From a virus, in IMG/VR virus record IMGVR_UViG_3300037508_000196, positions 1 through 30,375 of that record: a DNA stretch of 30,375 bases; one strand, 5' to 3'. The stretch's first letter is position 1. Each line of letters opens with the position of its first letter. The notes under the pieces are model-generated. The model was not told where the DNA came from. It did not search any database and saw only the letters and a list, made by a program, of their open reading frames with translations. This document shows, in pieces, positions 1 through 30,375 of the stretch. The position numbers were made by a program, and so were the translations under genes.

Positions 1-70
1 ATTTTGTTTTTAAGAACAAGGCAAAGTTACAACTTTTTTTTGACATTTACAAATTAACTTATTGACTACT

Positions 71-96
71 TTGTTAATAACTAATACTTATATTTG
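71..96 (+). promoter_or_regulatory. Bacteroidota-type promoter for ninG-like gene
   Basis: TATATTTG at 89-96 matches the Bacteroidota -7 consensus TAnnTTTG, with TTG at 71-73 fifteen bases upstream as a possible -33 element. The ATG lies only five bases after the -7 element, so a transcript from here would have almost no leader. The element is perfectly conserved in the right-hand copy. Confidence 0.6.
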
Positions 97-101
97 TATC
101 A

Positions 102-476
102 ATGAAAGTAAAACGTTCAACTTTAGTAAAGAATTTAGATACTGTATTTTCGCAGTACATACGTTTGCGTTATGCTAAAAATGAAATAGCTGAATGCGTT
201 ACTTGTGGTAAAAAAGACCATTATAAAAAACTACAATGTGGTCATTTTCAATCACGTAGACATTACTCAACACGTTGGGACGAAGATAACGTAGGTGTTC
301 AATGTTATGGTTGTAATATTTCAAATCAAGGTCAACAGTTTTTATTTGCTAAATACTTGGGTTTAGATAAAGCTGAGGAAATGGTTTTAAAATCAAGACA
401 AATTGTTAAATTCACTGATGATGATTTGCAAGATATGATACAACACTATAAAAATAAATTAAAAGAATTTCTATAA
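102..476 (+). CDS. NinG-like recombination nuclease (HNH/zinc type), left allele
   Basis: A 124-residue protein resembling the lambda NinG (Rap) family, which acts on recombination intermediates such as branched DNA. A CxxC pair (C32, C35), a GHF motif (47-49), an SRRHY segment and a second pair in the form QCYGCN (C68, C71, N72) give the zinc/HNH-like layout of NinG. It lies just upstream of an annealing protein and an SSB, which fits a recombination module. It has its own promoter and terminator. The copy at 29870-30256 shares the N-terminal 26 residues and the last ten or so almost exactly but differs in the middle and is four residues longer; this copy has Cys at 46 (QCGHF) where the other has Ala. 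Confidence 0.75.
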   Translation: MKVKRSTLVKNLDTVFSQYIRLRYAKNEIAECVTCGKKDHYKKLQCGHFQSRRHYSTRWDEDNVGVQCYGCNISNQGQQFLFAKYLGLDKAEEMVLKSRQIVKFTDDDLQDMIQHYKNKLKEFL

Positions 477-519
477 ATTACATTATAATTTCTGATTGTT
501 TTCTAATTGTTTGAAGAAG

Positions 520-548
520 GAGTAGTTTAACGACTACTCTTTTTTTTT
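520..548 (+). terminator. Intrinsic terminator after ninG-like gene
   Basis: GAGTAGT (520-526) pairs with ACTACTC (533-539) around a six-base loop and is followed by nine T (540-548). In the right-hand copy the last pair becomes T-G, so pairing is kept. The GTAG/CTAC core recurs in most terminators here. Confidence 0.85.
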
Positions 549-573
549 GTTAATGAAATGTTAATGTTTATTT

Positions 574-599
574 TTGTATTAAAATTCTTTATATATTTG
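574..599 (+). promoter_or_regulatory. Bacteroidota-type promoter for recombination operon
   Basis: TATATTTG at 592-599 fits TAnnTTTG, with TTG at 574-576 and the same 15-base spacing as the ninG promoter. It follows the terminator at 520-548 and precedes the operon that begins at 624, leaving a leader of about 20 bases. The right end of the window stops inside the second copy of this promoter. Confidence 0.6.
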
Positions 600-623
600 C
601 TTCATAATTAAAAACAATTACAA

Positions 624-794
624 ATGAAAGATTTAATCGATTACCAAAGATTCCAAGTTGAAGCATTACAAAAACGTATTTGCGAACTTGAAACAAAATT
701 AAATGATGTTAAAGCACATATATTTGAATTATGTGATGAAGATTGTCCAAACGAGTACAAAACAATTATTAAACAAAAAACTTACGAATTATGA
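624..794 (+). CDS. Small putative coiled-coil protein
   Basis: A 56-residue reading frame from an ATG after an A-rich leader; its TGA overlaps the next gene's ATG as ATGA (791-794), a strong sign of translational coupling. The protein is charged and helical in appearance (LQKRICELETKLNDVKAHI, about residues 15-33), with three cysteines (C20, C37, C41). It is the first gene behind the 592-599 promoter and is co-transcribed with the annealing protein, so it may assist recombination or be an early regulator. No family is recognised. Position and coupling support it more than sequence does. Confidence 0.65.
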   Translation: MKDLIDYQRFQVEALQKRICELETKLNDVKAHIFELCDEDCPNEYKTIIKQKTYEL

Positions 795-1324
795 AAGAAT
801 TAAATTTTTACGAGAAATTAGCAGCAGTAAAAGCTGAAGTTGGTAGAATTTCAAAAGACAGTAGCAATCCTTTTTTTAAAAGTAAATACTTTGATGTAAA
901 TTCTTTATTATTGCACGTTGAACCTATTATCCAAAAAAATGGTTTATTATTGTTACAACCAATTCAAGATAATTTAGTAAAGAGTATTATATTTGATACA
1001 AATGGATTTAGCATTGAATCAGGAATAGTTTTGCCTGAATTAAATGACCCTCAAAAGTTAGGTTCAGCAATTACATATTACAGAAGATACACATTACAAA
1101 GTTTATTGGCATTACAAGCTGAAGATGATGATGCTAATTTAGCAAGTAACAAAGTTAACGCAAAAAGTGCGACAACTGAAACTGAACTAAAATGGTTAAA
1201 TGTTAACACACCTGAGTTTACAAAAGCTATTGAATATTTAAAAAGTGGTGGAACTATTGAGGTTATCGAAAAAAAGTATAAATTAGCAGCCAAAACAAAA
1301 CAAGAACTTTTAAAAGTAAAATAA
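791..1324 (+). CDS. ERF-family single-strand annealing protein
   Basis: A 177-residue protein of the ERF superfamily, phage recombinases that anneal complementary single strands during recombination and genome circularisation. The N-terminal half has the expected spacing of SNPFFKSKYFDVNSLL (about 25-40) and a hydrophobic GLLLLQP stretch. The family hallmark follows: GSAITYYRRYTLQSLLAL with acidic EDDDAN (about 91-116). The C-terminal 60 residues are a more variable, lysine-rich tail. It is followed by an SSB-like gene; a RecE-like exonuclease at 6855 would supply the resected ends. Start is the ATG overlapping the preceding stop. Confidence 0.85.
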   Translation: MKELNFYEKLAAVKAEVGRISKDSSNPFFKSKYFDVNSLLLHVEPIIQKNGLLLLQPIQDNLVKSIIFDTNGFSIESGIVLPELNDPQKLGSAITYYRRYTLQSLLALQAEDDDANLASNKVNAKSATTETELKWLNVNTPEFTKAIEYLKSGGTIEVIEKKYKLAAKTKQELLKVK

Positions 1325-1381
1325 TAAAAACTGAATAGCCGACAACAGAAAAAAAAGGTAGGCAAAGTAAATTTATATATT

Positions 1382-1690
1382 ATGAGTTCAATTATCAATT
1401 TGAGCATTAGAGTTGACAAACTACCAAAAGAAAAGTTTGTAATGGGTAAAGATGGAGCCGTTTATTATAACTGCACATTAAACATTAACGATGAAGCAAA
1501 CCAATGGGGTCAAAACGTATCGTTAACTGATTCACAAACTAAAGAAGAACGCGATGCTAAAAAAGCTAAAAACTATTTAGGAAACGGGAACGTAGTTTGG
1601 ACTGATGGAAACATTAAAGCAGTTAAAAAAGAAGCACAACCTGCAACACAACAAGCAAGTTCATTGGTAGATGATAGTTTACCTTTCTAA
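1382..1690 (+). CDS. Single-stranded DNA-binding protein (SSB-like)
   Basis: A 102-residue protein likely to coat single-stranded DNA during replication and recombination. The body contains beta-rich segments (INLSIRVDKL; AVYYNCTLNIN) compatible with a short OB fold. A low-complexity Gln/Ala linker leads to the C-terminal tip DDSLPF, which closely matches the DDDIPF tip by which bacterial SSBs recruit partner proteins. It is shorter than cellular SSB. It sits directly after the ERF gene and is closed by a terminator at 1699-1725. The acidic tip is the strongest evidence; the fold assignment is weaker. Confidence 0.75.
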   Translation: MSSIINLSIRVDKLPKEKFVMGKDGAVYYNCTLNINDEANQWGQNVSLTDSQTKEERDAKKAKNYLGNGNVVWTDGNIKAVKKEAQPATQQASSLVDDSLPF

Positions 1691-1698
1691 AATTAATC

Positions 1699-1725
1699 GG
1701 GTAGTTTAAAAGCTACCCTTTTTTT
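1699..1725 (+). terminator. Intrinsic terminator after ssb-like gene
   Basis: GGGTAG (1699-1704) pairs with CTACCC (1713-1718), extendable by a T-G and a T-A pair around an AT-rich loop, followed by seven T. The next gene starts nine bases later, so read-through may be partial. Confidence 0.85.
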
Positions 1726-1733
1726 AAACAATT

Positions 1734-2585
1734 ATGACAGAACAAGAAACAATCAATAGGATGTTAATGCAAGTACTTGAAGAAGATTGCTACATTAACC
1801 CTGAACAAGAAATAGAATATCCAATTCCTGCTATTAGTTGTGGTGAAAAAGAATACGAAACTAAAGATGGTTATAAATCTTTTCCTATTCCAATAGGTAC
1901 TTATGGTAACTTTTCATTTATACAAGCACCACCAAAGAGTAAAAAAACGTTCTTTATTTCGCTTTTAAGCGGTGTTTATATGAAAAATGAACTACAAGGT
2001 TTTGGTGGTAATTTAAGAGGTAATAGGCAAAATAAACACGTTATTCATTTTGACACCGAGCAAGGAAACTTTCACGCATCATTAGTTTTTAAAAGACCAT
2101 TACAAATGACAGGTGAAAAAGATGATAAATATCACACTTACGCATTACGCCAATTAGGGTTTAAAGAACGAGTTTCTTTTATTGAATATATACTTTACGA
2201 TAAATTAGAAGGTAACGATATTGGTTTAGTTATTATTGATGGTGTTGCTGATTTATGTGCTGATGTTAATAACATAGAACAAGCAAGTGAAGTTGTACAA
2301 CATTTAATGCGATGGTCAAAAGAATTAAATTGTCACATTGTTACGGTTATTCACTCGAATTTTGGAACAGATAAACCAACGGGACATTTAGGTTCGTTTT
2401 TGGAAAAGAAAGCAGAAACACAAATACAATTAGAACTAAACACAGTAAATAAAGAACTTGTTAAAGTAAGTTGTAAAAGAAGTAGAAACGCAAGTTTTGA
2501 AGATTTTAATTTTAAAGTAAACAATTTTGGTTTACCGCAAGTTGAAGGTGATTTATACGATATATTAAAAGATATAAAAATATGA
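1734..2585 (+). CDS. RecA-fold AAA ATPase, probable replicative helicase-like
   Basis: A 283-residue P-loop ATPase of the RepA/DnaB-related group (AAA_25 style). Walker A is APPKSKKT (65-72), with lysine in place of the usual glycine before the final KT. A VIHFDTEQ segment (103-110), Walker B GLVIIDG (164-170) and a following VTVIH strand (203-207) complete the core. Such proteins in phages unwind DNA at forks or load onto origins; no primase domain is visible. It lies between ssb and a DNA methyltransferase and overlaps the latter by four bases (ATGA). RadA/RecA-like recombination ATPase is an alternative role. Confidence 0.7.
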   Translation: MTEQETINRMLMQVLEEDCYINPEQEIEYPIPAISCGEKEYETKDGYKSFPIPIGTYGNFSFIQAPPKSKKTFFISLLSGVYMKNELQGFGGNLRGNRQNKHVIHFDTEQGNFHASLVFKRPLQMTGEKDDKYHTYALRQLGFKERVSFIEYILYDKLEGNDIGLVIIDGVADLCADVNNIEQASEVVQHLMRWSKELNCHIVTVIHSNFGTDKPTGHLGSFLEKKAETQIQLELNTVNKELVKVSCKRSRNASFEDFNFKVNNFGLPQVEGDLYDILKDIKI

Positions 2586-3247
2586 AAGTATTAAATTTAT
2601 ATGCTTGTTTAGGTGGTAACCGGTACAAGTGGGATGAAGTAGCAAAAGAAGCTAACATTGAAATTGAAGTAACTGCTGTTGAATTAGATGAAGAAGCTGC
2701 AAGATTATATCAAGAGCGTTTTCCAAACGATAAGGTAATAGTTGCCGATGCACACCAATATTTATTAGATAACTTTAAAAACTTTGATTTTGTTTGGAGT
2801 TCTCCACCCTGTCCAAGTCATAGTAAAGTAAGGATAACACAAAAGACAAGACAAAATTTTAAGTTCTTATATCCTGATTTAAAATTATATGAAGAAATTA
2901 TTTTTTTAGACAATTTTTTTAGTGGAAAATATGTAGTTGAAAACGTAACGCCTTATTACGAACCATTAGTGGCTGCACAAAAAAGAGGTCGTCATTTATA
3001 TTGGACTAACTTTACTTTACCTACAGATTTAAAAGAAAGAAAATTAGATGGTATTTTATGTTTAATGGAAAATGAAATAGATACACTTTCAAAATTTCAC
3101 GATTACGATTTTAGGAAATATAAAGGAAGTCAAAGATTAGATAAAATGGCACGTAATTTAGTAGACTATGAAGCAGGTAGAACTATTTTTGAAATAGCTT
3201 TAGGAATAGTAAATAAAAAAGAAAGCAATCAAATTGAATTATTTTAA
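2582..3247 (+). CDS. Compact DNA cytosine-C5 methyltransferase
   Basis: A 221-residue protein with cytosine-C5 methyltransferase motifs: motif I as LNLYACLGGNRYKW (about 4-17, with Cys-Leu where phage relatives usually have Gly-Ile), an acidic AdoMet-binding VELDEEAA segment, motif IV WSSPPCPSHS with the catalytic Cys in PPC, motif VI VVENV, and a QKRGRHLYWTNF segment like motif VIII. It is far shorter than typical enzymes (over 300 residues), leaving little room for a target-recognition domain. It is coupled to the upstream ATPase by ATGA. It probably marks phage DNA against host restriction. A possible nuclease partner is at 4895. Confidence 0.75.
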   Translation: MKVLNLYACLGGNRYKWDEVAKEANIEIEVTAVELDEEAARLYQERFPNDKVIVADAHQYLLDNFKNFDFVWSSPPCPSHSKVRITQKTRQNFKFLYPDLKLYEEIIFLDNFFSGKYVVENVTPYYEPLVAAQKRGRHLYWTNFTLPTDLKERKLDGILCLMENEIDTLSKFHDYDFRKYKGSQRLDKMARNLVDYEAGRTIFEIALGIVNKKESNQIELF

Positions 3248-3266
3248 AATGTTAATAACTTATTAA

Positions 3267-3274
3267 TAAATTTG
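3267..3274 (+). promoter_or_regulatory. Possible -7 promoter element
   Basis: TAAATTTG matches TAnnTTTG and is preceded by TTAATAACTTATTAA, much like the sequence before the ninG promoter. The ATG at 3279 lies four bases downstream, so a transcript from here would be nearly leaderless. No good -33 element is seen. Confidence 0.4.
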
Positions 3275-3278
3275 AACA

Positions 3279-3575
3279 ATGGAAAACTTAATTATTAAAA
3301 ACCTGTTGCAGGAATTAAAAGTAAGCACATCAAGAATGTTAGTTTACAATTCCGATAATAGCGAGTTGTTATCTTACTTTAAAGACGTTGTATTTAAAAT
3401 AGATATGATAGAACAATTATTGCAGGTTGATTCTATTATTGATTGGAATGCTATCGAAGGTGCTTACAAATCAATTCTAAATTTAGATAGTGAATTAACA
3501 AACGTTGAAATAAATATTGCTTTAAAACCGGCAAAAGAAAAAAAGGTTGGAAAAATAACTGCTAAACTATATTAA
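3279..3575 (+). CDS. Hypothetical protein, helical
   Basis: A 98-residue protein with alternating hydrophobic and charged residues suggesting a small helical bundle (LIIKNLLQELKVSTSRML; VVFKIDMIEQLLQV) and a basic C-terminal tail (PAKEKKVGKITAKLY). No family is recognised. It opens a run of closely packed genes continuing to about 6364 and follows a possible promoter. Context suggests an early accessory protein; nothing indicates an enzyme. Confidence 0.7.
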   Translation: MENLIIKNLLQELKVSTSRMLVYNSDNSELLSYFKDVVFKIDMIEQLLQVDSIIDWNAIEGAYKSILNLDSELTNVEINIALKPAKEKKVGKITAKLY

Positions 3576-3576
3576 T

Positions 3577-3768
3577 ATGATTTATGTAATTCTTGGGTTA
3601 ATAGTTTCTTTATTGCTTTGGGCAGACCAAACGGGAAAAGAAATTCAAATAGCATCAATACAAGGTTTTATGGTAGGTGTTCTTTATGATTGTGACGAAC
3701 AAGACGAAGAAAAATATTATACTATTCAAATCCTGTTAGGTGTTTTGTCAATTAACATATATTGGTAA
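3577..3768 (+). CDS. Small membrane protein
   Basis: A 63-residue protein with one hydrophobic N-terminal segment (VILGLIVSLLLWA, about 3-16) followed by a soluble acidic part (DCDEQDEEKYY) and a hydrophobic C-terminus (IQILLGVLSINIYW). It starts one base after the preceding stop, and the next gene starts immediately after its own stop. A cell-envelope role, such as exclusion of other phages, is possible but unsupported by motifs. Confidence 0.65.
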   Translation: MIYVILGLIVSLLLWADQTGKEIQIASIQGFMVGVLYDCDEQDEEKYYTIQILLGVLSINIYW

Positions 3769-4281
3769 ATGGAAATATTAGAACGAGTTGCAAAGTATCA
3801 CAAAGATTGGGTAGAACTTGCTGAAGTGTTTGACAAAGATTTTGCAGAAGATATAGTACAAGAAATGTACCTGCTGCTGCATAAATACAAAGTTACCGAG
3901 CAACAAATGTTTACTAATGACAAACCAAATCGTGGTTATGTTTTTATAATAATTAGAAACATACATTTTCAACTTCATAATATTAGAAAGCGGATTGATA
4001 AATGCGAATTAAACGAAGAAATATATAATCTAATAGACGATTACAACGAAGAACAAGAGTTAGAATGGGATAGTTTTAGAATAAAAGCTGAAGATGAGGT
4101 TAATAGTTGGGAATGGTACGATAAAAAGCTATTTACTTTATACCGAGATAATAAAACATCAATACGCAAATTAGCAAAAGAAACAGGAATATCATTTGTA
4201 AGTATATTTCACACATTAAAAGCTAACAAGCAAAAACTTAAAAGATTATTACAAGACGATTACGATAACTTAAAACTTTAA
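3769..4281 (+). CDS. RNA polymerase sigma-like factor (sigma-70/ECF type)
   Basis: A 170-residue protein with two-domain sigma organisation. The N-terminal part contains a region 2-like segment (FAEDIVQEMYLLLHKY, about 25-40, then RGYVFIIIRNIHFQ), comparable to the EDIVQE and LRN motifs of sigma factors. An acidic linker follows, and the C-terminus (KKLFTLYRDNKTSIRKLAKETGISFVSIFHTLK) is a region 4-like helix-turn-helix. It probably redirects host RNA polymerase to phage promoters. A repeated leader element at 11838, 18918, 20688 and 22877 is a candidate target, which is inference only. It follows the previous stop with no gap. Confidence 0.7.
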   Translation: MEILERVAKYHKDWVELAEVFDKDFAEDIVQEMYLLLHKYKVTEQQMFTNDKPNRGYVFIIIRNIHFQLHNIRKRIDKCELNEEIYNLIDDYNEEQELEWDSFRIKAEDEVNSWEWYDKKLFTLYRDNKTSIRKLAKETGISFVSIFHTLKANKQKLKRLLQDDYDNLKL

Positions 4282-4282
4282 A

Positions 4283-4528
4283 ATGAAAATTATTATAAAT
4301 GTGATTTTATACAAAACTATTAATAGAGTTTTACTTTTATTTAATAGATGTATAATTTTTGATATTATTTTTTATATAGATAATAAAAATGATAATTGGA
4401 AAGAATGGGTTAGTTATAAAGATTATTTTGAAATAAATTATAATATAGTAAGCAAAACTGATAATAAAAATTATTATAAAATAGAAAAACAAATAACATT
4501 ATTTAAGTATAAATTTAAAAGAAAGTAA
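4283..4528 (+). CDS. Hypothetical protein, extremely AT-rich gene
   Basis: An 81-residue protein rich in Ile, Asn, Lys and Tyr, encoded almost entirely by A/T-rich codons (AAT, ATA, TAT, AAA), noticeably more so than its neighbours. The first 35 residues are hydrophobic (INVILYKTINRVLLLF; IIFDIIFYI) and could insert into the membrane; the rest is polar and ends KYKFKRK. It is packed tightly (one-base and two-base gaps) between the sigma-like gene and 4531, which supports expression. It may be a recent insertion. No family is recognised. Confidence 0.55.
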   Translation: MKIIINVILYKTINRVLLLFNRCIIFDIIFYIDNKNDNWKEWVSYKDYFEINYNIVSKTDNKNYYKIEKQITLFKYKFKRK

Positions 4529-4530
4529 TT

Positions 4531-4908
4531 ATGGCAAGACAAAGAAAATCAAAAGGACTTGGTGATACAATAGAAAAAATCACTGAAGCAACAGGAATTA
4601 AAACAGTAGTAGAAGCAATTTCAGAAGCTACAGGAATCAACTGCGGTTGTGGAGAACGTAAAGAATTACTAAACAAATTGTTTCCTTACAAACAAGCTGA
4701 ATGTTTAACCGATGAAGATAACGAATGGTTAACTAATTTCTTTTCGATAACTAATAATCAGTTAACACCGAAGCAACAAAACAAGGTTACTGAAATTTAC
4801 AAGAATGTATTTAATGAAAAAATACAACCTTCAAATTGTGGTTCTTGTTGGAGAGATAAAATAAACGACCTTAAAAGAGTTTACGACACGCAAAATGCAA
4901 GTAAATAA
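4531..4908 (+). CDS. Conserved phage hypothetical, cysteine-containing
   Basis: A 125-residue protein with a basic N-terminus (RQRKSK), two near-repeats (ITEATGI at 17-23 and ISEATGI at 30-36), a CGCGERK motif and a later NCGSCWRDKI motif. The two cysteine clusters could bind a metal jointly. The middle has an acidic segment and NNQLTPKQQNKV. Proteins of this general pattern recur in Bacteroidota phages and prophages, but I know no function. Its last 14 bases overlap the start of the nuclease-like gene at 4895, implying co-translation. Confidence 0.7.
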   Translation: MARQRKSKGLGDTIEKITEATGIKTVVEAISEATGINCGCGERKELLNKLFPYKQAECLTDEDNEWLTNFFSITNNQLTPKQQNKVTEIYKNVFNEKIQPSNCGSCWRDKINDLKRVYDTQNASK

Positions 4909-5554
4909 ACAGAATAGATTTGAAGTAACATTTGATAAAGCAAAATTCAGCTTATTAAACAAAGACAGGAAGATTTCTTGGTTGTTTAGGAGTTCTGAAG
5001 TTGGAAAATGTGCAAAGATATTCGATGACTATTATAATTCTGAACAAGTATTAACTCCAAAAGGTTGGTTCTTGTTTTATAAATCAGTAATGGGTGTTGA
5101 CATACTAAAAGAAGTTTCTAATAAAATAATGGAAATAACAAAATTAGATGAAGGCACCTGTTTTCAATATACAAAGTTTAGAGTACTTGGTCAAACTTGG
5201 AATGGTATGTTAAACGAAATAGATTTAATCAATGAACTAAAACAAGAATTTCCAAACATTGAATTTAGAAAAGCTGATTATAATTTAGATGAAAACTATT
5301 TTACTGATTGGGAAGCGTATAGTAATGGGAAGTTATTTTTAGGTTTACAAATTAAACCAATAACGTATCAGTATATGAATACTCAATATCAGAATCAAGC
5401 CAAGTTAAATCACGAAGCACAAAGACAAAAGTATAAAGATAAATTTAAAGTCCCGCATTTTTTAATATATTACGAAAACAATAAATTGCAAGACAAACAA
5501 AAAGTAATAGATAGAATAAACACATTATTAATAAATTTAATAGAAGTTAGATGA
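4895..5554 (+). CDS. Probable PD-(D/E)xK nuclease, MjaI-like restriction endonuclease
   Basis: A 219-residue protein resembling the MjaI restriction endonuclease family. Family-like features are a FRSSEVGK stretch (31-38), LTPKGWFLFY (53-62), FRVLGQTWNGMLNEIDLI (about 95-112) and the candidate active site TDWEA (D138) followed by LGLQIKP (Q152, K154), a D-x13-QxK version of PD-(D/E)xK, with E108 in the preceding helix. It could cut host DNA to feed replication, restrict competing phages, or pair with the C5 methyltransferase at 2582. MjaI itself cuts CTAG; specificity here is unknown. The family call is from pattern memory and moderately secure; the nuclease fold is somewhat surer. Confidence 0.5.
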   Translation: MQVNKQNRFEVTFDKAKFSLLNKDRKISWLFRSSEVGKCAKIFDDYYNSEQVLTPKGWFLFYKSVMGVDILKEVSNKIMEITKLDEGTCFQYTKFRVLGQTWNGMLNEIDLINELKQEFPNIEFRKADYNLDENYFTDWEAYSNGKLFLGLQIKPITYQYMNTQYQNQAKLNHEAQRQKYKDKFKVPHFLIYYENNKLQDKQKVIDRINTLLINLIEVR

Positions 5555-5913
5555 ACGCAATAGAAAACCCAATACAATTAGAATATTTAAAGCAAGTGAT
5601 ACTTTCACAACTGCTTTTAGAATGTAACGAAAATTTACGCTTTACAATACAATATAAGCAACAAATTAAGAATAGAATCAATAACCTAAACAAAGACTTG
5701 GAAAGTGTCGTACATAAAGAATACACAAGTATTTATAAAACAGACCCTGAAATGACTACAAACATTTTAAGTAAGATTGAAAGTTTGGTTACAAAGTTAA
5801 GTACTTCAACACTTGATGAATTAATTATGATTGATGCAATAATTGATAAGTACAACGATAACAAAGAATGGTTTAAACAATATGCTGAAGCTGAATTTTT
5901 AAAGATTGAATAG
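5551..5913 (+). CDS. Hypothetical protein, helical
   Basis: A 120-residue, Asn/Lys/Gln-rich protein with long predicted helices (QYLKQVI-like heptads around 12-45, and 65-105), suggesting coiled-coil or four-helix structure. No catalytic motif is seen. Its ATG overlaps the stop of the nuclease-like gene by four bases (ATGA), so the two are probably translated together; it could be a partner or regulator of that nuclease, but that rests on position alone. Confidence 0.65.
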   Translation: MNAIENPIQLEYLKQVILSQLLLECNENLRFTIQYKQQIKNRINNLNKDLESVVHKEYTSIYKTDPEMTTNILSKIESLVTKLSTSTLDELIMIDAIIDKYNDNKEWFKQYAEAEFLKIE

Positions 5914-5915
5914 TT

Positions 5916-6137
5916 ATGACACTAAAAGAAAAGTTACAAGAAGAAAAACTATATATAAACCCATATAGTTTTAAACTAACAAAAGAGGGTGTAGAAAATT
6001 TAGAAAAGATATTTGATGATTATGCTATTGAGTTTGCAGAGTGGTGTGAAATGAAAATGGTATTTAGTTCTTCAGTTATTCACAAACCAACTTATGATAA
6101 ATTATTATTACAATTTAAAAAAGAAAAAGGACTATGA
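5916..6137 (+). CDS. Hypothetical small protein
   Basis: A 73-residue charged protein (MTLKEKLQEEK at the start; EKIFDDYAIEFAEWCEMK in the middle), probably helical. It starts two bases after the previous stop and overlaps the DUF3310 gene by four bases. Proteins of this type with an EFAEWC-like helix are common fillers in phage early regions; function unknown. Confidence 0.65.
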   Translation: MTLKEKLQEEKLYINPYSFKLTKEGVENLEKIFDDYAIEFAEWCEMKMVFSSSVIHKPTYDKLLLQFKKEKGL

Positions 6138-6364
6138 GTAAGATAACACCAATGCACTATATGACTGATTCAAAAGTTGATGTCATAGACTTTTGTAAAA
6201 TGTATGATATGAATTTTAATCGTGGAAATATAGTAAAGTATTTAGCACGAGCCGGTAAAAAAGATAACGAACTTGATGACTTACGAAAGGCATTAAACTA
6301 CTTGATGCGGGAAATAGAACACCACGAGAAACTTCAGGAACAATGGATTGAAAACAATAAGTAG
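6134..6364 (+). CDS. DUF3310 family protein
   Basis: A 76-residue protein matching DUF3310, a small phage family sometimes annotated as nucleotide kinase-like. Typical features are an N-terminal PMHY segment, VDVIDFCKMYDMNF (17-30), and the signature GNIVKYLARAGKKDNELDDLRKALNYL (33-59). Biochemical function is not established; the family often lies in nucleotide-metabolism or early regions. The stop codon lies inside the left arm of the terminator at 6359-6385, which ends the 3279-6364 gene run. Confidence 0.8.
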   Translation: MSKITPMHYMTDSKVDVIDFCKMYDMNFNRGNIVKYLARAGKKDNELDDLRKALNYLMREIEHHEKLQEQWIENNK

Positions 6365-6385
6365 GGTAACACCTACTTTTTTTTT
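6359..6385 (+). terminator. Intrinsic terminator after DUF3310 gene
   Basis: AAGTAGG (6359-6365) pairs with CCTACTT (6372-6378) around a six-base loop, followed by a run of T to 6385. The TAG stop of the preceding gene is inside the left arm. Confidence 0.85.
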
Positions 6386-6427
6386 GTTAAACTTTTGTTA
6401 AAATGTTAATAAGTAAAAAATAAGTTA

Positions 6428-6435
6428 TATATTTG
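6428..6435 (+). promoter_or_regulatory. Bacteroidota -7 promoter element
   Basis: TATATTTG lies just after a terminator and 23 bases before the ATG at 6459, as expected for a promoter driving 6459-9640. No TTG is found at the usual distance; AATGTTAAT at about 6402-6410 may serve as the upstream element. Confidence 0.55.
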
Positions 6436-6458
6436 TTGAAACAATTAAAAACAAGTAT

Positions 6459-6647
6459 ATGGAAACATTTAAGTATCGTAATCAAGAAATACAAGTTGAT
6501 TATCACACAGTAGAAGTAAAAGGCGACCAAGTGCCTGATGTTATTATTGGTTCAGTATTTTATGAAGGTACTGATATAACAATGATATTATCACAAAAAG
6601 ACGAACAAGAAATATTAGAAACAATTTACGATAAACTTTATAACTAA
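6459..6647 (+). CDS. Hypothetical small protein
   Basis: A 62-residue acidic protein with alternating beta-like segments (TFKYRNQEIQVDYHTVEVKG; VIIGSVFYEG; TDITMILS) and a final helix (EQEILETIYDKLY). The pattern suggests a small alpha/beta fold. It is the first gene after the 6428 promoter. Its TAA overlaps the next start by one base. Function unknown. Confidence 0.65.
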   Translation: METFKYRNQEIQVDYHTVEVKGDQVPDVIIGSVFYEGTDITMILSQKDEQEILETIYDKLYN

Positions 6648-6853
6648 TGAAAACAGAAATTATAAACGATTTAGATATCTTAATTCAATTAAGCAAAGAT
6701 TTAGATAACGCATATATGAAAAACAAATTGCGTAATATTAAAAAGCTATTATTAGAAGAATGGAACGAATCAGATTTGTATCAAGAACAAATAAAAGAAG
6801 TTTTAAGATACGATGAAACAATGAACAATTTAAACAACATAAAAATAAGATAA
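6647..6853 (+). CDS. Hypothetical small helical protein
   Basis: A 68-residue protein, almost entirely amphipathic helix by eye (INDLDILIQLSKDLDNAYM; LRNIKKLLLEEWNESDLYQ). It starts on the last base of the previous gene and is followed by the exonuclease after one base, so it belongs to the same operon. No family recognised. Confidence 0.65.
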   Translation: MKTEIINDLDILIQLSKDLDNAYMKNKLRNIKKLLLEEWNESDLYQEQIKEVLRYDETMNNLNNIKIR

Positions 6854-6854
6854 T

Positions 6855-7619
6855 ATGATTACAACATTTGATAACAAACAATGGACTAAAGAAGAAATCC
6901 TTTCTAATATGTACGATGATAGTTTCTATTATGGTTACTTGGGGCAAAACGCATTAAGTAGTTCAAGTATTAAAACATTAATATCATCTCCTAAAACATA
7001 TTACTTTACAACCAAATACGGAAGTGGTGAAACACAAGCGTTGCGTGATGGTAAACTATTTCACACAATGATATTAGAACCTGAAAAGTTAGACGATATT
7101 ATATTTGTAGACGCTGCAACAAAAGCAAGTAAAGAATACAAACTTGCAAAAGAAACAGGAAAAGAAGTTTACACTAAAAACGAAAAGAAAGCAGCAGAAC
7201 GTTTATGCGATGCGTTACTAAGAAATGAAGCAGTAAAAGAATACTTAACAAAAGCAGAATACGAAGTACCACAAATAGCAATGATTGATGGAATACCAAT
7301 AAGAGCAAAAGCAGATATATTAAAAGGCAATACTATTATTGATTTAAAAACCACAACAGGTATTAAAGATTTTAGATATTCAGCAGATAAATACAGTTAC
7401 GATTTACAAGCGTGGTTGTATCGTGAAATGTTTGGAGTAGAAGACTTTGTATTTATAGCTATCGACAAAGGCAGTTTAGATATTGCTATCTTTGAATGTA
7501 GCGATGAGTTCTACGCAAAAGGTAAAGAAAAGTTTGAACAAGGAGTTAGTAATTATAAACACTTTTTTCAAACAGAAGGAGTAGATTTAGACCAATATGT
7601 ATTAAGAGGAGTATTATAA
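6855..7619 (+). CDS. RecE-like PD-(D/E)xK exonuclease (DUF3799 type)
   Basis: A 254-residue exonuclease related to RecE exodeoxyribonuclease VIII, which digests one strand of duplex ends to give tails for an annealing protein. Visible motifs are SSSSIKTLISSPKTYYF (about 35-51), GKLFHTMILEPE with H70, RAKADIL with D154, the catalytic IIDLKTT (D163, K165) and the QxxxY box DLQAWLYR (Q185, Y189). The spacing is complete, so it should be active. It pairs functionally with the ERF protein at 791 although the two lie in different operons, an unusual separation of a two-gene recombination system. Confidence 0.85.
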   Translation: MITTFDNKQWTKEEILSNMYDDSFYYGYLGQNALSSSSIKTLISSPKTYYFTTKYGSGETQALRDGKLFHTMILEPEKLDDIIFVDAATKASKEYKLAKETGKEVYTKNEKKAAERLCDALLRNEAVKEYLTKAEYEVPQIAMIDGIPIRAKADILKGNTIIDLKTTTGIKDFRYSADKYSYDLQAWLYREMFGVEDFVFIAIDKGSLDIAIFECSDEFYAKGKEKFEQGVSNYKHFFQTEGVDLDQYVLRGVL

Positions 7620-7630
7620 TGTAATTTAAA

Positions 7631-7858
7631 ATGGAATTAACAAAAGATGAAGCGTTTGCTATGACGCTATACGATATAAGTCAAGGCGAAACATTAGAAA
7701 CAATGCGAATGGTTTTAACAGACTACGAAGAACGTGAAGAGTTTGAAGTTTGTGCAGGCATACATTTAGCAATAGAAGTTTCTTCATTCTTAACACTTAC
7801 TGCAGTAGTACAAGAATTTAACCCAATAGAATTAGAATTAACATTTGACAAATTATGA
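7631..7858 (+). CDS. Hypothetical acidic protein
   Basis: A 75-residue, strongly acidic protein (MELTKDEAFAMTLYDISQGE; DYEEREEFEVCAGIHLAIEV). Its negative charge would suit a DNA-mimic or inhibitor of a host protein, but no motif supports that. Overlaps the next gene by four bases. Confidence 0.65.
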   Translation: MELTKDEAFAMTLYDISQGETLETMRMVLTDYEEREEFEVCAGIHLAIEVSSFLTLTAVVQEFNPIELELTFDKL

Positions 7859-8082
7859 AAGCAGAAACAAAAGCAAAACAATTATTTGATAAATATTGTT
7901 ATGCAATAAGAGAAAACGAAGATGATGATGGTTATTTTACCAATACTATTAAAGCTAAAAGATGTGCATTATTAGCAGTAGAAGAAGTAAGGTTTTTTCA
8001 CGATAGTTTATTTTATGCAACAGAAGGAAGTATATTTGATAAATATTTAAATGAAGTAAAACAAGAAATAGAAAAATTATGA
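7855..8082 (+). CDS. Hypothetical small protein
   Basis: A 75-residue protein of mixed charge: a basic start (KAETKAKQLFDKYCYAI), an acidic turn (ENEDDDGYF) and KAKRCALLAVEEVRFFHDSL. This arrangement is seen in many small phage proteins of Bacteroidota and no function is known to me. It overlaps both neighbours by four bases (ATGA), indicating coupled translation with 7631 and the DnaA-like gene. Confidence 0.65.
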   Translation: MKAETKAKQLFDKYCYAIRENEDDDGYFTNTIKAKRCALLAVEEVRFFHDSLFYATEGSIFDKYLNEVKQEIEKL

Positions 8083-8534
8083 TAATAGAAAAAATAAAAC
8101 AAGAATCAGGAATTGATGTAACAATAAAAAGCAGGAAACGAGAACAAGTAGAAATGAAAGCATTAGCATCTTTCTTATTTAGACAAAAAGGATATTCTTT
8201 AATACAAATAGGAAAAGAACTAAACTTAAACCACGCTACAATAATACATCATTTAAAAATATACCCAAGTATAAAACACTACAATCCACGAGTACAAGAA
8301 ATAGAAAATAGTGTAATAGGAATAAAACCTGATTTAGTAGTTGAATCATTACAAAAAACATTAGAGTTAAAAGACCAAGAAATTAACAATTTAAAAGAAA
8401 CTATAAAACAAATACAAACAAACAAAGATATAAACCGATTACTTCCTTTATTAGAACACGAAGATATAAAAGAAAAGTTTGAAGCGTTTTTAACTATTAA
8501 CGAAAAAGCAAAATACTATAAAAAATATGAGTAA
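8079..8534 (+). CDS. DnaA domain IV-like DNA-binding protein
   Basis: A 151-residue protein whose first half resembles the DNA-binding domain IV of DnaA: residues about 18-62 read KSRKREQVEMKALASFLF, then SLIQIGKELNLNHATIIHHL, matching the DnaA signature in which the basic helix and the DHsTV-type helix contact the DnaA box (here NHATI). There is no ATPase domain. The C-terminal half is a coiled coil (residues about 88-112, LQKTLELKDQEINNLKE) followed by a helical end. It could mark the phage origin, compete with host DnaA or regulate transcription. ATGA overlap with the previous gene. Confidence 0.7.
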   Translation: MIIEKIKQESGIDVTIKSRKREQVEMKALASFLFRQKGYSLIQIGKELNLNHATIIHHLKIYPSIKHYNPRVQEIENSVIGIKPDLVVESLQKTLELKDQEINNLKETIKQIQTNKDINRLLPLLEHEDIKEKFEAFLTINEKAKYYKKYE

Positions 8535-8643
8535 CTTACAAAGAATATTAAGAGTAATGAGCTTCTATTATAAAAGAGGCTGCAATAAAGAATCAGTAAA
8601 CGCTATTTATAAAAAAATACTAAAACAAAAATACAATGCCTGA
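8527..8643 (+). CDS. Basic miniprotein
   Basis: A 38-residue frame that starts eight bases before the end of the DnaA-like gene and ends eight bases into the next small gene, filling the gap exactly. The product is very basic (MSNLQRILRVMSFYYKRG; IYKKILKQKYNA) and could bind nucleic acid. Interlocking overlaps on both sides support it; short length keeps confidence moderate. Confidence 0.5.
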   Translation: MSNLQRILRVMSFYYKRGCNKESVNAIYKKILKQKYNA

Positions 8644-8791
8644 TATAACAATGTGCGATGGTCAAGGTTGTGATTTAACTTCAACCTGTTATAGATATAA
8701 AGCAGAACCAAGTGGATATTATCAAAGCTACTTTACTGAAGCACCTATTGAAGATGACCAATGTGATTACTATTGGGAAGTAGAAGAATAA
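8636..8791 (+). CDS. Four-cysteine miniprotein, possible metal binder
   Basis: A 51-residue protein with cysteines at 7, 12, 18 and 43 in the layout CDGQGCDLTSTCYRY and DDQCDYYW, preceded by an acidic, aromatic context (YYQSYFTEAP). Similar tetracysteine proteins with an N-terminal MC..xGC...xxCYRY pattern occur in Bacteroidota phages as I remember them. The four cysteines could bind zinc or an iron-sulfur cluster. It ends three bases before the PP-loop enzyme, suggesting a functional link such as a sulfur or electron carrier, which is inference. Confidence 0.65.
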   Translation: MPDITMCDGQGCDLTSTCYRYKAEPSGYYQSYFTEAPIEDDQCDYYWEVEE

Positions 8792-8794
8792 GAT

Positions 8795-9640
8795 ATGAAA
8801 ACAGTTAATAGTATTTCAGGCGGTAAAACATCAGCATATATTGCTGCTAATTATCCTGCAGATATAAATATATTTTCTTTAGTAAGAATTGAAGATAAAG
8901 ATAACCTATGGATGAAAGGTAAAGATGAAAAAACAAGACAATTAATTTCAGATAAATTAGGAGTTGAGTTTATAGGAACTGCAGAAATGGATGAAATCAT
9001 TTATACTATATTAGATTTAGAACAACACATAGGAACTGATATAACTTGGATAACAGGTAAAACGTTTGAAGAAGTAATAAAACAAAACTACAATTACCTA
9101 CCAAACAAAATGACAAGGTACTGCACTGTAGAAATGAAACTAAAACCTATCTTTAATTGGCTAAAAGAAAATACCGAATTACCTGTAGAAATGCGAATAG
9201 GATTTAGACCAAATGAAATTAAACGTGCTGAAGGAGTTTTAGCAAGAGCAGATGAAACAGGATTAGAATACTTTGAAACAATAATAGGTAAAAGAAAAAC
9301 CCAAAACAAATGGGGCAAAGTACCTTACAGATATTGTAAGTTTCCTTTAATAGAAAACAATATAAGTAAAGATACAATCTACAACTATTGGAATGATAAA
9401 CCTGTTAGATTTGCATACAGAAATAATTGTGTTGGGTGCGTTAATAGACAACCATTAATGATATCGCATATGGCTTCAAAAGATATTGATAAAGTTAAAT
9501 GGTTCGAAAAACAAGAAATAAAATCAGGCAATAGATTTTTATCAGACGTTAGCTTTACACAAATATTAAACTTCGGAACACAAGCTACTTTCTTTGATGA
9601 TGACTTCAACGAATGTGATTCGGGCTTTTGCGGAATTTAA
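8795..9640 (+). CDS. PAPS reductase/DndC-like PP-loop protein
   Basis: A 281-residue member of the PP-loop ATPase superfamily close to phosphoadenosine phosphosulfate reductases and DndC. The N-terminus carries the PP-loop SISGGKTSAYIAANY (6-20). A conserved TRYCTVEMKLKPIFNWL block (about 107-123) and a C-terminal cysteine pair (NNCVGCVNRQ) with a final SGFCGI complete the pattern. These enzymes adenylate a substrate for sulfur transfer or reduction. In phages the substrate is mostly unknown; DNA or tRNA thiolation are possibilities. No DndD/E or other phosphorothioation gene is seen, so a full Dnd system is not supported. Confidence 0.75.
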   Translation: MKTVNSISGGKTSAYIAANYPADINIFSLVRIEDKDNLWMKGKDEKTRQLISDKLGVEFIGTAEMDEIIYTILDLEQHIGTDITWITGKTFEEVIKQNYNYLPNKMTRYCTVEMKLKPIFNWLKENTELPVEMRIGFRPNEIKRAEGVLARADETGLEYFETIIGKRKTQNKWGKVPYRYCKFPLIENNISKDTIYNYWNDKPVRFAYRNNCVGCVNRQPLMISHMASKDIDKVKWFEKQEIKSGNRFLSDVSFTQILNFGTQATFFDDDFNECDSGFCGI

Positions 9641-9701
9641 CAATAAGTAAAACCTATTATTTTTAAATTGAGTATAATTAATAATAATTGCTTTTATAAT
9701 T

Positions 9702-9995
9702 ATGGAAGATAGAAGAAAAAACAATGGTGGTCATAAATCTGCAGGACGTAAACCTAAAGTAGAAGAACAAAAAGTAAATACATTATTTGTAAATGCTTTG
9801 AAACAATTATACAATACAGAAGTAGACGACGAAGCTAAAATTACTTTTGTTAAAGATACTTTGTTAAGTTCGCAACGTGGGCAGTTATTTGTAGCCGAAC
9901 ATATATTTGGCAAACCAAAAGAAACAATCGAAACAACGCATAACATTAACGACTTCGATATAAAAGATATATTCAAAATTGATAAGTCTAAATAA
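9702..9995 (+). CDS. Terminase small subunit (candidate)
   Basis: A 97-residue basic protein beginning MEDRRKNNGGHKSAGRKPK, the start commonly found in small terminase subunits of Bacteroidota phages, followed by a helical region (NTLFVNALKQLYN) and FVAEHIFGKPKET, also typical. It recognises the packaging start on phage DNA and brings in the large subunit. It overlaps the large subunit gene by 17 bases, which supports the pairing. Upstream is a 61-base AT-rich leader with TTATTTTTAAATT at 9657-9669, a partial match to the late-leader element. Confidence 0.75.
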   Translation: MEDRRKNNGGHKSAGRKPKVEEQKVNTLFVNALKQLYNTEVDDEAKITFVKDTLLSSQRGQLFVAEHIFGKPKETIETTHNINDFDIKDIFKIDKSK

Positions 9996-11184
9996 CAAAT
10001 ATAATTTATTAGGTTCCGATAGTAGATACTTTGTAATTACAGGTGGAAGGGGAAGCGGTAAATCCTATTCCCTTAACTCCTTTTTATTATTGCTTACTTA
10101 CGAAGTAGGACACGTTATATTGTTTACACGTTATACTTTAACTTCTGCAAACGTTTCTATTATACCTGAATTTATAGACAAAATAGAATCAGCTGATTTA
10201 AGCAATGATTTTTATATTACTAAAGACGAAATAATTAATTTAAAAACAGGTTCTAAAATACTATTTAAAGGTATTAAAACAAGCAGCGGAACTCAAACTG
10301 CAAACTTGAAATCATTAGCCGGTGTTACAACTTGGGTATTAGATGAAGCAGAAGAACTAACAGACGAAGAAACATTTGAAAAGATAGACTTTAGTATAAG
10401 AACAAAAGGAATACAAAACAGAGTTATATTGGTTTTGAATCCTGCAACAAAAGAACACTTTATATATAAGAAATTCTTTGAAGATAAAGGAATACAATCA
10501 GGAAGCAATTTAATAAACGGAGATACTACATATATCCATACAACGTATTTAGATAATATAGAAAACCTTTCTGAATCTTTTGTTAACCAAATAGAAAACA
10601 TTAAGAATAGAAGACCCGAAAAGTATAAGCATCAAATATTAGGTGGTTGGTTGGATAAAGCAGAAGGAGTTATATTTACAAATTGGCGTATAGGAAAATA
10701 CGAGCAGGTAGGTAAAAGTATCTTTGGTCAAGATTTTGGTTTTAGTAATGACCCGACTACATTAATAGAATGCAATATAGACTCTTCTAACAAACGAATA
10801 TATATTAATGAATGCTTTTCCTTGCAAGCATTAACAACGTCGCAGATATACAACTTAAATAGGCAATACGTTAACGATGCTTTAATAGTTGCTGATAGCG
10901 CAGAGCCAAGATTAATAAGTGAGTTAGCTAATTTAGGTTTAAACATAGTTCCTACAATTAAAGGACAAGGCAGCGTTACATACGGAATAAGTTTACTACA
11001 AGACTACGATTTAATAGTAACACCTGAATCAATTAACTTAATTAAAGAATTGAATAACTATTGTTGGTTGGAAAAGAAATCAAATACACCAATAGACAAA
11101 CACAACCACTTGATTGATGCTTTACGTTATGCAGTAAGCTACCAATTAGAAAACCCACACAAAGGAAACTATTATATTTATTAA
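9979..11184 (+). CDS. Terminase large subunit (PBSX/SPP1 type)
   Basis: A 401-residue DNA-packaging motor. The N-terminal ATPase has Walker A GGRGSGKS (22-29) and Walker B WVLDEAEE (D122, E123). The C-terminal nuclease has its acidic triad in QDFGFSNDP (D252), IVADSAEP (D306) and HLIDALRYA (D380). Length and motif order fit a complete PBSX-family protein. No ATG precedes Walker A in this frame; the earliest usable start is TTG at 9979 inside the small subunit gene, so translation is probably coupled. The gene ends TAATG with the following small gene. Confidence 0.92.
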   Translation: MISLNNKYNLLGSDSRYFVITGGRGSGKSYSLNSFLLLLTYEVGHVILFTRYTLTSANVSIIPEFIDKIESADLSNDFYITKDEIINLKTGSKILFKGIKTSSGTQTANLKSLAGVTTWVLDEAEELTDEETFEKIDFSIRTKGIQNRVILVLNPATKEHFIYKKFFEDKGIQSGSNLINGDTTYIHTTYLDNIENLSESFVNQIENIKNRRPEKYKHQILGGWLDKAEGVIFTNWRIGKYEQVGKSIFGQDFGFSNDPTTLIECNIDSSNKRIYINECFSLQALTTSQIYNLNRQYVNDALIVADSAEPRLISELANLGLNIVPTIKGQGSVTYGISLLQDYDLIVTPESINLIKELNNYCWLEKKSNTPIDKHNHLIDALRYAVSYQLENPHKGNYYIY

Positions 11185-11345
11185 TGACATACGGGGAAAT
11201 CATAGCCACTATTGAATGTTACATTTATTTGGTAACAAATAACAATGTGCAAATAGCTATGCCTCGTAATGTAGGTGAAATAAAGAAGATGAAAGTTATG
11301 TACGAAGTAGCTAAACAGAATGTTGCTTATATGCTGCAGGTTTAA
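11184..11345 (+). CDS. Small hypothetical protein after terminase
   Basis: A 53-residue frame starting on the last base of terL (TAATG). The product (MTYGEIIATIECYIYL; PRNVGEIKKMKVMYEV) looks like a compact helical protein. Stop-start overlap supports expression. Function unknown. Confidence 0.6.
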   Translation: MTYGEIIATIECYIYLVTNNNVQIAMPRNVGEIKKMKVMYEVAKQNVAYMLQV

Positions 11346-11378
11346 ATGTTAAAGTTTTGTTAAAGTTTTAAAATACTT

Positions 11379-11407
11379 TTGTATTGTTAATATCTGTTGT
11401 ATATTTG
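11379..11407 (+). promoter_or_regulatory. Bacteroidota-type promoter
   Basis: TTG at 11379-11381 and TATATTTG at 11400-11407 are separated by 18 bases, within the 17-23 range reported for Flavobacterium promoters. The leader to the ATG at 11435 is about 20 bases. Confidence 0.6.
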
Positions 11408-11434
11408 CGTATCAATATTTAACAAATAGAAATT

Positions 11435-11572
11435 ATGAGAACAGTATCAGGAGTTTTATCAGCATCAATAGCAATGGCAAGTAACGATTATTTAGTTCAA
11501 ATAGCTTTTGCATTATTAACCTTTTATTTAATATACCGTGAACTTAAAAGCGATAAAGAATTGTCTGAATAA
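11435..11572 (+). CDS. Small membrane protein
   Basis: A 45-residue protein with one transmembrane segment (LVQIAFALLTFYLIY, about 20-34) and a charged C-terminus (RELKSDKELSE). It follows a good promoter. The N-terminal part is small and polar (SGVLSASIAMASND). It may act in the envelope or as a small regulator; no family recognised. The next frame overlaps it by 35 bases. Confidence 0.6.
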   Translation: MRTVSGVLSASIAMASNDYLVQIAFALLTFYLIYRELKSDKELSE

Positions 11573-11762
11573 CGGAATAACTATTTATCCAATAGTGATA
11601 GACGATGTTTATTTTGTAGGCAAACGAAAAATCAATTACGTTAAAATAGAAATAAACGTAAACGGTGCAAAGAAATTAGGAAACGATAAATACAAACAAG
11701 ACGAAACTTTAACGAATAAAGTATTTGAATTGTATGAAGTATTAAATTTAAAATTAGTTTAA
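11538..11762 (+). CDS. Hypothetical protein with non-ATG start
   Basis: Up to 74 residues, rich in beta-like segments (GITIYPIVIDDVYFVG; INYVKIEINVNGAKKLG) and ending in a helix (NKVFELYEVLNLKLV). No ATG is available; GTG at 11538 is inside the upstream membrane-protein gene and a later alternative start is possible. The frame is +1 relative to 11435-11572, so a frameshift-joined product cannot be excluded. It is followed by a terminator at 11789. The body looks like real protein; the start is uncertain. Confidence 0.5.
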   Translation: MNLKAIKNCLNNGITIYPIVIDDVYFVGKRKINYVKIEINVNGAKKLGNDKYKQDETLTNKVFELYEVLNLKLV

Positions 11763-11788
11763 AGTTAGTTTAAAGTTGGTTAAGAATT

Positions 11789-11814
11789 GGTAGTCAGAAA
11801 TGGCTACCTTTTTT
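11789..11814 (+). terminator. Intrinsic terminator before tail module
   Basis: GGTAGTCA (11789-11796) pairs with TGGCTACC (11801-11808, one T-G pair) around a GAAA tetraloop, followed by six T. It separates the terminase region from the tail genes. Confidence 0.88.
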
Positions 11815-11837
11815 GTTTTATACAATTCCTACTTTAA

Positions 11838-11855
11838 TTAATTTTTAAAATAAAA
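11838..11855 (+). promoter_or_regulatory. Late-leader element copy 1
   Basis: TTAATTTTTAAAATAAAA occurs here, one base before the tail chaperone ATG, and again without change at 18918-18935. Related versions are at 20688 and 22877. It could be a late promoter element or a translation-enhancing A-rich leader. Confidence 0.5.
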
Positions 11856-11856
11856 T

Positions 11857-12519
11857 ATGAAAGTAGATATTAATGTACCTGAATCATTAAACGAAATTAC
11901 TTTATATCAATACCAAAAGTTTGAGAAGTTAATACAAAACAATGAAGCAAGTCATTTTGTAAATCAAAAGACTATTGAAATATTTTGTGATATTGAACTT
12001 AAGGATGTAGCAAGAATAAAAGTAGCTGATACTGATTCTTTGCTTGTGCATTTAAATACATTACTACAAACAAAACCTAAACTAACAAGAACATTTAAAC
12101 TTGGTATTTACGAGTTTGGTTTTATTCCTAAAATAGAAGATATTACTTCAGGTGAATTTATTGATTTAGAAACCTACCTTGGTGATACTGAAACGCTGCA
12201 TAAAGCTATGGCAGTTCTTTTTAGACCAATTAAAAATAAAGTTAAGGATTTATATATCATAGAAGATTACGAAGCTGCAGACAAATATTCAGAGGTTTTA
12301 AAATATATGCCTTTAGATATTGCACTTGGTTCTATGCTTTTTTTTTGGACTTTGCTCAACGATTGCGGGAACGCTTTGAGCCATTATATACAGAACGAAG
12401 TGGAACAGTCGGAAGCAGCGAAGCAAGTTTTGGAAAAAAATGGGGTTGGTATCAATCAATTTACGCAGCAGCTCAAGGGGATATTCTCCGATTCAATTCA
12501 GTTACCAAACTACCGATAA
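11857..12519 (+). CDS. Tail assembly chaperone, short form (gpG-like)
   Basis: A 220-residue protein that fits the short tail assembly chaperone: it precedes tail genes and tape measure, and contains a nine-T run from which a second frame opens. Residues 1-130 form a mixed fold (LNEITLYQYQKFEKLI; IPKIEDITSGEFIDLETYL; AVLFRPIKN), followed by MPLDIALGSMLFFWTLLNDCG (about 151-171). Such chaperones coat the tape measure before tube assembly. The last 57 codons after the slip site overlap the -1 frame. Homology to lambda G is by position and frameshift architecture, not sequence motif. Confidence 0.65.
   Translation: MKVDINVPESLNEITLYQYQKFEKLIQNNEASHFVNQKTIEIFCDIELKDVARIKVADTDSLLVHLNTLLQTKPKLTRTFKLGIYEFGFIPKIEDITSGEFIDLETYLGDTETLHKAMAVLFRPIKNKVKDLYIIEDYEAADKYSEVLKYMPLDIALGSMLFFWTLLNDCGNALSHYIQNEVEQSEAAKQVLEKNGVGINQFTQQLKGIFSDSIQLPNYR
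12337..12346 (+). other. Candidate -1 programmed frameshift site
   Basis: CTTTTTTTTT at 12337-12346 is read CTT TTT TTT TGG in the zero frame. Slipping one base back gives TTG GAC TTT and opens the frame ending at 12599. The site offers T-only pairing for both tRNAs, as in X XXY YYZ slippery sequences. A sequencing error in the nine-T run is the alternative, but both downstream frames are open and protein-like. Confidence 0.65.
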
Positions 12520-12599
12520 CACAATTAATGACTTGGTTAATGTTTGAAAAGGAAAAAACAGAAATAGAAATTAAAAACATAAGAAAAAATGGTGTATAG
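12345..12599 (+). CDS. Tail assembly chaperone -1 frame extension (gpT-like)
   Basis: An 84-codon frame without its own ATG (it could only begin at TTG 12345). It is best read as the C-terminus of a frameshift product made of about 163 residues from 11857 plus this extension, roughly 247 residues. Its protein carries SEASFGKKWGWYQSIYAAAQGDILRF and ends in a helix (LMFEKEKTEIEIKNIRK), resembling C-terminal modules of tail chaperones in Bacteroidota prophages. In lambda the long form links the tape measure to tail tube protein. It overlaps the next gene by 11 bases. Confidence 0.65.
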   Translation: MDFAQRLRERFEPLYTERSGTVGSSEASFGKKWGWYQSIYAAAQGDILRFNSVTKLPITQLMTWLMFEKEKTEIEIKNIRKNGV

Positions 12600-13014
12600 A
12601 ATTATTAGAGAAATCAAAGAAGCGTTATTAGAAGAACCTTTTGTAAACACGGTTACCGAAGGTGATATATTCGCAGTTGATTTAAACAAACAAACAATGT
12701 TTCCTTTGAGTCACATTATTATTAATCAAGCAACGCATCAAGGCAATGTGTTATCGTTTAATATTACAATGTTGTTAATGGATATTATCGACCAAAAAGA
12801 AGAAGTAGATAATAAGGTTGATATTTGGAATACTCAAATGTTAGTAGGCACACGAGTTTTAAATAGATTAAATCGTGGTGATTTGCGTAGTGACTTTTGG
12901 GAGTTAACAGGTAATCCTACGTTTGAACCTTTTACCGAACGATTTGAAAACGATTTAGCGGGATGGGCGGTTACGTTTGATGTATTAGTTAGAAACGATA
13001 TTACTATTTGCTAA
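12589..13014 (+). CDS. Putative tail terminator or completion protein
   Basis: A 141-residue protein with a helix-strand pattern (MVYRIIREIKEALLEEPFV; PLSHIIINQATHQ; VLSFNITMLLMDIID) and a C-terminus containing GDLRSDFWELTGNP, PFTERFENDLAGWAVTFDVLVRNDITIC. Size, composition and position before an HK97 gp10-like gene fit a tail terminator that caps the tail tube, or a related neck protein. I do not see a decisive motif. It abuts the next gene exactly. Confidence 0.5.
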   Translation: MVYRIIREIKEALLEEPFVNTVTEGDIFAVDLNKQTMFPLSHIIINQATHQGNVLSFNITMLLMDIIDQKEEVDNKVDIWNTQMLVGTRVLNRLNRGDLRSDFWELTGNPTFEPFTERFENDLAGWAVTFDVLVRNDITIC

Positions 13015-13521
13015 ATGCAAAATAAAGAACAAACATATAAATATCTAAACGACTTTGCTAAATATGTAATTCAGCAGAGTAGAAGCAATTTATCTAAAAG
13101 CGGAAAGACAAACACAAAAGCATTATACAATAGTTTAGATGCTGATATTGAAGTAAGTGCTAATAGTTTTAGAATGACTTTCTTAATGGAAGATTACGGG
13201 ATGTTTCAAGACCAAGGTGTAAGTGGTACAAAAAAGAAATACAATACTCCGTTTAGTTATAAAAGTAAACGACCACCTATAAAACCGATTGAAGATTGGG
13301 TAACAAAACGTAGATTTCAATTTAGAAAAGAGAACGGAAAGTTTATGTCTTATAAGTCAACTGCCTTTTTAATTACACGTGGAATATTTAAAAACGGAAT
13401 TAAGCCAAGTTTATTTTTTACCAAACCATTTGAAAAAGCATTTGAACGTTTACCCGATGAATTAGTTGAAGCCTATGGTTTAGATGTAGAACAATTTTTA
13501 AAATATACAATTACAAAATAA
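13015..13521 (+). CDS. Tail completion protein, HK97 gp10-like
   Basis: A 168-residue protein similar in plan to HK97 gp10-type neck/tail completion proteins: an N-terminal helical part with SRSNLSKSGKTNTKALYNSL (about 19-38), a central MTFLMEDYGMFQDQGVSGTK (about 54-73) matching the YxxfvdyGt-like core, then KRPPIKPIEDWV (about 85-96) and a C-terminal helix leading to FEKAFERLPDELVEAYG. It begins immediately after the previous stop and overlaps the next gene by one base. It joins tail tube to head during assembly. Confidence 0.6.
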   Translation: MQNKEQTYKYLNDFAKYVIQQSRSNLSKSGKTNTKALYNSLDADIEVSANSFRMTFLMEDYGMFQDQGVSGTKKKYNTPFSYKSKRPPIKPIEDWVTKRRFQFRKENGKFMSYKSTAFLITRGIFKNGIKPSLFFTKPFEKAFERLPDELVEAYGLDVEQFLKYTITK

Positions 13522-14519
13522 TGAAGAAAATATTTATCAGAAGCCCTTACTTTATCGAAGTAGACGAAGCAGGACAATTAACAGGAAAACTTGAAATATT
13601 TATTTGGAATAAAGGTGATAGTGTACCTGCTACTCCAAATTATACTTTGACTAAAAATGTACCAAGTGCAAACCAAAACAAATTAGCTTGGAATGTAGCA
13701 AATTACGCAAGTGAATTTATCAAACCAATTTCACCTGTACTTGTTACTTCACCTACTGAAGAAAATGTAAATACTTGGTGTTTTATGCGAGTAGTTTCTT
13801 ATTCAGACGATGTAGAAATTAACGACGAAACATTTGTTTGTTTAAATGGTTATAATAATTATTCAATAGGTTATAATTATTCAACTACCGATGCAATAGT
13901 ACCTTTAGTAAATGTAAATATTAAAGCATATAAAACTGCTGTTATACCTTATATTAATGTATTTTTAGAGGCAGACACTTACGAATGGATTTCAACTTTT
14001 GGTTTTAATTTTACAGTTGCAGCAGATTCAATGTGGAAACTACCGTATGCTTATGATACTTACCAATTTGGAATTGAAGATTTTTTAAGACCTGATTTTG
14101 TATTTAATAGTGAAATACTTTGCGAGCCTAAATACACACCTGTTATTTGTACGTTTGTAAATCGTTTTGGTGGTTGGCAATTCTTAACGTTTTTTAAAGC
14201 GTCTACGGAAGCAATAGAAACAGAATTTAAAGAATTTAATATGTTACCTTCAAGTATAGATTATAATGTCTTACAAGGGCAAAGAAAGCGTTTTAATCAT
14301 CAAGGTAAACAATCAATCAAATGTAATACCGGTTGGGTTGAAGAAAACTACTTTGAGTTGATTCAAGATTTGCTTTTAAGTGAAACTGTTTTATTAGGTG
14401 GTAAACCTGCAGTAGTAAAAAGCAAGACAAGCGAAAAGAAAACAAGTTTAAACAATAAGGTTATCAATTACGAAATAGAATTTGAATACAACTTCGGACT
14501 AATTAACGATGTAATATAA
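13521..14519 (+). CDS. Structural protein of unknown role, probably tail
   Basis: A 332-residue beta-rich protein (KLEIFIWNKGDSVPATPNYTLTK; NVNTWCFMRVVSYSDDVEI; INVFLEADTYEWISTFGFNF). No catalytic motif or repeat is seen. The length and composition are typical of tail or baseplate components, and it lies between neck and large tail proteins. It could be a distal tail or baseplate hub subunit. Begins on the last base of the preceding gene and ends two bases before the next. Confidence 0.55.
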   Translation: MKKIFIRSPYFIEVDEAGQLTGKLEIFIWNKGDSVPATPNYTLTKNVPSANQNKLAWNVANYASEFIKPISPVLVTSPTEENVNTWCFMRVVSYSDDVEINDETFVCLNGYNNYSIGYNYSTTDAIVPLVNVNIKAYKTAVIPYINVFLEADTYEWISTFGFNFTVAADSMWKLPYAYDTYQFGIEDFLRPDFVFNSEILCEPKYTPVICTFVNRFGGWQFLTFFKASTEAIETEFKEFNMLPSSIDYNVLQGQRKRFNHQGKQSIKCNTGWVEENYFELIQDLLLSETVLLGGKPAVVKSKTSEKKTSLNNKVINYEIEFEYNFGLINDVI

Positions 14520-14520
14520 A

Positions 14521-16872
14521 ATGGAAGTAGCTTTATTTATTAAAACTCCTAAATATCAGAACACAAATGAACTAACATATAATAACTTTTACAAAAGAGT
14601 TAAAACTGATGGTGGTACATTTGAAGCAGGTAGTTGTTTAAGAAGTACAATAGAATCTTTAGGCAGTAGCTTTGACACTTTAGCTACATATAGTCGTATT
14701 GAATTATTTGAAGATGAAAAAATATCTGTTACTTCGTCGATTCAAAACATAAACGATATTTCAAAAATATTTACTGACTACTCGCAAAGTTTTACAATTC
14801 CTGCAAGTGCAAACAATAACGAAATATTTAAACATTGGTACGAGAATAGTTTAGACGATGCTTTTGACCAACGTTTAAGATACGATGGTTACATTGAAGT
14901 AGATACACAAACTTTTCGTATTGGTAGATGGCAATTAGAATCAGCAACTATAAAGAACAATCGTGTAGAAGATTATAAAATAACTTTCTATGGTGACTTG
15001 AAATCTTTAATGGATAAATTCGGTGAAGATAAACTAAATGATGTACGGGAAATAAACGATTCTACTTTTGAATATAACGGAACTAATGTTAGAAATTTAG
15101 TTCAATCTACTACTGCTCAAAATGTAATGTTTCCTTTAATTACTTCAGATAGAGTTTGGCAATATAACGGTGGCGGTGCAAATGATATTTCAACAAGTGG
15201 GGGTGCTATAAAATATGAAGAACTTTTCCCTGCTTTAAAAGTAACAAAAATATTTGAAGCTATTGCTACTAAATATAATTTAAACTTTAGCGGTACATTT
15301 TTAAATCAGCAAAAATTTACAAAGGCTTATTTGTGGTTGAAAGGAAATGATTCAAGAAGGTTTGTATCTACATCACAAAGAAAGCAACTTCTTTTTACAG
15401 ATAACACTACTTCTTTACCAAGAATATTTAACATTCAGGATAATGTTTATAATTTATTAAATAGTAACAATACACATTTAGGTTCTAATGTTTATTCAAG
15501 TGAACCTAAATTTACTGTAATAATAAACTTTCCTGCTTCAGTAAACCATAGAATATTTATTTATAAAAATGATTCTTTGTTTACTACTTTAGAATTTACA
15601 TCAGCATCTACAACAGTTTCTATACCTAATACATATAGAAATGGTAGTTATAAGATTTTTGTAGAATCTTTTACACCAACAACGTACACGTATAGTTATT
15701 CGTTTACGTACAGAAGATTTAATCTTTCTGCCGGTACATTAACCTTTCCTGTTGTTTCATTAGGTTCAAGTAGTGGTTCTTTAAATTCAAATATTAATTT
15801 ATTGAATTATTTGCCTGATATGAAAGTGTCAGACTTTTTTAGCGGTATATTAAAAATGTTTAATCTTACTGCATATAGTACCGACGGAGTTAACTTCACA
15901 TTAGAGCAGTTAGAAAATTGGTATTATCTTGGCGAAATAAAAGATTTAAGCCAATATTGCACAACTGATTTAAACTTTGAAAGAATTAAACCATATAGAA
16001 AGATAAATTTTGAATACGAAAAAAGTGAGAATCTTTTAAGTAGAGAATTCTTTGCAAACAATAACAGAGAGTATGGTAATTTAAGTTCTACTTTCAATAC
16101 CGATGGCGCTGATTATTCAATTAAGTTACCTTTTGAGAATTTATTGTTTAGCAAATTTACAGGAACTGATTTGCAAGTTGGTTATGCTTTAAAATCCGAT
16201 TTAACTCCTTACGCACCAAAACCAATTATTTTATATTTAGTAGAAAACAAAGCAGGAACCTTATATTTTAATGATGGTGTTAGTACAGTAAACATAAATC
16301 AGTTTATGAACTTTGGTCAAGACTGTATAGATACTGTTGACTTAACAAATAACACTTTGAATTGGGGTGTTGAAATTAGTTCTTACTTTTTAGAACCTAT
16401 TAACAATTCATTATTTAATAACTACTATTTAGCTTACTTGAATAACTTGTATAGTTTAAAATCAAGAATGGTAAAAGTTAAAATGCGTTTGCCTTATTTA
16501 GAATTATTAAATTTAAAATTAAATGACAGAGTTGTTATTCGAGATAAAAGATATATTATAAATTCTTTTACAACGGACTTAACAACCTTTGAAAGTGATT
16601 TTGAATTAATACAAGATTTTAGAAGTATAAACTTTGACAATGGTACTTCAAGAGGAGTAAGCAATCAAGCAGTTATATTTGATGTATTTTTAACTTCAAA
16701 AGAATTATTGACTTGGACTATTATAGACGATGTTAGTAGTATGTTAAACGGAATTTCTTTTAATGAGCTTACTGTTAAAATTGATGTTAAACAAAACACA
16801 AGTGGTGTGCAAAGAACTGCAGCGATATTAAGCAATAAAAATGATTTAATTACAATAACACAAGATGCTTAA
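14521..16872 (+). CDS. Large tail protein, probable baseplate or tail-tip component
   Basis: A 783-residue protein and the largest in the window. The N-terminus carries NFYKRVKTDGGTFEAGSCL (about 22-40), a motif also found in the small protein at 26120. Next comes IELFEDEKISVTSSIQNI and a DYSQSFTIPASANNNEIFKHWY block (about 84-105) typical of large tail proteins of Bacteroidota phages. The remainder is beta-rich with Ser/Thr/Asn and no obvious hydrolase motif. Position before the tape measure is unusual, since tail-tip genes normally follow it. A minor tail or baseplate hub role is likely. Confidence 0.6.
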   Translation: MEVALFIKTPKYQNTNELTYNNFYKRVKTDGGTFEAGSCLRSTIESLGSSFDTLATYSRIELFEDEKISVTSSIQNINDISKIFTDYSQSFTIPASANNNEIFKHWYENSLDDAFDQRLRYDGYIEVDTQTFRIGRWQLESATIKNNRVEDYKITFYGDLKSLMDKFGEDKLNDVREINDSTFEYNGTNVRNLVQSTTAQNVMFPLITSDRVWQYNGGGANDISTSGGAIKYEELFPALKVTKIFEAIATKYNLNFSGTFLNQQKFTKAYLWLKGNDSRRFVSTSQRKQLLFTDNTTSLPRIFNIQDNVYNLLNSNNTHLGSNVYSSEPKFTVIINFPASVNHRIFIYKNDSLFTTLEFTSASTTVSIPNTYRNGSYKIFVESFTPTTYTYSYSFTYRRFNLSAGTLTFPVVSLGSSSGSLNSNINLLNYLPDMKVSDFFSGILKMFNLTAYSTDGVNFTLEQLENWYYLGEIKDLSQYCTTDLNFERIKPYRKINFEYEKSENLLSREFFANNNREYGNLSSTFNTDGADYSIKLPFENLLFSKFTGTDLQVGYALKSDLTPYAPKPIILYLVENKAGTLYFNDGVSTVNINQFMNFGQDCIDTVDLTNNTLNWGVEISSYFLEPINNSLFNNYYLAYLNNLYSLKSRMVKVKMRLPYLELLNLKLNDRVVIRDKRYIINSFTTDLTTFESDFELIQDFRSINFDNGTSRGVSNQAVIFDVFLTSKELLTWTIIDDVSSMLNGISFNELTVKIDVKQNTSGVQRTAAILSNKNDLITITQDA

Positions 16873-17008
16873 ATTAATATTAGAAATGCTACCATTGTTA
16901 AAAGGACAAGATAGCGAAGCGATTGCAATAGCAAAAGGAAAATACAAGATGCCCGAAAACTTTAAAGAATTAAAACAAACAATAAAATGGCAATTAAGAA
17001 AACAATAG
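16865..17008 (+). CDS. Miniprotein bridging tail and tape measure genes
   Basis: A 47-residue frame starting eight bases before the end of the large tail gene and ending 22 bases inside the tape measure gene. The product is basic and helical (MLKLILEMLPLLKGQDSEA; ELKQTIKWQLRKQ). Overlaps on both sides fill an otherwise 114-base gap, which argues for a real gene coupling translation into the tape measure. Function unknown. Confidence 0.5.
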   Translation: MLKLILEMLPLLKGQDSEAIAIAKGKYKMPENFKELKQTIKWQLRKQ

Positions 17009-18897
17009 AAATTGATGTAAGTACAATTCAAGCCGTTGGTGGTTTAGACAACCTTTCAAAGGCACTTGAAAAAGTAGACGCATCGGCAAAAGGTGTTGAC
17101 GCTACATTTGAAGAAGTTTATGGTGATTTAAAACCTTTGACTGCAAGAATGGGTGAAGCTGAAGATAGACTTTATGAGTTAGCTTTAGCGGGACAAAGTG
17201 CAAGTCAAGAATATAAAGATTTATTAGTTTCGGTAGGTCAATATAGACAAGTTCAAATGAAAACGGATTTGGTTGTTGACGCTGCAGCAACTACGTTTGA
17301 CACAAAACTTGGTGGCGCTTTACAAGGTGCTACTTCTGCTTTTGCAGGTATTCAAGGGGCTATGGCTTTAACAGGTGGGCAAAGCGAAGAACTTGAAGCT
17401 GCTATATTAAAAGTTCAAGGTGCTATGGCACTTGCTGAAGGTGTTCGTGGTATTCGTGAGGGTTCGGTTGCTTTTCAAGCATTAGGTACTTCTGCTAAAA
17501 CTGCTTTAGCGGGAATAAGAACAGGAATTGCTGCAACAGGTATTGGTTTATTAGTAATTGCTTTAGGTGCTATTGTTGCATATTGGGACGATATTAAAGA
17601 AGCGGTTAATGGTGTAAGTAGTGAACAAGAAACTTTAAACCAACAATCTCAAACTAATTTAAATATTGAACAAGAAAAATTAGATGTTATCGGTGGGCAA
17701 GATAATATTTTAAAACTTCAAGGCAAATCTGAAAAAGAAATATTAAAAATAAAACTTGCACAAACAGACCAAGTAATAAAAGCATCTGAAATTCAAATTG
17801 AACAATCAATAGCTACTGCAAAAGCACAAACGGAAGCAGCTAAAAGAAATCAAGAAATTTTAGCAGGTGTTTTAAAATTTTTGAGTTTGCCTTTAACAAT
17901 GATTTTAAAAACTGTTGATGCCGTAGGTGCTGCATTAGGTAAAGATTTTGGTTTAGAAGATAAAGTATTTAAAGGTTTAGCTTCATTTGTTTTTGACCCA
18001 AAAGAAACACAAGCAGAAGGTGATAAAGTAGTTGCAGAACAAAGAAAAGCATTAGAGAAATTAAAAAACGATAGAGCAGGTTTACAACTTTCAATTAATA
18101 ACATTGATAAACAAGCAAGTAAAGAAGCTGCTGATAGACGCAAAGAAACTGCAGACAAAAATAAAGAAGCAAAAGATAAAGCATTACAAGACGAAATAGA
18201 TGCTTTAAACGAACAATCTAAAATTCTTGCACAAGGTCGTGAAATAGCTAAAGCAAATGATGAAAAAAGAATAGAAGATTTAAAAGCGTTTGGCGAAAAG
18301 AAAGGTCAAGAAATACAAAATCAATTATTAGCTGCTGAAGCTGCAAAGCAAAAAGAAATAGAAATTGCACAAGCAGAAGCAGATGCAAAAGCTGCTATTC
18401 AAACTGCAGTATTAGATAATGTAGCGGGTGGCTTAGGTTTATTAAAACAATTAGGAGAAAAGAATAAAGGAATACAAAAAGCTGCAATTATAGCTGAAAA
18501 CGCAGTAGGTATTGCAAGAATTATTTTAAATACACAAGCAGCAAATGCTAAATCGGTAGCTGCATCTCCTTTAACAGGTGGTCAACCTTGGGTTACTATA
18601 AACACTATTAGTGGTGTATTAGGTGTTGCAAATTCGTTATTAGCTACTAAAAAAGCGTTAAGTGCTTTAGGTGGTGGTTCTGCAGGTTCTGCTCCGTCAA
18701 CAGGTAATGGCGGCGGCGGCGGCGCAGGTGGTGCGGCAGCAGGTCCAAATTTTAATGTTGTAGGCAATAGCGGAGTTAATCAAATTGCACAAACGTTAGG
18801 CGCTCAACAACCCGTACAAGCGTATGTAGTTGCTAATAACGTAACAACACAACAAGCGTTAGATAGAAACATCGTAAGAAACGCAAGTATTGGATAA
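16987..18897 (+). CDS. Tail tape measure protein
   Basis: A 636-residue, alanine/glutamine-rich, mostly helical protein, as expected for the protein that sets tail length and helps DNA cross the cell envelope. A hydrophobic segment (GLLVIALGAIVAYW, about 187-200) could insert in membrane, and coiled-coil stretches (KEAADRRKETADKNKEAKDK) follow. Near the C-terminus a Gly/Ala-rich run (GGGGGAGGAAAGP) is encoded by a GGC-rich patch at about 18709-18740 that stands out in this AT-rich genome. At about 0.15 nm per residue it predicts a tail near 95 nm. Confidence 0.8.
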   Translation: MAIKKTIEIDVSTIQAVGGLDNLSKALEKVDASAKGVDATFEEVYGDLKPLTARMGEAEDRLYELALAGQSASQEYKDLLVSVGQYRQVQMKTDLVVDAAATTFDTKLGGALQGATSAFAGIQGAMALTGGQSEELEAAILKVQGAMALAEGVRGIREGSVAFQALGTSAKTALAGIRTGIAATGIGLLVIALGAIVAYWDDIKEAVNGVSSEQETLNQQSQTNLNIEQEKLDVIGGQDNILKLQGKSEKEILKIKLAQTDQVIKASEIQIEQSIATAKAQTEAAKRNQEILAGVLKFLSLPLTMILKTVDAVGAALGKDFGLEDKVFKGLASFVFDPKETQAEGDKVVAEQRKALEKLKNDRAGLQLSINNIDKQASKEAADRRKETADKNKEAKDKALQDEIDALNEQSKILAQGREIAKANDEKRIEDLKAFGEKKGQEIQNQLLAAEAAKQKEIEIAQAEADAKAAIQTAVLDNVAGGLGLLKQLGEKNKGIQKAAIIAENAVGIARIILNTQAANAKSVAASPLTGGQPWVTINTISGVLGVANSLLATKKALSALGGGSAGSAPSTGNGGGGGAGGAAAGPNFNVVGNSGVNQIAQTLGAQQPVQAYVVANNVTTQQALDRNIVRNASIG

Positions 18898-18917
18898 AAA
18901 AACAATTTAATTAAAAC

Positions 18918-18935
18918 TTAATTTTTAAAATAAAA
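18918..18935 (+). promoter_or_regulatory. Late-leader element copy 2
   Basis: An exact repeat of the 18-base element at 11838-11855, here four bases before the ATG of the prohead protease gene and in the 41-base gap after the tape measure. Being identical in two unrelated leaders makes chance AT-richness less likely. Confidence 0.5.
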
Positions 18936-18938
18936 CAA

Positions 18939-19838
18939 ATGAATCTAATAGAATTAATTATAGACGACAAAGAAGAAATGCAAGGTGTAGAAGCTATTAG
19001 CGTAGTTGAATCACCTGCTATTGAATCCGATTTTGTAGCGTTAAAGTCTGAAGAAATTAAACTTGCTGAAATAAATAAAGAGAAACGTATTTTAATGGGT
19101 GCGGTTTTAATTCCTGAAAAGCCAATTTACCGACGTAATGGCGAAGATGAATACTATATATATTTTTCAAAAGATACTGTCGTAAAAGCGTCTCAGTTGT
19201 TTTTAAAGAATGGTAATCAAGGCAACTCAACATTAGAGCATTCAAAAGTTATTGAAGGTTTAACGGTTGTAGAATCTTGGATAGTTGAAGATTTAACTAA
19301 AGATAAAAGTGCGTTATATAATTTAAACGTTCCACTTGGTACTTGGATGGCAAGTGTAAAAGTTGACAATGACGAAATTTGGAACGACTACGTTAAAACA
19401 GGCAAGGTAAAAGGTTTTAGTTTGGAAGGGCATTTTGCCGACCAATTAGAAAAGAAAAAAGAATTAAGCAAAGTACTTACTGAAGAAGAAGAACTAATTG
19501 AAAAGATAAAAGAAATAATTTTAAAAACTGAATTAGAATCTTATACTGATTATCCTGATGCAGTTAGTAACAATGCAAAAAGAGGAATTGAATTAAACGA
19601 AAAAAACGGAAATAAATGCGCTACGCAAGTTGGCAAAGTTAGAGCGCAACAATTAGCAAACAAAGAGCCAATTAGCGAAGAAACTATTAAACGTATGTAT
19701 TCTTATTTAAGTAGAGCAAAAGAATATTATAATGAAAATGATACTGAAGCTTGTGGTACAATAAGCTATTTGTTATGGGGTGGTGATTCTGCTTTAAGTT
19801 GGTCTGAAAGAAAATTAGAACAAATTACAAAAGCATAA
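18939..19838 (+). CDS. XkdF-like prohead protease with C-terminal extension
   Basis: A 299-residue protein whose first half matches the XkdF/peptidase S78-type prohead protease domain: MGAVLIPEKPIYRR (about 53-66), YYIYFSKDTV, NGNQGNSTLEH with candidate catalytic H101, LTVVESWIVED with candidate S113, and KVKGFSLEG (157-164). It cleaves scaffold and capsid proteins during head maturation. An acidic linker leads to a separate domain (about 201-299) with TDYPDAVSNNAKRGIEL, KVRAQQLANKEPIS and WGGDSALSW. This extra domain is found in other phage proteins and has no known role. It overlaps the next start by one base. Confidence 0.8.
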   Translation: MNLIELIIDDKEEMQGVEAISVVESPAIESDFVALKSEEIKLAEINKEKRILMGAVLIPEKPIYRRNGEDEYYIYFSKDTVVKASQLFLKNGNQGNSTLEHSKVIEGLTVVESWIVEDLTKDKSALYNLNVPLGTWMASVKVDNDEIWNDYVKTGKVKGFSLEGHFADQLEKKKELSKVLTEEEELIEKIKEIILKTELESYTDYPDAVSNNAKRGIELNEKNGNKCATQVGKVRAQQLANKEPISEETIKRMYSYLSRAKEYYNENDTEACGTISYLLWGGDSALSWSERKLEQITKA

Positions 19839-20458
19839 TGAAAAATACTGCATTTAGAGTTCACGTTCAAACTGCTAATCAATCTGAAGTTGACGATGTA
19901 AATATCGAACAAGGTGCTATGCTTGTAACCGATGAAGCATTATTTATGGGTTTCAACAATGAACAAGTTAGAGTATATCCACCACAATCTGATAAGATGG
20001 GTTTAGGTTGGGCAAGATATGATGATACACAATATACAAATGCTTCACCTTTTACTTTTACTACAACTGCTTTTACAGTTCCAAACAATAAAGGTTTTGT
20101 AATTGACACAAATATAAATTCTGCAATAGATTATTATTCAGGCAATAAATTAAGAGCAGAGTTTAATAACGATGTATATATAGTTACAATAGCATTTAAA
20201 TCACAAATAAGCAACGCAAACGGACACATTGATATTTATTTTGAAGGTGGCAATGGAACTCCTTACGAAAGACTACGTGATGTTGTAACATTTCCAAAAG
20301 GAAACAACGTTGAACACACCTACGCAAAAACTTTTCAATACTATGCTGATTCAGACGTAGTAACAAATGGTTTAAGTGTTAAAATGTTACCAAGTCATTC
20401 AGGAAATATACACGATGTAATATATTTTATTCAAAGAACACAAAACAATAAATACTAA
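19838..20458 (+). CDS. Structural protein, beta-rich
   Basis: A 206-residue protein of alternating strands (FRVHVQTANQSEVDDV; AMLVTDEALFMGFN; YIVTIAFKSQISNANGHIDIYF) with Tyr/Asn/Thr-rich surface. The pattern fits a jelly-roll like decoration or fibre-base protein, and the position between protease and scaffold suggests a head-associated role. No specific family recognised. Starts on the last base of the protease gene. Confidence 0.6.
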   Translation: MKNTAFRVHVQTANQSEVDDVNIEQGAMLVTDEALFMGFNNEQVRVYPPQSDKMGLGWARYDDTQYTNASPFTFTTTAFTVPNNKGFVIDTNINSAIDYYSGNKLRAEFNNDVYIVTIAFKSQISNANGHIDIYFEGGNGTPYERLRDVVTFPKGNNVEHTYAKTFQYYADSDVVTNGLSVKMLPSHSGNIHDVIYFIQRTQNNKY

Positions 20459-20459
20459 T

Positions 20460-20657
20460 ATGAGCAAACAAACTAAAAGCAGAACAAGCCCAAAGGGCGG
20501 AAACAGAGGTTGTCTATGTGCAGACAGTACCTACAGTAAAGAATGTTGTAATGGTGATTTACAAAATCAAGGAATTGGTGCTACACTTTCACAAGGTGGT
20601 GAATCATTGATTAACAATGTTAACGAGCCGAGAACAATAGTGCGAGTTAGTAACTAA
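20460..20657 (+). CDS. Cysteine-containing small phage protein
   Basis: A 65-residue protein with four cysteines: GCLCADSTYSKECCNGD (about 17-33), then QNQGIGATLSQGG. The CxC...CC arrangement with a following GIG segment recurs in small conserved proteins of Bacteroidota phages between protease and capsid genes, as I recall them. It may bind metal or form disulfides in the virion. No function known. Confidence 0.65.
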   Translation: MSKQTKSRTSPKGGNRGCLCADSTYSKECCNGDLQNQGIGATLSQGGESLINNVNEPRTIVRVSN

Positions 20658-20687
20658 TTGTTAAAAATGTAACAAATATTTATAATA

Positions 20688-20705
20688 TTAATTTTAAAAC
20701 AAAAA
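20688..20705 (+). promoter_or_regulatory. Late-leader element copy 3 (variant)
   Basis: TTAATTTTAAAACAAAAA differs from copies 1 and 2 by one T fewer and a C for T. It lies four bases before the scaffold-candidate ATG, in a 52-base gap. Confidence 0.4.
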
Positions 20706-20709
20706 TCAA

Positions 20710-21258
20710 ATGTCGAACGTAATTAACCAAATTAAAACCTTATTGGGAATGGAAGTAAAACTTGCTCAAATGGCTTTAGAAAATGGTACTATTATCGAAG
20801 CTGAAATGTTTGAAGCAGGTGCAAGTGTTTTCATCGTAAACGAAGAAGATAGAATTGCTTTACCTGTTGGAGAATATAAGTTAGAAGATGGTATGATTTT
20901 AATCGTAGCCGAAGAAGGTATTATTGCTGAAATCAAAGAAATGGAAGCGCCTGTTGCTGAAGAAGCACCTGCTGAAGTAGAAGTTGAAGTAGAGCAAGAA
21001 ATGGCTGAAGTTAAAGAACCTAAAAGAGTAATTGAATCAGTTACTAAAGAAATGTTCTTTGCTGAAATCGAATCTTTAAGAAAAGAAATCGAAGAATTAA
21101 AATTAGCTAAAGTTGAAGTTAAAGAAGTAGAATTATCTGCTGAGCCTTTAACACATAATCCTGAAGCTACAACTAAAAGAGAGTTACATACTTTTTCACA
21201 AAATAGAACAAAAACAACTTTTGATTCTGTATTAAACAAAATTTCAAACTTTAAATAA
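20710..21258 (+). CDS. Scaffold or capsid-decoration protein candidate
   Basis: A 182-residue acidic protein directly upstream of the capsid gene. Residues 1-80 have a small beta-rich repeat (ENGTIIEAEMFEAGASVFIV; ALPVGEYKLEDGMILIVAEEG), followed by a Glu/Val/Ala-rich linker (about 82-105), a coiled-coil helix (MFFAEIESLRKEIEELKLA) and a basic C-terminus ending VLNKISNFK. Coiled coil plus basic C-terminal tail just before the capsid is the usual scaffold arrangement; the N-terminal domain resembles head-decoration folds. It could be a protease substrate. Confidence 0.65.
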   Translation: MSNVINQIKTLLGMEVKLAQMALENGTIIEAEMFEAGASVFIVNEEDRIALPVGEYKLEDGMILIVAEEGIIAEIKEMEAPVAEEAPAEVEVEVEQEMAEVKEPKRVIESVTKEMFFAEIESLRKEIEELKLAKVEVKEVELSAEPLTHNPEATTKRELHTFSQNRTKTTFDSVLNKISNFK

Positions 21259-21265
21259 TTAAAAA

Positions 21266-22198
21266 ATGGCGACTACAACTTCTATTACAACTACTTATGC
21301 AGGTCAGTTTGCAGGGAAATATATTTCTGCTGCTTTATTGTCTGCCTCTACTATCGAAAACGGTGGTATTGAAGTAAAACCAAACATTGCTTTTAAAGAA
21401 GTAATTAAAAAATTAGCAACTAACGATTTAGTTAAAGATGCTACTTGTGATTTCGATGCAACTTCTACAGTTACTTTAACTGAAAGAATCATCACTCCTG
21501 AGGAATTCCAAATCAATTTACAACTTTGTAAAAAAGATTTCCGTTCAGATTGGGAAGCGATTGAAATGGGATATTCTGCATTCGATTCAATGCCTCCTTC
21601 TTTTCAAGATTTCTTATTAGCACACGTTGCTGCTAAAGCTGCTCAAAACAATGAAGTATCAATTTGGAGAGGTGCTACTGCTACTGCAGGTCAATTTGAC
21701 GGATTCGTTACTTTAGCTACTGCTGATTCAACTGTTATCGATGTAGTTGGTACTACTGTAACGGCTGCTAACGTTATTGCTGAATTAGGAAAAGTAGTTG
21801 ACGCTATTCCTGCTGCTTTATACGGAAAAGAAGATTTATATATCTATGTATCTCAAAACGTTGCTCGTGCTTACGTTCGTGCTTTAGGTGGTTTTGCTGC
21901 TTCAGGTTTAGGTGCTAATGGTACTAACGCAATGGGTACACAATGGTTTAACAACGGAAGTTTAACTTTTGACGGAGTTAAAATATTTGTTGCAAACGGA
22001 TTGGCTAACAACTATATGATGGCTGCTGAAAAATCTAACTTATATTTCGGAACAGGTTTATTATCTGACCATAACGAAGTGAAAGTGATTGATATGGCTG
22101 ACATCGATGGTTCACAAAATGTAAGAATCGTAATGAGATTTACTGCAGGTGTTCAATACGGAATTGGTTCTGACATCGTTCTTTACACTCCTGCTTAA
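21266..22198 (+). CDS. Major capsid protein
   Basis: A 310-residue protein seven bases after the scaffold candidate, with HK97-like character: an N-terminal arm (TTYAGQFAGKYISAALLSA), a central region with PEEFQINLQLCKKDFRSDWEA, and a beta-rich C-terminus (VQYGIGSDIVLYTPA). Codon use is richer in GCT, ACT and GGT codons than most of the window, as expected for a highly expressed gene. The protein is shorter than HK97 gp5 but in range for small siphoviruses. The terminator at 22219 follows directly. Confidence comes from position and composition. Confidence 0.75.
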   Translation: MATTTSITTTYAGQFAGKYISAALLSASTIENGGIEVKPNIAFKEVIKKLATNDLVKDATCDFDATSTVTLTERIITPEEFQINLQLCKKDFRSDWEAIEMGYSAFDSMPPSFQDFLLAHVAAKAAQNNEVSIWRGATATAGQFDGFVTLATADSTVIDVVGTTVTAANVIAELGKVVDAIPAALYGKEDLYIYVSQNVARAYVRALGGFAASGLGANGTNAMGTQWFNNGSLTFDGVKIFVANGLANNYMMAAEKSNLYFGTGLLSDHNEVKVIDMADIDGSQNVRIVMRFTAGVQYGIGSDIVLYTPA

Positions 22199-22218
22199 TT
22201 TTAAGCAAACTAAACTTC

Positions 22219-22252
22219 AAAGGGTGGTGAAATAAACGCCATCCTTTTTTTT
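22219..22252 (+). terminator. Intrinsic terminator after capsid gene
   Basis: AAAGGGTGGTG (22219-22229) pairs with CGCCATCCTTT (22237-22247) over 11 base pairs including two G-T pairs, with a seven-base AT loop and T to 22252. Confidence 0.88.
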
Positions 22253-22276
22253 AATTAACTAATAAAATATATACAT

Positions 22277-22804
22277 ATGGCTTGTGATTTATCAAGTGGA
22301 AGATTAGAAGTATGTAAAGATTCAGTAGGTGGCTTAAAAGCGGTTTATTTCGTTAATTACGGAGACGCAACAGGTTATACTTACGATGTTACAAATACCG
22401 ATGTAATCGATGCTGTTGCAGGAACTCCAACTGCTTACAAATATGATTTAAAAGGTGCTTCTACATTTACACAAAACGTAAATAGCTCAAGAGAAAACGG
22501 AACAACGTTTTACGAGCAAGTATTAGAGTTGACTTTCAAAAAGTTAACAATTAAAGACCACAAAGAATTGAAATTAATGGCTTACGGGCGTCCACAAGTT
22601 ATCGTAGAAGATAACAACGGAAATTTCTTCTATGCAGGTTTAGAACACGGAATGGATGTTACAGGTGGTACTATCGTAACAGGTGGTGCTATGGGTGATT
22701 TAAGTGGTTACACATTAACGCTAACAGGACAAGAACAAGTACCTGCTAACTTTATTGGTGACACACTTACTGCTGCAGGATTCACTGTAGTTGTTGGTTC
22801 TTAA
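22277..22804 (+). CDS. Major tail (tube) protein candidate
   Basis: A 175-residue beta-rich protein (GLKAVYFVNYGDATGYTYDV; YEQVLELTFKKLTIKDHKELKLM; RPQVIVEDNNGNFFYAGLEHGMDVTGG) ending in strands (GYTLTLTGQEQ). Such strand-rich proteins of this size with a long loop are typical of tail tube proteins. It has its own terminator on each side, suggesting separately controlled, high expression. An outer capsid protein is the alternative; its location between capsid and portal leaves some doubt. Confidence 0.6.
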   Translation: MACDLSSGRLEVCKDSVGGLKAVYFVNYGDATGYTYDVTNTDVIDAVAGTPTAYKYDLKGASTFTQNVNSSRENGTTFYEQVLELTFKKLTIKDHKELKLMAYGRPQVIVEDNNGNFFYAGLEHGMDVTGGTIVTGGAMGDLSGYTLTLTGQEQVPANFIGDTLTAAGFTVVVGS

Positions 22805-22825
22805 TAATCAACTTTAAATTTAATT

Positions 22826-22854
22826 AAGGGTAGCTTTTTAGTTACCCTTTTTTT
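22826..22854 (+). terminator. Intrinsic terminator after major tail candidate
   Basis: AAGGGTAGCT (22826-22835) pairs with AGTTACCCTT (22840-22849) over ten pairs, one G-T, with a four-T loop and T to 22854. Confidence 0.9.
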
Positions 22855-22876
22855 GTTTTAACAATTCAACACATTA

Positions 22877-22894
22877 TTTATTTTTAAATAAAAA
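22877..22894 (+). promoter_or_regulatory. Late-leader element copy 4 (variant)
   Basis: TTTATTTTTAAATAAAAA, related to the elements at 11838 and 18918, lies two bases before the ATG at 22897 and just after a terminator, so it is in a position to start a new transcript. Confidence 0.4.
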
Positions 22895-22896
22895 GA

Positions 22897-23226
22897 ATGA
22901 TAATTTTAAAAGAACAAGCAACGTCACAAAATCTTTACGCTACGATTGATGGTTTAGAAGCTGATGCTATTGTTTTAAGAGATGAAGAAGCAAATACAGA
23001 AGAAACTATCGGGTGCGTATTTTCGATTGATAAATATTACGCAGTTACTAATTTGGTATTTCCGATAATAGAAAACAAATTCTACAATTTGACTATTTTA
23101 AATGGCACTGATGTAGTTTACAGAGACAAAATATTTTGCACAAACCAAATAATTGAAGAATTTAGTATAAACAAAAACGTTTACACGCAAAGAACTTCAG
23201 ATAATGAATTTATAATTTATGGATAA
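22897..23226 (+). CDS. Hypothetical structural or accessory protein
   Basis: A 109-residue strand-rich protein (NLYATIDGLEADAIVLRDEE; YYAVTNLVFPIIENKFYNLTIL; VVYRDKIFCTNQII). The pattern resembles a small beta-sandwich. It overlaps the portal gene by eight bases, implying coupled translation, and may be a neck or head component. No family recognised. Confidence 0.6.
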   Translation: MIILKEQATSQNLYATIDGLEADAIVLRDEEANTEETIGCVFSIDKYYAVTNLVFPIIENKFYNLTILNGTDVVYRDKIFCTNQIIEEFSINKNVYTQRTSDNEFIIYG

Positions 23227-24997
23227 CGTACACATTTTAAGTTTAAGCGCTTATAATTCTCCAACTATAACTGAATCTAAAAACAAAGAGTTCGTTGAAT
23301 ACGGCGTAGATAACAACTATTTTCAATACCTTATTGATAGATTTTTGTACTCAAATACAAATCACGCTATTATAACAGGTGTTGCTAATATGATTTATGG
23401 AAAAGGAATCGACGCTACTGATTCAAATCGTAAGCCAAACGAGTATGCACAAATGATGTCTATTGTAAAAAAGGATTGTTTGCGTAAAGTTGCTTTAGAA
23501 CGTAAGTTACTTGGAATGGCTGCAATGCAGGTTATTTACTTAAATGGTAAAGTTAAATCAGTTGAGCATTTTCCAATGCACACGTTAAGAGCAGAAAAAT
23601 GTAACGATAAAGGCGAAATTGAAGCGTGGTTTTACCACCCTGATTGGGCAAATTATAAAAAAGGAGATGTATTAAAACGCATACCTGCTTTTAAATTTGG
23701 TAACGGAAAAGAAGTTGAATTATACGTTATTAAACCATACGTTTCAGGTTATCATTATTATACTCCTATAGATTATTCGGGTGCTTTACCATACGCAACT
23801 TTAGAACAAGAAATTTCAGATTACTTGATTAACGATGTAATGAATGGTTTTAGTGGTACAAAAGTAATTAACTTTAACAATAATATACCACCTGAAGAAA
23901 AACGCCAAGAAGTAGCAAACGAAGTTAAACGTAAATTAACAGGTTCAAAAGGTGACAAAGTAATTGTATCTTTTAACGCAAGTGCAGAAAATAAAACTAC
24001 AGTTGACGATATTCCATTAAACGAAGCACCTGCTCATTATGAATACTTATCAACCGAATGTTTTGAAAAATTAATTGTTGGGCATAGAGTTACAAGTCCA
24101 ATGCTTTTGGGAATTAGAGACACAGGTGGTGGTTTAGGTAACAACGCTGATGAAATAGAAACTGCTACACGTTTGTTTGACAATATTGTAATTAGACCAT
24201 ATCAATTAGAAATCATTGAAGCGTTAGACGAAATACTATCTGTAAACGGAATCGCTTTAAACCTATATTTTAAGACAATACAACCACTTGATTTTATAGA
24301 TGTAAATACATTAAGCGCAGAAACGAACGAAGAAGAAACAGGCGTTAAAATGAGCAAGGTATGTTGTTCAAGTGACAATACTTTAGACGACGAAATTGCA
24401 AATGATTTAATAGACTTGGGAGAAACACCTAACGAAAATTGGTTATTAATTGACGAAAGCGAAGTTGACTACGATACCGACGATGCTGAAAACGAATTAT
24501 TAAACAAAGATACAAAACAAAGTTTACTATCTAAAGTTTATAATTTTGTAAGTACCGGTTCTGCAAGACCAAACGCTAAAAGTGAGCAAGACGAAAACAT
24601 TGACGGAATTAGATTTATAACTCGTTACGTTTATGCGGGTGAAATTTCTGCTGATAGTAGATTGTTTTGTAAAAAAATGACTGAAGCTGATAAAATTTAT
24701 CGTAAAGAAGATATTATTAGAATGTCGGAACAAGCGGTTAATAAAGGTTGGGGACCGCGTGGAGCTGACACTTATTCAATATGGTTATACAAAGGCGGTG
24801 GTGCTTGTCATCATAGATGGAATAAACAAGTTTACGCAAGTTTTGAAGGTGTAAACATTGATGTTAATTCACCTAAAGCAAGAATAATAGCAGGTGCAAA
24901 AGCTGCAGAATATGGCTATACAGTTAAAAATGAGGAATTAGTTTCCAAACGACCAATAGATATGCCAAACAAAGGATTTTTACCTAAAAACAATTAG
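23219..24997 (+). CDS. Portal protein with long C-terminal extension
   Basis: A 592-residue protein. Residues about 1-360 fit a phage portal: NHAIITGVANMIYGKGI (48-64), DYLINDVMNGFSGTKVINFNN, the stalk-like GHRVTSPMLLGIRDTGGGLGNN (about 288-309) and RPYQLEIIEALDEIL (326-340). The portal forms the ring through which DNA enters and leaves the head. About 230 further residues follow: an acidic linker, then a domain with YVYAGEISADSRLFCKKM (R481, C484), YRKEDII, NKGWGPRGADTYS and YKGGGACHHRW (525-534). That domain is known elsewhere in phage head proteins as a separate unit; its function is unclear. The gene lies about 12 kb after terminase, an unusual distance. Confidence 0.8.
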   Translation: MDNVHILSLSAYNSPTITESKNKEFVEYGVDNNYFQYLIDRFLYSNTNHAIITGVANMIYGKGIDATDSNRKPNEYAQMMSIVKKDCLRKVALERKLLGMAAMQVIYLNGKVKSVEHFPMHTLRAEKCNDKGEIEAWFYHPDWANYKKGDVLKRIPAFKFGNGKEVELYVIKPYVSGYHYYTPIDYSGALPYATLEQEISDYLINDVMNGFSGTKVINFNNNIPPEEKRQEVANEVKRKLTGSKGDKVIVSFNASAENKTTVDDIPLNEAPAHYEYLSTECFEKLIVGHRVTSPMLLGIRDTGGGLGNNADEIETATRLFDNIVIRPYQLEIIEALDEILSVNGIALNLYFKTIQPLDFIDVNTLSAETNEEETGVKMSKVCCSSDNTLDDEIANDLIDLGETPNENWLLIDESEVDYDTDDAENELLNKDTKQSLLSKVYNFVSTGSARPNAKSEQDENIDGIRFITRYVYAGEISADSRLFCKKMTEADKIYRKEDIIRMSEQAVNKGWGPRGADTYSIWLYKGGGACHHRWNKQVYASFEGVNIDVNSPKARIIAGAKAAEYGYTVKNEELVSKRPIDMPNKGFLPKNN

Positions 24998-25000
24998 AAA

Positions 25001-25528
25001 ATGGGAGATAATTCAGGTGTTTATAAGTTCACAAGTCCAAGTGGTAAAGTTTATATAGGTCAAAGTTCTAATTTTAATAGAAGAAAAACAGAACATAAAT
25101 ATTCATCTAAAAATACTACTAACAAATTATATTCATCTTTTAAGAAATACGGAATGAATAATCATAAATTTGAAATTTTATTTTTAAGTAATGATAATTA
25201 TGAAAAAAATAGAATGGAACAATTTTATATAAATTTTTACAACTCAATAGAATCGGGTTTAAATTTAGTTGATGTAACAGGTCGTATTCGTCCATTTACA
25301 GGTAAAAAACATTCAAAAGAAGAAGTTGAAAGAATAAAAGAAAGAACGCGTGGTTTTAAACCTGTTAAAGCAATAGAAAAAAGAAGTAAAAAAGTTTATT
25401 GTGAAATTAATAACACAACATATAATAGCTTTACTTCTTGTGCAAAAGATTTAGGTTTGTCTCAACCATATGTTACAGGAATAATTAGTGGTAAGTATAA
25501 TAACAAATATGGTTTAAAAATAGCATAA
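25001..25528 (+). CDS. GIY-YIG homing endonuclease
   Basis: A 175-residue free-standing homing endonuclease. The catalytic domain shows GVY (6-8) and YIG (18-20), followed by R27 and E73 of the GIY-YIG motif set. A NUMOD3-like stretch (RPFTGKKHSKEEVERIKER, about 97-115) and a C-terminal NUMOD1/IENR1-like DNA-binding part (SFTSCAKDLGLSQPYVTGII, about 143-162) follow. These proteins cut uninserted alleles to spread their own gene. It sits three bases after the portal gene and one base before the connector gene, interrupting the head operon but breaking no gene I can identify. Confidence 0.88.
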   Translation: MGDNSGVYKFTSPSGKVYIGQSSNFNRRKTEHKYSSKNTTNKLYSSFKKYGMNNHKFEILFLSNDNYEKNRMEQFYINFYNSIESGLNLVDVTGRIRPFTGKKHSKEEVERIKERTRGFKPVKAIEKRSKKVYCEINNTTYNSFTSCAKDLGLSQPYVTGIISGKYNNKYGLKIA

Positions 25529-25529
25529 T

Positions 25530-26039
25530 ATGGTCGCATTATTAATAAGTACTGAGGATGTAAAAAGATTCACTATACTAAATGGAAATTTAGACGTTGA
25601 TGATTTTATCCAATATATAAAAATAGCACAGGATATAACTATTCAAAACTATTTAGGAACTGATTTATATAACAAGTTTCAAACCTTGATTATAAGCGGT
25701 GATATTAACTTAAACGCAAACCTTAAATATAAGAATCTTTTAACCGAGTATATTAAACCGATGTTAATTCATTTTGCTATGGTTCAATATTTACCTTTTG
25801 CAGCTTATACAATAGCTAACAAAGGAGTATTTAAACATACTGCTGAAAATTCTACAAGTGTAGAGAAAAACGAAATTGATTACTTGGTAGAAAAAGAACG
25901 TGATATTGCACAACATTACACACAACGTTTTATAGATTTTATGTGTTTTAACAATGCAACTTTTCCTGAATATAATAGTAACTCTAACGGGGATATGTTT
26001 CCTGATACCGACAATTTCTATGGTTCTTGGGTGTTGTAA
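25530..26039 (+). CDS. Head-tail connector protein (DUF6712-like)
   Basis: A 169-residue helical protein. The N-terminus VALLISTEDVKRFTILNGNLDVDDFI and the following KIAQDITIQNYLGTDLYNKF fit small head-tail connector proteins of Bacteroidota phages (gp6-like fold). The C-terminal half is helical and tyrosine-rich (VEKERDIAQHYTQRFIDFMCF). It lies after portal and the inserted endonuclease gene, the usual location for a connector. Confidence 0.7.
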   Translation: MVALLISTEDVKRFTILNGNLDVDDFIQYIKIAQDITIQNYLGTDLYNKFQTLIISGDINLNANLKYKNLLTEYIKPMLIHFAMVQYLPFAAYTIANKGVFKHTAENSTSVEKNEIDYLVEKERDIAQHYTQRFIDFMCFNNATFPEYNSNSNGDMFPDTDNFYGSWVL

Positions 26040-26130
26040 GAAGAAAAGAAAAAAGGTAGGTAGTTATGCCAAACCTAAAGAAGAAAATAAAAAAAAATTA
26101 GAAATATATTTAAGTAAAAATGGCAAATAA
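26020..26130 (+). CDS. Lysine-rich miniprotein overlapping both neighbours
   Basis: A 36-residue frame with ATG at 26020, inside the connector gene, and TAA at 26128, inside the next gene. The product begins MVLGCCKKKRKKVG and ends KKLEIYLSKNGK, a strongly basic peptide with a CC pair close to a KKKRKK run. No promoter or leader is visible. Filling the gap exactly is supportive, but a frame this short can arise by chance in a Lys-rich composition. Confidence 0.35.
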   Translation: MVLGCCKKKRKKVGSYAKPKEENKKKLEIYLSKNGK

Positions 26131-26350
26131 CATATATTGGGGTGAGGGTATAAATAATGACATTTATTGGGGGCAAGGTGCAACTACTAATTCTATTGGT
26201 TGGGGTTCTGCTTATTCTGTAAGTTGGAGTGGTGAAACTGAAATTGTAGGTGATGAATATAAAGATGCAACAGATTTTAGAACACGAGTACTTGCCGATG
26301 GAGGTGTTTTTGAATCTTTTGGTTGTTTAATTAACGTAATTAATTTTTAA
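26120..26350 (+). CDS. Small tail-tip protein candidate
   Basis: A 76-residue protein beginning with short near-repeats NIYWGEG and DIYWGQG, then GWGSAY. The second half EYKDATDFRTRVLADGGVFE and SFGCLINVI matches the N-terminal motif FYKRVKTDGGTFEAGSCL of the large tail protein at 14521. The shared motif suggests a common structural partner. It lies just upstream of the receptor-binding protein. Confidence 0.6.
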   Translation: MANNIYWGEGINNDIYWGQGATTNSIGWGSAYSVSWSGETEIVGDEYKDATDFRTRVLADGGVFESFGCLINVINF

Positions 26351-26353
26351 GAT

Positions 26354-28174
26354 ATGAGTTTATTTGATAGTGCGTCTTTAGTAGTTACGCCAAATGGTCA
26401 GAAAGCAGGAAAGCTATATAGTATAAAACCAACTGATGGAAGTGGTGATTTATCTGTTGTAAGAGCAACAAGTGCCACGAGAGTTGATGCTAATGGCTTG
26501 GTTGAAATACCGAGAACTAATTTAATATTGCAAAGTCAAACTTTTGATAATGCAAGTTGGTCAAAACAATTTTCTTCAATTACGGCAAATGCTACTAATG
26601 CTCCTGATAGCACTTTAACTGCTGATAAACTTGTAGACAATGCTACATTAAATCAACATAGAATTGACCAAACACCTACTGCTGCAATTGGAACATATAC
26701 TTTTTCTGTTTATTTAAAAAAAGCAGAAATAGATACTTGTTGGATTAGAATAGGCACTTTGGGAGCAGATTTTAATTTAACAAATGGCACTACTTATGGT
26801 CAATCACCGGGTGTTACGTCATCAATTCAAAATTATGGCAATGGTTGGTATCGATGTTCAATTACAAGAACAACTACGGGGGCTAATGAAATATGCAGAA
26901 TAAATTTAAAAGATAGCAATAATAGTACTTATTTAGGTAATGGAACGGATGGTTTATTTATTTGGGGTGCTCAATTAGAACAAGGAGTTTCAGCAACTGA
27001 ATACATACCTACTGTAGCATCAATTAGAACAAAGTTTGCGGGTATTACACAAGATGGTGGTAGTGCTTCAAACATTCCAAGATTAGACTATACAAATTCA
27101 ACTTGTCCGTCAATTCTTGTGGAACCACAGAGAACGAATTTAGTTTTAAGAAGTGAGGAATTTACTAATGTGAATTGGGAAAAAGGAACACCTATTACTT
27201 TAGTTAGTAACACAACAGAAACAACAAGTCCACAAGGAATAAATAATGCTACAAAAGCAACTGCAAATGGAACAGGTTTAATACATATTAGACAAGCAGT
27301 TTTTGGAGGAACTACTTCACCAACAACAAATTCTATATTTGTAAAAAAGGCTAATAACAGATATGTAGGATTTAGAAATGGTGGCGCGGGTTTTGGATTA
27401 CACGATGTTTTTGATTTTAATACTGAAACTTGGACAAACAATAGTGGTTCAACTTTATCATTTGATAGATTAACAAATGGTTGGTATCGTTTAAAATCTT
27501 CAAGAACTAATACTTTACCAAACAGTTATATATCTGTAACTATACCTAATAATACTTCAGGAAATGAAACTGCAACAGTTAGTAATTTAACTTTATATCT
27601 TTGGGGCGGTCAATCAGAATTAAATGTATTATACGCTACATCATACATTCCAACAGTTGCATCTACAGTTACTCGTAACGCAGATGTTATTTCTAAAACA
27701 GGAATAAGTAGTTTAATTGGTCAAACAGAGGGGACTATGTTTGTTGATGCTTATGTATCAATTAAAAACGAAGATTTAAACCCTGTAGTTGGTTTAATTA
27801 CTATAAATAACAATGTTAATAATATTGATAATTGCATAATAGTTGGAATTGACCGACCAACTTCGGGATTAAATAATAAAGTTTATACTCTTGTTCAATT
27901 AGGTGGTGCAACGGTTGCTGAAATTTTTACTTCAACAATAACAAGCGGAAGATACAAAATAGCATTTGCTTACAAACAAAATGATTTTGCTTTATATGTT
28001 AATGGTGTTTTGATAGGGACTGACACAAGCGGAAACGTTCCAACTTGCAGTCAAGCATTAATCGGAAGTAGATACAATGGAGATACCTATTTTTTAGGAG
28101 ATGAAGTAAACGCAGCAGTACTTTGGAAAACACGTTTAACAAATGCTGAATTACAATCACTAACAACTTTATAA
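26354..28174 (+). CDS. Receptor-binding protein with duplicated CBM-like domains and LamG domain
   Basis: A 606-residue probable receptor-binding or fibre protein. After a short N-terminal part (1-50) come two copies of a beta-sandwich domain, about residues 54-223 and 260-437. Each starts RTNLxLxSxxF, contains an NGWYR turn and ends WGxQxE...ATxYIPTVAS, which is the plan of carbohydrate-binding-like phage modules. Residues about 460-606 form a LamG/concanavalin-like domain (FALYVNGVLIGTDTSGN; LIGSRYNGDTYFLGDEVN; LTNAELQSL). Such proteins contact surface glycans. No enzymatic motif is seen. Repeats are diverged, so duplication is old. Confidence 0.75.
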   Translation: MSLFDSASLVVTPNGQKAGKLYSIKPTDGSGDLSVVRATSATRVDANGLVEIPRTNLILQSQTFDNASWSKQFSSITANATNAPDSTLTADKLVDNATLNQHRIDQTPTAAIGTYTFSVYLKKAEIDTCWIRIGTLGADFNLTNGTTYGQSPGVTSSIQNYGNGWYRCSITRTTTGANEICRINLKDSNNSTYLGNGTDGLFIWGAQLEQGVSATEYIPTVASIRTKFAGITQDGGSASNIPRLDYTNSTCPSILVEPQRTNLVLRSEEFTNVNWEKGTPITLVSNTTETTSPQGINNATKATANGTGLIHIRQAVFGGTTSPTTNSIFVKKANNRYVGFRNGGAGFGLHDVFDFNTETWTNNSGSTLSFDRLTNGWYRLKSSRTNTLPNSYISVTIPNNTSGNETATVSNLTLYLWGGQSELNVLYATSYIPTVASTVTRNADVISKTGISSLIGQTEGTMFVDAYVSIKNEDLNPVVGLITINNNVNNIDNCIIVGIDRPTSGLNNKVYTLVQLGGATVAEIFTSTITSGRYKIAFAYKQNDFALYVNGVLIGTDTSGNVPTCSQALIGSRYNGDTYFLGDEVNAAVLWKTRLTNAELQSLTTL

Positions 28175-28175
28175 A

Positions 28176-28532
28176 ATGTACATATACAAATTAAAATACA
28201 CAGACAAAGAAACTGCAATAGCTGATTTATTAGCAAAGAAAGTTTATGTAGAAGTAGAAAACCTTGACAAAGAAATTACTTTAGCTTACGGGCAAGGTAT
28301 ACACGCAATAGTAGAGATAGGTTTAATAGTTTTAGAGAATGGAACTTACGATGCAGACTTTAACGAAATTACTGCTCCTGTTTACGCTGATGGTTACCAT
28401 TACGATGTAATGAGTGAAAACGAAATTGTGTTTGATAATGCTATTGAGGTTAAGAATCCTAAACATACTTTTGCAGGTTATGAAGTTGTTAGCGATTTGA
28501 TATATCCTTTTGATAAAATAATCAATGAGTAG
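28176..28532 (+). CDS. Conserved small protein after receptor-binding gene
   Basis: A 118-residue protein (YIYKLKYTDKETAIADLLAKK; YGQGIHAIVEIGLIVLENG; PVYADGYHYDVMS) ending FAGYEVVSDLIYPFDKIINE. Proteins of this size, with a DGYHYDVM-like motif, follow tail fibre genes in many phages of this group and may be fibre-associated chaperones or tips. It overlaps the holin candidate by eight bases. Confidence 0.6.
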   Translation: MYIYKLKYTDKETAIADLLAKKVYVEVENLDKEITLAYGQGIHAIVEIGLIVLENGTYDADFNEITAPVYADGYHYDVMSENEIVFDNAIEVKNPKHTFAGYEVVSDLIYPFDKIINE

Positions 28533-28725
28533 TAAAGAAAAAATAGATTTATTCATTAACAAGTGGGTAAGTCGTAAATTAACAGTTTTTGTAGTAGCAT
28601 CTGCAGGTTTATTCTCAGGTGTTATAACTTCTACTGATTGGGTTATTATTGGAACTTCTTACATTACTATCGAGGGAGTTACAAATATTGTAGAACGTTT
28701 AATGAAAGCTAAAAATGTCACTTAA
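28525..28725 (+). CDS. Holin candidate
   Basis: A 66-residue protein with a hydrophobic segment (LTVFVVASAGLFSGVIT, about 19-35) and a second moderately hydrophobic one (WVIIGTSYITIEGVTNIV), preceded by a charged N-terminus and ending in a basic tail (RLMKAKNVT). Size and place just before the endolysin fit a holin, which opens the inner membrane for lysis. Starts inside the preceding gene. Confidence 0.6.
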   Translation: MSSKEKIDLFINKWVSRKLTVFVVASAGLFSGVITSTDWVIIGTSYITIEGVTNIVERLMKAKNVT

Positions 28726-28882
28726 CGATTTGAAACTATACGGACTTAACTCACTTGCGATGGCAATTAGCTTTTCTAATGTAGAATCTACGCTAAAAAT
28801 ATTCTTATTGTGTGTGTCTATAATTTATACAATAATGAAAACTATTGAATTGGTAAATAAAAAAAATGATGAGAGAGATTAA
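28715..28882 (+). CDS. Second small membrane protein (holin or antiholin)
   Basis: A 55-residue protein with one clear transmembrane segment (LKIFLLCVSIIYTIM, about 27-41) and a charged tail (KKNDERD). It overlaps the holin candidate by 11 bases and the amidase by 17. Paired small membrane proteins before the endolysin suggest holin plus antiholin, although which is which cannot be told from sequence. Confidence 0.6.
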   Translation: MSLNDLKLYGLNSLAMAISFSNVESTLKIFLLCVSIIYTIMKTIELVNKKNDERD

Positions 28883-29279
28883 ATACATCGTTATTCATTG
28901 CACTGCTTCGCAACCAAATACAAAAAAAGAAGCTATTATAAATTATTGGAAAAATACTTTAAAATGGAAAACTGTAGGTTATCATCGTTTAATTGATGCT
29001 AATGGTGTTATTCACGAATTGGCTAAATACGAACAAGTAACAAATGGTGTTAAAGGTTACAACTCTGAATCAATACATTTTAGTTACATTGGTGGAATAG
29101 ATGAATCAGGTAGACCAAAAGACACACGTACAATAAAACAAAAAGAAAGTTTATTGTATTTAGTTAAACAAGCTAAAAAACAATTTCCTAACGCTATTGT
29201 TCAAGGTCATAAAGATTTCAAAGGCGTAGCTAAAGCTTGTCCAAGTTTTGACGCTAAAAGCGAATATAAAGACATTTAA
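28866..29279 (+). CDS. Endolysin: N-acetylmuramoyl-L-alanine amidase (T7 lysozyme type)
   Basis: A 137-residue single-domain amidase of the Amidase_2 family, which cuts the bond between muramic acid and the peptide of peptidoglycan. Zinc ligands H11 (IVIHCTAS), H115 (QGHKDF) and C125 (AKACPSFD), catalytic Y39 (GYHRLI) and K123 match T7 lysozyme. There is no signal peptide, so it needs a holin to reach the wall. Two ATG codons in a row at 28866 and 28869 give a one-residue ambiguity. It follows the two membrane proteins and precedes the spanin candidate. Confidence 0.88.
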   Translation: MMREIKYIVIHCTASQPNTKKEAIINYWKNTLKWKTVGYHRLIDANGVIHELAKYEQVTNGVKGYNSESIHFSYIGGIDESGRPKDTRTIKQKESLLYLVKQAKKQFPNAIVQGHKDFKGVAKACPSFDAKSEYKDI

Positions 29280-29290
29280 GACACTTTTAT

Positions 29291-29674
29291 ATGAAAATAG
29301 TATATTTACTTATCTTATTAATTTTAACGTCTTGTGGTGTAGTTAAAAAGAGTTCTGAAGAATCAGTTGTAAAGGATAATAGTACAACTGAAATTGATGC
29401 AACAAAATATTCTAATAGTTATACGCTTGAACCGGTAGATTTAGACAAACCTATTTTAATAGGAAAAGATACTATTTATAACACAAGGGTTATTTATAAT
29501 AACACAAAAGAAATAGTTAAAGAAAAACAAGCTAATAATATTGAAATTAAAGAAGAAAAAAAAACTAAAGAAGTAGATTATTCGGAAACTATAAAAATAC
29601 TTGCTAATCGCTTAATAATAGCTTTAGTTATATTATTTGTTTTATCTGCAGTTTTAAAGAAATTTACTTTTTAA
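29291..29674 (+). CDS. Unimolecular spanin candidate (lipoprotein with C-terminal membrane anchor)
   Basis: A 127-residue protein with a signal peptide ending in lipobox LTSC (C15), which would anchor it to the outer membrane, and a C-terminal transmembrane segment (IIALVILFVLSAV, about 109-121) with basic residues after it. Between them is a charged, helical middle. An outer-membrane lipoprotein anchored also in the inner membrane is the plan of the T1 gp11-type one-protein spanin, which fuses the two membranes in the last step of lysis. It lies directly after the amidase. Confidence 0.75.
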   Translation: MKIVYLLILLILTSCGVVKKSSEESVVKDNSTTEIDATKYSNSYTLEPVDLDKPILIGKDTIYNTRVIYNNTKEIVKEKQANNIEIKEEKKTKEVDYSETIKILANRLIIALVILFVLSAVLKKFTF

Positions 29675-29703
29675 AAATAATTACCCTCTTATACAATTAC
29701 TTC

Positions 29704-29786
29704 ACTTATTTTGTTTTTGAAAACATTTTTTGTTTTTGGTATTTATTTTTTTTTAGTTTTAAATACTTATTTTGTTTTTAAGAACA
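29704..29786 (+). repeat. Short direct repeats in T-rich gap
   Basis: ACTTATTTTGTTTTTGAAAACA at 29704-29725 recurs at 29765-29786 with two changes (AAGAACA ending). The contig's own left end begins four bases inside the second repeat unit. Confidence 0.55.
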
Positions 29787-29838
29787 AGGCAAAGTTACAA
29801 CTTTTTTTTGACATTTACAAATTAACTTATTGACTACT

Positions 29839-29864
29839 TTGTTAATAACTAATACTTATATTTG
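29839..29864 (+). promoter_or_regulatory. Promoter of right ninG-like gene
   Basis: TTG at 29839-29841 and TATATTTG at 29857-29864, identical to the promoter at 71-96, five bases before the ATG at 29870. Confidence 0.6.
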
Positions 29865-29869
29865 TATCA

Positions 29870-30256
29870 ATGAAAGTCAAACGTTCAACCTTAGTTAAGA
29901 ATTTAGATACTGTATTTTCGCAGTACATACGTTTGCGTTATGCTAAAGATGAAATAGCTGAATGTTATACTTGTGGTAAACAAGACCATTACAAAAAGCA
30001 ACAAGCAGGTCATTTCGCATCACGTAGGCATTATTCAACACGTTGGAACGAATATAACGTGCAAGTTCAATGTTATGGGTGCAATATCGGAAATCAGGGT
30101 TTGCAGTTTGAGTTTGGCAAAAGATTAAATAAAGAATTTGGTAATAATTTTGCAGAGCAGTTATTAATTGAATCTAAAAAGACAGTTAAATTATCTGATA
30201 ATGATTTGCAAGATATGATTATTTACTACAAAGATAAATTAAAAGAATTTCTATAA
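29870..30256 (+). CDS. NinG-like recombination nuclease, right allele
   Basis: A 128-residue counterpart of the protein at 102-476. The shared N-terminus (MKVKRSTLVKNLDTVFSQYI) and C-terminal DLQDMI...YYKDKLKEFL frame a diverged middle: YTCGKQDHYKKQQAGHFASRR with Ala in place of Cys before GHF, NVQVQCYGCNIGNQG, and a longer RLNKEFGNNFAEQL segment. The CxxC and QCYGCN zinc/HNH elements are kept, so activity is likely retained. Many differences are at third codon positions. It is either a second allele from the population or a paralogue. Confidence 0.75.
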   Translation: MKVKRSTLVKNLDTVFSQYIRLRYAKDEIAECYTCGKQDHYKKQQAGHFASRRHYSTRWNEYNVQVQCYGCNIGNQGLQFEFGKRLNKEFGNNFAEQLLIESKKTVKLSDNDLQDMIIYYKDKLKEFL

Positions 30257-30299
30257 ATTACATTATAATTTCTGATTGTTTTCTAATTGTTTGAAGAAG

Positions 30300-30328
30300 G
30301 AGTAGTTTAGCGGCTACTCTTTTTTTTT
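30300..30328 (+). terminator. Intrinsic terminator after right ninG-like gene
   Basis: GAGTAGT (30300-30306) pairs with GCTACTC (30313-30319) with one T-G pair, followed by nine T. It is the counterpart of 520-548 with two substitutions that leave the hairpin intact. Confidence 0.85.
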
Positions 30329-30353
30329 GTTAATGAAATGTTAATGTTTATTT

Positions 30354-30375
30354 TTGTATTAAAATTCTTTATATA
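30354..30375 (+). promoter_or_regulatory. Truncated promoter at window end
   Basis: Counterpart of 574-599, cut off after TATA of the -7 element at the end of the window. The missing part would continue into the operon at 624 if the genome is circular. Confidence 0.5.

Follow-up and report, generated by a model that had tools for sequence, protein, structure and literature searches.

The gene of interest here, an intact open reading frame of 219 amino acids with an ATG start, is located among the replication and recombination genes of a phage, and overlaps by a few bases the small conserved genes found at either side (Table 1). The window, by which we mean the whole stretch of 30,375 nucleotides analysed, has ends (1-595 and 29769-30375) that repeat each other with 92% and 85% identity and contain each a NinG-like gene, which suggests a near-complete genome of about 29.8 kb. 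The repeat is either a true duplication or the result of joining two strains in a circularly permuted genome. The host of this ca. 30-kb phage is probably a member of the Bacteroidota.

Table 1. Location of the features discussed, with the evidence for each.
Feature	Position	Strand	Evidence
Compact C5 cytosine methylase, judged to be outside the nuclease system	2582-3247	+	PF00145; distribution; homologues in nuclease-free phages
g125, conserved small protein with a GLGDTIE motif; left border of the slot	4531-4908	+	Adjoins the slot in relatives with and without the nuclease
Putative solitary MjaI-family restriction endonuclease, predicted targets CTAG and CTGG/CCAG	4895-5554	+	PF09568, PADLOC, active-site residues, AlphaFold2 model, absence of sites
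g120, conserved small protein; right border of the slot	5551-5913	+	Adjoins the slot in relatives; fused to the slot protein in L163
Genome without CTAG and CCAG/CTGG on both strands; proposed self-protection	1-30375		Counts and synonymous-codon shuffling

The protein matches the Pfam family RE_MjaI (PF09568) over residues 22-182 (E=3.8e-6), with a score (27.3 bits) above the curated cut-off of 22.7 that places it within the family by profile, and also the PADLOC Type II restriction endonuclease model PDLC03450 (E=2.5e-9). The original prediction had proposed a D-x13-QxK active site (D138, Q152 and K154) in MjaI-like surroundings, and it has stood up well, as the three residues are present with this spacing and were invariant in all the 61-62 homologues that could be read at these positions, those from plasmids among them. 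Two of the plasmid proteins, which carry an MjaI-family annotation and are 23-27% identical to the protein of the window, share the D...QxK arrangement. The MjaI-like reading is thus backed by the profile matches and the catalytic residues, together with the absence of CTAG described below, and by its sequence we consider the protein to be an MjaI-family nuclease.

The AlphaFold2 model (pLDDT 85) has a helix/strand/strand/strand/helix/strand core in which D138 directly precedes the strand 139-143 while Q152 and K154 are within the next one (146-155), an arrangement that fits a PD-(D/E)xK-like core with the active-site residues at the expected strands. A Foldseek search of the PDB gave no significant match; among the best ones, all below significance and including PD-(D/E)xK enzymes, were the Hjc Holliday junction resolvase (top), EcoT38I and cap-snatching endonucleases. 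Matches to enolase and NDUFB4 in a sequence search of the PDB were due to chance (E about 1), and those to DUF2286 and DUF4365 in Pfam were under the cut-off. Two scans of prokaryotic genome contigs gave no confirmed relative, and a search of viral contigs with a Paenibacillus-type query found nothing.

CTAG, suggested originally as a candidate site to be counted, is completely missing from the window, where a Markov model predicts 62.7 occurrences. The same happens with CCAG/CTGG (0 observed vs. 83 expected), and CCGG is found at normal levels (9 vs. 12). When synonymous codons were shuffled within genes, keeping the proteins intact, 45.5 ± 5.3 CTAG and 75.5 ± 6.4 CCAG/CTGG were expected, against the zero observed, and therefore the avoidance acts at the level of DNA. 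The window is also devoid of CATG (0/45; here and below site counts are observed/expected), GATC (0/47) and GGCC (0/6), for which it carries no matching nuclease in the slot; host restriction, past contents of the slot or competitors are candidate causes.

The absence of CTAG extends to every phage relative carrying the gene: over 60 non-redundant nuclease-bearing viral contigs CTAG was 0/1618, with zero in all 60. The accompanying motifs vary among nuclease clades. That of the window lacks CTAG (0/1108) and practically also CCAG/CTGG (2/1367), a distant clade with 35-37% identity lacks CTAG (0/203), CCAG (0/377) and CCGG (0/119), and one at 44% identity lacks CTAG (0/138) and retains CCAG. 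On the nuclease tree, which left out the 35-37% clade because its sequences were too short, the CCAG trait changed a single time, as expected if it tracks the specificity of the enzyme, with the extra motifs CCAG and CCGG following the nuclease clades. We predict for the enzyme of the window the specificity CTRG (CTAG plus CTGG/CCAG), excluding CCGG; CTAG is very probably cut and CTGG probably so, although a second, linked gene could also be the source of the CCAG absence. Among palindromes of six bases no zero specific to a class of contigs was found.

In some relatives the slot between g125 and g120 holds other genes, and its states have changed at least 32 times on the tree of the AAA gene. 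One of the alternatives is a protein of ca. 130 amino acids with an ELKCR motif and no Pfam or PADLOC family (e.g., L134:4598-4999, L123:4188-4589 and L360), whose model has low confidence (pLDDT 53), so that its likeness to the closest structure, an archaeal Hjc (Foldseek E=0.0096), is only a lead. CATG was zero in 81 of the 82 contigs with this protein in the slot (in total 4 vs. 2424 expected), and CTAG was zero in 54 and present in the other 28, in some of them at normal levels. The highly diverged members L357, L358, L360 and L365 also have zero CATG, with normal CTAG, CCAG and CCGG. We predict that the ELKCR family is a CATG-specific nuclease. The only contig of this class containing CATG (4 vs. 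20 expected) has a diverged version of the protein (L366:1399-1797), and two named phages (ct2KA10) with a 43% identical homologue had CATG 0/134 and 0/129. In another contig (L163:3386-4138) the ELKCR protein is fused in frame to g120. A further one, L014, has both slots, g125-ELKCR-g120 and g125-nuclease-g120 (298-1419 and 4872-6239), with CTAG 0/19 and CATG 0/18; it is possibly a hybrid, or else was wrongly assembled.

A third type of slot protein belongs to phrog_13596 (e.g., L153:4335-4709), and the contigs that carry it have zero GATC and zero CATG. Homologues with 37-47% identity are found in eight named phages (HTVC019P, HTVC011P, HMO-2011, C72C1, C75C1, HTVC103P, CRP-143 and KM23-C739), with hosts that are SAR11, Puniceispirillum, Roseobacter-type or unknown. 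In these eight genomes GATC was 0/959 while CATG and CTAG were present, and therefore GATC is the likely motif of phrog_13596. HTVC008M, that infects HTCC1062 and has no match to phrog_13596, had GATC 17/89 in 34 kb. Our prediction is that these "hypothetical proteins" are GATC-specific solitary nucleases.

The association between nuclease and missing word is also found outside phages. MjaI-family genes are present on pSC2 of Paenibacillus polymyxa and on a 414-kb plasmid of Brevibacillus, and in 390 and 400 kb of these two unrelated Paenibacillaceae megaplasmids CTAG was 0/542 and 0/601. GGCC and CCGG were also reduced in both, and most of the remaining tetranucleotides were close to expectation. 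CTAG is retained by plasmid relatives with no PF09568 match, with counts of 169/229 and 145/226 for the portions of them that were sampled. Along similar lines, the sampled parts of an Aneurinibacillus plasmid (NZ_CP116888.1) had GATC 0/504 and CCGG 0/165, and those of a P. thiaminolyticus plasmid (NZ_CP106993.1) CGCG 0/68; both may have other solitary restriction enzymes on board. A weak match to phrog_13596 (E=1.5e-4) was seen in the former (W04:656612-656749).

Slot content and missing word show a double dissociation: ELKCR contigs have practically no CATG and often normal CTAG, and nuclease-bearing contigs have no CTAG with CATG that is sometimes near normal (L380, L384, L211 and L362). 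Fisher tests of slot content against word, in which shared ancestry is ignored, gave p=3e-8 for CTAG, p=5e-5 for CATG and p=0.48 for GATC. Independent pairs on the AAA tree were, out of 14, on average 4.1 for the association and 0 against (median p 0.125), not significant because such contrasts are too few. The contrasts in this work were picked after the data had been seen, with the exception of the tests with named phages, which came when the metagenomic contigs had already led us to propose the links with GATC and CATG.

There are several other possible explanations. The one that survives best, improbable as we consider it, is that host restriction against CTAG, CATG and GATC drove the loss of sites and that the nuclease in the slot is incidental. 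Avoidance of the sites of host enzymes is widespread among phages (PMC6286503), a Flavobacterium phage devoid of the nuclease, stinky9-1, has CTAG 4/78, and many nuclease-free phages of the group studied here are also CTAG-free, for which reason we rejected the idea that the absence of CTAG proves by itself the presence of the nuclease. To the ELKCR contigs without CTAG mentioned above have to be added 3 of 12 with no slot nuclease at all, and therefore other forces, be they host restriction, past swaps or competitors, remove CTAG too. However, host restriction does not predict that the content of the slot tells which word is exactly zero, nor that extra motifs track nuclease subfamilies, nor the eight named GATC-free phages with phrog_13596, nor the same link between nuclease and CTAG in unrelated megaplasmids.

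ELKCR phages with a backbone shared with CTAG-only nucleases are often CTAG-free and keep CCAG (0/381 and 598/603), while ten that have the backbone of the window lack both (CTAG 0/235, CCAG 11/265). This cross-avoidance would be either the scar of a recent swap or the effect of pressure from co-circulating carriers of the nuclease, and is compatible with swapping of the slot or with competition.

Less probable still is a role of the slot protein in replication or packaging as a structure-specific nuclease of the Holliday junction resolvase type, with swaps that are functional replacements and a loss of motifs unrelated to them. The slot does sit amid replication and recombination genes, and Hjc resolvases are the best match of the ELKCR protein and the top one, short of significance, of the nuclease in the window. 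Against this, the missing word is predicted by the content of the slot, the protein of the window matches a family of restriction enzymes, and both genome ends already provide a gene for a junction endonuclease of the NinG type.

The original prediction also included a cytosine-C5 methyltransferase with a catalytic PPC some 1.6 kb upstream, and such a gene does exist (221 amino acids, PF00145 E=1.2e-8 over residues 1-93 only), on the same strand and ending 1.65 kb before the start of the nuclease. What did not hold is the suggestion that both form a dispersed restriction-modification pair. Among the contigs showing both the replication module and the slot, 7 of the 40 with the nuclease had the methylase and 33 lacked it, and it was found as well in 9 of 48 carrying a different slot nuclease. 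Close relatives vary in this respect, some of them having it between the AAA gene and g98 and others not at all. Flavobacterium phages have a 64% identical methylase, and no match to the nuclease of the window was found in them. The true partner of MjaI, M.MjaI, is an m4C and not an m5C enzyme (PMC5867850). In the two Paenibacillaceae plasmids no methylase is annotated next to the MjaI gene, and both encode C5 methylases elsewhere. By the same evidence the nuclease does not qualify as part of a Type II restriction-modification system, the mark of which is a cognate methylase guarding the same sites. Considering this distribution and chemistry, and that with neither CTAG nor CCAG/CTGG left in the window there is nothing to methylate, we rejected the pair, a C5 methylase shielding the phage from its nuclease being the least probable explanation in spite of the proximity of the genes (<1.7 kb, same strand) in the window and a few relatives.

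Homology, a conserved active site, fold topology and an absence of sites that matches the content of the slot are what we have observed, and they point to an active solitary restriction enzyme of the MjaI family, cutting CTAG and CTGG and attacking host or rival DNA, with the phage shielded by the erasure of its own sites; we give this reading a probability of about 0.8. That it cleaves DNA, with which precise specificity, when and against what target, is what we infer. The nuclease would be produced along with the replication genes and would cut unmodified host DNA at CTRG sites, fragmenting the chromosome, shutting down the host and feeding replication, with the phage exonuclease and other enzymes possibly recycling the fragments. 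Rival phages or plasmids still bearing CTRG sites would be cut too, and the phage would escape because its genome has none. The destruction of host or rival DNA originally envisaged is therefore plausible, while the C5 methylase as protector is not, since protection appears to come from loss of sites and not from methylation. The locus is a cassette slot, in which relatives have other small PD-(D/E)xK-like proteins, one tied to CATG and another to GATC.

Restriction enzymes are thought to require a methylase. Phage T4 has nucleases that degrade host DNA, its own being marked by hydroxymethylcytosine; here the host and phage DNA would also be told apart, in this case via the missing sites. The similarity to R.MjaI and the CTAG cutters of PF09568 resides in the profile, the D...QxK also seen in the MjaI-annotated plasmid homologues and the implied CTAG target. 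The phage differs in having no cognate m4C CTAG methylase and in carrying the nuclease in a swap slot, and its subfamily probably reads CTGG/CCAG in addition. Another parallel is PacI, a solitary restriction enzyme tolerated by a bacterium through the absence of sites (PMC3488263). Also in the phage contigs no partner methylase seems to be required, and the carriers have none of the CTAG sites that are the predicted target. However, PacI is a bacterial HNH enzyme with an 8-bp site, the absence of which is easy, whereas the word erased from the phage genome has 4 bp and 60-odd expected occurrences, and we propose that the phage enzyme acts against the DNA of the host or of rivals. The restriction enzymes encoded by chloroviruses are believed to break down the DNA of the host, and adjacent methylases protect the virus (PMC7019647). 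The chlorovirus enzymes are likewise site-specific endonucleases of viral origin, the cleavage by the phage one being predicted, but where chloroviruses have a methylase the phage has g125 and g120 as neighbours, and its sites are erased. The literature covered, largely open-access articles and no preprints, described no phage that combines a restriction enzyme free of a methylase with the erasure of its sites.

We are inclined, with less confidence than for the window itself, to a more general view in which "erase your own sites" weapons comprise at least three swappable, methylase-free families of small phage nucleases, directed against host and rival DNA (MjaI-like for CTAG or CTRG, ELKCR for CATG and phrog_13596 for GATC), and much of the unexplained avoidance of tetranucleotides in phages comes from nucleases borne by phages, their own, past ones or those of competitors, and not from host restriction. 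The phage appears to achieve discrimination between self and non-self by deleting a word from its own genome, and the target of an uncharacterised nuclease would be readable from sequence alone. New restriction specificities could be reached in this way, and the mechanism is possibly one of phage-phage warfare. For tetranucleotides that are avoided although no host restriction system is known, it would also provide a cause that can be tested. Motif-depleted pelagiphage genomes with no identifiable host system were reported in a marine methylome study, GANTC being depleted in about half of 33 genomes and the host restriction system not identified (PMC9516812). A nuclease against GANTC carried by the phages themselves would explain this depletion in a way open to testing.
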